A stretch of 64,000 nt of DNA, taken from the NCBI GenBank assembly GCA_016124795.1, contig WGNB01000003.1, positions 62,001 to 126,000 on the forward strand, read 5' to 3'. This document shows positions 1 through 64,000 of this stretch, piece by piece. The DNA is from Rhodopseudomonas sp. (lineage in GTDB: Bacteria > Pseudomonadota > Alphaproteobacteria > Rhizobiales > Xanthobacteraceae). Under the pieces are notes generated by a model, which was not told the origin of the DNA, made no database searches, and saw only the letters and a program-made list of their open reading frames with translations. Both the position numbers and the translations under genes were made by a program. Numbering within the stretch: position 1 is the first letter of the stretch; each line of letters starts with the position of its first letter.

Positions 1-128
1 TCGGCGCCGCCAGCCGTACCGCGGAAGAAGACACGCTGGTCGCCTATGTCGCCAATGCGCGTCAGAAGCTTGCCGAGTTCGGCGTCGTGCTGCCGATGTT
101 CGACTCCAACCGGATGCGGAGCTTCTGA
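1..128 (+). CDS. C-terminal fragment of an unrecognised protein
   Basis: A reading frame is open from the window edge (first full codon at base 3) to a TGA at 126-128, showing 41 residues that end in MFDSNRMRSF. The visible part is mostly one amphipathic helix and has no motif I can assign. It ends 5 bases before the livH-like gene, so it is probably the previous cistron of that operon. In such operons this place often holds the periplasmic binding protein or a catabolic enzyme, but the fragment does not say which. Confidence 0.6.
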   Translation, partial: GAASRTAEEDTLVAYVANARQKLAEFGVVLPMFDSNRMRSF

Positions 129-133
129 ACCTC

Positions 134-1015
134 ATGCACGCCGGTTCCGCCATCCTGCAATTGCTCGTCGCCGGTATCGGCACCGGCAGCATCTACGCCC
201 TGATCGCGCTCGGCTTCAACGTCGTGTTCAAAAGCACCGGCGCGATGAACTTCGCGCAAGGCGAATGGGTGGTGATGGGCGGCATGATCTCCGCCTTACT
301 GTTCGCCTCGACCCACAATATCGGACTGGCCTGCATCGCGGCGGTCGTCATCGTCAGCGTCATCGGCATTCTATCGGAACGCCTCGTGGTCTGGCCGCTG
401 CGCCGGCCCAATGCCCTCCTGATCACGCTCGTCAGCATCGGCCTGGCGATATGCTCGCGCAGTCTGGTGATGATGATCCTCGGCAAGAAGCCGGTCGGCT
501 ACCCCGGCTTCTCCGAAGCCTCGACCTTGTTCGTCGGCGGCATCGCCATTCAGACCCAGACTCTCTGGATCGTCGGCCTGACCCTGGTCTTCCTGCTCGC
601 CATGCATCTCTTCTTCGAGCATACCATTATGGGCAAGGCGCTGCGCGCGGCGGCCGCCGACCGCGACGCCGCCGCGATCGTGGGCGTCCGGGTCGAGACC
701 ACCGTCATGCTGTCCTTCGCCATCGCCGCCTTCGGCGGCGCGCTCGCCGGCGCATTAATCACGCCCTTGACGCTATCGTCCTACGATCAAGGCGCGCTGT
801 TCGGCTTCAAGGGCTTCAGCGCGGCGATGCTCGGCGGCATCGGCAGCCTGCCCGGCGCCATCGTTGGCGGTCTGGCGCTCGGCCTGCTCGAAGCTTTCGG
901 CAGTTTCTATATTTCGTCGGATTTCAAGGACGCTATCGCGTTTGCTGTACTGCTCGCCATCCTGTTCGCGCGGCCCGCGGGGCTGCTCGGACGGGCCGAC
1001 GTGGTCAAGGTCTGA
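134..1015 (+). CDS. livH: Branched-chain amino acid-type ABC transporter permease (LivH family)
   Basis: Integral membrane subunit of a high-affinity uptake ABC transporter. The 293 residues form about eight hydrophobic segments. Near residue 40 is the family hallmark FAQGEWVVMG, close to the usual N-F-A-x-G-E pattern. The cytoplasmic loop that contacts the ATPase (RAAAADRDAAAIVGV) lies around residues 170-185. Length is normal for LivH. It starts 5 bases after the preceding stop and 4 bases before the livM-like gene, so it is in an operon. The HAAT family carries amino acids, urea, amides and aromatic acids, so the substrate is not fixed. Confidence 0.92.
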   Translation: MHAGSAILQLLVAGIGTGSIYALIALGFNVVFKSTGAMNFAQGEWVVMGGMISALLFASTHNIGLACIAAVVIVSVIGILSERLVVWPLRRPNALLITLVSIGLAICSRSLVMMILGKKPVGYPGFSEASTLFVGGIAIQTQTLWIVGLTLVFLLAMHLFFEHTIMGKALRAAAADRDAAAIVGVRVETTVMLSFAIAAFGGALAGALITPLTLSSYDQGALFGFKGFSAAMLGGIGSLPGAIVGGLALGLLEAFGSFYISSDFKDAIAFAVLLAILFARPAGLLGRADVVKV

Positions 1016-1019
1016 CGGC

Positions 1020-2078
1020 ATGACCATGGCCCCCGCCAAAGCCGCTCCGCCACCGGTATCGACCAGCCCGTCGCAGATTGTCGGCGCGCCATCCGCTACA
1101 TCGCCCGCCAGCCATCCCGTCCGACGCCGTGGCGTGTCCGACCGCATGCGGCTGCTGCTGCTGTGGCTGCTGATGCTGCTCGTGCCCTATGTTGCACCGA
1201 ATTCCTACGTCATTTCGCTCGGCAACCTGTTCCTGATCAATGTCATCCTGATCGCCAGCCTCAACCTGCTGATGGGCTATGGCGGGCAGATTTCGCTCGG
1301 CCACGCCGGCTTCTTCGGCTTCGGCGCTTATGTCAGCGGCATCCTCGACGTCAAACTGGGCATCATGCCGTGGATCGGGCTGCCGACCGCGGCGGTGCTG
1401 ACCGGCCTGTCGGCACTGATCATCGGCATCCCGGCGCTGCGGCTGCGGGGCCATTACCTGTCGATGGCGACGCTCGGCTGGAACGCGATCCTGCTGGTGA
1501 TGTTCAATCGCCTGATCGACCTTACCGGAGGTCCGAACGGCCTGCTCGGCGTGCATCCGTTTTCCATCGGCAGCTTGGCGCTCGACACCGATATACGCCA
1601 ATTCCCGCTGGTGTGGCTGGTGTCGCTGCTGGTGATGATCGCCATTCTGCATCTGCTGCAATCCCGAGTCGGACGCGCGCTGCGCGCCGTCGCCACCAAC
1701 GAAATCGGCGCCGATGCCGTCGGCATCGACAGCTTTCGCACCAAATTGCTGTTCTTCGTGCTGACCGCCGGCATGGCCGGCATTGCCGGCAGCCTCTACG
1801 TCCACGTCAACCAATACGCCTCGCCGGAAACGTTCGGCGTCAACGGCTCGATCCTGCTGGTGGTCATGGTCGCGCTCGGCGGCAGCGGCACTTATTGGGG
1901 CCCGGTGATCGGCGCGCTGATCTATACCGCAGTGCCGCAACTATTGCTCGACTATGAAGACGCCGAACTGATGCTGTTCGGCCTCGGCATGCTGATCGTG
2001 CTGATCGCCGTCCCGTCAGGCCTCGCCGGCCTGCCGGCGACGCTGATCGGACGGCGTTTCGGACGGAGGCCTTCATGA
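1020..2078 (+). CDS. livM: Branched-chain amino acid-type ABC transporter permease (LivM family)
   Basis: Second membrane subunit, 352 residues. I chose the ATG at 1020, 4 bases after the livH stop; the open frame extends further upstream, but only inside livH. The first 45 residues are Pro/Ala/Ser-rich and lack homology-like features. The core then begins with hydrophobic helices, a GYGGQISLGHAGFFGFGAY segment (typical LivM SLGHA motif) and a GGPNGL loop. The coupling loop RALRAVATNEIGADAVGI lies near residue 225. Its last four bases ATGA overlap the start of the ATPase gene, indicating translational coupling. Confidence 0.92.
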   Translation: MTMAPAKAAPPPVSTSPSQIVGAPSATSPASHPVRRRGVSDRMRLLLLWLLMLLVPYVAPNSYVISLGNLFLINVILIASLNLLMGYGGQISLGHAGFFGFGAYVSGILDVKLGIMPWIGLPTAAVLTGLSALIIGIPALRLRGHYLSMATLGWNAILLVMFNRLIDLTGGPNGLLGVHPFSIGSLALDTDIRQFPLVWLVSLLVMIAILHLLQSRVGRALRAVATNEIGADAVGIDSFRTKLLFFVLTAGMAGIAGSLYVHVNQYASPETFGVNGSILLVVMVALGGSGTYWGPVIGALIYTAVPQLLLDYEDAELMLFGLGMLIVLIAVPSGLAGLPATLIGRRFGRRPS

Positions 2079-2848
2079 GCGAAGCCTTGCTCAAGGTCGA
2101 CTCGCTGAATTGCCAGTTCTCCGGGCTGCGGGCGGTCGCCGACCTGAGTTTCTCCGTCCAGCCCGGTGCCATCAAAGCGGTCATCGGCCCAAACGGCGCC
2201 GGCAAGAGCACGCTCTTTAACATGATCGCCGGCGTCACCGCGCCGACCTCGGGTGCAATCCATTTTGCCGGAGTCCGGATCGACACCTTGCCGACTTTTC
2301 GGCGCGCCGAACTGGGCATCGCCCGCACCTTCCAGAATCTCCAGATCTTTCGCGAGATGACGGTGCTCGAGAATGTGATGGTCGGTTGCCATCTGCATGG
2401 CAAGGTCGGCGTCGTTAAGGCGCTGTTGCGGGGGCGCGCTCTGCGCGACGAGGAAAGCGCGTTCCGGGACACCGCCTTCGCCCTGCTCGATCGTTTCAAT
2501 CTCGCCGCCAAGGCCGACGTGGTCGCCGGCGACCTGAGCTTCGGCCAAATGAAAGTGCTGGAGCTTGCCCGCGCACTAGCGAGCCGACCGCGGCTGCTGC
2601 TGCTCGACGAACCCGCCGCCGGCCTGCCGCAAGCGGAGGCAGAGCACATCAGCCAGATCATCGCCGACCTCAACCGCGACGGCATGACGGTGCTGCTGGT
2701 CGAACATAACATGCGCATGGTGATGTCGCTGTCACACGATATTCTGGTCCTCAATAACGGGCAGTGGATCGCGGAAGGCACAGCGGACCACGTCCGCCGC
2801 CATCCCGACGTCCTGAGCGCTTATCTGGGTGAGACCGAACATGCTTGA
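2075..2848 (+). CDS. livG: ABC transporter ATP-binding protein (LivG family)
   Basis: ATP-hydrolysing subunit, 257 residues. Walker A is GPNGAGKST near residue 38. The signature motif is the variant LSFGQMKVLELARAL, followed by Walker B with RLLLLDEPAAGLP and a switch His in LLVEHNM. The AAGL-type D-loop and a long helical insert are usual for LivG. It overlaps livM by 4 bases and the next ATPase gene by 8 bases, so the transporter proteins are likely made together. Confidence 0.92.
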   Translation: MSEALLKVDSLNCQFSGLRAVADLSFSVQPGAIKAVIGPNGAGKSTLFNMIAGVTAPTSGAIHFAGVRIDTLPTFRRAELGIARTFQNLQIFREMTVLENVMVGCHLHGKVGVVKALLRGRALRDEESAFRDTAFALLDRFNLAAKADVVAGDLSFGQMKVLELARALASRPRLLLLDEPAAGLPQAEAEHISQIIADLNRDGMTVLLVEHNMRMVMSLSHDILVLNNGQWIAEGTADHVRRHPDVLSAYLGETEHA

Positions 2849-3554
2849 GGTCGAGGGCCTGATCGCCGGCTACGGCAGCATTCAGGTGCTGCACAGGATT
2901 TCGTTGCGGGTCGAACGCGGACAGTCGGTGTGCATCATCGGCGCCAACGGCGCCGGCAAGACCACTTTGCTGCGCTGCCTCGCCGGACTGTTGCGGCCGA
3001 GCGCCGGCCGCATCGCCATCGACGGCGCCGACATTATCGGCGGTTCGGCCTCGACGCGACTGGACCACGGCATCACATTGGTGCCCGAAGGCCGGCGCGT
3101 CTTTGCGCCGATGACGGTCCGCGAAAACCTCGAGATGGGCGCCTATCGGCGCCTCTGGCCACGGCGCGACCGCGGCGTCCCCGCCGACATGGACATGGTA
3201 TTCGATTTGTTTCCGCGCCTGGCCGAACGGCAGAAGCAGCCGGCCGGGTTGCTGTCCGGCGGCGAGCAGCAGATGCTGGCGATCGGCCGCGCGCTGATGT
3301 CGAAACCGCGCCTGATGCTGCTCGACGAACCGTCAATGGGTCTGGCGCCGCGCGTCGTCCAGGACATCTTTGCCACCATCCGCCGGCTCAACGCGGAGGG
3401 CATGTCGATTCTTCTGGCCGAGCAGAACGCCAACATGGCACTCAAAAGCGCGGCCTGGGGATATGTGATTGCCGAAGGGGAATTCGTGCGCGATGCGCAA
3501 AGCGATGCGCTATCGAGCGACCCTGCGGTCAAGGCCGCCTATCTGGGACTTTGA
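2841..3554 (+). CDS. livF: ABC transporter ATP-binding protein (LivF family)
   Basis: Second ATPase of the transporter, 237 residues from the ATG at 2841. An in-frame GTG at 2829 would add four residues but lacks support. Walker A is GANGAGKTT, the signature LSGGEQQML, and Walker B LMLLDEPSMGLAP, which is the typical LivF form (Ser/Glu-G-L-A-P). With the upstream genes it completes a livHMGF set; a binding protein is not visible in the window for this set. The following hydrolase gene starts one base after the stop. Confidence 0.92.
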   Translation: MLEVEGLIAGYGSIQVLHRISLRVERGQSVCIIGANGAGKTTLLRCLAGLLRPSAGRIAIDGADIIGGSASTRLDHGITLVPEGRRVFAPMTVRENLEMGAYRRLWPRRDRGVPADMDMVFDLFPRLAERQKQPAGLLSGGEQQMLAIGRALMSKPRLMLLDEPSMGLAPRVVQDIFATIRRLNAEGMSILLAEQNANMALKSAAWGYVIAEGEFVRDAQSDALSSDPAVKAAYLGL

Positions 3555-3555
3555 A

Positions 3556-4407
3556 ATGCATTCTGGACCTGAACTCTCGCGCACCATCGACGATACGCTC
3601 GAGGCCGAATTTGCGCTGCGCCAACGTCACCCCGAGCGCGGCGAGGTCTATGACCAACACCAGCGCCGCAGCGCCGAATTGCGCGGGCGGGACAATTGCC
3701 GGCTTGACGTCCGCTACGGCCCCGGCCCGCGCTGCCTGCTCGACATCTTCCCGGCCGGAGACGATGCACCGGTGCTGTTCTTCATCCACGGCGGTTACTG
3801 GCGTGCGCTCGACAAGTCCTATGTCTCGTTCATCGCCGAGCCGTTCTGCAACGCCGGCATCACCGTCGTCATGCCCGGCTACGACTTGGTGCCCGCCGTG
3901 CGGGTCGGCGGCATCGTCGACCAGATCCGCGCCGCTTTCGCCTGGGTCGTCGATCATATGGCGCCGCGCCGCATCGTCGTCGCCGGACACTCGGCCGGCG
4001 GACAGCTTGCGGCCATGCTCGCCCTCGATCAGGCGGCCAATGGCGGACGTGGACCGATCGCCGGCTTTATTGGCATCAGCGGCGCCTTCGATCTGCGCCC
4101 ACTCTTGCAGACCTCGATCAACCACGACCTCAAGATGTCGGACGAGGAGGCCGCCGAAGCCAGCCCCCTGCTCCGGCTGGCGCAACTGCCGCCCGCCGCG
4201 CCTTTGACCCCGTTGATCGGCATGGTCGGCGGCGATGAAACCGAGGGCTTCAAGCAGTGGACCGCCGATCTGGTGACAAGCTGGCGTGGCCGCGGCGGCG
4301 TCGCCGCCTATTGTGAAGTAGCCGGCCGCAACCATTTCACGATTCTGGACGGACTGGCGGACGCCGACAGCGAAGCCCTGCGCGCCGTCCTGGCCTTCGT
4401 CGCCTGA
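3556..4407 (+). CDS. Alpha/beta hydrolase, arylformamidase (KynB)-like
   Basis: Predicted cytoplasmic serine hydrolase, 283 residues from the ATG at 3556, one base after livF. The oxyanion-hole motif HGGYWRALDK, the nucleophile elbow GHSAGG and a late His in GRNHFTILDG give the layout of kynurenine formamidase and related esterases; the acidic residue is probably the Asp/Glu region near DETEGF. An amide or formamide substrate delivered by the upstream importer is plausible. Carboxylesterase activity is the main alternative. A very similar gene lies at 28126 beside another transporter. Confidence 0.8.
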   Translation: MHSGPELSRTIDDTLEAEFALRQRHPERGEVYDQHQRRSAELRGRDNCRLDVRYGPGPRCLLDIFPAGDDAPVLFFIHGGYWRALDKSYVSFIAEPFCNAGITVVMPGYDLVPAVRVGGIVDQIRAAFAWVVDHMAPRRIVVAGHSAGGQLAAMLALDQAANGGRGPIAGFIGISGAFDLRPLLQTSINHDLKMSDEEAAEASPLLRLAQLPPAAPLTPLIGMVGGDETEGFKQWTADLVTSWRGRGGVAAYCEVAGRNHFTILDGLADADSEALRAVLAFVA

Positions 4408-4440
4408 ACCGCCTACCCTCTGCCATTCAAGGAGCGCCCG

Positions 4441-4830
4441 ATGCACCAGCCGGTTTCGCCCAATCCCACCGCCGACGCTAAACTGCCCTACAGTCAAGGT
4501 ATGGTCGCACGCGGCGAAATGCGAACGCTGTATATTGCCGGTCAGGTCGGCACCGATGCCAATGGCGTCGTTGCGCCGGATTTCGAAGCGCAGACCCGCC
4601 AGGCCTGGACCAACCTGCTCGCCGTGCTTGATGCCGCGAACATGAAAGTCACCGACCTGATCAAGATCACCGCGTTCCTCACCGATCCGGCCGATTATGC
4701 CGCCTATGGCAGCCTGCGCACCCAATTCCTCGCCGGAGCCAAGCCCACGTCCACTTTGCTAGTCGTCAAGGCCCTGGCGCGGCCGGAATGGAAATTCGAA
4801 ATTGAAGGCGTCGCGATGACCGCGGCGTGA
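4441..4830 (+). CDS. RidA/YER057c/UK114 family protein without the usual catalytic Arg
   Basis: Small 129-residue protein with the RidA fold pattern: YSQGM near residue 20, GTDANG near residue 40, and a C-terminal FEIEGVAM strand. Canonical RidA deaminases carry an Arg in a P-A-R-[ST]-x-V motif. Here the matching stretch reads KPTSTLLVV, with Ser or Thr where Arg is expected. Imine deamination by the standard mechanism is therefore doubtful; Rid4-Rid7-like roles are possible. An AAGGAG ribosome site precedes the ATG. Last gene of the plus-strand operon. Confidence 0.85.
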   Translation: MHQPVSPNPTADAKLPYSQGMVARGEMRTLYIAGQVGTDANGVVAPDFEAQTRQAWTNLLAVLDAANMKVTDLIKITAFLTDPADYAAYGSLRTQFLAGAKPTSTLLVVKALARPEWKFEIEGVAMTAA

Positions 4831-4843
4831 AAGCGGTCGGCTA

Positions 4844-5878
4844 TCAGCTCATTTCGCGCCGGACGATGTCTGCCCCTTCAACCATCGCCTTGAGCTTCCC
4901 AAAGGCGACGTCGCGCGACAGATATTTCATGCCGCAATCCGGCGCCGGCACAAGCCGGCCTGGCGACATGTATGCGAGGCCCTTGCGCATCCGCGCCGCG
5001 ACGATTTCCGGCGTTTCGATCGTCAAATCACCGAGGTTCAGCACGCCGAGCATGATCTTTTTTGGCGCCATGTCGGCCAAGACGCCGAGATCGACATTCG
5101 GTTGCGCCGCTTCAATGGAAATCGTTCCGGCGACGGTGTCGGCAAGTTCGGCCAGAAAGGCATATTGCTGAGGCTTGTTGTCGCCGGGCACCACGGCGGC
5201 ATAACCGAAACACAAATGAACCACGGTCGGCACGGTGATGCCTTGCAGCGCCCGGTTGATCGCTTTGACGGCGTAGCGACGCGCCTGTTCCGGATTGTTG
5301 CGCACCCAAGGCTCATCGAGCTGGATGACGTCGGCGCCGGCTTTGACCAAGGCGTGCGCCTCCTCGTTGACCGCAACCGCCATGTCCATCGCCAGCGCCT
5401 CGGCGTCGTTATAGAATTCATCATGCGCCTGTTGGCTCATTGTAAACGGTCCGGGTAGCGTGATTTTGGCGGTCCGGTCAGTGTTGCGGCGCAGGAACTC
5501 CATGTCGCGCACCTCGACCGGACCCGGCCGACGAATCCTGCCGACAACACGCGGCACCGGCGTCATCGGTCCGGAACGAGCCTTCACAAAACCCGGCCGG
5601 GAAATGTCGATGCCTTCCAGCGCGGTCGCGAAACGGTTCGAATAACTTTCACGGCGCATCTCGCCATCGGTGATGACATCGATCCCGGCCCGCTCCATGT
5701 CACGGATCGCCACGATCGTAGCGTCATCCTGGGCCTGCTCGAGATAAGGCTCCGGGACGCGCCACATCTCTTTCATCCGCACACGCGGCACCACCTTCGA
5801 CAGCATCTCGCGGTCGACCAGCCAGTCCGGTTGCGGGTAACTGCCGACAACGGTGGTTGGAAACAGTTTCTCTGCCAT
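4844..5878 (-). CDS. MetE-like / UROD superfamily C1 transferase (methionine synthase II C-terminal domain type)
   Basis: 344-residue protein resembling the C-terminal catalytic half of cobalamin-independent methionine synthase (full MetE is about 750 residues). Visible metal-site pieces are HLCFGY near residue 225 and PDCGMKY near the C-terminus, matching the His-x-Cys and Cys zinc ligands, plus DGEMRRESY near residue 90. I chose the ATG at 5878 because GGAG lies upstream; a TTG at 5902 would touch the previous stop. Last cistron of a transporter operon, suggesting methyl or thiol transfer from the imported compound rather than methionine synthesis. Confidence 0.8.
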   Translation of the reverse strand: MAEKLFPTTVVGSYPQPDWLVDREMLSKVVPRVRMKEMWRVPEPYLEQAQDDATIVAIRDMERAGIDVITDGEMRRESYSNRFATALEGIDISRPGFVKARSGPMTPVPRVVGRIRRPGPVEVRDMEFLRRNTDRTAKITLPGPFTMSQQAHDEFYNDAEALAMDMAVAVNEEAHALVKAGADVIQLDEPWVRNNPEQARRYAVKAINRALQGITVPTVVHLCFGYAAVVPGDNKPQQYAFLAELADTVAGTISIEAAQPNVDLGVLADMAPKKIMLGVLNLGDLTIETPEIVAARMRKGLAYMSPGRLVPAPDCGMKYLSRDVAFGKLKAMVEGADIVRREMS

Positions 5879-5902
5879 CGCGCTCTCCAAACCTTTGCTC
5901 AA

Positions 5903-6718
5903 TCACGCCGCCGAGGCGGACGTCGCCAGACGGGCCGATGTATCGGTGGACGAAGACGCCATGCGCCGTCCAGCGCTTTGCCAAACCATCGTGTAGCGTT
6001 CCAGGGCGCGCACCGCGATATCGAAGGCGACCGATAGCGCCAACACCACGATGATCGCTGCGAAGACCCGTGGGCTGTCAAGAATGGTGCGGTTCATCGT
6101 CACGAGGTAGCCGATGCCGCTGGCCGAGGTCAGCATTTCCGATACCACCACGCCAATGATGGTCAGCGCGCCGCCCAGCCGCAAGCCGGTCAGCACGGTC
6201 GGAATCGACGCCGGAATGATGACCCGGGCGATCAATTGCGGCAGCGTCGCGCCCATACTGCGGGCGGCCAGCAGATATTGCTCGTCGATGGTGCGGATGC
6301 CGGCGGCTGTCGACAGCATCACCGGGAAGAACCCGTAGACGCCGGCGAAGGCGATTTTCGATTCCGAGCCGATGCCGAACCAGGCCGTAAAAATAGGATA
6401 GAGGATCACGATGGGGATGGCGTAAAGGCTGGAAAACACCGGCAACATCAAGTTGCGGATGCTTGCGACGCCGCCAACCACGGCGCCGACTAGAATACCG
6501 ACGCCACAGGCGATGAGCATGGCGATGGCCACCTCGTAAAGCGTCACCATCAGCGCCGCTGCATAGATGTAACTGTCGAGCCACAGCACCGCCAGCGTCT
6601 TGCTCAGCGGCGGCAGGAACAGTTCCGGCAGCAGACCGAGGCGCGGCACTGCCTCCCAGGCGATCAGCAGCGCCAAGCCGATCAGGCGGCGCACGGTTGG
6701 CGGCGACGGACGTTTCAT
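5903..6718 (-). CDS. SsuC/TauC-type ABC transporter permease
   Basis: Membrane subunit, 271 residues, about six hydrophobic segments. The EAA-like coupling loop LAARSMGATLPQLIARVIIP lies near residues 165-185. It overlaps the ATPase gene by ATGA (6715-6718). It belongs to the nitrate/sulfonate/taurine family. The operon has two different permeases of this type, so the channel is probably a heterodimer. Confidence 0.9.
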   Translation of the reverse strand: MKRPSPPTVRRLIGLALLIAWEAVPRLGLLPELFLPPLSKTLAVLWLDSYIYAAALMVTLYEVAIAMLIACGVGILVGAVVGGVASIRNLMLPVFSSLYAIPIVILYPIFTAWFGIGSESKIAFAGVYGFFPVMLSTAAGIRTIDEQYLLAARSMGATLPQLIARVIIPASIPTVLTGLRLGGALTIIGVVVSEMLTSASGIGYLVTMNRTILDSPRVFAAIIVVLALSVAFDIAVRALERYTMVWQSAGRRMASSSTDTSARLATSASAA

Positions 6719-7521
6719 GGCATGTCGCGGATCTGTTGCCAGATCCGCTCGCGCAGTTGTCCGAACTTATCGGTCGCCATCATCTGATAGGTGCGCGGCC
6801 GTGGCAGGTCGATCGGAACACGGTCCAGAATGCGACCGGGACGCGCCGACATCACCAGGACCTCGTCGGCGAGGTAGACCGCCTCGGTCAGGCTGTGAGT
6901 AATAAAGACCACAGTTTTCGAGGTCTCAGACCAGATCCGCAGCAATTCGTGGCCCATCGTCATGCGCGTCTGCTCGTCCAGCGCGGCGAACGGTTCGTCC
7001 ATCAGCAGAACCGGCGGGTCCTGCACCAGACCGCGAGCGATCGAAACGCGCTGTTTCATGCCGCCGGATAATTCATGCGGATAACGGCCGCCAAAGCCGT
7101 CGAGGCCGACCAGCTTGAGCATCTGTTCGGCACGGGCACGGCGTTCGTCGCGTGGCGTATGCTTGAGCAGCAGTGGAAACTCGACGTTTTCGACCGCTGT
7201 CAGCCAAGGGTAAAGGCTCGCCTCCTGAAACACCACGCCGACCCGCTCCGGGTCGGGCTTGGCAATCGGCCGGCCGTCGCACTCAATAGTACCGGACGTC
7301 GGCGTCCTCAGCCCCGCCAGCATCATCAACAAAGACGTCTTGCCGCAGCCGGATGGCCCCACGATGACGGTGAATTGCCCGGCGGGGACGGTAAGATCGA
7401 TATCGGCCAAGGCCGCCACCACGCCGTCACGACCGTCATAGGCGTGACCCAGGCCACGCACTTCGACCGCCGGCCGCGGCGTTTGACCGTCCCCTGGGCT
7501 CACCCGCGCCATGTGCTGCAT
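6715..7521 (-). CDS. Nitrate/sulfonate/taurine-type ABC transporter ATP-binding protein
   Basis: ATPase, 268 residues: Walker A GPSGCGKTS, signature LSGGMKQRV, Walker B VLLMDEPFAALD and switch His in VFITHSL. This matches the SsuB/TauB group. A GGGAGG stretch sits just ahead of the ATG at 7521; an ATG nine bases later is possible. Its start overlaps the upstream permease by 22 bases and its end overlaps the next permease by 4. Confidence 0.92.
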   Translation of the reverse strand: MQHMARVSPGDGQTPRPAVEVRGLGHAYDGRDGVVAALADIDLTVPAGQFTVIVGPSGCGKTSLLMMLAGLRTPTSGTIECDGRPIAKPDPERVGVVFQEASLYPWLTAVENVEFPLLLKHTPRDERRARAEQMLKLVGLDGFGGRYPHELSGGMKQRVSIARGLVQDPPVLLMDEPFAALDEQTRMTMGHELLRIWSETSKTVVFITHSLTEAVYLADEVLVMSARPGRILDRVPIDLPRPRTYQMMATDKFGQLRERIWQQIRDMP

Positions 7522-8252
7522 CGAGCCTCCCAGTAGCGAACCAGTTCATTGAACGCCATCGCCGCCACCGCCAGCACGATCACGCCGGCGAATAATTGCG
7601 GCAGCATGAAATTCTCACCCCAGTTCGAAATCATGTGACCGACACCGGTGCGCGATGCATACATTTCGGCAATCATCACACCGGTAAAATTGAAGATCAT
7701 CGAAATCCGCAACGTCTCCAGCAAGATCGGCATCATGCTGGGCACGTAAATGCGCCGCAAAATCTGCGCCCGTGTCGCACCATAGGATTGGGCCACCAGC
7801 AGATATTCCGCCTTGACCGATTCGACCGCGGCGCTTGCGCTCATGATGACGATAAATATGGTCGAGAAGGTCGCATAGGCCACCTTCTGCCCAAAGCCGA
7901 TGCCAAATACCAAAATGAACATCGGCAGAAATATCGATTTCGGAATGCTGAAGACATAGAACAGCATCGGCTTGAAGATCGCGCCGAAATATTCATTCTC
8001 CGCCGACAGCACGCCGAGCAAGGCGCCAAGCGGAACGGCGATCACGAAAGCGACCAGCACCTCGGCTGCCGTCACGGCCATCGCCTCCTGGAAGTCGCCG
8101 CGCTTGAGAATTTCGCCGAGCACCACCAGCACCTGCGACAACGGCGGCAGCAGCATCGGATTGACGACGCCGGCGCGCGGGAGAACCTCCCACGCGCCAA
8201 GCACCGCCAGAAGCAGCGCAATCCGCACGAGAATAACCGCCGACCTGCTCAT
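7500..8252 (-). CDS. SsuC/TauC-type ABC transporter permease
   Basis: Membrane subunit, 250 residues from the ATG at 8252. The frame is open further upstream, but that part overlaps the end of the binding-protein gene and is Arg/Pro-rich, so I excluded it. The coupling loop is LVAQSYGATRAQILRRIYVP. It lies 16 bases downstream of the binding protein. It differs clearly from the second permease at 5903, so this is a two-permease transporter rather than the usual homodimer. Confidence 0.88.
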   Translation of the reverse strand: MSRSAVILVRIALLLAVLGAWEVLPRAGVVNPMLLPPLSQVLVVLGEILKRGDFQEAMAVTAAEVLVAFVIAVPLGALLGVLSAENEYFGAIFKPMLFYVFSIPKSIFLPMFILVFGIGFGQKVAYATFSTIFIVIMSASAAVESVKAEYLLVAQSYGATRAQILRRIYVPSMMPILLETLRISMIFNFTGVMIAEMYASRTGVGHMISNWGENFMLPQLFAGVIVLAVAAMAFNELVRYWEARCSTWRG

Positions 8253-8268
8253 CGCCGTTATGCCCCGC

Positions 8269-9264
8269 TTAGCGGGTCGGCACCGGCTTGAACTTCGTCG
8301 TATAGATCTCGGCGGCGGGCGCAATATCCTTCATCCCGACCAGCTTGGCCATATCGAGGCCCCGCTGCACCAGCTCCGGCGTCATCTCGCCGGTCGACGA
8401 TAGATAGGAGATGTCGCCGTCCAGCGTCGCTTCGGCGATCGGCAACGGAATTTCGTCGATCTCTGAGATAATCTTGATCGCCGCCTGCCTGTTGTTCTTG
8501 TCCTTGAGCCAGACCATCGCGCCGAACAGCGCGTTATTCACCTTCTGGATCAGCGCCGGATTCTCGCCGATCAGCTTGTCGGAGGCGATCCAGACGCCGC
8601 TGAGATGCTCCGGCACTTCAGCACCGAAATCAATCAGCGGCCGCACGCTCTTTTCCTTGAGAACCTTGAAGCTTAGCGGCGAATACAGAACGATGGCGTC
8701 GACATTGCCGGACAGCAAATTGGGAATTAGTCCGCCGCCGCCAAGCGGAACTTCGGTGAACTTCACTTTCTTGTCGCCCTGCGTCCAGCGCGCCAGAATA
8801 TCGGTAGCAGAACCCGCCGACGTGATACCGACCTTCTTGCCGTTAAGCTCCGATGCGCTCTTGAGCGGGGAATCCGGCTTCACCATCAGATACCAGCCCC
8901 GGTAACCAAGGCCAGCACCCGCGACCGCTTTGGTATTGACGCCCTTCTTGATGCCCGCCGCCACAATCGCGGTTGAGCCAACGGTGAGATCGGCTGCACC
9001 GGCGGCAACAGCTTCGAAAGCTTCAGCGCCGCCGCGATAAACCGTCAGTTCGGCGTCGATGCCTTCCTTTTTGAACAGCCCCTGCCGCAACGCCGTTTCC
9101 GAGATAATGGTCGGATAATAGGTCTTGGTCGGCAGCGCGATCCTAACCTTTTCCGCGGCCATGACCGCCGATGGGCCGGCAACCACCGTCGCGACACCGA
9201 GCACCGCAGCCATCAGCAATGAGGAAACCGTTGTACGCGCGCGTTTCCGAACGATCCTTGGCAT
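8269..9264 (-). CDS. Periplasmic substrate-binding protein (NMT1/SsuA-like)
   Basis: Binding protein, 331 residues, first gene of the operon. It has a cleavable signal peptide: Arg-rich start, hydrophobic core and an AVMA-AEKV cleavage region near residue 35. The mature part has ALPTKTYYPTIISE and a GGAEAFEAVAAGAADLTVG lobe, typical of aromatic, sulfonate or thiamine-precursor binding proteins. I chose the ATG at 9264, which has GGGGAGG nine bases upstream; the ATG at 9273 lies directly on that site and is less likely. The ligand is unknown. Confidence 0.87.
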   Translation of the reverse strand: MPRIVRKRARTTVSSLLMAAVLGVATVVAGPSAVMAAEKVRIALPTKTYYPTIISETALRQGLFKKEGIDAELTVYRGGAEAFEAVAAGAADLTVGSTAIVAAGIKKGVNTKAVAGAGLGYRGWYLMVKPDSPLKSASELNGKKVGITSAGSATDILARWTQGDKKVKFTEVPLGGGGLIPNLLSGNVDAIVLYSPLSFKVLKEKSVRPLIDFGAEVPEHLSGVWIASDKLIGENPALIQKVNNALFGAMVWLKDKNNRQAAIKIISEIDEIPLPIAEATLDGDISYLSSTGEMTPELVQRGLDMAKLVGMKDIAPAAEIYTTKFKPVPTR

Positions 9265-9300
9265 AGCCGACATCCTCCCCACTTGCGTTGTTTTATGAGT

Positions 9301-9337
9301 TGCGGCCCTACCTTGCATCGGGCTCGATCGGGCCGCA
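9301..9337. other. Inverted repeat in the leader of the 8269-9264 gene
   Basis: TGCGGCCC at 9301-9308 is matched by GGGCCGCA at 9330-9337, an 8-bp perfect inverted repeat around a 21-base loop. It lies 37-73 bases upstream of the ATG at 9264. It could be a leader stem-loop or an operator. The rest of the 9265-9533 gap shows no gene and no obvious promoter. Confidence 0.4.
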
Positions 9338-9533
9338 CTCGCCGCAATTTCTTCTATGTTCGGCAATACTGACAGTTCTCGTTAGCCATCACAAGGCATT
9401 CGCGAAACGCGGCCCACTGGTCTCGAGGTCTGCCCACTCCGCAAGGTCGTTACACGTACCGAACTGGAACACCGAACGCCTCGCATTATTATCCATGCGG
9501 TTCCGCACCGATACCACATACTCCCGATGTAAC

Positions 9534-10235
9534 TCAGATTCCGAGGTAGTCGGTCTTGATCGCGTCATTTGCGCGCAGGTCCGCCGGAAGTCCGGAATAA
9601 ACCACCCGGCCCTTGCTCATGACATGCACGTAGTCGACCAGCTTCAACGCTAGATGTGCATTCTGCTCGACGAGCAAAATCGACATGCCCTGTTGCTTGA
9701 GCTTGCCTATAGCCTCCCACAGCCCCTGGATGATGATCGGCGCCAGCCCCTCGGACGGCTCGTCCATGATCAGGCAATCCGGATTGGTCATGAGAGCGCG
9801 TCCAACCGCCAACATCTGCTGTTCGCCACCGGACAGGGTCTTGGCGCGCTGGTTCCGCCGTTCATGCAACCGCGGAAACAACGCATAGACCCGTTCGATA
9901 TTCCAGCCATGCCGATCTGGGAAACGCTCGGCAACCGTCAGATTTTCTTCGACACCGAGCGTCGGAAACACTCGGCGCCCTTGCGGCACAAGGCCCATAC
10001 CTGACCGCACCGTCTCGAATGACGATTTTCGAGTGATATCCTCACCCTTGAATACGACACGGCCGCGGCGTGGCGGATTGAAGCCGACAATCGAATTAAC
10101 CAGCGTCGATTTCCCAACGCCGTTACGGCCCAATAGCCCCAGAATCTGACCCTGCTCCAGCCGCAGCGACAGCCCCTGCAAAACATAGGCATCGCCGTAG
10201 TAGCTGTGGATGTCCGTTACTTCGAGGAGCGCCAT
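9534..10235 (-). CDS. livF: ABC transporter ATP-binding protein (LivF family)
   Basis: ATPase of the hydantoinase-linked transporter, 233 residues from the ATG at 10235; the upstream open frame only overlaps the LivG gene. Walker A is GRNGVGKST, signature LSGGEQQML, and Walker B CLIMDEPSEGLAP, the LivF form. It lies 4 bases after the LivG stop and is the last gene of the hyuA-hyuB-liv operon. Confidence 0.92.
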   Translation of the reverse strand: MALLEVTDIHSYYGDAYVLQGLSLRLEQGQILGLLGRNGVGKSTLVNSIVGFNPPRRGRVVFKGEDITRKSSFETVRSGMGLVPQGRRVFPTLGVEENLTVAERFPDRHGWNIERVYALFPRLHERRNQRAKTLSGGEQQMLAVGRALMTNPDCLIMDEPSEGLAPIIIQGLWEAIGKLKQQGMSILLVEQNAHLALKLVDYVHVMSKGRVVYSGLPADLRANDAIKTDYLGI

Positions 10236-10239
10236 CGCG

Positions 10240-11007
10240 TCAGCCCGTCCCCAGGTAGATTTCCTGAACCTTCGCGCTGGCGTGAATTTGCGCCGGCGTT
10301 CCAGTCTCCAGAATTTCACCAAAATGCAATACGGAGATTTGCGAGGCCACGTCGAATACCACGTCCATATCGTGTTCGATCAGAAGGATCGCCAGCTTTG
10401 GATCGAGGTTCATCAGAAACCGGGCCATCTCGCTCGTCTCGCCGGACGACAGCCCGGCGGCAGGCTCGTCAAGGAGGAGAATCTTTGGGTCGCTGGCGAG
10501 CCCCAATACGATTTCAAGCTGCCGCTGCTCGCCATGCGACAGATTGCGCACTTCCGTATCCTTGCGGTCGAGAAAGCCGGCATCCGACAGCAGCCGCTCA
10601 GCCTTCTCGTAAACATCCTTATAAGACGACAGAAATCGCCACATTACGAACTTTGACGACCGCAGCCCGTTGATCGCCAGAAGCAGATTGTCGAAAACCG
10701 TCAACTTGGGGAACAAGTGCGTCACCTGAAATGTGCGCGCCATTCCCATCGCCGTGCGTCGATGGCTCGGCCACTTGGTTACATCACGGCCATATAGAAA
10801 CAGTTGACCTGACGACACCGGATAAATGCCTGTGATCAGATTGAACAAAGTCGTTTTACCGGCGCCGTTCGGCCCGATGATGGCCTTGCGGTCACCCGGC
10901 ATCATGCGCAGCGAGACTTGCCGCGTTGCCTGAAGTCCGCCGAAGCTCTTACACAAGCCTCGCAGCTCAAGCACCGGCGTCTCGCTGCCGTTCGTCTGTT
11001 CGCTCAC
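10240..11007 (-). CDS. livG: ABC transporter ATP-binding protein (LivG family)
   Basis: ATPase, 255 residues: Walker A GPNGAGKTT, signature variant LSHGEQRQLE, and Walker B ILLLDEPAAGLS. The second Gly of the signature is His, which is common in LivG-type proteins. It is separated from the upstream binding-protein gene by 64 bases that contain a strong stem-loop, and is followed by livF. Confidence 0.92.
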   Translation of the reverse strand: MSEQTNGSETPVLELRGLCKSFGGLQATRQVSLRMMPGDRKAIIGPNGAGKTTLFNLITGIYPVSSGQLFLYGRDVTKWPSHRRTAMGMARTFQVTHLFPKLTVFDNLLLAINGLRSSKFVMWRFLSSYKDVYEKAERLLSDAGFLDRKDTEVRNLSHGEQRQLEIVLGLASDPKILLLDEPAAGLSSGETSEMARFLMNLDPKLAILLIEHDMDVVFDVASQISVLHFGEILETGTPAQIHASAKVQEIYLGTG

Positions 11008-11036
11008 GTCGATTACCCCTGCATTGTCGAATGCGC

Positions 11037-11061
11037 GCCGGGACCCCAGCCGGGTCCCGGC
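11037..11061 (-). other. Intercistronic stem-loop after the binding-protein gene
   Basis: GCCGGGACCC at 11037-11046 pairs perfectly with GGGTCCCGGC at 11052-11061 around a 5-base loop: a 10-bp GC-rich hairpin. It begins 10 bases after the binding-protein stop and ends about 30 bases before the livG start. There is no U run. By analogy with the malE-malF region of enteric bacteria it may protect the 3' end of the binding-protein message or cause partial termination. Confidence 0.7.
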
Positions 11062-11071
11062 ACCGCTACGA

Positions 11072-12328
11072 TTATTCGCAATACTTACAGGGCGGAAAAT
11101 CGCGACTATAGACCGGCTGCGCCAGGAACTTGGCCTTATCGTAGGTCCAGAACTGGCTGACCGCCGGATAGGTCTTGATCACCGTGTTCCACAGCTCATC
11201 TTTCCCATAGCCGAACATCTTCTTCTTCTCGACCTTCTTGATATAGATATTCTGGATCGGGCTTTTCGTCTCCGGATCGAGCGAGACCGGCCCGCGCGGC
11301 GCATTGATCTTGATCGTCTTCATGGTATTGATGAATTCGATCGGCCCCGGATACTTGCCGCCATGCTTGGCCAGCGTGAGATCGATCCACTTCGCCGCGG
11401 CGTAATTGGACTCGGAATAGTAGGACGGCACCTTGCCGTATTTCGCCCGATAATTCTTGACGAAGGCCTCATTCTCCGGCGTCTCAATCGCGGCGCTGTA
11501 TTGCAACGCCGACACATCGCCGATCACCTCATCGCCCATGAACGGCAAGGCGAACTCGTCGTAGCTCGTACCGCCGCCAACAATCGGCTTCTTGTTGCCG
11601 GACGCACGGAACTGTTTGGGGAATTGCAGCGACATCGGCCCTACCATCATCGTGAAGATGGCGTCGGCGTCCGCCTTCATCGACGGAATGTAAGGCCCGA
11701 AGTCCTTGGTGCCGAGCGGAACCCAGATCTTCTGGATAATCTTGCCGCCGCAGTCCTCGAAGGTCTGCTGAAATCCGCCCATCTGTTCATAGCCGAAGGC
11801 ATAATCAGCTGAGATCGCGACGATCTTCTTGTAGCCCTGGTCGCAAGCCCACTGCCCGAGCGGGTGATTGGGCTGCGACGGCACCCAGCCGGACAACACC
11901 AGATACGGATATTTCGAAATCTGCCGCTGGGCGAGATCGTCAGCCGTCGACACGGTGCCGATATAGAGCATCTTCTCCGCCGTCGATACCGGCGCCAGCG
12001 CATAAGCGCTCGACGCCAGGACGGCGCCGACCAGCATGTCGACCTTGTCCTGCAAAATGAGCTTCTTGGCCTTGGTCACATCGACGTCCGGCTTGCCCTG
12101 GTCGTCTTCAACGATGAATTTGACCTTAGCGCCGCCGAGCATGCCTTTGTGCTCGTCCAGATACATCTGGAACCCGTCAACCATATCGGTGCCGAGCTGG
12201 GTGAAGATACCGGAGCGCGGCGCCAGAAAGCCGATCTTGACCTCCGGCGTCTGCGCCGATGCGCCCGCGCCGAGGCCCAACATTATTGCCCCGCCGACCA
12301 GTATCGCTGTGAGCATTTTTGGCTTCAT
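11072..12328 (-). CDS. ABC transporter substrate-binding protein (Leu/Ile/Val-binding, HAAT family)
   Basis: Periplasmic type I binding protein, 418 residues, with a clear signal peptide (hydrophobic segment and GASAQTPEVKIGF cleavage region near residue 26). The mature start KIGFLAPRSGIFTQLG and the DDQGKPDVDVTKAKKLI segment are classic for this family. The C-terminus has two Cys (PPCKYCE). Placed between livM and livG in the hydantoinase operon, it sets the specificity of this importer. Amides, hydantoins or aromatic acids are as likely as amino acids. Confidence 0.9.
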   Translation of the reverse strand: MKPKMLTAILVGGAIMLGLGAGASAQTPEVKIGFLAPRSGIFTQLGTDMVDGFQMYLDEHKGMLGGAKVKFIVEDDQGKPDVDVTKAKKLILQDKVDMLVGAVLASSAYALAPVSTAEKMLYIGTVSTADDLAQRQISKYPYLVLSGWVPSQPNHPLGQWACDQGYKKIVAISADYAFGYEQMGGFQQTFEDCGGKIIQKIWVPLGTKDFGPYIPSMKADADAIFTMMVGPMSLQFPKQFRASGNKKPIVGGGTSYDEFALPFMGDEVIGDVSALQYSAAIETPENEAFVKNYRAKYGKVPSYYSESNYAAAKWIDLTLAKHGGKYPGPIEFINTMKTIKINAPRGPVSLDPETKSPIQNIYIKKVEKKKMFGYGKDELWNTVIKTYPAVSQFWTYDKAKFLAQPVYSRDFPPCKYCE

Positions 12329-12381
12329 GTCTGCTTCCTCCCTGTTTTGTCGTCTTTTTTCAGCCGTCTTTTGTCATCGCT

Positions 12382-13383
12382 TCAAGTCTTAGTCGCCAGC
12401 TCCTTGTTCGCTTCGACGACGTTTTGCGCCGCTGTGTTTGCGCGCGCCTGTCGAATGCGGGCCGGCACTCCCATCAGACCGCTAGGCAAATAAAGGATGG
12501 TCAGCACGTAAACCGCACCGAGCGCGTATTGCCACCACGGCACCAGTGTCGACAGATATTCACGCATCCCGAAAACGATCGCCGCCCCGATAACCGCGCC
12601 GATCAGGGTGCCGGCGCCGCCCAGCACCACCATCAACAGCGCGTCGACCGACGTTGTCAGAACAAGGGTTTCGGGGCTGACGTGGCCATTCGTCTGCGCC
12701 CACAACACCCCCGATAAGCCGCCAAACGCGCCTGCAATGATGAACGCGATATATTTGTGCAGCCAGGTATTGTAGCCGAGGATCTGCATTCGCAGTTCCC
12801 GCTCGCGAATGCCGACGAGGCTACGCCCGAATGGCGAACGTATCAGCACATACATCAAAGCCATCGAAGCGGCGAAAAAGCCGAAGACAAGATAAAAAAA
12901 CGTCACTTCGTTCGACAGGTCGAGCCCGAAGCTCGGACGCCCACTGAGGTTGATGCCATTGTCGCCGCCGGTGACCGAGTTCCACCGATAGGCCAGCCCC
13001 CAGACACACTGGCCGAGCGCCAGCGTAATCATCAGGAAATAGACGCCACCGGCACGAATTGCGAAAAGACCGAAGACTGCGGCCAAGGCGGCACCGATCA
13101 GCATACCGAGCACAACCACGAGCCAGAAATCCCATCCCAGCCCGAAATGGAACTTGGTCGCCAGCACCGCCGTCAGATAGGCCCCGACGCCGAAATAGGC
13201 CGCCTGCCCCAAGGACGACAGACCGGTAAACCCAAGCAGGATGTCTACGCTCATCGCCAGGATGGCGAAAGCCATCGCCCTGGTCGCCAGCAGAACGACA
13301 AAGGAACCCGAGGTCGGAACGATAATAACAAAGGCGACCAACGCCAGAACCACGACCACGATCTTGATTGTCTGACTCATCAT
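12382..13383 (-). CDS. livM: Branched-chain amino acid-type ABC transporter permease (LivM family)
   Basis: Membrane subunit, 333 residues with about eight to ten hydrophobic segments. It carries LGFTGLSSLGQAAYFGVGAY, a variant of the LivM SLGHA motif with Gln for His, then a GGDNGI loop and the coupling loop RSLVGIRERELRMQILGY. Two adjacent ATGs (13383 and 13380) could start it. It lies 10 bases after the livH stop and 53 bases before the binding-protein ATG. Confidence 0.9.
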   Translation of the reverse strand: MMSQTIKIVVVVLALVAFVIIVPTSGSFVVLLATRAMAFAILAMSVDILLGFTGLSSLGQAAYFGVGAYLTAVLATKFHFGLGWDFWLVVVLGMLIGAALAAVFGLFAIRAGGVYFLMITLALGQCVWGLAYRWNSVTGGDNGINLSGRPSFGLDLSNEVTFFYLVFGFFAASMALMYVLIRSPFGRSLVGIRERELRMQILGYNTWLHKYIAFIIAGAFGGLSGVLWAQTNGHVSPETLVLTTSVDALLMVVLGGAGTLIGAVIGAAIVFGMREYLSTLVPWWQYALGAVYVLTILYLPSGLMGVPARIRQARANTAAQNVVEANKELATKT

Positions 13384-13393
13384 TTCGCTTCAC

Positions 13394-14434
13394 TCATTCC
13401 CGGCCAAACAAGCCAGTCGGCTTGATGGCGAGGATCAAGACCATCGGGGCATAAAGCGTGAAATACGACACTTCCGGGAACAACGCCTTGCCGAAATTGT
13501 CGGCTAGCCCGACGGCCAGCGCACCAATCGCCGCGCCGCCCAGACTTCCCATGCCGCCGATGATCACGACAGCAAAAGCCAGCGGCAGCATTTCGAAGTC
13601 AAGGCCAGGATAAACGCCGAGAAAGGCGCCGCCGATCACGCCGCCGAGCGCAGCCAGAAAGGCGCCCAAGGCAAAAATGAACATCGACACCTGATTGGTA
13701 TTGATGCCAACGCCGCGCGCCATCTGGGCATCGTCGACGGTGGCGCGCACGGCAGCACCCATCCGGGTCTTTTCCATCGCCAACCACAATCCGACGCCGA
13801 TAACCAGCGCAATTCCGATCATGAACACACGATAGAGCGGCAGATACACGCCTCCCACGGCAACGCTTTGCGTTAAAGCCGCCGGCGGATTGATATCCAT
13901 ATTGTTGCCGCCCCAAATGTCGAGCGCCGCCTGCTGGAACAGATAAGCAAAGCCGACCGTCAGCAAAACCTGGCGCAACACATCGGTTTCGATCGGTACG
14001 ATCGATATTCGGCGCAGCAGCAGGAAAACGGCGACGGATGCAACCGCCGTCACCAACACGAACGCAGACCAGCCCGACGGCAAAATACGTGCCCAAACCG
14101 CGGTCGTCGCCAGCGCGATCAAGACGCCCAGACCGAGGGAGATGACCGCGGAGCGGATATTTTCAAACCCATCGGAACGCAGGAACAGCCGTTCCATCGC
14201 AATGCCGATCGCGGCTACCGCCAGCGCGGCCAACGGCAGAGACAACGCCCAGGAACCGGTCGCCTGGATAATCGACAGTGCAATATAGCCGCCCCACAGA
14301 AAATAGGCACCGTGCGACAGGTTGACGATGCGCATGACGCCGAAAATCAACGACAGTCCACTGCCGACCAAAAAGAGCAAGGCGCCATAGGAAATCCCGT
14401 TGAAGGTCTGGATAATCCAGAATTGCGCGCTCAT
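13394..14434 (-). CDS. livH: Branched-chain amino acid-type ABC transporter permease (LivH family)
   Basis: Membrane subunit, 346 residues. It contains MRIVNLSHGAYFLWGGY near residue 40, the LivH N-L-S-H-G-A pattern typical of HAAT transporters outside the E. coli type, and the coupling loop AAVRATVDDAQMARGVGI. It is preceded by a 250-base gap after hyuB, so it may have its own promoter as well as read-through from hyuAB. Confidence 0.9.
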   Translation of the reverse strand: MSAQFWIIQTFNGISYGALLFLVGSGLSLIFGVMRIVNLSHGAYFLWGGYIALSIIQATGSWALSLPLAALAVAAIGIAMERLFLRSDGFENIRSAVISLGLGVLIALATTAVWARILPSGWSAFVLVTAVASVAVFLLLRRISIVPIETDVLRQVLLTVGFAYLFQQAALDIWGGNNMDINPPAALTQSVAVGGVYLPLYRVFMIGIALVIGVGLWLAMEKTRMGAAVRATVDDAQMARGVGINTNQVSMFIFALGAFLAALGGVIGGAFLGVYPGLDFEMLPLAFAVVIIGGMGSLGGAAIGALAVGLADNFGKALFPEVSYFTLYAPMVLILAIKPTGLFGRE

Positions 14435-14684
14435 CGTCCCCGATCCAACTCTTGTACAGCGTCGCCGCCGCCGGTTTGATTCACTGTATCAAAACCAATC
14501 GACAACGCATGACAATTCTGCCCCGTCCGCGCCGCATGCGACAACATTGTCTTGTGTGTCGCAATAGCAACGACGGCATCGGCCAAACCGCGCTGACCGC
14601 GAAGCCCATCGTCTAAATGCGGCGCGTCGACATACGGCGTCATTTTCAATTCTATCACCGTTCAGATAATGGCGCGTTTTCATC
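14435..14684. other. 250-base gap between hyuB and livH
   Basis: No clear terminator, hairpin or convincing promoter hexamer pair. A 75-codon minus-strand frame (GTG at 14658 to a TGA overlapping the livH ATG as ATGA) fills most of the gap, but its sequence looks non-native and nothing else supports it. The gap may hold a secondary promoter for the transporter genes. Confidence 0.3.
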
Positions 14685-16451
14685 TTATTGTGCAGCGCGG
14701 CGCAATGCCGTCGCCTTGTGATCGACGGTCATAGAATGCGGATCGATCACGACGCCGTATTCGCTCTCGGCTCGTGCTAACGAGACATATTCGTTGACCA
14801 CATCGCTGAGCACCGCTTCGACATCGCGCCCGAACGGATCGCCGACGCCACCGCCGCCGGCCGTGCGTTGTATCAGGACGTCGCCAGTCTCCGCCTTCGA
14901 CTGACGGTGGGCACGCACCTGGTTCACCGTTCCATCAGGACTGGTCAGTGTCAGTTTGTTGAAGAAGTCCGGCATATGTCCGCCGAGAACGGTGTAGCCG
15001 CGGGTCACGTCACCATCGGAATCGCCGGTCAACAGAATCGCCGGCCCGCCGCGATTGACAGCCTCCCAATATATGCCCAAGCCGCCGCGATAGGTCCCTG
15101 CCCCGCCGGAATCGGTGGTCAGTTCGTAACGAGTGATATGCCAAGGGTAATAGGCTTCCAGCATCTCGACCGGCGCGCGCACCAGTTCGCCGCCGCAAAC
15201 CCATGGCGAAATATGCGGCCAACCGTCATAGCCCCAGATCGCGCCGGAGCCACCATCCGAAACATGGGCCAGGAAAACGTAACGCTCATCGGTCCGCGGG
15301 TCGGTGCCGATGAGCCCGCAACCGTAATGGCGCGCCCAAGCCGCACAGACATTCTTCGGCACCGCCTTGCTCAAGGCTTCCGCCGCGCATTCCAGCACCT
15401 GCGTACCGAGCGAGATCGGCGCTGCGCCGACCGTCGCCGGATAGACCGGATTGATGCAGAGGCCTGGCGGCGCAATGATCTCGATCGCGCGATAGCTACC
15501 TTCGTTATGATAGGAAGAAATTTCCGCAGACAATGCCGTAAAGACCGCCGAATAGACGCTGGCGTAAGTCGCCGATAGCGGGCAATTCACAAAACTGACC
15601 TGTTTGTCGCTTTCGGAAAAATCGAAGGTCAGCTTGTCGCCCTTGACCGTCAACGTACAACGCACCCAGACAGGAACGTCAAAGTTGGTGCCGTCGTCAT
15701 CGGTTGCCGCTTCGGTGCGGTATATACCGTCCGGAATCAACGAAATTTCCTGGCGGACAGCACGCTCGGTTGAATTGATCATATCGTCAACATATCGCAA
15801 CAGCGGCTCACGGCCGTATTGAGAGAGCATCTCGGTCAACCGACGCTCGGCCACCTTCATGGCCGCGATCATCGCCTGATTATCGATGCGCATGCCGTCA
15901 GGAAAGCGAATATTGTTGAGGAAGAACTCGTAAACCGGGGTTTCCTCACCGCGGGCATAGATTCGCGTCGGTGGAATAACCAAACCTTCCGCATGAATAT
16001 CGTAGGCGCCGGGGAAATATCCGCCGGGCAGCGAACCGCCCATATCCTCCTGATGACCGCGCGCCATGGCATAGCAGACCAGCACGTCTTCGAAGAATAT
16101 TGGATAGAAGAGCGTGATATCGGGCAGATGCGTACCGAACCCTTTATAGGGATCGTTCATGATGAACACATCGCCCGGCTCGATCCTGCCCTCAAACTTA
16201 TCGATCAAGGCGCGGACCTGGAGACTGCCGGCGCCAATCTGGCCCGGCAAACCGACATAATGGGCGATCGATCGCCCGCCGGCGTCAAACAGCCCGACGC
16301 AAAAATCGTGCAATTCTGCGGTCACGAAATTCTGCGATGACCGTTCGATAATCGTCGACATCTCGCGCGAGATGCTCAGGAACTTGTTCCAGATCACGCT
16401 ACGGGTGACCGGGTCCAGAACATCGATGCTTTCAGGGGCGACGGCATCCAT
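14685..16451 (-). CDS. hyuB: Hydantoinase B / oxoprolinase subunit B family protein
   Basis: Catalytic partner of a HyuA-type ATPase, 588 residues from the ATG at 16451, which has GGAGG eight bases upstream (the frame extends further but overlaps hyuA). Family landmarks: DPVTRSVIWNKF at the N-terminus, GDVFIMNDPYKGFGTHLPD near residue 100, and a C-terminal GGGGVGDPFGRD segment. The family performs ATP-dependent opening of hydantoins, 5-oxoproline or, in related carboxylases, carboxylation of ketones. Its place at the head of a Liv-type transporter operon suggests the imported substrate is a cyclic amide or similar ring. Confidence 0.9.
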   Translation of the reverse strand: MDAVAPESIDVLDPVTRSVIWNKFLSISREMSTIIERSSQNFVTAELHDFCVGLFDAGGRSIAHYVGLPGQIGAGSLQVRALIDKFEGRIEPGDVFIMNDPYKGFGTHLPDITLFYPIFFEDVLVCYAMARGHQEDMGGSLPGGYFPGAYDIHAEGLVIPPTRIYARGEETPVYEFFLNNIRFPDGMRIDNQAMIAAMKVAERRLTEMLSQYGREPLLRYVDDMINSTERAVRQEISLIPDGIYRTEAATDDDGTNFDVPVWVRCTLTVKGDKLTFDFSESDKQVSFVNCPLSATYASVYSAVFTALSAEISSYHNEGSYRAIEIIAPPGLCINPVYPATVGAAPISLGTQVLECAAEALSKAVPKNVCAAWARHYGCGLIGTDPRTDERYVFLAHVSDGGSGAIWGYDGWPHISPWVCGGELVRAPVEMLEAYYPWHITRYELTTDSGGAGTYRGGLGIYWEAVNRGGPAILLTGDSDGDVTRGYTVLGGHMPDFFNKLTLTSPDGTVNQVRAHRQSKAETGDVLIQRTAGGGGVGDPFGRDVEAVLSDVVNEYVSLARAESEYGVVIDPHSMTVDHKATALRRAAQ

Positions 16452-16464
16452 CGTTCCAGCCTCC

Positions 16465-18522
16465 TTAGACGTGAATGAGATAATTGCCGTGCGCGTCGAT
16501 TTCGGCACGTGCTTTGTTCGGCACTAGAATAGTCGATCCGGCTTCCTCGATCAGAGCCGGCCCGGTGATTTCGTTACCGCTGACCAGGGCGCTTGCTTCG
16601 TAGACTTCGGTCTTCTGCCATCCATCGCGTTTACCGAAGAAGCATAGGCGTTCGGCCTTCCGCGCCTGGACGGCCGAGGACGCCCCCTTTGCGATTTCCT
16701 TCAAACGGATAGCCGGCGTCTGTGCGATCGCACGCACCCGCAGATAGACAACCTCTACATGACGGCCCTGCATCGAAAATGCGTAAGTTTGTTCGTGCTT
16801 ATGGTGAAAGGACGCGACAACCGCATCGATACTTGCCGCGCCAACCTCTCCCGCCGGGCACGGCACTTCTACTTCGTGGAATTGACCGACATAGCGAAGG
16901 TCGGCCGTTCGTTCGAACCGGATCTGGTCCGGTCGAGCTCCGGATTTAAGCAGCACAAGTCGCCCTTCGGCTTCCATTTCCTCGTAAAGTGCATTCATCG
17001 CGTCGAATTCAACGGCGGCAATGCGCCGGGAATAGGTGCGCACATAGTCCTGGCTAAAATCCGGCAATTGCATTCCAAACGCGCAATAAGCGGACGCAAA
17101 TTTCGGAATCAAGACCCTTTTCATGCCCGCCTTCTTGGCAATCTCGACGACGTGCAGACCGCCCGCGCCACCGCCAGCAACAAGCAAGAATTCGCGAGGG
17201 TCGAAGCCGCGTTTGGTGCAACGCTCGTTGAGCGCGTCGGCCATGCCTTCATTAACGACATCATAGACCGCGAAGGCCGCCTCCTCGCGCGACACGTCAA
17301 GCCGGCGAGCGATCGGATCCATGGCGGCCTCCGCCGCGGGACGATCCAGCAACATCTCGCCGCCGAGAAAGAACTCGGGGTCGATGTAGCCCAGCAACAC
17401 GTTCGCGTCCGTCACCGTCGGCTCGGCGCCACCGCGGCCGTAACAGGCGGGCCCCGGCCGCGACCCTGCGCTTTTAGGCCCGACCCGCAAAAGATCCAGA
17501 GAGTCGAACGAGGCAATGCTGCCGCCACCGGCGCCGATCGAATGGACATCCACCATTTTGGCAGCAATCCGTTGCTCCGACAGCCAGGTATCGCTCGTGA
17601 GCAGGATCTGATTGTCCTGGATCAGCGCCGCTTCAAAGCTTGTGCCGCCCATATCGGCGGAAATGATTTTGTTCGAATACTGATTGCCGAAGAACAGGCC
17701 GACCGAGGGCCCGGCCGACGGTCCGGACAGCAAGGTCGTGACCGGATTGCGCTTGGCCGTATCGCGGTCCTGGATGCCGCCGTTCGACTGAATCAGCAGA
17801 AGATGACCTTTGAAGCCGGACTGGCGCAACCCGGCATCAAGCTGGTCGATATAGGCAGCAAAAATGGCCCCAACATAGGCGCCGACCACCGTGGTATTGA
17901 AACGTTCGAATTCGCGAGAGCTAGGAATCGTATCGTAAGAGGTCGCAACGAACATGTCCGGCGCAACTGTCCGCGCGATTTCGGCGGCACGCAGTTCGTG
18001 CTCCGGCCTGATATAGGAATAAAGAAAGCAGATCGCGACCGCTTCGCAGCCTTGATCCTTGAGCGATCGCACCGCCGCTTCGACCTGCGCCTCGTCCAAC
18101 GGCGTCATCACCGCCCCGTCTGGACCGACTCGCTCGTCGATGCCGATGCGGCGTGCGCGCGGCACCAACGCCTCGGGGAATTTAACTTTCAGATTATAGG
18201 GCGACACCCCAACGCGCATGCCACGGCGCAACTCGATGATGTCGCGAAAGCCTTTGGTCGTCAGCATGCCGGTCTTGACGCCGGATCGTGTCAGCAACGC
18301 ATTGGTCGTCGCGGTCGTACCGTGAATGATCGTATCAACTTCGGCCAGTAGCGCATCGAGGCTGCAATTGCGCGCCTTGGCGGCTTTACGCAAGCAGTTC
18401 ATCACACCGTCGGACAGGCTACCGTGGGTCGATGGCGACTTGAACATTTCGACCGAGCCTCCCGGCTCGGTAATCACCATGTCGGTAAACGTGCCACCAA
18501 TATCGACACTAACCCGTAGCAA
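16465..18522 (-). CDS. hyuA: Hydantoinase A / oxoprolinase subunit A family protein
   Basis: ATP-binding subunit, 685 residues, normal length. It shows the actin-like ATPase motifs VDIGGTFTDMV at residues 6-16 and ADMGGTSFEAALI near residue 290, plus HGTTATTNALL near residue 68. The start codon is TTG at 18522 with GGGAGG six bases upstream. HyuA and HyuB form an ATP-dependent amidohydrolase, N-methylhydantoinase or 5-oxoprolinase type. It is the first gene of the minus-strand operon and is divergent from a LysR gene 159 bases away, its likely regulator. Confidence 0.9.
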   Translation of the reverse strand: MLRVSVDIGGTFTDMVITEPGGSVEMFKSPSTHGSLSDGVMNCLRKAAKARNCSLDALLAEVDTIIHGTTATTNALLTRSGVKTGMLTTKGFRDIIELRRGMRVGVSPYNLKVKFPEALVPRARRIGIDERVGPDGAVMTPLDEAQVEAAVRSLKDQGCEAVAICFLYSYIRPEHELRAAEIARTVAPDMFVATSYDTIPSSREFERFNTTVVGAYVGAIFAAYIDQLDAGLRQSGFKGHLLLIQSNGGIQDRDTAKRNPVTTLLSGPSAGPSVGLFFGNQYSNKIISADMGGTSFEAALIQDNQILLTSDTWLSEQRIAAKMVDVHSIGAGGGSIASFDSLDLLRVGPKSAGSRPGPACYGRGGAEPTVTDANVLLGYIDPEFFLGGEMLLDRPAAEAAMDPIARRLDVSREEAAFAVYDVVNEGMADALNERCTKRGFDPREFLLVAGGGAGGLHVVEIAKKAGMKRVLIPKFASAYCAFGMQLPDFSQDYVRTYSRRIAAVEFDAMNALYEEMEAEGRLVLLKSGARPDQIRFERTADLRYVGQFHEVEVPCPAGEVGAASIDAVVASFHHKHEQTYAFSMQGRHVEVVYLRVRAIAQTPAIRLKEIAKGASSAVQARKAERLCFFGKRDGWQKTEVYEASALVSGNEITGPALIEEAGSTILVPNKARAEIDAHGNYLIHV

Positions 18523-18584
18523 ACGTCCCTCCCTTGTGAATCGCTGTCGCCTTCTTTGTTAAAGACACGTTACGGACGCTCGGT

Positions 18585-18643
18585 CGATCTGATAATTGTT
18601 ATTTTCAGATTTCTATGATCTAATTATTAGCTGATTTTCAGAT
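18585..18643. promoter_or_regulatory. A+T-rich hyuA/LysR intergenic region with repeated LysR-like sites
   Basis: ATCTGA at 18586-18591 and TCAGAT at 18604-18609 form a 6-bp inverted repeat with a 12-base spacer, close to the T-N11-A layout of LysR sites. A second TTTTCAGAT copy lies at 18634-18642, so GATCTGA (18585) also mirrors TCAGATC (18637-18643). Between them is CTAATTATTAG, a near-perfect 11-base palindrome. This is strikingly A+T-rich compared with its surroundings and lies between divergent hyuA and LysR starts, so it is probably the shared operator-promoter. Confidence 0.65.
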
Positions 18644-18681
18644 CGCCCAAACACACCGGGGGCGACCAGGCCGGAGGAGCC

Positions 18682-19587
18682 ATGGATCTCCAGCAACTGC
18701 GCTATTTCGTGTCGGTCGCCGAGGTCGAAAACATCAGCCTCGCAGCGCATAACTTGCGGGTCGCCCAGTCCGCCGTCAGCCGGCAAATCCGGCTGCTCGA
18801 GGACGAACTCGGCGTCGTTCTGCTGCAGCGCGCCGGGCGCGGCATCCGTCTCACCGACAGCGGCGAACGGCTGCGGCACCGGGCGAGCGACCTCATCCGG
18901 CAGGCGGACGATATCCGGAACGACATTCGGAATCGCGGCACAACGCCCTCCGGCATCCTGCGGGTCGGCGCCAACGCCTCACTGGGCGACCTGGTGTTTC
19001 CATCACTGGCAAAAAGCTACACCACCGCCTATCCAAGGGTTCGCCTGCACCTCGTCACCGACATGACGATGCATATCCAGGATTCGATGCGAAAAGGCAC
19101 ACTCGACTGCGGCATCGTCGCGTTTCCGGACCGCGATCCGTCGTTAACGGTCCAGCAGGTTGCCAGCGAGGCCATTCACCTCATCAGCCACCGCAAAAAC
19201 GATCTGGATTGGGGTCCGGTCTGTACCGTTAAGCAGCTTGCCAGCGTCCCTCTGCTCCTGCCGGGCCTGCCGCATCGCGAACGGCTCGGCTACGAGCGGC
19301 TGGCAGCGGCCAAGGGCTATACGCTGGAATGCCGAATGGAAGCCGATAGTCTCACCATTCTGCACGATCTCGCGCGACTCGGTCTCGGCCATCTGCTACT
19401 GCCGGCTACGGCGGCGTTCAAACTGCGGAAAGACGGCGACTGGACGTCACGCGCCGTCAGCGGGTTTCAACTGGAGCGTTTTTTGATCTGGCACGCCGAA
19501 CGGCCGATCACCGAAGCGATGAACGGCTTTATGAAGATATTGACGACGGAACTGGCCGGCCTGACCAAACAGGGTATTCTGAAGTGA
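18682..19587 (+). CDS. LysR-family transcriptional regulator (CynR/NAC-like)
   Basis: 301 residues. The N-terminal winged helix-turn-helix is MDLQQLRYFVSVAEVENISLA, then the recognition helix AQSAVSRQIRLLEDELG, followed by a periplasmic-binding-protein-like effector domain. An AGGAGCC site precedes the ATG. Divergence from hyuA and the repeated sites between them indicate that it controls the hydantoinase-transporter operon, probably in response to its substrate. Confidence 0.9.
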   Translation: MDLQQLRYFVSVAEVENISLAAHNLRVAQSAVSRQIRLLEDELGVVLLQRAGRGIRLTDSGERLRHRASDLIRQADDIRNDIRNRGTTPSGILRVGANASLGDLVFPSLAKSYTTAYPRVRLHLVTDMTMHIQDSMRKGTLDCGIVAFPDRDPSLTVQQVASEAIHLISHRKNDLDWGPVCTVKQLASVPLLLPGLPHRERLGYERLAAAKGYTLECRMEADSLTILHDLARLGLGHLLLPATAAFKLRKDGDWTSRAVSGFQLERFLIWHAERPITEAMNGFMKILTTELAGLTKQGILK

Positions 19588-19629
19588 CCCTCCGGCCGGC
19601 CGCTCCGTCAAGCGCCGAGATCAAACCGG

Positions 19630-20472
19630 TCAGCCGGCGCAATCGCGGCGGATGAACTCGGCAAGCTCGTCGTTGAACCGTTCCGGGGCTTCGAAGAACG
19701 GACAATGCCCCACCCCGTCGTAGAGCGACAGACGCGAATGCGCCGCCGTCGCGTGGCCATGCAGGGACGCGGCGTATGGAGTGATGCGGTCCTGTTTGCC
19801 ATGCACGAACAAGACCGGCAAATCCAGATTTTTAAAAATCGCGTCCGCGTTGAATTGCCGTCCGAGCAGGAATCCGCGCACTTTGGCCGGGATCAGCATA
19901 TTAAACGCAAGCTGGCGGTTGAACTCGTCTGCATCCCAGGTTTCCGCGCAGGCTTTCAGAAACGAGATTGTCGCGGAAATGCTGGCGGTCAAATCGTCGT
20001 CGGCCGTCGCCATTTGCAAAGCGGGAATTCCAACGCAGGAGAATTCGGCGCTGGAATTGATCTTGCTGCCGACCAGGACGATACCGGCCAAACCGGCCCC
20101 GCCGAATTTTGCCAGATAATCGCTGACAACCCGTCCACCATACGACCAGGCAACAAGGACCGGCTCTTGCGGACCGGCCCGCTCGATGACACAGGCCAGT
20201 TCATCGGCCCATCGGGTGGACTCGCGATAATAGTGCGGCGACATCGGCTTGCCGGACTGGCCGTGGCCCCGGAGATCGTAAGTAATCAATCGAAAACCGC
20301 GTGCAAGACCGCCGGCATATTGCCGCGACCACGACAGGTGGCATTGCGAGAAGCCGTGAATGAAAACGACCGGACGACCGGCACGGTCGCCCCATTCCTG
20401 CAGTGCAATCTCGACCCCGTCCGGAGTCGACGTCACCACACGGCCCGACAGGGGCCATTCCAGAGCGTTCAC
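19630..20472 (-). CDS. Alpha/beta hydrolase
   Basis: 280-residue cytoplasmic hydrolase. FIHGFSQCHLSW gives the oxyanion loop, AWSYGG the nucleophile Ser (Ala replaces the first Gly of G-x-S-x-G), HGKQDRITP the Asp and GVGHCPFFE the His, so the triad is complete. It is the second gene after another hydrolase, 10 bases apart on the same strand. The substrate is unknown; haloperoxidase-like esterases and lactonases share this pattern. Confidence 0.85.
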   Translation of the reverse strand: MNALEWPLSGRVVTSTPDGVEIALQEWGDRAGRPVVFIHGFSQCHLSWSRQYAGGLARGFRLITYDLRGHGQSGKPMSPHYYRESTRWADELACVIERAGPQEPVLVAWSYGGRVVSDYLAKFGGAGLAGIVLVGSKINSSAEFSCVGIPALQMATADDDLTASISATISFLKACAETWDADEFNRQLAFNMLIPAKVRGFLLGRQFNADAIFKNLDLPVLFVHGKQDRITPYAASLHGHATAAHSRLSLYDGVGHCPFFEAPERFNDELAEFIRRDCAG

Positions 20473-20482
20473 GAACTGGTCC

Positions 20483-21316
20483 TCACGTCGACAAACCGCA
20501 GGTCCTGACCAGCCAATCGGTCACCAACCGCGACACCGCCGCCTCGTGCCCGGTATAAAAATGGTCGCAATTAGCAAGGATGTGCGTCTCGCACGGGCTC
20601 GTGCACAGCGATGCGAACTTTTCCAGCGGGTACAAATCCGCCGGTTCCTGGTCGCCGCAGAGATAAAGCACCGGCGCTTTGATTCTCGCTGCGTTGACCA
20701 GCGTATCAGGCATGTTGGCGGCATAATCGAGCACGCATTCGGCGCTGGCGACCCACCACCAACCGGGAAGGAGCATCAGCTCGCGGCCGCGCCCCTCGGC
20801 GACCATCCGCTCGGCCTGCGCCTTCACCTCTGGGAGCCGATCGCGTCCAAACAAGCCCTTGCCGCTCATCAACTCCGTGATGCCGGCCCCACCGCGATGC
20901 GCCGACATCAGCACCACCGCCGGCGCTTCAGGATGCTCCGCTGCGTATTGCGCAGCCAAAACACCGCCATTGCTGTGGCCGATGACGATCGGATTGACGA
21001 AACCCCGGTCCCGCAGCCACGCCGCCGCGTAACCACTGTCGGCGATCGCTTCATGCGCTAGCTGAAACGACCCACCACCAATATTTCGGCCATCGAGCGA
21101 CGTCACCATATCATGTCCGCGCCGGTTAAAGGCGAGACAGGCAATACCCTCGGCCAGCAGCGTCTCCGGCATGAACCGCGACGGGCCCATGTAGAAATTA
21201 TGGCAATTGCCATGCAGGAACATCGCAACCGCCCGCACCGGCAAATTCCGCGGACGATAGAAGATCCCGTCCAACGGATAGGTATCAGTCTCAATGGAGA
21301 TAAGTTCGAGATTCAT
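20483..21316 (-). CDS. Alpha/beta hydrolase (serine aminopeptidase S33-like)
   Basis: 277 residues from the ATG at 21316 (a GTG at 21388 would extend it into a region of no visible similarity). It has FLHGNCHNFYMGP as oxyanion loop, GHSNGG as nucleophile elbow near residue 120, LCGDQEPADLYP for the acid and ANCDHFYTGHE for the His. It is probably transcribed with the deacetylase upstream and the hydrolase downstream. Acyl esterase or amidase activity is possible. Confidence 0.82.
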   Translation of the reverse strand: MNLELISIETDTYPLDGIFYRPRNLPVRAVAMFLHGNCHNFYMGPSRFMPETLLAEGIACLAFNRRGHDMVTSLDGRNIGGGSFQLAHEAIADSGYAAAWLRDRGFVNPIVIGHSNGGVLAAQYAAEHPEAPAVVLMSAHRGGAGITELMSGKGLFGRDRLPEVKAQAERMVAEGRGRELMLLPGWWWVASAECVLDYAANMPDTLVNAARIKAPVLYLCGDQEPADLYPLEKFASLCTSPCETHILANCDHFYTGHEAAVSRLVTDWLVRTCGLST

Positions 21317-21397
21317 GCCAGCCGCCGCATCTGTAAACCGGGGTCTAATTTTCGTCAGTCTGCCGTCACCGGCAGCGGAACCAAACACCTTCGTCTA

Positions 21398-22066
21398 TCA
21401 CGTCGCCGGCGCGAGGTCCCGAGTCACGGTCTCCGTCAGATAAGTATCTATCGGTTCAACGATCCGGCCACACTCGACCGGCACGCAATCGCCCGGGAAA
21501 TCCTGCTGAAAGGTCGCTCCGCGGTCCAGCGCCAAACCAATGAATCGATCGAGGTTGCGCATGGCGCCGGTCGACAGATCGTGCAGCACAACAAGCGCAT
21601 GAGCCTTCTGAAAGCTGAGCTCAAGCGCGCGATCAACCCATCCGTCTGGCCGGGCCCAATCCTCAGGAATGACATTCCATAAGACGCAAGTGAAACGCTC
21701 CCGACACAGGTAGTCGAGCGCCTCACGGTTGAGCAACCGTTTGTCGAGCAGACCGCCGCCGCCGAACGGACGAAAAAACCGTCGCCGATGCGCGAGATTG
21801 CCAACAAGCGCCTCAGTACGCGCGATCTCCGACGTGGCAATTCCGCTCTCGGCGCTCATGCCCAGAGGCACGAGATGAGTAAACGTGTGGTTGCCGATCC
21901 AGTGGCCCTCGTCATGCGCACGCTCTGCAAGCTTGCGGCGGTCACGGAGCTTTTCCCCGAGGACGAAGAATGTCGATTTGATGCCGCGCCGATTCAACGT
22001 GTTGAGCACGTCCGGCGTCACATCCGGGTCCGGACCGTTGTCAAAGGTCAATGTAATCGTCGTCAT
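21398..22066 (-). CDS. Polysaccharide deacetylase (NodB homology) family protein with DN in place of DD
   Basis: 222 residues with no signal peptide, so probably cytoplasmic. Motif 1 is TFDNGPDPDVT: the usual TFDD pair (general base and metal ligand) has its second Asp replaced by Asn. Motif 2 NHTFTH keeps the metal-binding H-x3-H. Carbohydrate esterase family 4 normally removes acetyl groups from chitin-like sugars, but cytoplasmic relatives act on ring amides such as allantoin. Next to two hydrolases, a small-molecule amide substrate is reasonable. Confidence 0.85.
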   Translation of the reverse strand: MTTITLTFDNGPDPDVTPDVLNTLNRRGIKSTFFVLGEKLRDRRKLAERAHDEGHWIGNHTFTHLVPLGMSAESGIATSEIARTEALVGNLAHRRRFFRPFGGGGLLDKRLLNREALDYLCRERFTCVLWNVIPEDWARPDGWVDRALELSFQKAHALVVLHDLSTGAMRNLDRFIGLALDRGATFQQDFPGDCVPVECGRIVEPIDTYLTETVTRDLAPAT

Positions 22067-22221
22067 GCTCTCCGCCGCATTCCCGACCAGGCCCTTGCTC
22101 GACCATCAACTCGAAAGTGTCTTCGCCGTTTGGCCGAAGAACATAAGGCGGCTCGACTCCGGCGGCTATCGCGAATAAACAGAAAATACTATTTCGATAT
22201 TGGCAATAAACTGGAACCTCC

Positions 22222-23178
22222 ATGAGCCCGCTGAACAAGAATACTCTTAACAATATCAGCATCTTATCGCTGCGTTGCTTCGCCACTGTGGTCGATACGC
22301 AGAGCTTTTCGTCTTCCGCCCGGCAACTCCGGATCGCGCCCTCATCGGTCACCAAACACGTCCAACTCGTCGAGCGCGCGGTCAAAGCCGCCCTCGTCCA
22401 CAGAACGACCAGACGGGTTAATGTCACCGAAGCCGGCGAGAGATTTTATGAGCATTGCCGGACAATCCTGTCACAAATCGATAGCGCCGCCGCCATCGTC
22501 GAAACCAATGGCATCAGCGGCCACCTGCGCATCATGGCGCCGCCTTCTTTCGCCGCGGCCGCGCTCGGCCCGCGACTACCCGATTTCATGAAGAATTATC
22601 CGGCGCTGTCGGTCGATGTCATCGTCTCAAGCAGCACCCCCGACCTCATTCGGAACCGTATCGATGTGGCGATCGCGCTCCAGAAAAAGCCCCAGTCCAA
22701 ATTGATGCATTTTCGGCTGGCGACATGTCGGCTGAGCCTGTGCGCATCGCCTGGCTATCTCGCCAGCCGTGGGACGCCTAGGCGGCCCGATGACCTCGTG
22801 AATCATGAGTGCCTGGCGGGTCGCCACTCCGATCTGGCGGAGGGCTGGACGCTCCGCCGCAAGAACGCCCGGAAAGTCGTGAACCCCCGCTTCAAGCTGC
22901 TATCCGACAATGGCGACCTGTTACGACAAGCCTGTCTCGGAGGCGCCGGGATCGGCATTTTCTATGATTTTCACGTCCACGACGATATTCGTTCTGGACG
23001 CCTCGTTCCGCTCCTCGCAGACTACGACCTTAACGCCCGGGACATTTTTGCGATCATCCCGCATCGCAAGTTGATCCGCCCGCAAGCCAAGGTCTTTATC
23101 GATTTCGCGCGGGCGCTAATCGGCGACTTCCCTCACTACGGATCTGCAATGGACGGCGGGCAATTATCGTCGCCCTGA
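22222..23178 (+). CDS. LysR-family transcriptional regulator
   Basis: 318 residues. The helix-turn-helix covers roughly residues 15-75 (SSSARQLRIAPSSVTKHVQLVER) and is followed by the linker helix TRRVNVTEAGERFYEH and an effector domain. It is divergent from the deacetylase-hydrolase genes with a 155-base gap containing the A+T-rich stretch 22184-22212, consistent with control of that operon. It is of the DmlR/CrgA type by general form. Confidence 0.88.
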   Translation: MSPLNKNTLNNISILSLRCFATVVDTQSFSSSARQLRIAPSSVTKHVQLVERAVKAALVHRTTRRVNVTEAGERFYEHCRTILSQIDSAAAIVETNGISGHLRIMAPPSFAAAALGPRLPDFMKNYPALSVDVIVSSSTPDLIRNRIDVAIALQKKPQSKLMHFRLATCRLSLCASPGYLASRGTPRRPDDLVNHECLAGRHSDLAEGWTLRRKNARKVVNPRFKLLSDNGDLLRQACLGGAGIGIFYDFHVHDDIRSGRLVPLLADYDLNARDIFAIIPHRKLIRPQAKVFIDFARALIGDFPHYGSAMDGGQLSSP

Positions 23179-23190
23179 ACACTACCCAGA

Positions 23191-23826
23191 TCACAAAAGG
23201 CCCGCTTTCCGAGATCCACCGCCGCACCCGTTGATAAACAATGTGACGGCTTCCCGATTATAGGCAGTGATCCGCTTCCAGTTCGGTTTCTTGTCGAGCC
23301 CGAACAGTTGCCGGGCGCGCATCGGGCCCAGAACAAGCGCCGCGAAAAGATCCGCCATTACCAGGGGATCCGATTGCCGGATCTCACCACGCGACATTCG
23401 CGATTTGAAGAACGTGGCCAGCGTCCGGTGTACCCGTTCGGGACCCACCTCAAAATAACGACGCGAAGGTTCAGGAAATCGCGCTGCCTCCGCCACGAAT
23501 AGCCGATGCAGCGCGACAATATCAGCCTGAAGTACCGTCCGGGTGTAGCGTTCCGCTATTTTAAGCAGAACGGCTTCAAGCGCCTCGGTTTCAATGCCAG
23601 GCTCAAATATCAGCTCGGAAAACCGATCGCACACGCCATTGAGAATATCGACAAACAGCTTTTCCTTGCTGTCAAAGTGACTATAGACCGTCGGCTTCGA
23701 CACGCCGCTTCGAGCCGCGATTTCATCAACGCTAGCGCCATTAAATCCATTCTCAACGAAGATTCGAGTCGCAGCCTCAAGAATCCGGTCGCGTGTCGCG
23801 GGACGGGCCCGCCGCGGGGGCGCCAT
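23191..23826 (-). CDS. TetR-family transcriptional regulator
   Basis: 211 residues from the ATG at 23826 (a GTG at 23847 has poorly spaced ribosome-site sequence). The N-terminal DNA-binding domain is classical: TRDRILEAATRIFVENGF, then SVDEIAARSGVSKPTVYSHF near residues 38-57. The C-terminal half is a helical ligand domain of the AcrR type. It is the last cistron of the transporter operon starting at 28025. The palindrome at 28051-28073 just upstream of that operon is its most likely operator, giving autoregulation. Confidence 0.9.
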   Translation of the reverse strand: MAPPRRARPATRDRILEAATRIFVENGFNGASVDEIAARSGVSKPTVYSHFDSKEKLFVDILNGVCDRFSELIFEPGIETEALEAVLLKIAERYTRTVLQADIVALHRLFVAEAARFPEPSRRYFEVGPERVHRTLATFFKSRMSRGEIRQSDPLVMADLFAALVLGPMRARQLFGLDKKPNWKRITAYNREAVTLFINGCGGGSRKAGLL

Positions 23827-23851
23827 GGCTGGGGAATCCGCTGCCACAAAC

Positions 23852-24664
23852 CTACCGTCTGCTATGTCGTTTCAAAAAGCCAAGAACTGCCGCACTGAAC
23901 TCTGCCGGCTTTTCGATATTCGAGAGATGGCCGGCGTCATCGATCACCGTCAGCTCCGCACCCGGTATATCACCCACCAGTTCGCGGGCCATATCGACGT
24001 TGGTCAATTTATCCTCGCTACCGACGACGACAAGGGTCGGCGCCTTGATGGATCCGAGATCGTTGCGCACATCCAGCATAACCGACGCTTCGATACTTTT
24101 GATATAGGACTCCTTGTGCAGCCGGCTCATGCTGTCGACCAGACTACGGAATGCCTCTTCCGTCGCATTCGGTCCGACCAGCGTGCGGGCCACGGGCTCG
24201 GCGATATCCTTCGGCTCCTTGCCGGCCAGAAGCGGCTCCTTGCGTGAGGCAATAAACGCCTTCTTCTTCTCCTCGGAGAAGCCGGCAAAACCCTTGTGAG
24301 TGTCGCATAGGGTCAACGTCAGCAACCGCGATCCGTAACGGCTCGCAAAATCCATTGCGATACGCCCGCCCATCGACAAGCCGACGACATGAGCACGGTC
24401 GGCGTTGAAATAGTCCAATACCCGCGCCAGATCGTCGGCGTAACTCCGGAAATCGAGTGGCCCCTCATAATCGTCGCTATCGCCGTAGCCACGGGCGTCC
24501 CAGGCCACCGCATGGAAATACGGCGCGAAGGCATCGATCTGGTCATACCAATTCCGGCGATTGCCGCCGATGCCGTGCATAAACACGACCAGCTCACCGG
24601 TGCCCGCATGTTCGACTGCAATACGCGGGCCTGGCCCGACTTTATCGACCTGTGTAGCGATCAT
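23852..24664 (-). CDS. Alpha/beta hydrolase (3-oxoadipate enol-lactonase-like)
   Basis: 270 residues: FMHGIGGNRRNW oxyanion loop, WDARGYGDSD, nucleophile elbow GLSMGG near residue 95, VVGSEDKLTN for the Asp and DDAGHLSNIE for the His. It resembles PcaD/RutD-type hydrolases. It overlaps the upstream permease stop by ATGA (24661-24664), so it is translated with the transporter and probably acts on the imported compound or its first product. Confidence 0.85.
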   Translation of the reverse strand: MIATQVDKVGPGPRIAVEHAGTGELVVFMHGIGGNRRNWYDQIDAFAPYFHAVAWDARGYGDSDDYEGPLDFRSYADDLARVLDYFNADRAHVVGLSMGGRIAMDFASRYGSRLLTLTLCDTHKGFAGFSEEKKKAFIASRKEPLLAGKEPKDIAEPVARTLVGPNATEEAFRSLVDSMSRLHKESYIKSIEASVMLDVRNDLGSIKAPTLVVVGSEDKLTNVDMARELVGDIPGAELTVIDDAGHLSNIEKPAEFSAAVLGFLKRHSRR

Positions 24665-25440
24665 ACGTTCTGTCCTTGATTAACTGAGAAACGACGCGCC
24701 AACGGCTTGAGCAGGAAATGGTCAGTCAGTCCATAGATGGCCACAATGACGATGCAACAGGCGAAAACCATCGCCGCGTTCGATACGGTTTCGGCGCGCA
24801 TCAGCAAATAACCGATACCGGACGAGGCACCGAATAATTCGGAAACCAGAGCTATCTTCCAGCAAATTCCGTAGGCAACCCGCAATCCGGCAACCATAAA
24901 AGGTGCCATTAATGGCAAGGTCACCTTGAAGAAGCGCCGCCAGGGGTTGCGCGTGAGGCTCGCGCCGAGTTCGTCGAGATCAGGATCGATCTGGCGAAAG
25001 CCCGCGATGGCATTGATCAGACAAAAAGGCAAAATGATCGCTGTCTGAATGAACAATACTGTCGGCGTCGAAATCTTGAACCAGACGACGCCCAATATCG
25101 CCCAGCCAACCGACGGGAAACTGTTCAGGAACGTCAGTATTCGGCGTTCAATAATCCCCTCGAGCACGGGCGCAACCCGCATCGCCGCGGCCAAAGCCAG
25201 GGCCAACGTCATGGCGATCGCGACCGACGCTGCCACTCGCCCCAGACTGACCAATGCATGATAGCCAGTGCCGCTGTCCGTGACGAAACTAGCCGCCGCC
25301 CAAAAAACGCTGACCGGGCCGGGCAACACAAACTCCGGCAATTGACGCGCACTCAACCACCAGAAAATGAGCACCGCGACAATTGCACCCTCGGCAATCA
25401 CGCGCTGGGTCGTCGCCGACCGGTCGGAAGCGCTAAGCAC
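24661..25440 (-). CDS. SsuC/TauC-type ABC transporter permease
   Basis: 259 residues from a GTG at 25440, which has GGAGG eight bases upstream and overlaps the previous gene by 8 bases; the longer open frame has no such site. It has six hydrophobic segments and the coupling loop DELGASLTRNPWRRFFKVTLP. It is paired with the similar permease at 25433-26230. Confidence 0.88.
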   Translation of the reverse strand: MLSASDRSATTQRVIAEGAIVAVLIFWWLSARQLPEFVLPGPVSVFWAAASFVTDSGTGYHALVSLGRVAASVAIAMTLALALAAAMRVAPVLEGIIERRILTFLNSFPSVGWAILGVVWFKISTPTVLFIQTAIILPFCLINAIAGFRQIDPDLDELGASLTRNPWRRFFKVTLPLMAPFMVAGLRVAYGICWKIALVSELFGASSGIGYLLMRAETVSNAAMVFACCIVIVAIYGLTDHFLLKPLARRFSVNQGQNV

Positions 25441-26230
25441 GAGCGTACCTCCGGTCGAGCCGGCGCTGAACCGGCCGGAACAAAACCACCTCGGCGGCAA
25501 CCACAAACAAGAGAATAAAAATAATAATGGCGAAGATCGTCTGGGTATCGAATTCCTGCCGCGCTACATTCAACATGTAGCCGACCCCGCCGCTGCCGCC
25601 GAACAGTTCGGACGTCAGCACGACCTTCCAGGAGACGCCAAAACTCGTGCGCAACGCCGCAAACAGATAGGGCATTAGCAACGGTGCGACAATTTTCACC
25701 GTGCGGCGCCAGGTACTGCGGCTCAGACTGCGGCCCAATTCAACGAGGTCCCCATCCAACTCCTGCAATCCCGTCCGCACATTTATAATGGTGAAAGGCA
25801 CCAGAATAAGAGTGACGGCAAAGACCACGGTGACGCTGTTGAGGCCGAACCAGATCATTGCGATAAAAAGCCAACCGATACCGGAGAAGGCGTTCAGGAA
25901 AGGCGTCAACCGGCCATCGATCAGAAGCCTGAGCGGCTTGACGTAGTGAGCGAGCGCCGCCAGCGCACAGCCGAGCACGAAAGCGATCGCAATCGACAGG
26001 CAGACATGCGCCAGCGACAGTCCCAATTGTGCGACGTCGTCGCCATCGGTGAGGAAGCGTCCTATGCGGCGGGCGACCGGCCAAGGCCCTGGCAACTGAT
26101 AAGACGGCACGACATGCGAATAACCCCACCACAGCAACACCATGGCCACCGTGAAGACGTGGGCCAGCACATCCGAAGCTATCGGTGCAAGCCCACGCCT
26201 TGCCGCGGCTATGGTTATCCGGTCAATCAT
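25433..26230 (-). CDS. SsuC/TauC-type ABC transporter permease
   Basis: 265 residues from the ATG at 26230, which overlaps the binding-protein stop as ATGA. The coupling loop is VELGRSLSRSTWRRTVKIVAP, parallel to the loop of the neighbouring permease. The two permeases probably form a heterodimer and may come from an old duplication within this operon. Confidence 0.88.
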   Translation of the reverse strand: MIDRITIAAARRGLAPIASDVLAHVFTVAMVLLWWGYSHVVPSYQLPGPWPVARRIGRFLTDGDDVAQLGLSLAHVCLSIAIAFVLGCALAALAHYVKPLRLLIDGRLTPFLNAFSGIGWLFIAMIWFGLNSVTVVFAVTLILVPFTIINVRTGLQELDGDLVELGRSLSRSTWRRTVKIVAPLLMPYLFAALRTSFGVSWKVVLTSELFGGSGGVGYMLNVARQEFDTQTIFAIIIFILLFVVAAEVVLFRPVQRRLDRRYARA

Positions 26231-27240
26231 TTTCCGGCGGCTTCGGGACGCAGCGCTTTGTCCCAAATCGCATCGCGAGCCGGCGGGGCACTTTTCAGAA
26301 TACCGAGCTCTTTTGCCTTGTTCCACAGGACATCGATTGCCTTAACGTCCTGATCCGCCAATACGACCGGGAAGTCGGAAAAGCGGCTGAACCAGACCTT
26401 GAAGAATCCCGGTTCGATGTTGAATTCCTTGCCAACGGCCGGAAAAACCTCGTCGGGGTGGCTCTTGGCATATTCCATCGAGGCCAGCAAAACCCGTTGG
26501 AATTCACGATAAATTTCGGGCTTCGCCTTCAGCTTGTCGCCATAACCGGCGAGCACCGCCGACACCATCCGGAGGTGGAACTTATTCGTCAGGTCCTGAG
26601 CCGTCTGAGCGATCGGGACGAACTCGCCAGTCTGCATGGCCTTGTAAGCCTGGGCGTGAATCAATGTCGCGGCGTCTACCTTGCCGGTGGCGAGCGCTGC
26701 CGGCATTGCCGGTGCCGGCATTTCGACGAAATCGAGATCCCCGCCCTTAAGCGATACGTTCAGGCCATAAACGTCGTGCAACGCAATTCGGACGAGCGTG
26801 ATGCCGGCGGAGCCCAGGGAATAGACCGCCAGCTTATTGCCTTTCAGATCGGCAACCGACTTGATCGGGCTGCCTTTCTTGACCCAGATCCCGGCGCCCT
26901 CACCCGACTCGTGATAGCGCAATCCTGCCCCCATGATCTGGAGATCGAGGCCATGTTCGCGGGCGCGCGGAATAGCCATCGCAGCCGTTTCGATCACGTC
27001 ATAGGTGCGAGCCGACGTCGCCTGGATCAGAGCGGATATTTGCAGACCGCTCGCCTGGACATCGATCAGATCGGATTTGACCTTCCCATTGCGCAATGCC
27101 CAAAGCACCGCCTCGTGCGACGGATCGGCTAGGTAGCCGAACGTGACCACCTCCTTGGCCTGGGCCGGAGCACCAGACTGCAACATCAGCGCGCAGGCCA
27201 GCGCGGCCAAACCGCAACGTAAGACGGTCCTTCGGGTCAT
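26227..27240 (-). CDS. Periplasmic substrate-binding protein (NMT1/SsuA-like) with Tat-like signal
   Basis: 337 residues. The N-terminus MTRRTVLRCGLAALACAL has a twin-Arg pair before a hydrophobic stretch and a PAQAKEVV cleavage region near residue 28, so export may be by Tat. The mature part (FGYLADPSHEAVLWAL, LKGNKLAVYSLGSAG) has the two-lobe pattern of nitrate/sulfonate/taurine binding proteins. It lies between the ATPase and the permeases, overlapping both by 4 bases. The ligand is unknown. Confidence 0.87.
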   Translation of the reverse strand: MTRRTVLRCGLAALACALMLQSGAPAQAKEVVTFGYLADPSHEAVLWALRNGKVKSDLIDVQASGLQISALIQATSARTYDVIETAAMAIPRAREHGLDLQIMGAGLRYHESGEGAGIWVKKGSPIKSVADLKGNKLAVYSLGSAGITLVRIALHDVYGLNVSLKGGDLDFVEMPAPAMPAALATGKVDAATLIHAQAYKAMQTGEFVPIAQTAQDLTNKFHLRMVSAVLAGYGDKLKAKPEIYREFQRVLLASMEYAKSHPDEVFPAVGKEFNIEPGFFKVWFSRFSDFPVVLADQDVKAIDVLWNKAKELGILKSAPPARDAIWDKALRPEAAGK

Positions 27241-28025
27241 GCAAATTGCTCCTGCTGGTCGTGGGTTTCTATGCTGCTAAAAGCCGAGATAAGATGAGCC
27301 CGCATCGCTTTGAGCCCGGCATCGCCTTCAATATCGCGGGGCCGTGCCGCGGAAACCGTTACGACCTCGCTCACGACCGTCGGCTTTTTGGACAAAACGA
27401 TAATCCGATCGGCGAGGTAGATCGCTTCGTCGATATCATGAGTGACAAACAGGACCGTTTTTCGGGTCTCTTGCCACAAATCAACAATCTGTCGGCGCAA
27501 TCGCGTGCGCGTGTTGTGATCGAGTGCCGAAAACGGCTCATCCATCAACACAATATCGGGATCAAGGGCGAGCGCCCGGGCGATGGCGACGCGCTGGCGT
27601 TCGCCGCCGGACAGCATGGCCGGCATCTTGTGCGCATCCGCGGCAAGCCCCAGCCGAGCCAACTCTTCGCCGGCGCGCGCGCGCCGCGACGCTACGCCGA
27701 CCTCCGGTTTACGCATCTCCAGACCAAAAGCGGCGTTATCGAGAGCCGACTTCCACGGCAATAACCGAGGAGCCTGGAACACAAAAGCCAGCTTCTGCCA
27801 GGCATTCTTGGGCGCCATACCCTCAACCCGAACCGACCCGCCCTGCCACGGCATCAGATCGCCGATCAGCCGCAGCGCCGTCGATTTTCCACAGCCCGAC
27901 GGACCGAGCAGGCATACGAATTCGCCCGCTCCGATTTCAAAACTGAGGTTGTCGTAGATGGAACTGCCGCCGAGTCGCAGGCTGACGTTCGAGAATTCGA
28001 TCGCGGGCTCAGTCAAGATCGGCAT
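27237..28025 (-). CDS. Nitrate/sulfonate/taurine-type ABC transporter ATP-binding protein
   Basis: 262 residues: Walker A GPSGCGKST, signature LSGGERQRV, Walker B IVLMDEPFSALD and switch His in LFVTHDI. First gene of the ATPase, binding protein, permease, permease, hydrolase, TetR operon, a gene order with the ATPase first that is less usual. Its ATG lies 25 bases from a strong palindrome. Confidence 0.92.
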   Translation of the reverse strand: MPILTEPAIEFSNVSLRLGGSSIYDNLSFEIGAGEFVCLLGPSGCGKSTALRLIGDLMPWQGGSVRVEGMAPKNAWQKLAFVFQAPRLLPWKSALDNAAFGLEMRKPEVGVASRRARAGEELARLGLAADAHKMPAMLSGGERQRVAIARALALDPDIVLMDEPFSALDHNTRTRLRRQIVDLWQETRKTVLFVTHDIDEAIYLADRIIVLSKKPTVVSEVVTVSAARPRDIEGDAGLKAMRAHLISAFSSIETHDQQEQFA

Positions 28026-28050
28026 CCTTGCGTCAAGCGCCGCTGGCGCG

Positions 28051-28073
28051 CTTTACTACACGGTATAGTAAAG
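28051..28073. promoter_or_regulatory. Probable TetR operator (23-base palindrome)
   Basis: CTTTACTA at 28051-28058 is mirrored exactly by TAGTAAAG at 28066-28073. The 7-base centre CACGGTA is also mostly symmetric, so 10 of 11 base pairs match about the centre at 28062. The form ACTAyAC-s-GTrTAGT is what TetR/AcrR proteins often bind. It sits in the 100-base gap between the divergent ATPase gene (28025) and hydrolase gene (28126), and the operon on its left ends with a TetR gene. Confidence 0.75.
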
Positions 28074-28125
28074 CCTATCGTCGGCCTTCCGGGCAGGCAA
28101 GCCTAATTGCATAGCACCGGTCAAA

Positions 28126-29034
28126 ATGTGGTCGCATACAACTCTTGCGGAGAATCTTGTGGCTTTCGTCTATCGCGAATTCGACCAAACGGCGCTCGAC
28201 TTCCAATATAACAATCAGGCTCAGGTCGCCGATCCAAAGCGATATTTGGATTGGTACGCCCCGGCGAGCACCCGGGCGCGGGCGAGTTTCGATCGCATTA
28301 CAAATCTCGCTTATGGACCACTTCCCGACGAACGGCTTGATATTTTCGCGCCACCAGACGCACGCCCGGACGACCGCCGGCCTGTGGTCCTCTTCGTGCA
28401 CGGTGGGGCATGGCGTCAGCTCGACCTCTACGGCAGCGGTTTTGCCGCCGAGACCTTTACCGCGCGTGGCGCGCTCTATGTGCCCCTCGGCTTTTCCTCG
28501 ATGCCCGCCGCGGGAACGCTCGACGAGATGATCGCTCAGGTCCGGACGGCAGTCGCATGGACCTGGCACAATATTGGCGCACATGGCGGCGACCGCGACC
28601 GCATCTATGTCGTGGGGCATTCCTCGGGTGCTCATCTGGCGGCGATGACCGTCGTGACGGACTGGCCGCGAATGTTTGGCCTTCCCGCCAGTGTGATCGC
28701 GGCGGCAGCGCTCGTCAGTGGGATGTATGACCTGGAACCTGTTCGCCTCAGCTACCGCAATGAAATGCTGAAGCTCGACCGGGCGGCCGAATTACGCAAC
28801 AGCCCCTGCCGCAATCTGCCATCGCAGGGACCGGACCTGCTCATTGCCTATGGCAGCCTTGAAACAACCGAATTTAAACGGCAGGGGCAATCCTTTGCCG
28901 AGCTATGGCAGCGTTGCTACGGCAATTGCCGCGAACTGGAGATCAGCAATCAAAATCACTACGAACTGATCGAGACTTTGACCGACCCGACAAGCACGCT
29001 CACCACGGCCGTGATCGACAGATTTGAAATATAA
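28126..29034 (+). CDS. Alpha/beta hydrolase, arylformamidase (KynB)-like
   Basis: 302 residues. FVHGGAWRQLDLYGSGF gives the HGG-x-W oxyanion motif, GHSSGAHLAAM the nucleophile elbow and NQNHYELIET the His. It is of the same family as the product of 3556-4407. It is divergent from the transporter operon and shares the predicted TetR operator, so hydrolase and importer are probably induced together. Formamide or carbamate hydrolysis is possible; other ester or amide activity cannot be excluded. Confidence 0.85.
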   Translation: MWSHTTLAENLVAFVYREFDQTALDFQYNNQAQVADPKRYLDWYAPASTRARASFDRITNLAYGPLPDERLDIFAPPDARPDDRRPVVLFVHGGAWRQLDLYGSGFAAETFTARGALYVPLGFSSMPAAGTLDEMIAQVRTAVAWTWHNIGAHGGDRDRIYVVGHSSGAHLAAMTVVTDWPRMFGLPASVIAAAALVSGMYDLEPVRLSYRNEMLKLDRAAELRNSPCRNLPSQGPDLLIAYGSLETTEFKRQGQSFAELWQRCYGNCRELEISNQNHYELIETLTDPTSTLTTAVIDRFEI

Positions 29035-29097
29035 AAATCGCGGTCAAAAACGCGCCGTTAAGAGCGGACGATCTTCAACAACGGAACTGATGGCCTA

Positions 29098-29124
29098 CAG
29101 ACGGTCGACTTTTGCGACCGTCTG
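29098..29124. terminator. Stem-loop between convergent genes, possible two-way terminator
   Basis: CAGACGGTCG at 29098-29107 pairs perfectly with CGACCGTCTG at 29115-29124 around a 7-base loop. It stands in the 198-base gap between convergent genes ending at 29034 and 29233. There is no T run on either side, so if it ends transcription it does so weakly or with another factor. Confidence 0.5.
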
Positions 29125-29232
29125 CCTCATCGATCGGCTGGCTTTCCATCTCGCCGATTCAATATAAAGGCCATATTGGCGATCGGCGCCGACCCTTGGC
29201 GCATCCCTCATGGTACCCACCGCGAAGCAGGG

Positions 29233-31557
29233 CTACCGGTACAGGTAAATCGGACTTGTCCAGGCCCGCGTGCCATCTTCCTGCGCCAATCGGATAAAGA
29301 TCGGATTGTCACCGGTATCATGCAGCTTGATCGGGCGCTTGAACTTGACGGCGCGACTTTCGTTGTGGGTCGGCAGCCGCGAGACTTTCAGAAAGCGCGG
29401 AAGTTCGCCCGATTGATCGAACACCTGATCGTCAAAACCGATATCGGCAACCGCGAGTTCGCAGGTCACTAATGGCGTCTGAATTGCCAAACGGCCGGCG
29501 TTGCGGCCCTTGATGACGACGTCAAAGCCGCCAAAGTTGCCGGTGGTCAGCGCCTTCCACGACAGACCATTTGTTCCGACAGACGTCAGGGCTTTATCGC
29601 GGTTGAAAAAATTGATCGGTTGGGCGTTGACGATCTCATTATCGCTGAACGACGCGGTTCCGTCCCACACCACTTCACGGAAACGCCCGCGATATTCAGC
29701 ACCTTCCCAGATCACTCGAATCCGTTCGCCGAGATCCGCCGGCGTGTAAGGTCGCACGGTCTCGATCAATTCGCAGCCATTGAAAATATCGATCCGCTCG
29801 ATGGCCGCCGCTGCGACGATATCGACGGAAAGTTCAACCTCACCGTCCGGTAAATGAACGATATCGCCGATCAAGGCCTCCGACGCCGGACGACCCACGG
29901 CCGGCCCTAGCGCGGGATCGTCGTGGTACAGAATGCCTGGCTCGCTCAACGCAGCCCGCACGTCAATGACCATTCGCCCGCCAGGACCGCCGCTGGTGGC
30001 GTAGTGACGCCGTTTACGGAGACAATCCAGCAACGCAGCCCGGCTGAGCTCGGACATCAGATAACACGTTAGCCCCCCGATGGCGCCGAATTTGCCGGCG
30101 CCGGCATAGCTCGCGCCTGGCCTGCCCTTGTGACCGTCGGAATTGGCGACAATACCGACCCGATACCCGGCCCTAAATGCATCCTGCACGAGCCACTCGA
30201 ACGTGCCCCAGGACGAATGCACTTCGACCGAACGCTCAAACCGCCCATCATGGGCAAGTACGATATCAGCGTAGCGTCCGCCACAATGGGCAAAGCAGAC
30301 CACGTCGAATTCCTTGTGACGCGCGAACGCGTCAAACAAGGAATTGGCGGTATGGCAGTCATTTCCGATATCGCTATGGTCTTCCACCAGCGCATGCGAA
30401 GAACGCCGGATGACCCGGCCCTCCTCCGGAAAATAAACATTGCGATCGCCACCAAGCGCCGTGTTGCCGGACCATTCGTATCCCGGCAAGGCGACGAACC
30501 GGCCGGGCTCGTCATAAGCAGCAGTGAGCCGATTCAATTCGTCCCAGAAAGCACCGGTAATCTGAAAATCGTTGCCTTGATGGCCGCAGGCATCCACAAA
30601 AGCCCGGTCGCGGGCGAAGGCAAAATATTCATCCGCGCTCCCGGTCCCGATTGTCTCCTCCGATTGGCCGTGCAGATCGCCCCAGAACTGCACCAACTCC
30701 TCGGGCGCAACGCGCAACGGATTTGTCACGGCCACAACCGCCCCGTCCGCGTCGACCAGTTCCACCCGCGCTTCACCCGGCTCCCGCACAGAAAGGCCGC
30801 TGATTTCAAAAGCAAACGGCCCCGGCTTGAGTTCGATCTGTGTCGGCAAACCATCGATCTCGCCCTGCGCCCGCAAAGTCAGCGTCGTGTCGCAGCGGTC
30901 GGAGGGATTGCCCCATTTGTCTTCGCCCTTCAACTTAAGCGAAAAAGCCTCACCCGGCCGCCACAACGTCGGCAGCACGGCAATGAACCGTTCCGGCGCG
31001 CCCGGCACGATGCGTATGACCGGCTGCACCGGAAGTGGCTGATAATTGAAAGTCGCAATCGGGTCGACAAGGACGCGGAACTCAAAGGTACCTTCGCAGA
31101 AAGTCTGCATCCTCATGCCCGGCGAACCAAAATCAGTCACGCCGAATTTGACAACGATCTGGTCACCTTCCGACAGGAAACCGCGTACTACCTTGATATA
31201 AAGCGTGCGATCCCAAGGCCGCACGTTGCCTTTCGGGTCAAAGCGAACTTCGAGAATGGCACCGTTGGATGCCTCAACCGTGGTATAGTTAGCCGCCGCC
31301 TTGTCCGTAAATTGCGGGTTACTTTGGTCGGACGCGAAACGAAAGCAGATCCGCATCGAACCGGAATCATCAATGCCATAGAAGCCGGCAGTGTAGACCA
31401 GTGTAAAAGTCGCATATGAGCCCGCCTCGAAGGAGCCGGTCGGCGATATCGTCGCGGTTCCAAGCAGCTCGGGCGCGATCGCGGCACGGATTGTGCCGCT
31501 GTTCATCGCCTCCCAAGGACGCTCCTCGCCCTGAAGCGGTCCGGCATTCTTGTTCAT
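29233..31557 (-). CDS. DUF3604 / PHP-fold protein linked to a TRAP transporter
   Basis: 774 residues from the ATG at 31557; the longer open frame upstream lies inside dctM. Residues 1 to about 285 look like beta-rich immunoglobulin-type domains. From about 290 a PHP/metallohydrolase-like domain begins with WGDLHGQSEET, continues with VDACGHQGNDFQ, VVCFAHCGGRYAD, EVHSSWGTFEW and NSDGHKGRPG (near residue 470), and has many His/Asp that could bind metals. No signal peptide is seen. It is 14 bases after dctM, so it is in the TRAP operon. The function is unknown; phosphoesterase-like hydrolysis is a guess from the fold. Confidence 0.75.
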   Translation of the reverse strand: MNKNAGPLQGEERPWEAMNSGTIRAAIAPELLGTATISPTGSFEAGSYATFTLVYTAGFYGIDDSGSMRICFRFASDQSNPQFTDKAAANYTTVEASNGAILEVRFDPKGNVRPWDRTLYIKVVRGFLSEGDQIVVKFGVTDFGSPGMRMQTFCEGTFEFRVLVDPIATFNYQPLPVQPVIRIVPGAPERFIAVLPTLWRPGEAFSLKLKGEDKWGNPSDRCDTTLTLRAQGEIDGLPTQIELKPGPFAFEISGLSVREPGEARVELVDADGAVVAVTNPLRVAPEELVQFWGDLHGQSEETIGTGSADEYFAFARDRAFVDACGHQGNDFQITGAFWDELNRLTAAYDEPGRFVALPGYEWSGNTALGGDRNVYFPEEGRVIRRSSHALVEDHSDIGNDCHTANSLFDAFARHKEFDVVCFAHCGGRYADIVLAHDGRFERSVEVHSSWGTFEWLVQDAFRAGYRVGIVANSDGHKGRPGASYAGAGKFGAIGGLTCYLMSELSRAALLDCLRKRRHYATSGGPGGRMVIDVRAALSEPGILYHDDPALGPAVGRPASEALIGDIVHLPDGEVELSVDIVAAAAIERIDIFNGCELIETVRPYTPADLGERIRVIWEGAEYRGRFREVVWDGTASFSDNEIVNAQPINFFNRDKALTSVGTNGLSWKALTTGNFGGFDVVIKGRNAGRLAIQTPLVTCELAVADIGFDDQVFDQSGELPRFLKVSRLPTHNESRAVKFKRPIKLHDTGDNPIFIRLAQEDGTRAWTSPIYLYR

Positions 31558-31571
31558 TGCAGCACTCTCTT

Positions 31572-32843
31572 CTACTTGATGAGATGGATAAGCACGCTCG
31601 ATAACGGCGGGTAATAGGAAATGATCATCAGATCGATTATCATCACGCCGATATAGGGCGCGATGGCCACGACGATCCGCTCGAGCGGGACCTTGGTGAT
31701 AGCTGACGCAATGAACAGATCTACGCCGAGCGGCGGCGTCACCGTCCCGATCGACAGGTTTACCGCCATGATAACGCCAAGCAGCACAGGATCCACGCCG
31801 AACGAGACAGCCGCGGGATAGAGAATCGACGTCAGAATGACGATTGCCGCCGCTGCATTCATGATGCAACCGGCCAGCAACAGCAGGATATTAACAAACA
31901 GAATATAGACGACCTGATTACCCGCAGTTACCGCGAGATAATGCGATATGTTCTGTGGGATTTGCTCGATCGTCAGCAGCCAGGCGAAAACCCCGGCATT
32001 GTTCATAATAAACATCACGATTGCCGACGACAGAACCGCCTTGAGGAAAGCCTTGTACAAGGCCTTCAAGGTCAGTTCGCGATAGAAAATCCCGACGATC
32101 AGGCCGTACAGGACGGCGACCACCGCAGCTTCCGTGGGCGTAAAGATGCCGCCGTAGATGCCGGACAATATGATCACTGGCATCATCAGCGGCCAGAAGG
32201 CGCGCTTGAAGCTGACGTAGATGTGACGCAAGCCGGCGAAGTCGGATGCTTCAACGTTCTCGTAACGGCTCAGATACCAGTTGGTGGCAAGAATGCTGAG
32301 ACAGATCAGGATGCCGGGCAAAAAGCCCGCAATAAAAAGATCGCCGATCGAAACGCCGGTCACCACGCCATAGAGAATCATCAAGATGCTGGGTGGGATG
32401 ATCATGCCCGGCACGCCGGCAGCGGCGATGGTCGCGGCGGTATAGGACGGGCGATAACCACGTTCCTCCATCGGCCCATTCATTACACCGCCGATGGCTG
32501 CGACCGTGGCGGCGTTCGAGCCCGATAGAGCCGCGAAGAATCCGGAACTGACGACCGCCACCGCACCCAGACCGCCGCGCATATGGCCGACCAAGGCGCC
32601 GGCAAAGCCGACCAGCCGACGCGACATGCCGCCAATTGACATGATTTCGCCAGCCAGAATGAAAAACGGGATCGCCAGCAATGGAAACGAATCGTTGGTC
32701 GTCACCATCTGCTGCACGATGATTTCGAAACTGATGCCGCCAGCGGCCATGCCAATGACACAGGCAAGCCCGAGACTTACTGCGATCGGCACGCGGATCA
32801 ACAGAAGAACCAGTAACGAGACGAAGATGACGGTGGCGCTCAT
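31572..32843 (-). CDS. dctM: TRAP transporter large permease (DctM family)
   Basis: 423 residues with about twelve hydrophobic segments, normal for DctM. Typical pieces are FPLLAIPFFILAGEIM near residue 55, SGSNAATVAAIGG near 107 and VPGMIIPPSILMILYG near 150. It moves the ligand brought by DctP, driven by the sodium or proton gradient. It lies 36 bases after dctQ. Confidence 0.93.
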   Translation of the reverse strand: MSATVIFVSLLVLLLIRVPIAVSLGLACVIGMAAGGISFEIIVQQMVTTNDSFPLLAIPFFILAGEIMSIGGMSRRLVGFAGALVGHMRGGLGAVAVVSSGFFAALSGSNAATVAAIGGVMNGPMEERGYRPSYTAATIAAAGVPGMIIPPSILMILYGVVTGVSIGDLFIAGFLPGILICLSILATNWYLSRYENVEASDFAGLRHIYVSFKRAFWPLMMPVIILSGIYGGIFTPTEAAVVAVLYGLIVGIFYRELTLKALYKAFLKAVLSSAIVMFIMNNAGVFAWLLTIEQIPQNISHYLAVTAGNQVVYILFVNILLLLAGCIMNAAAAIVILTSILYPAAVSFGVDPVLLGVIMAVNLSIGTVTPPLGVDLFIASAITKVPLERIVVAIAPYIGVMIIDLMIISYYPPLSSVLIHLIK

Positions 32844-32879
32844 GACAAGGGTGCTCCACGGCGTTCCATGGGATACATC

Positions 32880-33398
32880 TCAGCCATCCGCCTGGCTGGG
32901 CTCGATCGTGCCCGACGCCGCGGTCAGCCGAGCCTCGGCATCCGGCAACAGCGCTTCGAGTGAATAAATCAACATGAAAAACGCCCCGACCGGGACCGCC
33001 GCATAGACGTAGCTCATGGAAATCTCGAGGGCGGGCGACTGCTGGGGGTAGACCAGCGTCACGATGCGAACGCCGTAGACAATTAGAATGGCGAAAAACA
33101 CGATGCATAGCCCATTAGCCAGCGCCAGCACCGGCCGCTTTAGCCTCAGTGGCAGCCAATCGACGAACATCTCGACCGCGGCATGCATATTGTGGCGCAA
33201 CGCCACCGCCGCCCCGAGGAATACCGACCAAACGAACAGATAGCGCACGACTTCCTCGGGAAACGCCAGCGAACTGTTGACGACGAAACGGAAGAACACC
33301 GCCATCGCCGCAAGCACCACCATGACGGCGAACGCCGCCACAGAGAGCGCGCCTAGGATATGTTCCGATAGGTTCAAAGACTTCCGGATCAGGTTCAT
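32880..33398 (-). CDS. dctQ: TRAP transporter small permease (DctQ family)
   Basis: 172 residues with four hydrophobic segments, the usual DctQ topology, and the family stretch SLAFPEEVVRYLFVWSVFLGAA near residues 42-63. It is encoded between dctP and dctM. The 86-base gap from dctP contains a strong hairpin. Confidence 0.9.
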   Translation of the reverse strand: MNLIRKSLNLSEHILGALSVAAFAVMVVLAAMAVFFRFVVNSSLAFPEEVVRYLFVWSVFLGAAVALRHNMHAAVEMFVDWLPLRLKRPVLALANGLCIVFFAILIVYGVRIVTLVYPQQSPALEISMSYVYAAVPVGAFFMLIYSLEALLPDAEARLTAASGTIEPSQADG

Positions 33399-33435
33399 GA
33401 CTGCGTTTCCGCATCCGAGGACAATTCACGGGCAA

Positions 33436-33472
33436 TCGGCGCGGGACATCGGGATACGACATCCCGCGCCGA
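33436..33472 (-). other. Intercistronic stem-loop after dctP
   Basis: TCGGCGCGGGA at 33436-33446 pairs perfectly with TCCCGCGCCGA at 33462-33472, an 11-bp GC-rich stem with a 15-base loop that can itself form a 3-bp inner stem. It starts 12 bases after the dctP stop (33485) and ends 38 bases before the dctQ start. No U run follows. It is likely to raise the level of DctP relative to the membrane subunits. Confidence 0.7.
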
Positions 33473-33484
33473 AGGCGTGGCCGC

Positions 33485-34555
33485 CTATTTGGTAGCAACA
33501 GCGTCTTTAATCAGCTTTTCGCCGATCTTGCTGCGGTACTGATCCCAGACGCCCTGCATCTTCTCCTGGAAAGCCTGCTTTTGCGCGTCGGTAAGATCGA
33601 TCACCGTCATGCCATGGGCCTTCATTTGTTTCAGATAGTCCTCGTCGCTTTTGTTTAGCTCCTTGCGTTCCCAAGCCTGGGTTTCGAGCGCGGCATCCTT
33701 GAACATCGTCTGGACAGCCGGCGGCAACTTGGCCCAGGTCTTCTCGCTGATCAGCACCATAATGCCGGCCCACTGATGATGGGACAGGGTAATGTAGCTC
33801 TGGACCTTGTCGAAACCGAAGGCGACGACATTACCGACCGGGTTGTCCTGGCCGTCGACCGTGCCCTGCTGAAGGCCGGTGAACACCTCACTGAGCGGCA
33901 TCGGCGTCGGGTTTGCGCCGAGCGCCTTGAAGGTCGCGACGTTAAGCGGATTGTTCACCACGCGGAACTTAACGCCCTTCATGTCGTCGGGCATGTGCAC
34001 GGGAGTCTTGCGAGTCGTAATGGTCCGAAAGCCGCTCTCGTACATGGCGAGGGTGCGGATCCCGACCTTCTTAAGCAAGCCGGCGTAAAGCTCCTGCCCA
34101 ACTGGACCGTCGGCGACATGATAGGCGTGCTCGGCATCGCGAAATAGAAACGGCAGATAGAACAGATCAAGTGGGTGATAAAACGACGCGGCATTGGTTG
34201 TCGGCGCAAGCGCCATGTCGACGGCGCCGATTTGCATGCTCTCGATCAATGCCCGTGCATCGCCGATCGTGCTGTTCGGATAGACCGAAATCTTGATTTT
34301 TCCGGCAGTCTTATCGCCGATGATTTTGGCGAACATCGCGGCGGCTTGGGCCAAAGGATGCTTTTCGTTGTAGGGATGGCCGAATTTCATCGTCAGGCTT
34401 GGAATATCGGCTGTCTGCGCGACTGACGGCACGCTGCCAAAGGACAAAAGTGCGGGAAAAACGAATGCCAGCGCCACGCTGGTGCGTGCGAGAAAGCCAC
34501 GCCGGGACGGTTGGCCCTGGCCAACCGCGCTTCGCCTGGATACTGAATACGCCAT
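33485..34555 (-). CDS. dctP: TRAP transporter periplasmic binding protein (DctP family), Tat-exported
   Basis: 356 residues from the ATG at 34555, which follows a GGAGG site; the upstream open frame overlaps the GntR gene and is not used. The N-terminus has a good twin-arginine signal SRRGFLARTSVALAF near residues 17-31 and cleavage near VAQTADIP. Mature motifs are FGHPYNEKHPLAQAA and KFRVVNNPLNVATFKALGANP with the ligand-binding Arg region. The ligand is probably an organic acid but is not identifiable. Confidence 0.92.
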   Translation of the reverse strand: MAYSVSRRSAVGQGQPSRRGFLARTSVALAFVFPALLSFGSVPSVAQTADIPSLTMKFGHPYNEKHPLAQAAAMFAKIIGDKTAGKIKISVYPNSTIGDARALIESMQIGAVDMALAPTTNAASFYHPLDLFYLPFLFRDAEHAYHVADGPVGQELYAGLLKKVGIRTLAMYESGFRTITTRKTPVHMPDDMKGVKFRVVNNPLNVATFKALGANPTPMPLSEVFTGLQQGTVDGQDNPVGNVVAFGFDKVQSYITLSHHQWAGIMVLISEKTWAKLPPAVQTMFKDAALETQAWERKELNKSDEDYLKQMKAHGMTVIDLTDAQKQAFQEKMQGVWDQYRSKIGEKLIKDAVATK

Positions 34556-34680
34556 AAAAGCCTCCACTGAATTGGGATGGTTCTCGTCCGGCACGATCAC
34601 ACCCGGTTGAAAGTCGGTCGTCTGGTCTCTTCTCGCTCCTCGGCCGGCGTACCGCGACGGCACACAGGCCTCGAATTTTT

Positions 34681-35511
34681 CTATGCCGCTAACGAACGGG
34701 TATTCTCCAGCGGCGCGTCCACCAGCTCCAGTTCGCAATCGACCGGCGGCACATAGATCCTTTGAAACGTAATCGGCTCGCGCCGGCGACTGGTAGCGAG
34801 AATTTGCAGGCGCATGCAGGTCACACGCGCCGCCACTCCGATCGCCTTGGCGACATCCACCGGCGGCTTCATCACCTTCGCCGTCTGATCGACTGCGAGC
34901 GTCGGCGCGTCGAACTCGTCGCTGAGCACTTGCTTGAGGTTGACGCTTTCCACCGTCGACTTCGGCAGTCTGAGCAACCGCTTGAACCGCGCCATACCGA
35001 AATACATCTCGCTCCAGCATGAAAAACGGTCGTCGATATTAACGAGGCGCCGGATCTGCACGAAGCCGCCGCCATCCGTGCCCAAAGCTCTGATGATATC
35101 CGCATCGCCGTCGACCTGCTCACGACCGACCAATTTGGCGTAGACCGGCAAAAGCGCACCGCTCCGCGGATCGCGGAAACGATAATGCCAGAGTTGGCTA
35201 AGTGCTCGCCGTGTTCCTCGGGCAAAAGTCCCTTTACCGTGCTGACGCTCAACCTCGCCGTCGCGCATCAGCAGGTTCAGCGACTTCTGCGCCGTGCCCA
35301 GACTGATACCCAAAGCCGCGCACAGGTCACGCTCGCCAGGCAGCTTCTCCCCGTCCCGGATCCGTCCAGCGGCGATCATCCTGGCGATAGCGTTGTAAAG
35401 CTGCGCGGTCTTCGACAGACCCGGTTGCTGCGCGTCGCCGAACGCATCGACGATGGTCTGGAGCGCGACGGAACGACCGACGTCTGTCACGGCGATGGCA
35501 CTCCCCTGCAT
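34681..35511 (-). CDS. GntR-family (HutC/UTRA type) transcriptional regulator
   Basis: 276 residues from the ATG at 35511 (the longer frame runs into a non-coding region). The winged helix-turn-helix is at residues 30-95: TAQLYNAIARMIAAGRIRDG, then LPGERDLCAALGISLGTAQKSL and QHGKGTFA. The UTRA effector domain follows. It stands directly upstream of dctPQM on the same strand, 125 bases apart, and probably senses the TRAP substrate. Confidence 0.85.
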   Translation of the reverse strand: MQGSAIAVTDVGRSVALQTIVDAFGDAQQPGLSKTAQLYNAIARMIAAGRIRDGEKLPGERDLCAALGISLGTAQKSLNLLMRDGEVERQHGKGTFARGTRRALSQLWHYRFRDPRSGALLPVYAKLVGREQVDGDADIIRALGTDGGGFVQIRRLVNIDDRFSCWSEMYFGMARFKRLLRLPKSTVESVNLKQVLSDEFDAPTLAVDQTAKVMKPPVDVAKAIGVAARVTCMRLQILATSRRREPITFQRIYVPPVDCELELVDAPLENTRSLAA

Positions 35512-35585
35512 GGTCAATCGGCCCTGTCCTGCGCGAACCTGAAGTCGACGACGCCAGACTGCACCCGCACGACTACAGAGCACAA

Positions 35586-35599
35586 GAGCTATATAGCTC
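35586..35599. promoter_or_regulatory. Perfect 14-base palindrome upstream of the GntR gene
   Basis: GAGCTATATAGCTC is fully symmetric and lies 75 bases upstream of the GntR start. It is A+T-rich at its centre and could be an operator for GntR or part of its promoter. Just beyond it, GCAAAAT is repeated at 35609-35615 and 35620-35626 (11 bases apart, one helical turn). The region 35627-35820 holds nothing else I can name. Confidence 0.45.
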
Positions 35600-35820
35600 A
35601 TTGTTTGGGCAAAATGGGTGCAAAATTTCGCCGGATGGCTGCTTTGCTGAGCGGTCGGCCGGGCCGCCGCGCCGCCCGAACCGCTCAAACGCCTTTGATG
35701 AAGCACGCTATCGCCATCATGAGCGGCTGACTAAAAACATCGACAAGAGCTCCGCCTGCGCAAAGTTTGACCTTGCGACTCCGAGCACGTGGGCCAATGA
35801 TGCCAATGTCCACAAGGTCG

Positions 35821-36016
35821 TGCGGGAGAGATCAACGCACGTGCGTTGGCGCCGAAGGAGCACCCCCCCAGGAAACTCTCAGGCACAAAGACCGCACGGC
35901 TGGACAATCTGGAGAGCGGCACGACGCCTGACCGGCGTCATGCCCACCGAAGGGGAAAGCGTGGCTCGTTCGTGACAAGCCATGCGCAAACTCTCAGGTA
36001 CCGCGGACAGATGGGG
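35821..36016 (+). ncRNA. Tandem glycine riboswitch
   Basis: Two glycine aptamers in a row. Aptamer 1 (about 35822-35913) has GGGAGAG, GCCGAAGGAGCA at 35851, GGAAACTCTCAGGCA at 35871 and TGGACA at 35901. Aptamer 2 (about 35908-36015) has TGGAGAG, CACCGAAGGGGAAAGC at 35945, CAAACTCTCAGGTACC at 35986 and GGACAGA at 36005. These are the conserved core elements of the gcvT-type RNA in the known order. It precedes a flavin-dependent amino acid oxidase gene on the same strand, so glycine probably raises its expression. Confidence 0.92.
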
Positions 36017-36022
36017 ATCGAC

Positions 36023-36041
36023 GTTCCGTCATCGACGGAAC
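36023..36041 (+). promoter_or_regulatory. Hairpin between the riboswitch and the start codon
   Basis: GTTCCGTC at 36023-36030 pairs with GACGGAAC at 36034-36041 around a 3-base loop. It is 7 bases after the second aptamer and ends 17 bases before the GGAG ribosome site at 36059. With no T run it is not a standard terminator. It may be part of the expression platform, or a stem that competes with pairing to the ribosome site. Confidence 0.5.
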
Positions 36042-36069
36042 AAATGTGACCCTATCGCGGAGCAGTATC

Positions 36070-37308
36070 GTGCCTCACCATATCGCCGTAATCGGCGCCG
36101 GCATTACCGGCGTCACTACAGCCTATTTGCTATCGCAGGAAGGCTATCAGGTCAGCCTCATCGAGCAGCAGCGCTATCCCGCCATGGAGACGTCGTTCGC
36201 CAATGGCGGGCAACTTTCCGCCAGCAATGCCGAAGTGTGGAATCGCTGGCCGACCGTGCTCAAGGGCCTTTCCTGGATGCTGCGCAACGACGCGCCGCTC
36301 CTCGTCAATCCCAAGCCCAATTGGCACAAGCTGTCATGGATGGCCGAATTTTTCTGGAACATCCGCCACTACAAAGCCAACACAATCGCGACTGCCCGGC
36401 TTGCGATCGCGGCCCGCGAAGAATTGTTCGCGATGGCGGAGCGCGAAAATATAGACTTCGACCACGAGAAACGCGGCATTCTGCATGTCTACCGCAACAA
36501 GGACGACTACGATCACGCCTGTGTCGTCAACAACCTCTTGAGCCAGGGCGGACTGGATCGGCGCGCCGTATCGGATACGGAAATCCGGAGCATCGAGCCC
36601 GCGTTGCAAGAGCGCTTCCACGGCGGCTTCTTTACAGAATCGGACTCAACCGGCGACATTCACAAATTTACTCGCGGCCTTGCCCGCGCCTGCGAGCGGC
36701 ACGGAGTCCGGCTCTTATCCGACCGCACCGTGCTGACGATCGATGGCGACCAAACCGGCGTTCGGCTTGCCACGACAGCCGGGCCCTGCCCCGGTCCACG
36801 CGATATCGTCGAGGCCGATGGCGTTGTGATATGCGCGGGTGTCGCCAGCCGCAAACTCGCGCGCGACCTCGGCGACCGGCTCAACATCTACCCGGTCAAA
36901 GGCTACTCGATCACGGTTAATCTGGCGGACGCCGTGTCCCGCACCGCCGCGCCCTGGGTCAGCATCCTCGACGACGATGCCAAGATCGTCACCAGCCGCC
37001 TTGGACCGGACCGGTTCCGTGTCGCCGGCACCGCCGAATTCAACGATTTCAATCGAGATATTCGCGACGATCGGGTCCGCCCTCTGATCGCCTGGACGCG
37101 CCGGCTTTTCCCGGATGTCGATACCGACAGCGTGATTCCATGGAGCGGCTTACGCCCAATGATGCCGACCATGATGCCGACGGTCCGCACCAGCCGGCGA
37201 CAGCGGGTGTTCTATAACACCGGGCACGGCCATCTCGGCTGGACGCTCGCCGGCATCACTGCACGGATGACCGTCGATCTCATCCAACAGACGATCCGAC
37301 CTACCTGA
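36070..37308 (+). CDS. FAD-dependent amino acid oxidase/dehydrogenase (DadA / glycine oxidase-like)
   Basis: 412 residues from the GTG at 36070, chosen because GGAG is 8 bases upstream and the protein then begins VPHHIAVIGAGITG; a GTG at 36046 is possible. The Rossmann motif GAGITGVTTAYLL with an acidic end (LIEQQ) binds FAD. GIL and STGDIHKF near residue 200 and the C-terminal GHGHLGWTLA segment are typical of D-amino acid dehydrogenase small subunits. It is under a glycine riboswitch, so glycine or a D-amino acid is the likely substrate, giving an imino acid. Confidence 0.88.
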   Translation: MPHHIAVIGAGITGVTTAYLLSQEGYQVSLIEQQRYPAMETSFANGGQLSASNAEVWNRWPTVLKGLSWMLRNDAPLLVNPKPNWHKLSWMAEFFWNIRHYKANTIATARLAIAAREELFAMAERENIDFDHEKRGILHVYRNKDDYDHACVVNNLLSQGGLDRRAVSDTEIRSIEPALQERFHGGFFTESDSTGDIHKFTRGLARACERHGVRLLSDRTVLTIDGDQTGVRLATTAGPCPGPRDIVEADGVVICAGVASRKLARDLGDRLNIYPVKGYSITVNLADAVSRTAAPWVSILDDDAKIVTSRLGPDRFRVAGTAEFNDFNRDIRDDRVRPLIAWTRRLFPDVDTDSVIPWSGLRPMMPTMMPTVRTSRRQRVFYNTGHGHLGWTLAGITARMTVDLIQQTIRPT

Positions 37309-37440
37309 GGCCCGCCGCCGACCGCTTGCAATGACTGCTTGCGAGTGCCGGCCGGCCTAGCGACCTTTCGCCAAGGCCAGGCCAGCACCCGTTTCATCAT
37401 GCTTTTCTTGCTCTCACATTTGGAATGAGTTCAGCCGTTC

Positions 37441-37644
37441 ATGACCGCAACGTCCGCCCCTCAACGTTCTCGCAATGCTTGTCGTTACTGCCAAGGAAAA
37501 TTCGGCCTGATCCGGTACCGCAGAGCCGGACGACAATATTGTTCTCGCCTCTGTCATCAGTCAGATGGCGTCAATGCCGTAACGCCCAGCAAGGCATGGG
37601 CTTTCCTGACCGCCTGGATGCACGGACTGGCCGGGAGCCGTTAG
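37441..37644 (+). CDS. Small zinc-ribbon-like protein
   Basis: 67 residues. The segment CRYCQGKFGLIRYR-16 residues-later-CSRLC contains a C-x2-C and a C-x3-C pair, the pattern of short zinc-binding proteins frequent in Bradyrhizobium and relatives (a recollection, not a search). The frame is short and lacks a clear ribosome site, but the spaced Cys pairs make chance coding unlikely. The function is unknown; it may bind nucleic acid. It is followed by the convergent RidA gene. Confidence 0.55.
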   Translation: MTATSAPQRSRNACRYCQGKFGLIRYRRAGRQYCSRLCHQSDGVNAVTPSKAWAFLTAWMHGLAGSR

Positions 37645-37698
37645 CGGCAAACGCCTCATTCGACCAGACCGCTGAGGATAACTTCAGCAACCTGTGTC

Positions 37699-38091
37699 TC
37701 AACCTGTCGCCAAAGCGATCGCTTCGACTTCGATCTTGAAACCGAAATGCAGTCCGGGCGCTGGCACCACCGCCCGCGCCGGCCGCGCGATGCCTGCCCA
37801 CTCGGCGTAGATCGCATTGAAGACCGGCCAATCGTTTATGTCAGCAACATAGACCCGCACTTGCGTCAACCGATCGACCGAACTACCGGCGGCCACCAGC
37901 GCGACCTTGACATTCTCGAGCGCCTGCCGCGCCTGACTTTCGAATGGCGCTTCATTCAGCTTGCTGCCGTCGGCGGCAATCGGCAACTGCCCGGACACGA
38001 ACACAAAGCCGCCGCCCACCACGGCATGGCTGTAATGACCGCCCGGCTTGGCCACGGCTTCCGGATTAATCGCGACAATTCCTTCAATCAA
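37699..38091 (-). CDS. RidA family protein (2-iminobutanoate/2-iminopropanoate deaminase-like)
   Basis: 130 residues from a TTG at 38091, which has GGGAG eight bases upstream; a GTG at 38100 is an alternative. The core matches RidA: YSHAVVGGGFVFVSGQLP, a TQVRVYVADI strand and the catalytic-type motif RPARAVVPAP with the Arg present. RidA hydrolyses reactive imines made by amino acid oxidases or PLP enzymes. Its closeness to the flavin amino acid oxidase fits removal of that enzyme's imino product. It is probably co-transcribed with the LysR gene upstream. Confidence 0.85.
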   Translation of the reverse strand: MIEGIVAINPEAVAKPGGHYSHAVVGGGFVFVSGQLPIAADGSKLNEAPFESQARQALENVKVALVAAGSSVDRLTQVRVYVADINDWPVFNAIYAEWAGIARPARAVVPAPGLHFGFKIEVEAIALATG

Positions 38092-38152
38092 AGCAAACAC
38101 TCCCGATACGGATAATACCGACTTATACGGCACCGACAGCCCCAACCTGGGC

Positions 38153-39040
38153 TTATAATCGATGCATGACCCAATCGCGGAATGCCTTTACCATCGGCAT
38201 TTCCGCCCGTTCAAGCGACGACACGACGTGATAGCCTGCCAGCGACGGCAGACGCACCGAGAACGGCTCGACCAGAACGCCGGACGCCAGATCTGCCGCT
38301 ACAACGGCAGTACGTCCCATCACGACGCCTAGTCCATCGACCGCCGCCTGGATCGACGGAAACAGCAGATCGCAAGCAATCTCATCCTCGAACTCAAGAT
38401 CGGGCACACCGGCCTGCTCCAGCCACATCGGCCACTCGTCCCGCAATGCGAAAGATGACGTGCGGATCACGGTGTGTTTCCGCAGATCCTGCGGCCTGCG
38501 CAGCTTCAGACCCGTCTTGAGCAATCGCGGGCTGCAAACCGGAAACACTTCCTCTTCAGCGATCTTATGGGCCTCAAAGCCACGCCAGTCGCCGGTGCCG
38601 TAACGAATCGCGACGTCGTAATCATGGTGTTGCAGCAGATCGAACGACACCACGGTTCCGATCCGCAACAGGATGTCCGGGTACATTCGCCGGAAATCCT
38701 TGAGCCGCGGAAACAGACATTTAACGGCAAACGCGGTGAGACACGCCACCGTCAGCACATTGCCGCGATTGCCGTCGAGTACCCGATCGGTCGCCGCCGT
38801 GATCTGGGTGATCGCGCTGCGCACGGATGTCAAATATTCATGTCCGACGTCGGTCAGCCGGATAGCGTTGCGATGCCGCGTAAAAAGCGGAATTTGCAGG
38901 AGGTCTTCGAGATTCTTGATCTGGTGACTGACCGCGGTCTGCGTCAGATTCAATTCGGACGCCGCGCGGGTGAAGCTCTGGTGCCGGGCCGCCGCTTCGA
39001 AAGCACGCAAGCACATAATGGAAGGCAACGGCTTCCGCAT
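38153..39040 (-). CDS. LysR-family transcriptional regulator (GcvA-like)
   Basis: 295 residues. The N-terminus MRKPLPSIMCLRAFEAAARHQSFTRAA followed by LTQTAVSHQIKNLED is the GcvA-type helix-turn-helix. The effector domain includes DYDVAIRYGTGDWRG near residue 135, also typical of GcvA-like proteins. GcvA controls glycine cleavage in enteric bacteria. Here it neighbours RidA and a glycine-riboswitch gene on one side and the Rieske operon on the other, and is divergent from the latter, its most likely target. Confidence 0.88.
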   Translation of the reverse strand: MRKPLPSIMCLRAFEAAARHQSFTRAASELNLTQTAVSHQIKNLEDLLQIPLFTRHRNAIRLTDVGHEYLTSVRSAITQITAATDRVLDGNRGNVLTVACLTAFAVKCLFPRLKDFRRMYPDILLRIGTVVSFDLLQHHDYDVAIRYGTGDWRGFEAHKIAEEEVFPVCSPRLLKTGLKLRRPQDLRKHTVIRTSSFALRDEWPMWLEQAGVPDLEFEDEIACDLLFPSIQAAVDGLGVVMGRTAVVAADLASGVLVEPFSVRLPSLAGYHVVSSLERAEMPMVKAFRDWVMHRL

Positions 39041-39086
39041 GAATCGTGGCTTTGACCGGTTCGGGGACGAGCGAACATCAAGGTAT

Positions 39087-39115
39087 CAATATTTCTCATG
39101 TCATGTCCAATATTT
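39087..39115. promoter_or_regulatory. Direct repeat CAATATTT in the LysR/Rieske intergenic region
   Basis: CAATATTT occurs at 39087-39094 and again at 39108-39115, 21 bases apart, which is two helical turns. The 162-base gap between the divergent LysR gene (39040) and the Rieske gene (39203) is otherwise GC-rich. Such phased A+T-rich repeats fit LysR half-sites and the divergent promoters. Confidence 0.5.
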
Positions 39116-39202
39116 TATGCTTTGCCTCCCGGCGCGCCGTTGCCGATACATCCTCCCGAAGTCTGACCCAGACAGACACTCAACAGGGAAGAGCACCGAG
39201 CG

Positions 39203-39568
39203 ATGTCGGAACTGTTCGTCTGCAACGCCGCCGAACTTGTCGAAGGCGGACGCAAGCTGATTGCCAACGGCGCCGACCAGATCGGCGTCCTTCGCGCCGG
39301 CGGCGCGCTGCATGCCTTTCTCAATGTCTGTCCGCATCAGGGCGGCCCGGTTTGCGAAGGCCTAGTCGTCCATAAGGTCGAAGAAATCATCGACGCCGAT
39401 AAGACCTATCGTGGCATGCGGTTCAATGCCGATGTGCTGCATATCGTCTGCCCTTGGCACGGCTGGGAGTTCAATATCGCGACGGGGCGTTGCGCCGGTG
39501 ACGGCAAACTCGCACTGAAGCGATATCCCGTGATCGAACGTGACGGTGGCATCTATGTCGCGATCTAA
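39203..39568 (+). CDS. Rieske-type [2Fe-2S] ferredoxin
   Basis: 121 residues, one Rieske domain. Cluster ligands are CPHQGG near residue 41 (C-x-H) and CPWHGWEF near residue 83 (C-x2-H), a longer than usual spacing of about 40 residues because of an insert, VVHKVEEIIDADKTYRGMR. Single-domain Rieske proteins of this type pass electrons to oxygenases, but no oxygenase or reductase gene is in the operon. First gene of the plus-strand operon. Confidence 0.88.
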   Translation: MSELFVCNAAELVEGGRKLIANGADQIGVLRAGGALHAFLNVCPHQGGPVCEGLVVHKVEEIIDADKTYRGMRFNADVLHIVCPWHGWEFNIATGRCAGDGKLALKRYPVIERDGGIYVAI

Positions 39569-39908
39569 CGCACAGACAATCGCACCGGCCGATATCGACG
39601 TCGAAGCGCTTCGGCGCGAGGTCGAGAACCTCGTTGAACGCATGGACGATACTGCCGGCCTCATTGACGCCTTGGTCGACCGTGGCGCGGGTGAATGCCT
39701 GCCCGACGCGGCCTTGCAGGGGCTCTTCAAAGCCTGCGTCCGGCTTTACGCCCAAAAGATCGACGCCGGCGACCGAATCACGCCCTGCGGCAACACCGCC
39801 GATATCAGCGCCACAAGCATCATGGTCACCACTTCCGGCCTGCTGAAAGGTGCCAACCTCGAGCTGTTCGAGCTTGGCATGTGGCAGAGCTTTTCGGGCA
39901 CCCGTTAA
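39555..39908 (+). CDS. Unrecognised small protein in the Rieske-amidohydrolase operon
   Basis: 117 residues from the ATG at 39555, overlapping the Rieske gene by 14 bases (a GTG at 39540 would give 122). It is helical, acidic, with DIDVEALRREVENLVERMDD and a C-terminal GMWQSFSGTR. It has a possible C-G-N-T Cys but no recognisable motif, no signal peptide and no membrane segment. Tight placement between the Rieske and amidohydrolase genes suggests it works with them, possibly as a small subunit. Confidence 0.6.
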   Translation: MSRSNAQTIAPADIDVEALRREVENLVERMDDTAGLIDALVDRGAGECLPDAALQGLFKACVRLYAQKIDAGDRITPCGNTADISATSIMVTTSGLLKGANLELFELGMWQSFSGTR

Positions 39909-39918
39909 GAGGCATTCG

Positions 39919-41145
39919 ATGCGCATCCGTTCCAGCGACCCCGCTTACGACCTTCATATCGAAGGCTATAACACCAGCCATCATCTCGGAAACGCGCGCA
40001 AACAGGCCGACGCGCGCGGGCTCGACGACGTCCTGATCGTCGACGTCGACTGCCACCACTACGAAACCGACAATTTTGAACCGATTCTGGAATTCATCGA
40101 CGACCCGGCGCTGCGCCATATCGCGTTGAATACCTATAAATACAAGGGTCCGGCGGCCATGCTGTACGACCAGCCCGGCTATCAGGATGTCGGCGGTCGC
40201 GTCACCCGCTACCTGACCCGTAAAGGCGAGAAGATCGAGGAGACCGGCGGCCACCGCGAAGTCGAACAAACGCTGCGCTGGATGAACGCACTCAGCGTCG
40301 ACTATGCCTGTCTGTTTCCGACCCCGATGCTGTTTCTCGGGCTGCACCCGCAGGCCGAAGTCGAGGTTGCCCTGGCGCGGGCCTATAACCGCTGGATTAC
40401 TGAAGTCATCCTGCCGTCAAACCCGCGGCTGCGTTCGATGCTCTATCTTCCATTCAACGATCCGGAAGCGACCTATCGGACCGTCAATGAATTCGCCGGC
40501 AAGCCTGGCGTCATCGGTTTCATGGTGGTGTCGACGCGCTACAAGCCGGTTTACGAAAACGCCTATATGAAGACCTATGCTTTCCTCGAGGAAGCCGGCC
40601 TGCCGCTATCGTTTCACGCGTCCTATCACTGGAACGACCAACTAACGTCCTTGAGCAACCGGTTCATCACCGCGCATGCTGTTGGCTTCACGTTTTTCAA
40701 CGCCGTCCATTGTGCAAACTGGGTCGTCAACGGACTGCCCGAGCGTTTCCCCAAGCTCAAGGTGATCTGGATTGAGTCGGGCCTCGCCTGGATTCCCTGG
40801 CTGATGCAACGTCTCGACAACGATTTCCGGATGCGGACTTCAGAAGCACCGGCGCTCAAGCGACTGCCGAGCGAGTACATGCGCGATATGTTCTATACAA
40901 CGCAGCCTATGGAAATGGTGAACAACCAGGAAGCGCTCGAACTCACCTTCAAGATGATCAACGCCGACACGCAATTGCTCTATTCGTCTGACTATCCGCA
41001 CTGGGACATGGATCTGCCGAGCACCATCTGGGACCTGCCGTTCCTCAAGGAACAGTCCAAGCGTAACATCCTCGGCCTTAACGCCAAACGGGTCTTCAAC
41101 CTCGATATCAGCAATCAATTTCCCAATGGTGTGAAGGGCGGATAG
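39919..41145 (+). CDS. Amidohydrolase family protein (ACMSD / gamma-resorcylate decarboxylase-like TIM barrel)
   Basis: 408 residues from the ATG at 39919 with AAGAGG upstream; a longer frame from 39850 lies in the previous gene. Metal-site motifs of amidohydrolase-2 proteins are visible: VDVDCHHYE near residue 35, SFHASYHWND near 235, WIESGLAWIPWL near 285 and YSSDYPHWD near 358. Relatives decarboxylate or hydrolyse aromatic or dienoic acids. Expected to be a cytoplasmic Zn or Mn enzyme of a ring-cleavage type pathway. Confidence 0.85.
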   Translation: MRIRSSDPAYDLHIEGYNTSHHLGNARKQADARGLDDVLIVDVDCHHYETDNFEPILEFIDDPALRHIALNTYKYKGPAAMLYDQPGYQDVGGRVTRYLTRKGEKIEETGGHREVEQTLRWMNALSVDYACLFPTPMLFLGLHPQAEVEVALARAYNRWITEVILPSNPRLRSMLYLPFNDPEATYRTVNEFAGKPGVIGFMVVSTRYKPVYENAYMKTYAFLEEAGLPLSFHASYHWNDQLTSLSNRFITAHAVGFTFFNAVHCANWVVNGLPERFPKLKVIWIESGLAWIPWLMQRLDNDFRMRTSEAPALKRLPSEYMRDMFYTTQPMEMVNNQEALELTFKMINADTQLLYSSDYPHWDMDLPSTIWDLPFLKEQSKRNILGLNAKRVFNLDISNQFPNGVKGG

Positions 41146-41159
41146 CGCGCGGGATGGCG

Positions 41160-41183
41160 ATGGGTGCCAGTAACGGCATCCAT
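41160..41183 (+). other. Stem-loop between the amidohydrolase and TPP-decarboxylase genes
   Basis: ATGGGTGCC at 41160-41168 pairs with GGCATCCAT at 41175-41183 (9 bp, one G-U) around a 6-base loop, 14 bases after the amidohydrolase stop. An A+T-rich stretch (41195-41270) follows, containing CCTGAAATCAGG, a short palindrome. The 183-base gap may therefore hold partial termination and a second promoter. Confidence 0.4.
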
Positions 41184-41328
41184 GAGCGCATTTCATGTTC
41201 TGAATGAATTTAATTCGATTGCCGCCTGAAATCAGGTCTGGTCACTTGCGAATTATATTTCTCTCCGCTGCAGAGGCCGCGCGCGGCCGGCAGGTGAAGC
41301 CTCATCAAGACAACCGCGAGACGTGCCG

Positions 41329-41847
41329 ATGGCCGATGGCCAAAACACATTGTCAGGGAGTAGAATCCTGGCCGCGGTCAAAGCCAGCGGCGTCAGCTTC
41401 GTTCTGTCGGTACCAGACATCACGACCAGCGACGGCCTGTTAAGGCCATTGGCCAACGACAAGGAATTAAGGCTGATCCGCGTCAGCAAGGAAGATGAAA
41501 CCATCGGCATCAGCGCGGGCTTGTGGGCCTGCAACACGAAATCGCTGATCCTGATTCAGAACACCGGCTTTCTCGATTCGATCAACGCCATCCGCTGCAT
41601 CGGCGTCGAATATCGGCTGCCGATCTGCATGATGATCGGCTTGCTGGAAAAGGAATCCGGACGCCCACCGTCACGGTCCGACAAGTTCGGCGTCAAGATC
41701 GTCGAACCGATCCTCGACGTACTCGGAATTGACCACGCCCTGATCGACAACGATGACGATGTCGAAAGGATCACACCGGCAATTTTGAATGCCTATCGGG
41801 ACTCGCGTCCGGTCGCGCTTCTGATCGGGCGGAGTCCGCAGCCATGA
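41329..41847 (+). CDS. TPP-dependent decarboxylase alpha subunit (sulfopyruvate/phosphonopyruvate decarboxylase ComD-like)
   Basis: 172 residues, only the pyrimidine-binding domain of a thiamine diphosphate enzyme. The expected activating Glu is in VSKEDETIGISAG near residue 50. VPDITTSDGL and LIQNTGFLDSINAI also match the ComD pattern. It needs the separate beta subunit encoded next, with which it overlaps by ATGA. Coenzyme M synthesis is unlikely in this organism, so a different 2-oxo acid is probably decarboxylated. Start is ATG 41329 or GTG 41323; the ribosome site is weak. Confidence 0.8.
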   Translation: MADGQNTLSGSRILAAVKASGVSFVLSVPDITTSDGLLRPLANDKELRLIRVSKEDETIGISAGLWACNTKSLILIQNTGFLDSINAIRCIGVEYRLPICMMIGLLEKESGRPPSRSDKFGVKIVEPILDVLGIDHALIDNDDDVERITPAILNAYRDSRPVALLIGRSPQP

Positions 41848-42407
41848 AGCGCGACGAGGCCTTTCGCATCCTGGCGCGCCACCTCGCCGGGGACATCGTC
41901 GTTGCGACCTATACATCGGCATTCGAATGGCTGGTGGCCCGCCCGGACGATCCGCTTAACTATGTCGCGGTCGGCGTCATGGGGCTCGCCTCCTCGCATG
42001 GCCTCGGCCTGGCGCTCGGCCGGCCGACACGCCGCGTCGTGGTCCTCGACGGCGATGGCAGCCTGCTGATGAATCTCGGGACGCTCGCGACCATTGCCGC
42101 GACAGCGCCGCCAAACCTCTATCATTTCGTCTGCGAAAACGGCAGCTACGAGGCGAATGGCGGCCATCCGATCCCCGGCCAGGGCATCATCGATTTTGCC
42201 GGTCTCGCCACATCGGCCGGTTATCGCGCCAGCCACCGTATCGGCGAACTCCACGATCTTGAGACAAAACTGCCGGCACTTCTCGCGCAGCAAGGGCCTG
42301 TCTTTGTCGACCTCAAAGTTACCGCGGGAGTAGCGCCTCCAAAGAACTATCCGCACCTGCATAGCGCCGAGGCGCGTGCGGCATTCCGCAGGGCCATCAA
42401 TCCATAA
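41844..42407 (+). CDS. TPP-dependent decarboxylase beta subunit (ComE-like)
   Basis: 187 residues, the pyrophosphate-binding domain. The TPP motif begins with LDGDGSLLMNLG near residue 70 and ends with the Asn of CENGSYEANGG near residue 100, then GIIDFAGLATSAG. With the alpha subunit it should form a full decarboxylase acting on a short 2-oxo acid such as sulfopyruvate, phosphonopyruvate or an analogue. The TctC-like gene begins 49 bases later. Confidence 0.82.
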   Translation: MKRDEAFRILARHLAGDIVVATYTSAFEWLVARPDDPLNYVAVGVMGLASSHGLGLALGRPTRRVVVLDGDGSLLMNLGTLATIAATAPPNLYHFVCENGSYEANGGHPIPGQGIIDFAGLATSAGYRASHRIGELHDLETKLPALLAQQGPVFVDLKVTAGVAPPKNYPHLHSAEARAAFRRAINP

Positions 42408-42456
42408 GAATTCGGAACAACCGAACTGATCCAACAAAAAAGCAGGGAGAGATAAA

Positions 42457-43461
42457 ATGAAGCGACGTCAACTATTGGGCGGCCGATGGCCGCAGCTCGG
42501 ACGCAGGCTCGCGCTAGGAACAGTGCTATTAGCGGCGACGACCGCCCTGACACCGGCCCACGCCGACAGCTATCCGTCCAAACCGATCACGATCGTGACG
42601 CCGTTTGCCGCTGGCAGCGTCACCGATGCAACCGCCCGCGTCATCGCTAAATTCATCTCGGACAAGCTGCATCAAACCGTCATCGTCGAGAACAGATCCG
42701 GCGCCGGCGGCATGATTGCGGCCAACGCAGTCGCTCGGGCCGCTCCGGACGGCTACACCTTGCTGTTGACGACGAACTCGACGCACTCGGCGGCACCCGG
42801 CCTGTTCAAGCACGTGCCCTACGATCCGATCAAGGATTTTACGCCGATCGCGCGGATCGGCAGCTTCCCCTCGATCGTGGTCGCCAACAACAAGACCGGC
42901 ATCCATTCGATGGCGGAACTGGTCGCCAAGGCCAAGGAAAATCCGGGCAAGCTGTCTTACGGTCACGGTAACAGCACCGGCCAGATCACCGGCGAAACGC
43001 TGAAGTTCCGCACCAAGATCAATATCGTCAGGGTGCCCTACCGCAGCAATCCTATCGGGATCACCGACCTGATCGGCGGCCAAATTCAAGTGATGATCCC
43101 CGACATGAACACCGCTTTACCGCAGATCAAGGCGCACAACATGGTGCCGCTTGCCGTTCTCACCAAACAGCGAAGCAAGCTGCTGCCCGACGTCCCGACC
43201 CTCGACGAAACGGTCATGCCGGGCTTCGACCTGTTGGCCTGGGCCGGCCTGTTCGGGCCCGCCGACATGCCGCCCGATGTCGTCACGACGATCGCCAAGC
43301 AAGTCCATGCCGCCCTCGAAACCGAGGAAATCAAGGACCGCTTCGCTAAATCCGGCATCGAGGTCTACTGGAGTGATCCAGCCGAGTTCAAGAAATTCGT
43401 GGCCACTGAACTCGTAAAGTGGACGTCACTGATCAAGGAAGCGGGCATCAAGCCGGAATAG
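42457..43461 (+). CDS. Tripartite tricarboxylate transporter binding protein (TctC/Bug family)
   Basis: 334 residues. A signal sequence with Arg pairs (MKRRQLL, GRRLALGT) and cleavage near AHADSYP at about residue 34, followed by the Bug core YPSKPITIVTPFAAGS, VENRSGAGGMIAANAVARAAPDGYT and PTLDETVMPGFD. No TctA or TctB permease gene is present, as is common for the many orphan Bug proteins of beta- and alphaproteobacteria. Last gene of the operon; it may serve uptake or sensing of the operon's substrate. Confidence 0.92.
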   Translation: MKRRQLLGGRWPQLGRRLALGTVLLAATTALTPAHADSYPSKPITIVTPFAAGSVTDATARVIAKFISDKLHQTVIVENRSGAGGMIAANAVARAAPDGYTLLLTTNSTHSAAPGLFKHVPYDPIKDFTPIARIGSFPSIVVANNKTGIHSMAELVAKAKENPGKLSYGHGNSTGQITGETLKFRTKINIVRVPYRSNPIGITDLIGGQIQVMIPDMNTALPQIKAHNMVPLAVLTKQRSKLLPDVPTLDETVMPGFDLLAWAGLFGPADMPPDVVTTIAKQVHAALETEEIKDRFAKSGIEVYWSDPAEFKKFVATELVKWTSLIKEAGIKPE

Positions 43462-43480
43462 CCCGACGCCTTCGACCAGC

Positions 43481-43521
43481 GCACCGACCTCCCCCACCAC
43501 AAACGGAGGCCGGCGCTTTTT
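43481..43521 (+). terminator. Probable rho-independent terminator of the plus-strand operon
   Basis: GCACCGACCTCC at 43481-43492 pairs with GGAGGCCGGCGC at 43505-43516 (10 of 12 pairs, two A-C mismatches) around a 12-base loop, followed by TTTTT at 43517-43521. It lies 19 bases after the TctC-like stop at 43461. Confidence 0.5.
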
Positions 43522-43597
43522 CCATGGCCGACCGCTGGCTCGGGTGAAACCTGAATTTCGATGTCAACGCCGACATTCAAACATCCGGGAACCGGAC

Positions 43598-43628
43598 AAA
43601 AAAGGCGGCTGCCGATATTGCAGCCGCC
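43598..43628 (-). terminator. Rho-independent terminator of the minus-strand Bug/TPP operon
   Basis: Read on the minus strand, GGCGGCTGC (43628-43620) and GCAGCCGCC (43612-43604) form a perfect 9-bp stem with a 7-base loop, followed at once by six U (43603-43598). It starts 37 bases after the stop codon at 43666. This is the best terminator in the window. Confidence 0.9.
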
Positions 43629-43665
43629 TGAAAACTCCAGCGGCGCGTTGCCGCCTCCTATGGCA

Positions 43666-44652
43666 CTACAGCTTCATCGAGATGTTCGCCTGCTTGGCGA
43701 CGACCTTCCACATCTTGAGGTCGGCGATCATCTTCTGCTTAACCCCTTCCGGACTGTCTCCGACCACACCCAGATTGAGCTTTTTGGCCTTATCCTGGAA
43801 TTCCGGCGTCGTCAGCACCTGACGCACCGCCTTGTTCAAGGTCGCAATGATCGGGGCCGGCGTTTTCGGCGGCGCCCACATCCCGCTCCAATCGGTCACG
43901 ACGACACCGGGCACACCCGCTTCCGCCATTGTCGGAACATCAGGCAAATCAGCGAGGCGCTGCGGCGCAGTCGTTGCCAGAATTCGGATTGTACCCGATT
44001 TCATCTGGCCGATCACCGGCGGCGGGCTCGGCAGGGCAAACAGCACGTCGCCAGACATCACGGCCAGCACCATATTGCCCGCGCCTTTATAGGGCACCCG
44101 CGTCAGCTTAAGGCCAGCTTTCTGCGAGAACAATTCGGTTCCCAACCAGAACACGCTTGAAGACGACGCATAATTGGCCTTCTCCGGATGGGCGTTGGCA
44201 TAAGTCACGAGATCCTGAATGGTCTTGAACGGCGAATTGGCCTTGACCACGACGAGCAACGGGAATGTGACAATATCGGTGATCGGGCTGAAATCGGTCA
44301 AAGTATCGTAAGGCAGATTTTCATAGATCGCCGGGTCCATCACCATGCCGTCGCAGGCGGTGAACAACAGCGTATAACCGTCCGGAGCCGCCTTCTGGAC
44401 ATATTGCGCGCCGATGATCGATCCGGCGCCCGGCTTGTTCAAAACAACCACGGTCTGCTTGAGGATATCGGACAGTCCGGCTGCCACCATCCGGGCGGCA
44501 ATATCGGTGCCACCGCCGGGACTATAGGGCACAATCAGCGTGATCGTTCGGCTCGGATAGTCTTCCGCCCATAGCGGCCCCGCCCCGGCCAACGTGGCGG
44601 CGGATGCAGCGGAAAGAGCCAGTGCGCGCCGTCGGGTTATCGATCGTATCAT
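43666..44652 (-). CDS. Tripartite tricarboxylate transporter binding protein (TctC/Bug family)
   Basis: 328 residues. The Tat-like signal is SITRRRALALSAASAATLAG with cleavage near GPLWAEDYP (residue 28). The mature protein has YPSRTITLIVPYSPGGGTDIAAR, LNKPGAGSIIGAQYVQKAAPDGYT and VPTMAEAGVPGVVV, all typical Bug motifs. There are no permease partners. It is downstream of the TPP enzyme gene on the same strand. Differences from the other Bug protein (VNRSGAGG versus NKPGAGS) suggest a different ligand. Confidence 0.92.
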   Translation of the reverse strand: MIRSITRRRALALSAASAATLAGAGPLWAEDYPSRTITLIVPYSPGGGTDIAARMVAAGLSDILKQTVVVLNKPGAGSIIGAQYVQKAAPDGYTLLFTACDGMVMDPAIYENLPYDTLTDFSPITDIVTFPLLVVVKANSPFKTIQDLVTYANAHPEKANYASSSSVFWLGTELFSQKAGLKLTRVPYKGAGNMVLAVMSGDVLFALPSPPPVIGQMKSGTIRILATTAPQRLADLPDVPTMAEAGVPGVVVTDWSGMWAPPKTPAPIIATLNKAVRQVLTTPEFQDKAKKLNLGVVGDSPEGVKQKMIADLKMWKVVAKQANISMKL

Positions 44653-44674
44653 AGGTAGCCCTCCTCTGGTGACG

Positions 44675-44695
44675 GCACCCTTTTTATGTGGGTGC
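44675..44695. other. Small inverted repeat in the TPP enzyme / Bug gene gap
   Basis: GCACCC at 44675-44680 and GGGTGC at 44690-44695 form a 6-bp stem with a 9-base T-rich loop. It is between the TPP enzyme stop (44726) and the Bug start (44652). It is weak and may be chance. Confidence 0.3.
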
Positions 44696-44725
44696 TCGGG
44701 TGAAACTGGAGCTCCTGCCGGGGAA

Positions 44726-46501
44726 TCACTCGCCGCGCGATAGCGGCGGACTCGAATAGCCCGGTGTCACATGCGCATCGATCAGATAGGGTTTTCCAGC
44801 GGCGACGATTTCAAGACCGCGCCGGATGGCGTCTTCCAGCTCGGGAACGGTCTGGATCGGACCTTCCGCCTCGACGCCTTGCGCGCGCGCAAGCCCGGCC
44901 AGGTCCGGCGCGGGATCATCAATGCGCTGACCGATCCAGCGGTTCTCGACCGGCCGGCCACGCACTTTCGCCACGGCTTCCTGATGAATCTCGTCGTTGA
45001 AATTCGAGCGATTGTTGGAAACGATAAACAGCGCCGGCAGTTGATAACGCGCCGCAGTCCATAACGCGGTGACGCCCTGAAGAAAGTCGCCATCGCCCAG
45101 AACCGAGACCACAGTCCGCCCGGAATCGAGCAGCGCCAACGCAGCGCCAACCGTCAAGCCGGGTCCGGCGGCAAGACCCGCTCCACCGTCATGGCCAAGG
45201 AAATCCAGCGGCCCATGGAAATGGTAGGCGCTGCCCGACCAGCCGATGGTCACATGCGCCATGCTGATCTCATAACCGGCCCGAAGCTTCTGCAACGCGA
45301 CTTCGATATCGCGCGGCGCAATCTCCTTCGCCGCGTTGACGCTATAGACCGCCGCCCGCGTCTTGTTGCGGACATCGCCCGACCACTTCACTTTGCCGGC
45401 AAGCTTGCGTTCGATCACCGGTAGCAAGTGCTCGACGAATGAATCGGGACCGGACTGTACGTTGACGTCGGCCGGCGGCACGCCGAAATAATCCATGCTC
45501 CAGCCACGATGCAGTGCCGCATCGAGCGAGACATGAGTGACCTTGGCAGCCAAATGTGAGGTCCTGCGGGTCACCTGCTGGAACAGACCGTTCAGATCGA
45601 CCCAATCCAGGCTCAGGATGGCGTCCGCCTGACCGATCGCGGCCTTACCTTCGGCAGCCAGCCAGAACGACGGTGGTGCCGCCAGCAAAGGATGGTCGGT
45701 TGGAAACGCAGCCCGCTCGCGAATCGAGGTGAGGACCGAAGCACCGAGCAACTCGGCCAGCCGCACACGCCGATCCCAGGTCGCCTGACTACGCGATCCC
45801 CGTCCGATCAACAGCAGAGGCCGTTCCGCCGCGATCAGGGTTTCGGCGACGGCTTCGATCACATCGTCATGGGCCCGCGGCGACGCCAGTTTCGGATAAC
45901 GGGCCATGTCCGGCAGTTCAATCGGCCGGGCAAGTTTCTCCTCCTGCAAGCCAGCGTCGAGGCAGATATAAACCGGCGAGCGCGGCTCGACGCTCGTGAT
46001 CTGCATGCCCCTGATAAAAGCCTCGACAATTCCCTCGGGCGATCGCGGTTCGTCATCCCATTTGACGAAGTCGCGGATCAGAGCGCCCTGGTCCTTGGCA
46101 GTGTGAATCCAGTCGATCCAGGGCCGCCGCTTCTCCGGTGCGACAGGCCCCGTGGCGCCAATCACGACCATCGGCATCCGGTCGCAATAAGCGTTAAAAA
46201 TGCCCATCGAACCGTGGAGCAAACCGACATTGCTGTGCAGCACCGCCCCCATCGGCTCGTCGGTGGCCTTGGCGTATCCATGCGCAATTGAAACAACGTG
46301 GTCTTCATGCAGGCACAGCAACATACGCGGCGCATCGTTGCCGAGATAATTGACCAGACTGTCGTGAAAGCCGCGATAGCTCGCGCCGGGATTTAACGCC
46401 AGATACTTCAGGCCGATCTTGCGCACCATCGCGGCGGCGACATCGCTCCCCCATCCCAATTCCACATCGGCGTTAGGGCGAACAGGCGTATCCGATTTCA
46501 T
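44726..46501 (-). CDS. TPP-dependent enzyme (acetolactate synthase / benzoylformate decarboxylase-like)
   Basis: 591 residues from the ATG at 46501 with AGGAA upstream. Three domains in normal order: pyrimidine domain with the activating Glu in CLHEDHVVSIAHGYAKA near residue 67, a middle domain, and a pyrophosphate domain with VLGDGDFLQG near residue 470 and SNNRSN near 497. The family includes decarboxylases and carboligases of 2-oxo acids. Pairing with a Bug protein, in mirror image to the ComDE-like/TctC pair next door, suggests use of an imported acid. Confidence 0.85.
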   Translation of the reverse strand: MKSDTPVRPNADVELGWGSDVAAAMVRKIGLKYLALNPGASYRGFHDSLVNYLGNDAPRMLLCLHEDHVVSIAHGYAKATDEPMGAVLHSNVGLLHGSMGIFNAYCDRMPMVVIGATGPVAPEKRRPWIDWIHTAKDQGALIRDFVKWDDEPRSPEGIVEAFIRGMQITSVEPRSPVYICLDAGLQEEKLARPIELPDMARYPKLASPRAHDDVIEAVAETLIAAERPLLLIGRGSRSQATWDRRVRLAELLGASVLTSIRERAAFPTDHPLLAAPPSFWLAAEGKAAIGQADAILSLDWVDLNGLFQQVTRRTSHLAAKVTHVSLDAALHRGWSMDYFGVPPADVNVQSGPDSFVEHLLPVIERKLAGKVKWSGDVRNKTRAAVYSVNAAKEIAPRDIEVALQKLRAGYEISMAHVTIGWSGSAYHFHGPLDFLGHDGGAGLAAGPGLTVGAALALLDSGRTVVSVLGDGDFLQGVTALWTAARYQLPALFIVSNNRSNFNDEIHQEAVAKVRGRPVENRWIGQRIDDPAPDLAGLARAQGVEAEGPIQTVPELEDAIRRGLEIVAAGKPYLIDAHVTPGYSSPPLSRGE

Positions 46502-46808
46502 GCGCGTTCCTACCGAGAATGCATTTCTATTTTTTGCGAAACGATAGCAACGCTCATCCAACATCGATCATCGGCAGGCAAATGATATATCTCGACGCAT
46601 AGCCTCAATAAGTTTCATGGGTAGGGCGACAGTCGGCGGCGGCCAGCCGCAGCCTCATCAAGCAGGAATTTCTGCCGGCGCCCTTACGGAAAAATAGGGA
46701 GTATACTGAGGGATTGACTCTGCCGTGGGCAATTTCTATGGCTAAAGGGGCGATCGAAAAGCATCCGAACTCCGCCAAGCCGGATCGGAGCCGTCACAGG
46801 AGGAAGCG
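46502..46808. other. Divergent intergenic region
   Basis: 307 bases between the minus-strand TPP enzyme and the plus-strand hydrolase. No gene seen. It contains the possible promoter at 46714-46742 for the plus-strand operon; nothing recognisable faces the minus strand. Confidence 0.5.
46714..46742 (+). promoter_or_regulatory. Possible sigma-70-type promoter for the molybdenum hydroxylase operon
   Basis: TTGACT at 46714-46719, a 17-base spacer, then TATGGC at 46737-46742. The spacing is ideal and the -35 is close to consensus; the -10 matches only partly. It lies 67 bases upstream of the TTG start at 46809. Confidence 0.4.
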
Positions 46809-47621
46809 TTGAGCACGACCACAGGGCAGGCGCCGACCGCCGACGGCAATCGCATCGCCTATCGGCTCATGCAGGCCGACAAGGATGCCCCTCGCATCGC
46901 CCTCGTCCATTCGCTGGCGATGGACCATCGTTTCTGGCTGCCGGTCGCAGAACGTTTGGCCGATACGGCCTCAGTGCTGATTTACGATTGCCGCGGCCAC
47001 GGCGCGTCCGACAAGCCTTCCGGCCCTTACACCGCAACACTATTTGGCCGCGATCTGGCCGATTTGATGGATCATGTCGGTTGGCCATCGGCTGCCGTTG
47101 CTGGCGCCTCGATGGGCGGCTGCGTTGCTTTGGCCTTCGGCGCTGACTTTGTGCAACGCACAAACGGACTCGGTCTCATCGACACCACGGCGTGGTATGG
47201 TCCCGATGCCCCCGCCGCCTGGGCCGGCCGAGCCGAAAAAGCGCTCGCCGAAGGCCTCAAGGGACTTATCGAGTTTCAGGTGACCCGCTGGTTCGGCGAC
47301 AAGTTCCGCGCCGACAATCCGGAAGTCGTGCAGCAATGCGTCGACATCTTCCTGGCCAATGATCTGCCGGCCTATGCCGAAACCTGCCGGATGCTGGGCA
47401 CCACCGATCTGCGCGGATTGCTTTCCCGCATCGCCTGCCCGACCACCGTCGTGGTTGGCGAGGAAGATTACGCCGCAACACCGGCCATGGCGAAAGTGAT
47501 GCACGACGGGATCAAAAACTCCCGCATGATCGTTATCGAAAAAGCGCGTCATCTGATTCCGCTGGAGGTTCCGGACCGGATCGCCGCCGAACTCAAACAC
47601 CTGCTGAAGCAGTCAATGTGA
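46809..47621 (+). CDS. Alpha/beta hydrolase (3-oxoadipate enol-lactonase-like)
   Basis: 270 residues from a TTG at 46809, preceded by AGGAGG. The oxyanion loop reads VHSLAMDHRFW (Ser instead of the usual Gly after His), then YDCRGHGASDKP, nucleophile elbow GASMGG near residue 98, GEEDYAATP for the Asp and EKARHLIPLEVP for the His. First gene of the molybdenum hydroxylase operon. PcaD-like lactone or ester cleavage after ring hydroxylation is a plausible role. Confidence 0.85.
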   Translation: MSTTTGQAPTADGNRIAYRLMQADKDAPRIALVHSLAMDHRFWLPVAERLADTASVLIYDCRGHGASDKPSGPYTATLFGRDLADLMDHVGWPSAAVAGASMGGCVALAFGADFVQRTNGLGLIDTTAWYGPDAPAAWAGRAEKALAEGLKGLIEFQVTRWFGDKFRADNPEVVQQCVDIFLANDLPAYAETCRMLGTTDLRGLLSRIACPTTVVVGEEDYAATPAMAKVMHDGIKNSRMIVIEKARHLIPLEVPDRIAAELKHLLKQSM

Positions 47622-47636
47622 AGGGACGATAGCCGA

Positions 47637-48101
47637 ATGAAAATAACCGGCGAACTTTCCGTCCGCGCGCCGCGTGAGGCCGTCTTCGACGCCGTGCAGG
47701 ACGCGCGCTTCTTTGCCTCCTGCGTCGATGGCGTACAGGAACTGACCGAAATCGATCCCACCCACTACGACGCGGTCTTTGAAACCCGCGTCGCCTACAT
47801 GAAATTCCGCTTCAAGCTGTCGATCGAGATCACCAAGAAGGTCGCGCCGAGCGAGATGGAAGCCCGTATCGAGGGCACACCGCTTGGCATCGTCGGTCGG
47901 ATCACGGCCAGTTCGCTGACGCGGCTGACCCAGGTCGGCGACGACACCCGGATCGAATACGAGATCGAAGCCGCCATCACCGGCAAGCTCGGCAGCCTTG
48001 GCCAACCGGTCTTGAAGGCCAAGGCCAAGGAAATGGAAAAGCAATTCGCCGGCCGCTTGCGCGAGAAGTTCGAAACCAACCCTTCCGGGGCCGCATCATG
48101 A
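47637..48101 (+). CDS. CoxG-like SRPBCC protein (carbon monoxide dehydrogenase subunit G family)
   Basis: 154 residues. MKITGELSVRAPREAVFDAVQD at the start and MKAKAKEMEKQFAGRLREKF at the end are typical of the CoxG/START-like fold. In CO dehydrogenase operons the homologue helps place the enzyme at the membrane or aids maturation. Here it leads a molybdenum hydroxylase set, overlapping the FAD subunit gene by ATGA. Confidence 0.85.
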   Translation: MKITGELSVRAPREAVFDAVQDARFFASCVDGVQELTEIDPTHYDAVFETRVAYMKFRFKLSIEITKKVAPSEMEARIEGTPLGIVGRITASSLTRLTQVGDDTRIEYEIEAAITGKLGSLGQPVLKAKAKEMEKQFAGRLREKFETNPSGAAS

Positions 48102-48967
48102 TCCCATTTGAAATGCTAGAGCCGAAGTCGCTACGGGACGCGACGGCTTTATTGGACGCAGACGACCCGACGATCCGACCGCTCGGCGGCGGCACCGCGT
48201 TGATGCTGATGATGAAAGCCGGTGTCTTTCAACCGAGCCGTCTGGTCAGCCTGCGGTCGGTCGAACCGCGATACTCGACAATCACCGTCAACAGCGACGG
48301 CAGCTTCAATATCGGCGCCCTCGCCCCGCTGGCGTCGCTTGAGCATTCGGCCGACATTCACAAGCACCTGCCCGTGATTACCCGGACCATGCAGGTGCTC
48401 TCGAACGTCCGGGTGCGCAACGTCGCGACCATCGGCGGATGCCTCGCCCACGGCGACCCGCATATGGACTTGCCGCCGGTCCTGATTTCCCTTGGCGCCA
48501 AAGTGCGCGTCATCGGCCCCGACAGCGAACGGACGATTCCGGTCGCCGACCTGCTCACCGGCTATTACGAAACCCAACTCGCCAAGAACGAACTGATCGC
48601 CGAACTCATCATCCCGCCGCAAAACGGCAAGCGATCAGTCTACCTGAAATGCACGACCCGCGCCGCCCATGACTGGCCGGCGCTGGGCGTCGCCGTCTCG
48701 GTCGCCGGCAACCGTGACGGCCTCAGCGAAGCCCATGTCGTTATCAGCGCGGCGACCGAACGCGCGCAACGGGTCGAACAGGCCAGCGCGCTGCTGGTCG
48801 GTCCGCCGGCCAACGACAAATTGTTCAAGGACGCCGGCGAAGCAGCGGCATCGGCGGTCGAATTGATCGGCGATTCACAAGGCTCGGTTCCCTACAAGCG
48901 GCAACTCGTCCGGGTTTTTGTCGAACGCGCGCTGCGGCAGGCCATCGACGGAGGCATCACCCAATGA
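48098..48967 (+). CDS. Molybdenum hydroxylase FAD-binding subunit (CoxM/CutM-like)
   Basis: 289 residues, normal length. FAD-binding motifs LGGGTALMLMMKAG near residue 28 and ATIGGCLAHGDPHMDLPP near residue 110 match the xanthine dehydrogenase medium subunit family. The C-terminal domain follows. It passes electrons from the 2Fe-2S subunit to an acceptor. It overlaps the large-subunit gene by 4 bases. Confidence 0.9.
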   Translation: MIPFEMLEPKSLRDATALLDADDPTIRPLGGGTALMLMMKAGVFQPSRLVSLRSVEPRYSTITVNSDGSFNIGALAPLASLEHSADIHKHLPVITRTMQVLSNVRVRNVATIGGCLAHGDPHMDLPPVLISLGAKVRVIGPDSERTIPVADLLTGYYETQLAKNELIAELIIPPQNGKRSVYLKCTTRAAHDWPALGVAVSVAGNRDGLSEAHVVISAATERAQRVEQASALLVGPPANDKLFKDAGEAAASAVELIGDSQGSVPYKRQLVRVFVERALRQAIDGGITQ

Positions 48968-51255
48968 ACGCGATAACCCCCACACCCGGCGGTCAGGTCG
49001 GCCGCTCCATTCCGCGGCTGGAAGCGACTTCCAAGGTCACCGGCCGCGTCGAATACGTCCATAATCTTCGTTTGCCCGGCATGCTGTCGGTCAAGCTGGT
49101 CCGCAGCACCGTCGCCCATGGCCGGATCAAGAGCATCGACGTCGAAGAAGCGCTCAAGGTACCTGGCGTCCACCGCATCGTCACCAGCGAGGACGTTCTG
49201 AAGGTCATCCCGGTGCCCTATTACGGGCCGGCCTTCCACGATCAGCCGATCCTGGCCATCGGCAAGGTCCACTTCGTCGGCGAGCCGGTTGCCGCCGTGC
49301 TGGCCAGCGATCCACATGTCGCGGAACAGGCCGCGCGTCTCGTGGTGGTCGACTACGAAGAACTGCCGGCAGTGTTCGACGAAGTCGAAGCGCTGAAATC
49401 GAAAACCGTCGTTCACGAACAACTCAAGCCGGCCGGCACCTTCCCCGACCTCAAGCATCTGCATGGCGTGCGCGACACCAACCTTGCGCTCGACTTCCAG
49501 CTGGTGCACGGCGATCCGGCCAAGGCTTTCGCCGAAGCCGATCATGTCTTCGAGCACACTTTCCGCACCCAGCAGGTGCTGCATGTCCCGCTCGAACCTT
49601 ACGTCTCGGTCGCCGAGACCGACGGCAATACGATGACCATCCATACGGCATCGCAGAGCCCGTCATTCGTCCGCCTGGAAATCGCTCGCCTGCTCGGCTG
49701 GGTCGAAAACCGCGTCCGCGTACGGGTGCCGTTCCTCGGCGGCGGCTTCGGCGGCAAGCTCTACATTAAGCTGGAAGCGCTGGTCGCCGCGCTGTCGCTG
49801 ATCACCATGCGGCCGGTCAAGCTGGCACTGACCATGGAAGAGCAGTTCTATACGCTGACCAAGCACGCCAGCACTTTCCGCATCAAAAGCGCCGTCAGCA
49901 AGGACGGTCGCGTCACCGGCCGCGAATGCGAAGTCTGGTGGAACGGCGGCGCTTACGCCGACATCGGCCCGCGCATCACCCAGAAATCCGGTTTCACGGC
50001 GCCCGGTCCCTACGACATCGAAAACGTCAAGATCGACTCCTATGCGCTTTACACCAACCTGCCGCCGGCCGGCGCGCTGCGCGGCTTCGGCATTCCGCAA
50101 CTTGTCTGGGCCTATGAGAGCCATACCGATCTGATCGCGCGCGAACTCAAAATCGATCCCGTCGCCTTCCGCCGCAAGAACCTGCTGCGCGACGGCCGCG
50201 AACAGGCCACCGGTACCGTGGTCCGCGACATGGGGGCGGATGCCTGCCTGGAGCGCGCCGCCGAACTGATGAACTGGGACGCGCCGTTCGATCGCGGCTC
50301 CGGCACGATCAAGCGAGGCCGCGCCATCGCCGTCGGCTTCAAAGCCTCGATCTCGCCGACCACCTCGGTTGCCGTCGTCAACGTCGCGGCCGACGGCAGT
50401 TGCACCCTGTTCTGCGGCACTGTCGATATGGGCCAGGGGTCGGACACGGCCATGGCCCAGTTGGTCGCTGAAGTGCTTAACATCCCGGCCGAAACCGTCC
50501 GCGTCGTGCACTCCGACACCGATGTCACGCCTTACGACATGGCCACGCTCGGCTCGCGCTCGACGTTCCACATGGGTCACGCGGTACGGCTCGCCGCCGA
50601 AGACGCCCGCGCCAAGCTAGCCGCGCTGGCCACCGAAGTCGGCGTAGCACCCGGCAGCAATGTGCCGATCCGCGAATTGTTCGTCCGCAAATACAAGATG
50701 CAGGCCGGCACCATCGTCGGTACCGGCAGCTACATTCCGGACTACACCTCGCCGCACCAGGGCACCGGCCAGTCGGCCAATGTCACGCCCTTCTGGATGG
50801 TCGGCGCGACCGGCATCGAGCTGGAAGTCGACACCGAAACCGGCCACGTCAAGATCACCAAGATGATCAACGTCGCCGACGTCGGCCGCGCCATCAACCC
50901 GAAAATCGTCGAATCGCAACTGTCGGGCGCCGCGATCATGCAACTCGGCTTCACCACCACCGAGAAGATGGAGTTCGAGGGCGGGCAATGCACCAATGCC
51001 TCGTTCGCCGATTACAAGATCCCGGGCTTTGCCGATCTGCCGCCGACGATGACCAATGTCGTGGTCGACGCCAACCAGCATAACGGCCCCTTCGGCGCCA
51101 AGGGCGTCGGCGAATCCGGCACCTTCGGCGTTTCGCCGGCATACGCCAACGCGATCGAAGACGCCGTCGGCGTCCGCATCACGACGCTGCCGATCACGCC
51201 CGAAAAAGTCTACCGCGCCATGTGCGCTGCCCGTAACGAGCCGCTCGAGGATTGA
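48964..51255 (+). CDS. Molybdenum hydroxylase large (Mo-binding) subunit, xanthine dehydrogenase family
   Basis: 763 residues, normal length. GGGFGGKLYIKLE near residue 258, ALRGFGIPQ near 371, CGTVDMGQGSDTA near 484 and GAKGVGESGTFG near 714 give the Mo-cofactor binding motifs and the catalytic Glu of xanthine dehydrogenase-type hydroxylases. The AYxCSFR active-site loop of true form I CO dehydrogenase is absent (ALRGFG here), so CO oxidation is unlikely. Hydroxylation of an N-heterocycle, aldehyde or aromatic CoA ester is likelier. Confidence 0.9.
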   Translation: MNAITPTPGGQVGRSIPRLEATSKVTGRVEYVHNLRLPGMLSVKLVRSTVAHGRIKSIDVEEALKVPGVHRIVTSEDVLKVIPVPYYGPAFHDQPILAIGKVHFVGEPVAAVLASDPHVAEQAARLVVVDYEELPAVFDEVEALKSKTVVHEQLKPAGTFPDLKHLHGVRDTNLALDFQLVHGDPAKAFAEADHVFEHTFRTQQVLHVPLEPYVSVAETDGNTMTIHTASQSPSFVRLEIARLLGWVENRVRVRVPFLGGGFGGKLYIKLEALVAALSLITMRPVKLALTMEEQFYTLTKHASTFRIKSAVSKDGRVTGRECEVWWNGGAYADIGPRITQKSGFTAPGPYDIENVKIDSYALYTNLPPAGALRGFGIPQLVWAYESHTDLIARELKIDPVAFRRKNLLRDGREQATGTVVRDMGADACLERAAELMNWDAPFDRGSGTIKRGRAIAVGFKASISPTTSVAVVNVAADGSCTLFCGTVDMGQGSDTAMAQLVAEVLNIPAETVRVVHSDTDVTPYDMATLGSRSTFHMGHAVRLAAEDARAKLAALATEVGVAPGSNVPIRELFVRKYKMQAGTIVGTGSYIPDYTSPHQGTGQSANVTPFWMVGATGIELEVDTETGHVKITKMINVADVGRAINPKIVESQLSGAAIMQLGFTTTEKMEFEGGQCTNASFADYKIPGFADLPPTMTNVVVDANQHNGPFGAKGVGESGTFGVSPAYANAIEDAVGVRITTLPITPEKVYRAMCAARNEPLED

Positions 51256-51256
51256 T

Positions 51257-51745
51257 ATGAGCACCGCCAATAAGACAATCCACTTCACCTTGAACGGGCG
51301 CCCGGTGACCGCCGAGGTCGCGCCACACCACACGCTGGTCGAACTGTTGCAGAACCAGTTCAATCTCAACGGCGCCCGCGAGAGCTGCGCTCAGGGTCTG
51401 TGCGGCTGTTGCACGGTCTTGGTCGACGGGAAGAGCGTCTCGGGATGCCTATACCTCGCCTCCTTCGCCGATGGCACCGCCGTTGACACCATTGAGGGCG
51501 TGGCCGACGGCGTGGCGCTCGATCCGGTGCAGGAAGCCTTCATCGAAGCCGGCGCATTCCAGTGCGGCTTTTGCACCTCGGGCTTCATCCTGATGACCAA
51601 GCAACTGCTCGACGCCCACCCGGCGCCGGACGACGACCAGATCCGCCACTACCTCGCCGGCAATCTTTGCCGCTGCGCGACCTATCCGGAAATCATAAGG
51701 GCCGTAAAACTCGCGGCCACCAAACGCAAAACCGTTACCGCATAA
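51257..51745 (+). CDS. Molybdenum hydroxylase 2Fe-2S subunit (CoxS/CutS-like)
   Basis: 162 residues from the ATG at 51257, one base after the large-subunit stop. The first cluster is bound by CAQGLCGCC near residues 44-52 plus Cys in SGCLYLA, the second by QCGFC near 100 and LCRCA near 135, the standard two-cluster layout. With the FAD and Mo subunits it completes the enzyme. The gene order FAD-Mo-FeS is that of CO dehydrogenase-like operons, though the Mo subunit is not of that type. Confidence 0.92.
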   Translation: MSTANKTIHFTLNGRPVTAEVAPHHTLVELLQNQFNLNGARESCAQGLCGCCTVLVDGKSVSGCLYLASFADGTAVDTIEGVADGVALDPVQEAFIEAGAFQCGFCTSGFILMTKQLLDAHPAPDDDQIRHYLAGNLCRCATYPEIIRAVKLAATKRKTVTA

Positions 51746-51763
51746 ATTCAACAGGGGGATGAA

Positions 51764-53098
51764 ATGACCACGGCAACCACGCAATCCGATACCCCTTGGT
51801 ATCGATCACTATCGCGCACCCAATGGAACACGCTGACCGCTTCGAATCTGGGATGGCTGTTCGACGGCTTTGAAACTTACGCCCTGATCCTCACGGTCGG
51901 CCCGGCGCTGCGCAGCCTGCTCGACAAATCGGAATATGCCCAGATTCCGGCCTTCGCCGGTGCGGTGATTGCCATCACCCTGTTCGGCTGGGGCGTCGGC
52001 GGCATGATCGGCGGCGTGCTGGCCGATTATATTGGCCGCAAACGGATGATGATCTATGCGATCATCGCCTACTCGATCGCCACCGGCCTCAGCGCTTTCT
52101 CGTTCGACTGGATTTCGTTCGCCGTCCTGCGCTTCCTGGTCGGCGTCACGATCGGCTCGGAATGGGCGACCGGTTCGTCGATGATGGCCGAACTCTGGCC
52201 CGACAATGCTCGCGGCAAAGGCGCCGGCCTGATGCAAAGTGGCCTCGGCATCGGCTTTTTCATTGCCTCCTTCGCCTGGCTGTTCATCAGCGACTTTGGC
52301 CCGGATGCCTGGCGCTACATGTACATCCTTGGTGTCTTGCCCGCTTTGCTGACCTTGTGGATCCGCCGTTCAATCCCGGAGTCGCATCTTTGGGAAAAAT
52401 CGAATGAAAAGCGGCAAGCGGCCCTGGCCCATAAACGGGCCGGCAACACCCTGGATTCTTCGGACGAGAAGCTGGCGCGTTTCACGCTGGTCGACTTGTT
52501 TAGCGAGCCGACCATCCGTCGCCAGACCATTGTCGTCTTCCTGATGTCGCTCACCACCACCGTTGGATTCTGGGGCATCTCGACCTGGGTGCCGCCCTTC
52601 ATCGGCGGTCTGGCCGCGAAATCCGGCTTGGTGCCGGCGCAGTGGGCAAGCTACGCCGGCATGTCCTATACCGTCGGCTCGATCCTGGGTTATATCAGCC
52701 TCGGCTTCCTCGCCGACGCCTTCGGCCGCAAGCCGGTGACCCTGGCTTACATGGTGCTGGCGCTGGCCTTGACGCCGGTCCTATTCTTCTGGACCCATGA
52801 CTTGAGAATGTTGCTAGTGCTCGCGGGCGTGAACGCCTTCTTCAGCAACGGTCAGTATACGTGGATGCCCGTCTGGCTGCCGGAACTCTATCCGACCCGC
52901 ATGCGAGCGACCGCGCTGGCCTTCGCCTTCAACGCACCGCGCTTCATCGCTTTCCTCGGCCCGCTGCTTGCCGGTACGATGATCGTGAAGTTCGGCGGCT
53001 TCGGCCCGGCGGCAATGGTTCTGGCGACAATCTATGTCGTGGGTATCGTCTCGGTATTCTTCCTGCCGGAGACTCGCGGCAAGCCGCTGCCGGCCTGA
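51764..53098 (+). CDS. MFS transporter, aromatic acid/metabolite:H+ symporter type
   Basis: 444 residues, twelve hydrophobic segments. LFDGFETYALIL near residue 28 is the acidic helix 1 motif of the AAHS/MHS carriers, and GVLADYIGRKRMM near 88 and GFLADAFGRKPV near 320 are the duplicated loop motifs. It follows the molybdenum hydroxylase genes by 18 bases and should import their substrate, for example an aromatic or heteroaromatic acid. A GGGGG ribosome site precedes the ATG. Confidence 0.9.
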   Translation: MTTATTQSDTPWYRSLSRTQWNTLTASNLGWLFDGFETYALILTVGPALRSLLDKSEYAQIPAFAGAVIAITLFGWGVGGMIGGVLADYIGRKRMMIYAIIAYSIATGLSAFSFDWISFAVLRFLVGVTIGSEWATGSSMMAELWPDNARGKGAGLMQSGLGIGFFIASFAWLFISDFGPDAWRYMYILGVLPALLTLWIRRSIPESHLWEKSNEKRQAALAHKRAGNTLDSSDEKLARFTLVDLFSEPTIRRQTIVVFLMSLTTTVGFWGISTWVPPFIGGLAAKSGLVPAQWASYAGMSYTVGSILGYISLGFLADAFGRKPVTLAYMVLALALTPVLFFWTHDLRMLLVLAGVNAFFSNGQYTWMPVWLPELYPTRMRATALAFAFNAPRFIAFLGPLLAGTMIVKFGGFGPAAMVLATIYVVGIVSVFFLPETRGKPLPA

Positions 53099-53135
53099 TC
53101 GCTATAAGCCACTTCAGCACACAATCGGCCGCGCG

Positions 53136-53618
53136 CTAATCCTCGAAACGGATCGGCGCGCGGCTGAATTCGTTATTATGATCGACGAGACGCTCCAGCA
53201 GCGTCATGAACGTGTGACGCTCTTCGTCGCTGAGCACTTCCAGCAGCCGGCGTTGAGCGCGTCGGGCCTTGGCCTCGAAGGCCTTCATCAGCTTGCGGCC
53301 GGCCGGCGCAATGTGCACCGCTTTCTTGCGGCGATCCTTTTCATTGATGGTTTGTTTCAGCAGCCCCCGACGCGTCAACCGGTCGACCACGTTGGCGACA
53401 TTCGATCGGTCAAGCCCGAGTTCATCGGCGATTTCCACATGGCCGATACCTGATGACGCGCTCACCAGTGTAAGAATGCCCCACTGAATTGGCGTCACCT
53501 GCTCGGCCGCGCATTCCTTCAAAAAGATCGCCATATGAATCTGGTGAAGGCGTCGAACCAGAAAACCCGGCCTCGACCAGATCACACGCGCCTTCTTCAT
53601 AATTCCAAATCCCCGCAT
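53136..53618 (-). CDS. MarR-family transcriptional regulator
   Basis: 160 residues from the ATG at 53618 (ATG 53600 is also possible). The winged helix-turn-helix covers TPIQWGILTLVSASSG and DELGLDRSNVANVVDRLTRRGL, then the wing ERDRRKKAVHIA-like stretch NEKDRRKKAVHIAP. MarR proteins often sense aromatic compounds. It is convergent with the MFS gene, 37 bases apart, and is the nearest regulator for the molybdenum hydroxylase operon. Confidence 0.88.
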   Translation of the reverse strand: MRGFGIMKKARVIWSRPGFLVRRLHQIHMAIFLKECAAEQVTPIQWGILTLVSASSGIGHVEIADELGLDRSNVANVVDRLTRRGLLKQTINEKDRRKKAVHIAPAGRKLMKAFEAKARRAQRRLLEVLSDEERHTFMTLLERLVDHNNEFSRAPIRFED

Positions 53619-53798
53619 TCGCCCGATACCGGCGCTCAAGCATGACCGGCATCTCAACAGATATAGCTAAAGCCACTTGTTTGGCCGGCACGAAGCTCGC
53701 AACCGGCATCCCGTGGCAATACCATTAGATACCCGACCATGGCGCGGCAATGGCTTTTTGCAATTTCAAGTCGGGTGCCCGTTTAAGGAGTTCGGGTC

Positions 53799-53879
53799 AT
53801 GGGCCGAGGCCGCAAGCCACGAGCGGTGCCGGACAACCGCCCTGACCGATCCGGCGGCCTGACCGAATGTGCATTATGA
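53799..53879 (+). CDS. Very short possible frame or gene remnant
   Basis: ATG at 53799 with TAAGGAG eight bases upstream begins MGRGRKPRAVPDNRP and ends at TGA 53877-53879, 26 residues. The good ribosome site and basic start (similar in style to phage terminase small subunits) are suggestive, but it is too short to support alone and may be a decayed remnant. Confidence 0.2.
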   Translation: MGRGRKPRAVPDNRPDRSGGLTECAL

Positions 53880-53908
53880 CTTGCTCCAGCGGAGCTATGG
53901 AAATTGTC

Positions 53909-53927
53909 CGGCGGCTCCCAGCCGCCG
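53909..53927. terminator. Hairpin downstream of the polyamine-type ABC operon
   Basis: CGGCGGCT at 53909-53916 and AGCCGCCG at 53920-53927 form a perfect 8-bp stem with a 3-base loop, about 130 bases beyond the ATPase stop (54056) on the minus strand. There is no T run, so a terminator role is uncertain. Confidence 0.35.
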
Positions 53928-54055
53928 CTTACCAGCGAATGGCGTCAGTCAGCCACTTCGGCATATCGATAACGCAACCTCGGCGCGGCCACGTCGCGAA
54001 AATGCGCGCCCCCACCGGCGACGCAATATCTGCGCCCGCAGGGCACGGCGGCACC

Positions 54056-55204
54056 CTAAGATTCAACGGCTGGGAAGGCCGTCGCATCGTGCCCGCCGAT
54101 CGCGAGCCCAATCGTAGCGCCCGCGCCCGGTACACGGTCGTGACTTGGAAGCCGCATCAGAATGCGGGTCGAGGCGGCGGCCGGCGCGTCGATATAAAGA
54201 TCGACGTGGTCCCCTTGGTATACAGTCGTCGCGACCTGGCCCTCGAGCGCCACATCGCCGGACGCCAGGCACAACTGTTCGGGTCGAACGAAAAGATCGA
54301 CGGTAATCCCGGGGGATTGCCCCGCCAACGGTCCGGCCGGCACCGTGATCGACGCCGCACCAACCTGCACCACAGCCTCACTCTTCTCAATCCGCTCCAG
54401 CCGCGCCCTCAGCACACTGACTTCGCCAATAAACGACGCGATAAACCGGTTGGCCGGCCGCCGATAGATCTCCTGTGGCGTGCCGATCTGACGGATCTTG
54501 CCCTCCGAAACGACCGCAATCCGGTCGGAGAGGCTGAGCGCTTCACTCTGGTCGTGGGTGACGAAAATTGTGGTCACGCCCAGCTTGCGCTGTATCTCCT
54601 TGACCTCGATCTGCATGGCACTGCGTAGATTCTTGTCGAGGGCCGAAAACGGCTCATCCAACAGCAGAACCTTGGGCCGAATCACCAGCGCACGCGCCAA
54701 AGCCACGCGCTGCTGCTGACCGCCCGACAACTGACCCGGTTTGCGATCTTCCAGCCCGGCCAGCTTCATCATCGCCAGAATTTCCGTGACCCGCTCGGCG
54801 ATCTCCCGCTGCGCCACACCACGCGCCTTCAGACCGTAACCGACATTGCTGGCGACCGTCATATGCGGAAACAACGCATAATTCTGGAAGACAATGCCGA
54901 TCTCGCGCTCATAGGTCGGAACATCGGTGACCAGCGCGCCATCGATGAACACCTCGCCATTATCCGGAAACAGGAAGCCGGCTACCAGATTGAGCATGGT
55001 CGTCTTGCCGCAGCCGGACGGCCCCAGCAACGTCAAAAATTCGCCGCGCCGCACCTGAAGCCAGGCATCATTCAACGCAACCGTATTGCCAAACCGCTTG
55101 GTCACGCCATCTAGCCGAACAGCGAGGTCCTGCGCTCTAGCGGCCGCAGCCAGATCAGGCGCCGCCCCAACCTTAGTCTCGGCGTCAACGGGTATGCTCG
55201 ACAT
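54056..55204 (-). CDS. potA: Spermidine/putrescine-type ABC transporter ATP-binding protein (PotA family)
   Basis: 382 residues. Walker A GPSGCGKTT near residue 58, signature LSGGQQQRV, Walker B VLLLDEPFSALD and switch His in FVTHDQSE, then a C-terminal TOBE domain (about 290-375) typical of PotA/FbpC/MalK. It overlaps the previous permease gene by 20 bases. The ligand of such systems may be polyamines, opines, thiamine or 2-aminoethylphosphonate, so the pot name is only a family name. Confidence 0.9.
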   Translation of the reverse strand: MSSIPVDAETKVGAAPDLAAAARAQDLAVRLDGVTKRFGNTVALNDAWLQVRRGEFLTLLGPSGCGKTTMLNLVAGFLFPDNGEVFIDGALVTDVPTYEREIGIVFQNYALFPHMTVASNVGYGLKARGVAQREIAERVTEILAMMKLAGLEDRKPGQLSGGQQQRVALARALVIRPKVLLLDEPFSALDKNLRSAMQIEVKEIQRKLGVTTIFVTHDQSEALSLSDRIAVVSEGKIRQIGTPQEIYRRPANRFIASFIGEVSVLRARLERIEKSEAVVQVGAASITVPAGPLAGQSPGITVDLFVRPEQLCLASGDVALEGQVATTVYQGDHVDLYIDAPAAASTRILMRLPSHDRVPGAGATIGLAIGGHDATAFPAVES

Positions 55205-56003
55205 TCAAAACCTTTCCTAACCCCAGGTACCGATTGGCAACCGCCAACAAAGTCGCCGTCGCGACGATATACAGAACCGACAAGGCCGCCATTGTCGGAT
55301 CGGCATATTCCCGCACGTAGTTGTACATCGCCACTGGCAGCGTCTGAGTCTGCTGGCTGGTGACAAACAGCGACGCCGTGAACTCGTTAAACGACAAAAT
55401 CGCCGCGAATAGCCAACCGCTAAACAGACCGGGCAGCAGCAATGGCGCCGTCACGGTCAGCAGCACACGACCGGGTCGCGCACCCAGGCTCGCCGCCGCC
55501 AATTCGAGCTTCGGATTGAGATTACTCAATGAAATCTGCACGCTGCGCAGAACAAATGGCAGGACCAAAACAACGTGCGCCAGAATGACAACGCCGTAAC
55601 CACGGCTCATGTCGATCTGCGCAGCGAGAATGAGAAATCCCAAGCCGACCGTGAAATGCGGCACCACCAGCGGCGCCAGCAGCAGCCCTTCCACGACCCG
55701 TTTGGCATTGAAGGTATAACGGTCTAGCACGAAGGCGAAGGCAGCACCGGTTACCAAGGCAATTGACGAAGCCGCGACCGTCACCAGCAAGCCGTTCCGG
55801 AACCCCACCTGGAAGTCCTCATAAGTGAAGACATTCACAAACCAGCGCAACGACAGCTGCTGCGGCGGGAACGACAGCAGCGCTTTCGCATTGAAAGCCG
55901 CGATACCGACGACCACGGCCGGCAAGATCATGAAACCAAGCACCGCAACGACGACAAGACGGCCACACCAGAAGAGCAAGCGGCCAGAGCGAGGCTGCGC
56001 CAT
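55185..56003 (-). CDS. potC: Spermidine/putrescine-type ABC transporter permease (PotC family)
   Basis: 272 residues with six hydrophobic segments. The EAA-type coupling loop is ELAAASLGARPGRVLLTVTAP near residues 155-175. It is 2 bases from the other permease gene. It is the standard second membrane subunit of this transporter class. Confidence 0.9.
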   Translation of the reverse strand: MAQPRSGRLLFWCGRLVVVAVLGFMILPAVVVGIAAFNAKALLSFPPQQLSLRWFVNVFTYEDFQVGFRNGLLVTVAASSIALVTGAAFAFVLDRYTFNAKRVVEGLLLAPLVVPHFTVGLGFLILAAQIDMSRGYGVVILAHVVLVLPFVLRSVQISLSNLNPKLELAAASLGARPGRVLLTVTAPLLLPGLFSGWLFAAILSFNEFTASLFVTSQQTQTLPVAMYNYVREYADPTMAALSVLYIVATATLLAVANRYLGLGKVLNVEHTR

Positions 56004-56005
56004 CG

Positions 56006-56860
56006 TCAGGGCCCAACCTTCTCGAGCGGACGCAGCGCAAGGCGCAAGACGGCAATCGATGCAAAGGTCAGCGCCAGACCGGCAACTGACAGGCTCGCCG
56101 CAAACGGAAAATTGAAATTCCCGAATCCGAGCTGATAGACCAGATTGGATATCATATTGACCTTGCCGCCGCCGATCAGTTGCGGCGTCGCGAAAGCGCT
56201 GAATGTCCAGGCAAAAGCCGTGGCCAGACCGGCAACAATGCCAGGCCCCGACAGCGGCAACGTCACGGTGAAAAAGACGCGAACCGGGCGGGCACCGAGA
56301 CTCTCCGCCGCCTTTTCGTAAGCCGTGTCGATGTGGGCAATCGCCGCGGCCAGCATAATGGTCACTACCGGCAAGGTCACATGCACCAGAACAATCGTTA
56401 CGCCGGTCAACGTAAAGAGAATGCGCAACGGCTGCGCAATCACTTGGAAATCGAGCAAAAGAGAGTTGATGAATCCGTTATTGCCGAGAACGACGACCCA
56501 GGAATAGGTCCGCACCACCTCACCAAGAAACAATGGCGTGACTGTAATGATGAGGATAGCCGATTTGACGGCAACACGACGCGACCGCACCAGCGCATAT
56601 GCCAGCGGATAACCCAGCACAAGACTGAACACCGCGGTGAGCACGCATAGCCACAGCGTATCGAGAAATACCCGCGCATAGAGCGGATGCAGCATGGCGG
56701 TGAAATTGCGGAATGTGAAGCCACCGACATCCAGCGACCCAGGAATCTGTAACCGGACGCTGAATTGCAGCACCATCACCATGGCGCCGGCGAACAACAG
56801 CGCCACCAGCACACCCGGCGTCGCGAACAGACCGAAAAACGGCCGGCGCTGCGTCTTCAT
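56006..56860 (-). CDS. potB: Spermidine/putrescine-type ABC transporter permease (PotB family)
   Basis: 284 residues with six hydrophobic segments and the coupling loop EKAAESLGARPVRVFFTVTLP. The first membrane subunit, separated from the binding-protein gene by 88 bases that contain a stem-loop. Confidence 0.9.
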   Translation of the reverse strand: MKTQRRPFFGLFATPGVLVALLFAGAMVMVLQFSVRLQIPGSLDVGGFTFRNFTAMLHPLYARVFLDTLWLCVLTAVFSLVLGYPLAYALVRSRRVAVKSAILIITVTPLFLGEVVRTYSWVVVLGNNGFINSLLLDFQVIAQPLRILFTLTGVTIVLVHVTLPVVTIMLAAAIAHIDTAYEKAAESLGARPVRVFFTVTLPLSGPGIVAGLATAFAWTFSAFATPQLIGGGKVNMISNLVYQLGFGNFNFPFAASLSVAGLALTFASIAVLRLALRPLEKVGP

Positions 56861-56907
56861 TGTTTGAACCTGCCTTCAGTAACCACTATGTTTCGACCGA
56901 TGGTAAC

Positions 56908-56941
56908 GGCTCCGGACCGGGCGAAACGTCGGCCCGGAGCC
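56908..56941 (-). other. Intercistronic stem-loop after the binding-protein gene
   Basis: GGCTCCGG at 56908-56915 pairs with CCGGAGCC at 56934-56941 (8 bp), and after one mismatch 3-4 further pairs extend the stem. It begins 7 bases after the stop codon at 56949 and ends 47 bases before the potB start. No U run is present. Confidence 0.6.
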
Positions 56942-56948
56942 GGCGCCA

Positions 56949-57974
56949 TCAGTTGATGACGTTTTCGGTAAACCACTTGCGCCACTCGGCGGTCTTTTCC
57001 GCCCGCAGCTTGTTGTCGATCACCAGAGACTGCTTGTCCCATTGATCCGCCGTGGTGAATACGCCTGGCAGCTTGGCGACAGCCGGATCGAGCTTGGCAT
57101 TGTCGATGACAGGGCTACCCTTCTTCTTGTCCGCGATCTGCGCCTGGACCTCGGGATCGAGCAACGCGTTGATAAATTTGTATGCGAGATCGGTGTGCTT
57201 GCTGCCCTTCATGATACCGACGGTATCGACACCAAGCACCGCGCCCTCCTTCGGGATCGCAACATCCACATTCACGCCCTGGCTCTTGATGTAATAGGCA
57301 TTCATCGACAGCATGACCTGAACCGGCGCTTCGCCGGTCTGCATCAACTGCTGCGATTGGGCGTCATTGGAATAGAACGCACGAAAGTTCGGCTTGAGCG
57401 CCTTGAGCTTGGCTTCACCCTTTTCCCAGTGCGCCGGATCGCCGCCCTCGAGCTTGGCCGCGACCGCGATCAAGTGGCTGGCGTCGAAATCCGGCGCCGA
57501 GATCTTGCCTTTCAGTTTCGGATCCCACAAATCCTGCCAGCTCGAAAACGTCATTCCGGCCGGAACCAGATCCGGGCGATAGACGATGGTGTAGACGTAA
57601 GCCCAACTTCCAACGTGATAGGGACTGATCCTGGCCTGCTTGACCAGATGAGACGCGTTGGGAATCTTGGAGAGATCGAGCGTCTCATACAGGCCGTCAT
57701 TGGCGTAAAGCCAGCCGACATGCGCGGTCGTAAAGGTGATATCGCTTTCCGGCGACGCCTTGGCCAATTTGGCCTTGGTCAGTCGGTCGATAGTGCCGCC
57801 GGTAATGAACTCGACCGGAACACCGGTCTCGGCGGTGAATTTCTTGGCCGCGGTCTGGGCAATCAATTCCTTCCAGCTACCGCCCCAGCTCGAAATCACC
57901 AGCTTGTCGGCGGCCAGCGCCGGCACGCTCCATAGCGTCGACAACACCGCCAAGGACGCAACTATGCGTTTCAT
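56949..57974 (-). CDS. potD: ABC transporter substrate-binding protein (PotD/spermidine-putrescine type)
   Basis: 341 residues from the ATG at 57974, preceded by GGGAG nine bases upstream. The signal peptide is MKRIVASLAVLSTLWSVPALAAD (shown in part here by its ends), cleaved near ALAAD. The mature protein has LVISSWGGSWKELI and a FITGGTIDRLTKAKLAKA segment, matching type II binding proteins of the polyamine/thiamine/opine group. First gene of the operon, with the highest likely expression. Confidence 0.88.
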   Translation of the reverse strand: MKRIVASLAVLSTLWSVPALAADKLVISSWGGSWKELIAQTAAKKFTAETGVPVEFITGGTIDRLTKAKLAKASPESDITFTTAHVGWLYANDGLYETLDLSKIPNASHLVKQARISPYHVGSWAYVYTIVYRPDLVPAGMTFSSWQDLWDPKLKGKISAPDFDASHLIAVAAKLEGGDPAHWEKGEAKLKALKPNFRAFYSNDAQSQQLMQTGEAPVQVMLSMNAYYIKSQGVNVDVAIPKEGAVLGVDTVGIMKGSKHTDLAYKFINALLDPEVQAQIADKKKGSPVIDNAKLDPAVAKLPGVFTTADQWDKQSLVIDNKLRAEKTAEWRKWFTENVIN

Positions 57975-58367
57975 CTTCAGTACTCCCGTTTTGTGCCCAT
58001 CCGGGGCAATCAATCAGGACGCCACATGACGTCATTTCAGCGCGACGGTCCCGCCGCCGCACGGCCGGACTGACCCACCGCCAGTCCGCGAAGGCACATC
58101 CCTGGACCACCCACCTTTATCCACGGTCTTGCTCCGAAGACCTTGTTGCAACCTTGCGTCACGCCCCGGCGCATGACGCCCTCAACCAACATCGTTGTCG
58201 ATCACCGACGGAAGCAAATCGCGCGCCACGCCGATGTGATAACGACGGCATTACCGATCAGGCCGATCGATCGCCACGCCGGCCGAAGTTCAAACAACGC
58301 ACCATTCACGCGACTGAGTCCTGACTTCGGCAAGATGCCTCGCTCGGCGTCATTCTTCGTTTTCCAT
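57975..58367. other. Gap upstream of the polyamine-type operon
   Basis: 393 bases with no supported gene. ATGACGTCAT at 58026-58035 is a perfect 10-base palindrome 51 bases upstream of the potD start and could be an operator. No clear terminator is seen for the dehydrogenase gene that ends at 58368. Confidence 0.45.
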
Positions 58368-59303
58368 CTAGTAGCCGCGCGCCGGATCGGTGCGGTGAAG
58401 CGGCGGCTGCCCGACCCGCACGCGGCGAATGCTCTCAGCGACATCGCGCGCCGCCGCTTCAGGTACGGTGATACTGGCAAGATGCGGCGTGATGAGAACG
58501 TTCTCCATGCCCCACAACACATGGTCGCGCGGCAGCGGTTCGACCGCAAAGACATCGAGCGTCGCCCCGCCGAGCCGACCGCTACGCAGGCCGTCGATCA
58601 TCGCCGTTTCGTCCACCACGGCGCCGCGCGATACGTTGATCAGCTTGGCCCCCGCGGGCAACAGCGCAAGTTCGCGCGCGCCGAGCAAACCATCGGTTTC
58701 CGGCGTCAAGGGCAACATCACGACGATAATTTCATTGTCCGCGAGAAAGCCGTCCAACGCCGCGCGCCCGCTGACGCAGGCGACACCGGGCAAATCCTTC
58801 GGCGAGCGCGCCCAGCCGCGCACGTCGAAACCGGCGCGCGCCAAAGCCAACGCCGCCGGCGCTCCCAGTTCGCCGAGACCCAGCACGCCGACCTTGACCG
58901 CCGACAAGGCGCGCGGATGGATATAGCGCCATTCGTGGCGGCGCTGCGCCTGCTCGAATGCCGGTATATCGCGCGCATAACGGATAACGGCGAACAGGAC
59001 ATAACTCGCCATCAGCGCGACCATCCCCGGGTCCGACAGACGCGAGATCGGAACGGGCGGCAGATCGTCACGCCCCACCAGCGAGTCGATGCCGGCGCCG
59101 AGGTTGGTAACCAGCTTGAGATTGCGGAACCCCGCAAAGAACCCCTGCGGCGGCTTCCAGACCAACGCATAGTTGACGGCTTCCGGGTCGCCGATATCCG
59201 GATGAATCCGCACATCGAGGTCCGGCAACTCCGCCTGCAAGGCAGAACGCCACGCGATGGGGTCGTCGAATGCGCTGTAGAACAACAGCGTGTCACGCAT
59301 CAT
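58368..59303 (-). CDS. D-2-hydroxyacid dehydrogenase (glyoxylate/hydroxypyruvate reductase GhrA-like)
   Basis: 311 residues. The NAD(P)-binding motif GLGELGAPAALALARAG lies near residue 140, the conserved Arg in NVSRGAVVDE near 225 and the catalytic His in ITPHLAS near 280. It reduces a 2-oxo acid to a D-hydroxy acid, or the reverse. It follows a class II aldolase gene by 12 bases, so it may act on the aldolase substrate or product. Confidence 0.9.
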   Translation of the reverse strand: MMRDTLLFYSAFDDPIAWRSALQAELPDLDVRIHPDIGDPEAVNYALVWKPPQGFFAGFRNLKLVTNLGAGIDSLVGRDDLPPVPISRLSDPGMVALMASYVLFAVIRYARDIPAFEQAQRRHEWRYIHPRALSAVKVGVLGLGELGAPAALALARAGFDVRGWARSPKDLPGVACVSGRAALDGFLADNEIIVVMLPLTPETDGLLGARELALLPAGAKLINVSRGAVVDETAMIDGLRSGRLGGATLDVFAVEPLPRDHVLWGMENVLITPHLASITVPEAAARDVAESIRRVRVGQPPLHRTDPARGY

Positions 59304-59315
59304 CGCTCACTCGAT

Positions 59316-60077
59316 TCAAGCATCGTAGCCGGGATTCCTGCTATCGAGACGACGCATCATCGCGGCCAGGTGAACGTCAGCGGCCATTTCCCGTTCATCG
59401 ACCATCTGGCGGGCGGCCCGTTCAATCACTTCCTCGGATATCATTCGCAGTGGCCGGTTAGCGGACATGGCGAGCCATTGGTCACGCGCCGCGACTTCAA
59501 TGTAATGCAAATCATACATGCAGCGCGCGACATCCTCGCCAATCACCATGACGCCATGGTTGGCCATCAGCAAAACATCCTTTTCCTGAAACGCCGCGAC
59601 GATACGGTCGCCTTCGGCGGCGTCGAGCGCAAGTCCGCCATAGCTTTCGAGCGTCGCAAAGCGCCGCACGAAGCGCATCGAGCTCTGGTTGATCGGAAGG
59701 ATCCCCATCTCGGTGAGACAGGTCAACGCTGTCGCATAGGGCATATGGGTGTGCATAACGCAGCGAGCACGTGGCACCGCGCGGTGAACCCGGGAATGAA
59801 TATGAAACGCGGTCGGCTCCCAGATACCCTCTCCGGCGACGATGTTGCCCTCGAGATCCACCTTGATCAGACCGGACGCCGTCACCTCGTCGAACAAAGG
59901 GCCAAACGGCTTCAACAGAAAGCGGCCCTCTTCGCCCGGCACCGCGAGCGAGAAATGGTTGAAAACGCCGTCGTCCATGCCCTCCAGGGCCGCGATGCGA
60001 TAGGCGGCAGCAAGTTCGATCCGGGCGCGCCGTTCGGTCGCCGACCAACCCGAGGCTATCGTTTTCAAGGCAGTCAT
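59316..60077 (-). CDS. Class II aldolase/adducin family protein
   Basis: 253 residues from the ATG at 60077; the longer open frame upstream overlaps the amidase gene. Metal-site motif HTHMPYATAL (H-x-H) lies near residue 105, with the third His in ANHGVMVIG and the YDLHYIEVAARDQ C-terminal helix. Family members cleave sugar phosphates or decarboxylate hydroxy acids (for example 3-oxo-tetronate 4-phosphate decarboxylase). It lies between amidase and dehydrogenase genes. Confidence 0.87.
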   Translation of the reverse strand: MTALKTIASGWSATERRARIELAAAYRIAALEGMDDGVFNHFSLAVPGEEGRFLLKPFGPLFDEVTASGLIKVDLEGNIVAGEGIWEPTAFHIHSRVHRAVPRARCVMHTHMPYATALTCLTEMGILPINQSSMRFVRRFATLESYGGLALDAAEGDRIVAAFQEKDVLLMANHGVMVIGEDVARCMYDLHYIEVAARDQWLAMSANRPLRMISEEVIERAARQMVDEREMAADVHLAAMMRRLDSRNPGYDA

Positions 60078-60096
60078 TGTCGGTCCCCTTTCGCGA

Positions 60097-61041
60097 TCAA
60101 CGCTTCGGTAAGGAAGTCTTGGCCAGCACGCAATGGATGCCTTTATTGCCATCGACCAGTTGGGTGACGCGCAGATCTGCGGCCAGCGAACACAGCGTAT
60201 AGGCGTCCTGCGCACTCAGCCCCGAGAACTCGCGGATCAGCGCGATCATGTCACGCAAGGCTTGTTTGGCGGCGTCGTCGAGATCCTCGTCGAACCCCAT
60301 GGTAATCCATGCGTCGGCGGTCTCGGCCCGTGGCGCGGTCAGCTTCATATCCTTGCGAACATGGAATTCAAATGTGCCGGTCAGCGCGGTCTCGATCGCG
60401 GTCAGGCAGACCTCGCCATCGCCCTGCAATCCGTGACCATCGCCGGCGGAAAACAACGCGCCTCTCTCAAAGACCGGGAAATATGTCGTCGTACCGGCGC
60501 CGAGTTCCTTGTTGTCCATATTGCCACCAAACTGGCGCGGCTCTTTTGACGATAGCCGCCCCCAAGAGGCGGCCGGCGCGACGCCGAAATTGCCGAAGAA
60601 CGGCGCCAACGCGAGTTCCTGCCCCCACGGCATCGTCGCAATGTTACGCGCCCGATCGAGCGCAATGTGAATCCGCCGCTTTTCCGGGAAATCCTCTGGC
60701 AAGGTGCCGAGAAACGGCATCTGGATGTTCCAGCCCCAATCGGCGCGCAGCGCAATATCGACGACGCGCACCTCAAGAACGTCACCCGGTTCGCAGCCCT
60801 CGACGTAAATCGGTCCGGTCAGGAAATGCGGGCCGGGACCGCGAAGCGTGCTCGCAAACACCTCTTTTTGGCCTGGCACTTCGCTGAAGCCGAGTGCCGG
60901 ATCCGGCATATCCTCTGGCTCGCCCGACAGCGTCTCGATGGTCACGCGATCGCCGGACGCAATCCGCAGCACCGGCTTTAACGAACCGTCCCACAATCCC
61001 CAATGTACGTTGCCGGGTGTCGACGTCAAATAATGATCCAT
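60097..61041 (-). CDS. Acetamidase/formamidase family protein (FmdA/AmdA)
   Basis: 314 residues, usual length. It shows the family landmarks GPIYVEGCEPGDVLEVRVVD near residue 78, GGNMDNKELGAGTTTYFPV near 175 and GDGHGLQGDGEVC near 195, which supply metal-binding Asp/His and the catalytic Glu region. It hydrolyses short amides to acid and ammonia. It is 9 bases from the permease gene of the same operon and may act on the imported substrate. Confidence 0.9.
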   Translation of the reverse strand: MDHYLTSTPGNVHWGLWDGSLKPVLRIASGDRVTIETLSGEPEDMPDPALGFSEVPGQKEVFASTLRGPGPHFLTGPIYVEGCEPGDVLEVRVVDIALRADWGWNIQMPFLGTLPEDFPEKRRIHIALDRARNIATMPWGQELALAPFFGNFGVAPAASWGRLSSKEPRQFGGNMDNKELGAGTTTYFPVFERGALFSAGDGHGLQGDGEVCLTAIETALTGTFEFHVRKDMKLTAPRAETADAWITMGFDEDLDDAAKQALRDMIALIREFSGLSAQDAYTLCSLAADLRVTQLVDGNKGIHCVLAKTSLPKR

Positions 61042-61050
61042 AACCTGTCC

Positions 61051-61887
61051 TCAGCCCTTGACCGCGCCCAACGTCAGCCCGCGTACGATATGACGCTGCA
61101 GAATGAACACTGCCGTCAGCACCGGCAGCAGCGCGGTAATACCAACCACGGCCATCTCGCCCCAGCGCACGCCCTGACTGGTAATCAGCTTGGGAATTGA
61201 GACCGGCAGAGTTTGCACCGTCTCGCCACCCAGCATGAAGGCGAACAAAAACTCATTCCATGCGAAGATGAAACACAGCACGGCCGTCGCGACGATACCG
61301 TTGCGCAGCAGCGGGAAGACGACGCGGCGAAAAATCTGCGCGCGCGACCAGCCTTCCAACGCGGCCGCCTCCTCCAGCTCGACCGGCAGATCGCGGCAGA
61401 AACTGCGCAACACCCAGACGTAAAACGACAGATTGAACGTCATATAGGCCAGCGTCAGCCCCGCGAAGGTATCGAGCAGGCCAACCTTTGCGAAAATGAA
61501 ATAGAACGGAATGACCAGGCAGACTGGCGGCGCCATGCGGGTTGCGAGGATGAAGAGAAACAGGTCGTCCTTGAGCTTCATCTCGAACCGCGCGAAGGCA
61601 TAGGCCGCCGGCGTTCCGATCACGACCACCAACGCGGTGGAAACCAGACACAGCAGAAAGGACGTCACCAGGTTCCAGTAAAAACCCTGTTCGATGACGT
61701 ATTCGAAATGCGCCAAAGTCGGCGTAAATGTCCAGACCGTCGGCCGCGCGAACATGGCGTCGTTCGGCATGAACATCATCAACGCCATCCAGAAGATCGG
61801 AAACAGCACGACCGCTGCGTAGGCGACCACCGTTCCGGTCCAGATCAAACCGCCGGTCGTGCCCTTGGTATTGCTCACGTCGGACAT
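61051..61887 (-). CDS. ABC transporter permease, CUT1 sugar type (MalG family)
   Basis: 278 residues from the ATG at 61887; the long upstream frame overlaps the first permease. Six hydrophobic segments, with the coupling loop EEAAALEGWSRAQIFRRVVFP near residues 180-200. It closely follows the MalF-like gene. The operon has no ATPase gene within the window. Confidence 0.9.
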   Translation of the reverse strand: MSDVSNTKGTTGGLIWTGTVVAYAAVVLFPIFWMALMMFMPNDAMFARPTVWTFTPTLAHFEYVIEQGFYWNLVTSFLLCLVSTALVVVIGTPAAYAFARFEMKLKDDLFLFILATRMAPPVCLVIPFYFIFAKVGLLDTFAGLTLAYMTFNLSFYVWVLRSFCRDLPVELEEAAALEGWSRAQIFRRVVFPLLRNGIVATAVLCFIFAWNEFLFAFMLGGETVQTLPVSIPKLITSQGVRWGEMAVVGITALLPVLTAVFILQRHIVRGLTLGAVKG

Positions 61888-61895
61888 GCCCGGCC

Positions 61896-62822
61896 TCAAA
61901 ATGCGTTCAGGCGCTTTTTGGCGACCTGATAAAAGATGTTGCAGAAGGCAAAAAAAGCGATCCAGACCAGCACCGCCAGTGCCGACGCCTCGCCGATATT
62001 CCAGAATTCGAACGTCATCTTGTTGGCGAGAATGCTGGGCGTCTCGGTCGCGATGCCCGGGCCGCCTCCGGTCAGGACAAAGACGGTATCGAACACCTTG
62101 AAGGCGTCGATGAAGCGCAATAGCCCGATCACGACCAGCAACGGCGTCAGCATCGGTAATGTGATGTTGAAGAATATTTGAACCCCATTGGCGCCGTCGA
62201 CTGCGGCGGCGCGATAGGGTCCAAGCGGCAGTGCCTGAAGGCCGGCGAAGAATGCCAGCATCATGAACGGCGTCCATTGCCAGATATCGACGAAAATCAA
62301 GGCATAGAGCGCCAGATCGGGCGACGCGAAGACCGAGGTCTGGCCGATCAGGTGAAAGCGCTCCAGCACGTTGTAAGAAATGAAGCCCCAGGAACCGGCC
62401 AGCATGATCTTCCACAGCAGCCCGACGACGATCGGCGCCATCATGGTCGGCATGAACAGCAGCGGGATCAGGATTGAACGACCGCGAATCTGTTGATTCA
62501 GGACTAGCGCACCGGCCAGTCCGAGCATGAATTCGATCGGCACCGCGATGCCGACGAAGACCAACGCAATGCCAATCGAGTTCCAGAACCGGCCGTCGGT
62601 TAGCAGTTGGATGTAGTTGTCAACCCCAATGAACTCGGTAACGCGACCGAATTTGGCGGCATGCAGGCTGAGATAGACCGTGTAGATGAACGGGATCAGC
62701 GACACCACGGTCAGCGTGATCATCGACGGCGCGATCAGGAGGTAAGGATACCAAAAGCGTTCGCGCGGCGCCGGCAGAGCGCCATGCATATCGACCGGTA
62801 CGGCATCGCTGACAGTCGTCAT
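61896..62822 (-). CDS. ABC transporter permease, CUT1 sugar type (MalF family)
   Basis: 308 residues with six hydrophobic segments. The coupling region is YRAAAVDGANGVQIFFNITLP near residue 215, typical of MalF/UgpA proteins. It lies 84 bases after the binding-protein stop, with a very strong stem-loop between. Confidence 0.9.
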   Translation of the reverse strand: MTTVSDAVPVDMHGALPAPRERFWYPYLLIAPSMITLTVVSLIPFIYTVYLSLHAAKFGRVTEFIGVDNYIQLLTDGRFWNSIGIALVFVGIAVPIEFMLGLAGALVLNQQIRGRSILIPLLFMPTMMAPIVVGLLWKIMLAGSWGFISYNVLERFHLIGQTSVFASPDLALYALIFVDIWQWTPFMMLAFFAGLQALPLGPYRAAAVDGANGVQIFFNITLPMLTPLLVVIGLLRFIDAFKVFDTVFVLTGGGPGIATETPSILANKMTFEFWNIGEASALAVLVWIAFFAFCNIFYQVAKKRLNAF

Positions 62823-62851
62823 GGTATCCTGAGCGTTAGGAATTCGGGGTA

Positions 62852-62882
62852 TCGTCCCCGGCGCAGACGGCGCCGGGGACGA
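62852..62882 (-). other. Strong intercistronic stem-loop after the binding-protein gene
   Basis: TCGTCCCCGGCGC at 62852-62864 pairs perfectly with GCGCCGGGGACGA at 62870-62882, a 13-bp stem with a 5-base loop. It starts 24 bases after the stop at 62907 and ends 29 bases before the MalF-like start. There is no U run. This is the longest perfect hairpin in the window. Confidence 0.75.
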
Positions 62883-62906
62883 CAGGTCGGATCGGGAGCG
62901 CAGGCG

Positions 62907-64000
62907 CTACATCAGGCACTTGGTGCAGAGCTTCAGCATGGCTTCCTGGCCCTTCTTGGCGCCGTCTTCCGGCGAAAGCTTGCCGAGACCGACTTCCTGC
63001 GCGATGCCGCTGAGCGCGTCGTAGATCTCATAGAACTTCGGCATCCGCGGCTTGGCGGCGGCAACGTCGAGCGTCGATTTCATGGCCGCGTACAGGCTCT
63101 TGTTCGAGCTGCCCTTGATCGCCGGCAGCGCCCAGGAAGTTTCCCGGATCGGAACGCCGCCCTGACCCAGCGCAACCAGTTTGTCCTGCTGCTTCTTGTC
63201 GACCAGCCATTCCAGGAACAGGAAGGTGGCTTCGGGATGTTTGCTGCCGGTGCTGATCACGGTGATCGACGGTTCGGCTTCCGCGAAACGACCGCCTTTG
63301 AAGCCTTCCTTCACCGGGATCGGGCCGTAGACAAATTTGCCGGCGTAAGGCGAGCCACCGGGCTTATCGACGCCGAGAACGAAGTCGGACCAGGCGAGCG
63401 TCTGCGCCGCAATGCCCTTGCCCATGACGGTCGGCACATCGACCAGCGAATATTCGGCAATACCGGGAGGCGCGAATTTCCACAGCGCCGCCCACATCTT
63501 CAAGGCTTCGATCACTTGCGGGCTGTTAAACGTCGGGTGGCCCTCGGCGTCCATGATGTCGCCGCCATAGTTCTGGATGAAATCGCGCCACAAGGTGCCA
63601 AAGGTCGACCCGCCTTTGATGCCTTCCAGCACAACCCCGTAGAAATCGCTCTCCAGCGGCTTGCCGGCCAGCATCGCCCCCTTCTTGCGGGTGAAGAATT
63701 CGGCAATGTCGAGCATCTGCTTGAACGTCTTGGCCGGCGCCAGATCGTAACCGTATTTTGCCTTGAAAGCGGCCTTCTCCGTCGGATCGTTCAACAGGTC
63801 GGCACGGGCCCAGTAAATCTGGTTATAGTTCCAGTTCACGAAGCCGAGCTGCTTGCCGTTGGCGAAAGCCAGCGTCTTGTAAGGCTTCGGGATGAAGTCG
63901 GCGGTGTCGAGCTTCGGGTTCGCCAGTTTCGGATTCTTGACCAGATCGTCGACCGGACGAATGACGCCAGCGGACAACATCGGCCCAACCTGGAAGCCAT
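62907..64000 (-). CDS. ABC transporter substrate-binding protein (CUT1 sugar type), N-terminus cut by window edge
   Basis: The frame runs from the window edge (first full codon 63998-63996) to the stop at 62907, showing 363 residues; the start and signal peptide are outside. Motifs of extracellular solute-binding family 1 are visible: FANGKQLGFVNWNYNQIYWARADLL, split in my reading into FANGKQLGFVNWNYN and WARADLL near the N-side, then GKGIAAQTLAWSDF and SITVISTGSKHPEATFLFLEWL. Its operon encodes two CUT1 permeases. Confidence 0.87.
   Translation of the reverse strand, partial: GFQVGPMLSAGVIRPVDDLVKNPKLANPKLDTADFIPKPYKTLAFANGKQLGFVNWNYNQIYWARADLLNDPTEKAAFKAKYGYDLAPAKTFKQMLDIAEFFTRKKGAMLAGKPLESDFYGVVLEGIKGGSTFGTLWRDFIQNYGGDIMDAEGHPTFNSPQVIEALKMWAALWKFAPPGIAEYSLVDVPTVMGKGIAAQTLAWSDFVLGVDKPGGSPYAGKFVYGPIPVKEGFKGGRFAEAEPSITVISTGSKHPEATFLFLEWLVDKKQQDKLVALGQGGVPIRETSWALPAIKGSSNKSLYAAMKSTLDVAAAKPRMPKFYEIYDALSGIAQEVGLGKLSPEDGAKKGQEAMLKLCTKCLM

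Follow-up and report, generated by a model that had tools for sequence, protein, structure and literature searches.

A tandem glycine riboswitch as a probable translational ON switch for a putative glycine-oxidising flavoenzyme in Rhodopseudomonas and its relatives

Excess glycine may induce its own removal in Rhodopseudomonas sp. through a tandem riboswitch that would turn on translation of a FAD-dependent glycine-oxidising enzyme; we assign this reading a probability of roughly 0.6. The analysed window is a stretch of 64,000 nucleotides (contig WGNB01000003.1 of assembly GCA_016124795.1, positions 62,001 to 126,000 of the forward strand), in which two glycine aptamers stand ahead of a flavin oxidase gene. 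The genome has no convincing gcvT, gcvH or gcvP, the riboswitch and the oxidase form a conserved pair across relatives, and aptamer 2 and the ribosome-binding region have a partner-specific complementarity; these computed results are the basis of the reading. The enzyme would deaminate glycine oxidatively, through iminoacetate to glyoxylate and ammonium. Without glycine, the 3' part of aptamer 2 would pair with the ribosome-binding region, hiding the Shine-Dalgarno sequence and undoing the P1 helix of aptamer 2, and with glycine aptamer 2 would fold and the Shine-Dalgarno sequence would be released. In genomes without a glycine cleavage system the enzyme would substitute for glycine cleavage, and in genomes that have one it would provide a second outlet for glycine.

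By its sequence this is a regular glycine riboswitch (RF00504). Aptamer 1 occupies 35813..35904 of the forward strand and matches the model over its full length (1-94 of 94) with 64.3 bits (E 4.9e-11 in the window scan), and aptamer 2 occupies 35899..36020 of the same strand with 49.1 bits (E 9.5e-9 in the genome scan), both above the gathering score of 32 bits. The window scan returned aptamer 1 only and the genome scan added aptamer 2, located at G000:C34:97899-98020 on the contig (contig position minus 62000 gives the window position); it was probably missed in the first scan due to its overlap of a few bases with aptamer 1, with only the best of the overlapping matches kept. By eye, the P1 helix of aptamer 2 joins 35907-35911 to 36008-36012 on the forward strand. 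The two adjacent aptamers share one leader and one expression platform before the start codon, which is the tandem arrangement of RF00504. The core of aptamer 1 is conserved in our alignment A2, where GCCGAAGGAG and AAACTCTCAGG can be recognised by eye in the aptamer cores, and the P3 loop of aptamer 1 and its sequence following CAGGCA are unlike those of most rows. Glycine-riboswitch variants with altered ligand classes are mentioned in PMC9481103. Across the whole genome (5.14 Mb, 95% complete) the only RF00504 matches are these two aptamers. The original prediction had placed a tandem glycine riboswitch at 35821-36069, ahead of a FAD oxidase gene, and had proposed a covariance-model search with the glycine family as a check; that search bears it out with both aptamers, and the range is correct to within a few bases (aptamers 35813-36020, GTG start at 36070).

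The gene behind the riboswitch, at 36070..37308 on the forward strand, encodes a member of the NF009074 (PRK12409) family of FAD-dependent amino acid oxidases/dehydrogenases, which we propose to be a glycine oxidase or dehydrogenase. Its best start is the GTG at 36070, and the resulting N-terminus MPHHIAVIGAGITG aligns with those of the relatives. The protein scores 685.4 bits with the equivalog model NF009074, named 'D-amino acid dehydrogenase' (cut-off 494), and 235.9 bits with PF01266 (DAO), and it stays below the cut-offs of the ThiO equivalog TIGR02352 (135.7 vs 250.8 bits) and of the DadA subfamily PRK00711 (331.8 vs 383 bits). The nearest solved structures, by sequence and by fold, are glycine oxidases of the ThiO / Bacillus type, with which the protein shares the GLRP motif, although the identity is ~20% and the ThiO model is not passed. 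CmiS2, proline dehydrogenase and sarcosine oxidase trail the best fold score by 1.7-2.6 Z units, which points to a broad fold family. From the resemblance in fold and motif to glycine oxidases we infer glycine, and not a D-amino acid, as the substrate.

The pairing of this riboswitch with this oxidase recurs in many relatives, and hence the oxidase probably burns excess glycine. We collected 67 named homologues by a protein-similarity search that was blind to the riboswitch; they are found in Bradyrhizobium, Paracoccaceae/Rhodobacteraceae, Rhizobiaceae, Oricola and Rhodospirillales, and outside the Alphaproteobacteria in Polynucleobacter and one Burkholderiaceae. Using a covariance model built from 25 aptamers, we found an aptamer just 5' of the oxidase gene in 66 of the 67, i.e. 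in all 66 testable cases, as the remaining gene (L061) begins at a contig edge. At least 116 of the 149 genomes of the window genome's family have RF00504, and we fetched 129 family riboswitch loci (30 + 99) among the matches listed, grouping the downstream genes by blastp and naming each group from one representative. Among these listed matches the commonest downstream gene is gcvT (83/129), followed by the oxidase (34/129), gcvP (6/129), a peptide-ABC-type binding protein (4/129) and L-serine ammonia-lyase (1/129), with one locus undetermined. The gcvT/gcvTHP riboswitch agrees with the one in the window in its pair of aptamers, in its core sequence and in having one expression platform downstream of them; the one in the window differs in preceding a flavin oxidase gene and not a glycine cleavage operon. 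The peptide-ABC-type substrate-binding proteins stand behind glycine riboswitches at L094, L154, L171 and L181 (genomes G013, G057 and G095), and the one at L154 has GsiB as its best NCBIfam match, below cut-off. One of these genomes, G095 (L144, L171, L181 and L192), has nine RF00504 matches among the matches listed, whose targets in the same listing are gcvT, the oxidase and peptide-binding proteins.

In a protein tree, the oxidases linked to the riboswitch fall into two clades, A and B, apart from the other sampled DadA-like proteins. The tree includes 12 of the 67 named homologues (the partial genes L098, L122 and L178 were left out, and L101 gave no match) and a comparison set of 20 oxidase genes hand-picked as away from riboswitches among the matches listed. 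The 18 unlinked DadA-like rows were chosen for having no listed riboswitch, so only their separate position in the tree, outside both clades, is informative. In each of the genera g1, g24 and g38 the oxidase that follows the glycine riboswitch belongs to clade A in some genomes and to clade B in others, which looks like a swap of the enzyme under a retained switch.

An unlikely alternative is that the annotation as D-amino acid dehydrogenase is correct and that glycine serves as a proxy signal, e.g. for cell-wall stress or a mixed Gly/D-Ala supply. NF009074 bears that name, the protein belongs to the DadA superfamily, one riboswitch-linked oxidase of clade B passes PRK00711 (453.7 bits vs 383), and the fold is common to D-arginine dehydrogenase. 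The window protein itself is below the PRK00711 cut-off. Its best solved relatives are glycine oxidases, and this and the two-clade separation from the sampled DadA-like proteins speak against the alternative.

The glycine cleavage system appears to be absent from the window genome, because the best gcvP match (21.2 bits) is below cut-off and the gcvT and gcvH matches are weak and partial; the assembly is 95% complete, so one operon could be missing. The single gcvT match has 28 bits over positions 49-144 of 255, and the single gcvH match 22.9 bits over 33-77 of 122 within a 679-aa frame, each just over the Pfam cut-off, and neither looks like a real gene. The six other genomes of the same genus in the family sample have no gcvP at E < 1e-50 among the matches listed. 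With gcvP presence defined by this threshold, 94 family genomes have the gene (95 by the model cut-off, among the matches listed). Every riboswitch-bearing family genome without gcvP has a switch on the oxidase (26 of 26, from 10 genera, among the matches listed), a regularity that argues against the D-amino acid dehydrogenase, compared with 8 of 90 riboswitch-bearing genomes with gcvP in the same listing. Counted irrespective of the riboswitch, the pair is found among the matches listed in 26/55 genomes without gcvP vs 8/94 with it (p=1e-7, kinship ignored), and in genomes at least 95% complete in 20/34 vs 6/79 (p=2e-8, kinship likewise ignored). Because the family genomes are related, we collapsed them to genus by gcvP state, which gave 10/19 vs 8/34 (p=0.04, among the matches listed); the link of the pair with gcvP loss is weak at the genus level. 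The pair is absent from 29 of the 55 family genomes without gcvP, again among the matches listed.

The oxidase can replace glycine cleavage or work beside it. This follows from the genomes of the named homologues, where the gcvP tally covers 33 of the 67 loci: 20 of the 33 oxidase genomes have gcvP, including Bradyrhizobium, and the other 13, among them all four Polynucleobacter tested, lack it. Of these 13 genomes, 11 have their RF00504 matches at just one place, whose coordinates are those of the oxidase leader. Two gcvP-less Polynucleobacter have a second RF00504 site. In one of them, G162, this is a second tandem glycine riboswitch (L265, positions 1-670) in whose first 0.7 kb we observed only a 63-aa frame and no long one; it could be what remains of a lost operon, or it may have a small-protein target. 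The original prediction had spoken of a glycine overflow route. A role in glycine disposal stands as the best reading, but 'overflow' understates it, because the oxidase is the sole riboswitch target seen in the 26 family genomes (among the matches listed) and in the 11 named ones.

It is very unlikely, in our view, that glycine is oxidised mainly to supply glyoxylate or ammonium, unrelated to the loss of glycine cleavage, with the association reflecting shared ancestry. The genus-level p value of just 0.04 (among the matches listed) would agree with this, as would the gcvP found alongside the oxidase in the 20 named genomes and alongside the pair in 8 of 34 family genomes (among the matches listed). 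Both the 26 of 26 gcvP-less riboswitch genomes in 10 genera (matches listed) and the sole riboswitch site at the oxidase in 11 of the 13 named ones stand against it.

The leader of the oxidase gene contains a proposed expression platform at 36001..36060 on the forward strand, predicted from folding pair probabilities and from a test of cognate pairing over the relatives. In the computed free fold, GCGG at 36057-36060 has a probability of 0.92-0.94 of pairing with CCGC at 36001-36004, which belongs to the 3' side of aptamer 2; this GCGG contains the first half of the Shine-Dalgarno-like GGAG (36059..36062, forward strand), half of which thus lies within the proposed helix. A second helix joins 36010-36016 with 36050-36056 (pair probability 0.57-1.00), and the two helices enclose an inner hairpin at 36023-36041. 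This free fold is incompatible with the P1 of aptamer 2. The leader also has ATGTGA, a start codon followed immediately by a stop, at 36044-36049, after the inner hairpin and ahead of the Shine-Dalgarno sequence. An intrinsic-terminator mechanism was rejected, as there is no terminator-like site between the aptamers and the gene, and no sigma-70 promoter-like site was found in 35500-37500.

Translational ON control is likely for the oxidase leaders as a group, as judged from their complementarity, and plausible for the copy in the window on the computed fold. We assembled 64 leaders (34 family loci, the window and 29 of the 67 named loci), of which 61 entered the pairing test, with 14 starts set by hand; L195 and L203 had no start and L121 had a wrong one. 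Over the 59 distinct leaders the cognate duplexes average -15.9 kcal/mol vs -13.5 for swapped partners (p=5e-5), and over the 18 leaders left after dereplication at 75% the values are -15.6 vs -12.2 kcal/mol (p=2e-5). A contiguous stem of at least five pairs over the Shine-Dalgarno sequence is formed by 10 of these 18 leaders vs 40% of the swaps, with mean stem lengths of 4.7 for cognate vs 3.3 for swapped partners (p=0.006). The same test on gcvT leaders (11 representatives from 62 usable of 79) gave -13.3 vs -12.9 (p=0.27), a weak control because the gcvT starts were guessed by script. For the window leader itself, the cognate partner is outdone in pairing by 66% of the foreign ones, and enforcing the P1 of aptamer 2 shifts the computed Shine-Dalgarno accessibility only from 0.31 to 0.34. 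Although this accessibility lacks an ON logic, and sarcosine oxidases and an iminodiacetate oxidase are near by fold, we find it highly improbable that the enzyme instead produces glycine (from sarcosine, iminodiacetate or another N-substituted glycine) under an OFF switch with product feedback, since the complementarity over the relatives places the Shine-Dalgarno sequence in a helix competing with aptamer 2, i.e. an ON arrangement, and the recurrence in genomes without gcvP fits disposal better.

The genes around the oxidase are not conserved neighbours, and those for the RidA-like and GcvA-like proteins therefore carry no weight for the proposed disposal of glycine. Both do adjoin the oxidase here, as had been predicted: the Rid protein matches PF01042, with 91.9 bits against TIGR00004 (below the cut-off of 106), and the regulator scores 315 bits with the GcvA model (cut-off 288). 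Their suggested part in the route did not hold up, as homologues of the RidA and the GcvA-like LysR protein are near the oxidase in none of 57 named loci with full flanks (tblastn, E 1e-8) and in none of 34 family loci (E 1e-4; mostly 3 kb, which covers close neighbours only). RidA, LysR, GntR and DctP were all rejected as conserved partners, being found near the oxidase at none of these loci. A divergent GntR regulator and a TRAP transporter dctPQM set occupy 31572-35511 of the reverse strand in the window. As for a glyoxylate sink, no malate synthase was found in the window genome (6 of 20 genomes of the genus have one), and no glyoxylate carboligase was found there over cut-off.

Control of glycine degradation by a glycine switch is the known part of this arrangement, and the different enzyme is the new part, though a supplement may already list it. 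Main-text passages of PMC12452182, PMC3766115, PMC2211319, PMC6944388, PMC2258182, PMC9481103, PMC5756330, PMC1273637 and PMC5069720 mention neither dadA nor an oxidase among the targets of glycine riboswitches. PMC3766115 reports twelve glycine-metabolism gene groups that are itemised in its supplement, where an oxidase target could have been listed earlier, and the one appearance of COG0665 (thiO) seen in PMC12452182 is under TPP riboswitches. The closest described case in Alphaproteobacteria, as far as these sources go, is that of the malate synthase gene glcB of SAR11 and metagenomes, a non-gcv gene preceded by a glycine riboswitch (PMC2211319, PMC5069720); this target handles glyoxylate, whereas the target in the window probably makes it.

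We see an even chance that these loci represent an unrecognised proteobacterial system, in which glycine would turn on a misnamed, tetrahydrofolate-independent flavin glycine dehydrogenase that replaces glycine cleavage in many lineages, its two clades being exchanged within genera under the same kind of switch. If the proposed role in glycine removal is true, a widespread and probably misnamed enzyme family would gain its in vivo substrate, and one of the best-studied riboswitches would gain a new class of target. It would also explain how glycine is handled in bacteria without a glycine cleavage system.
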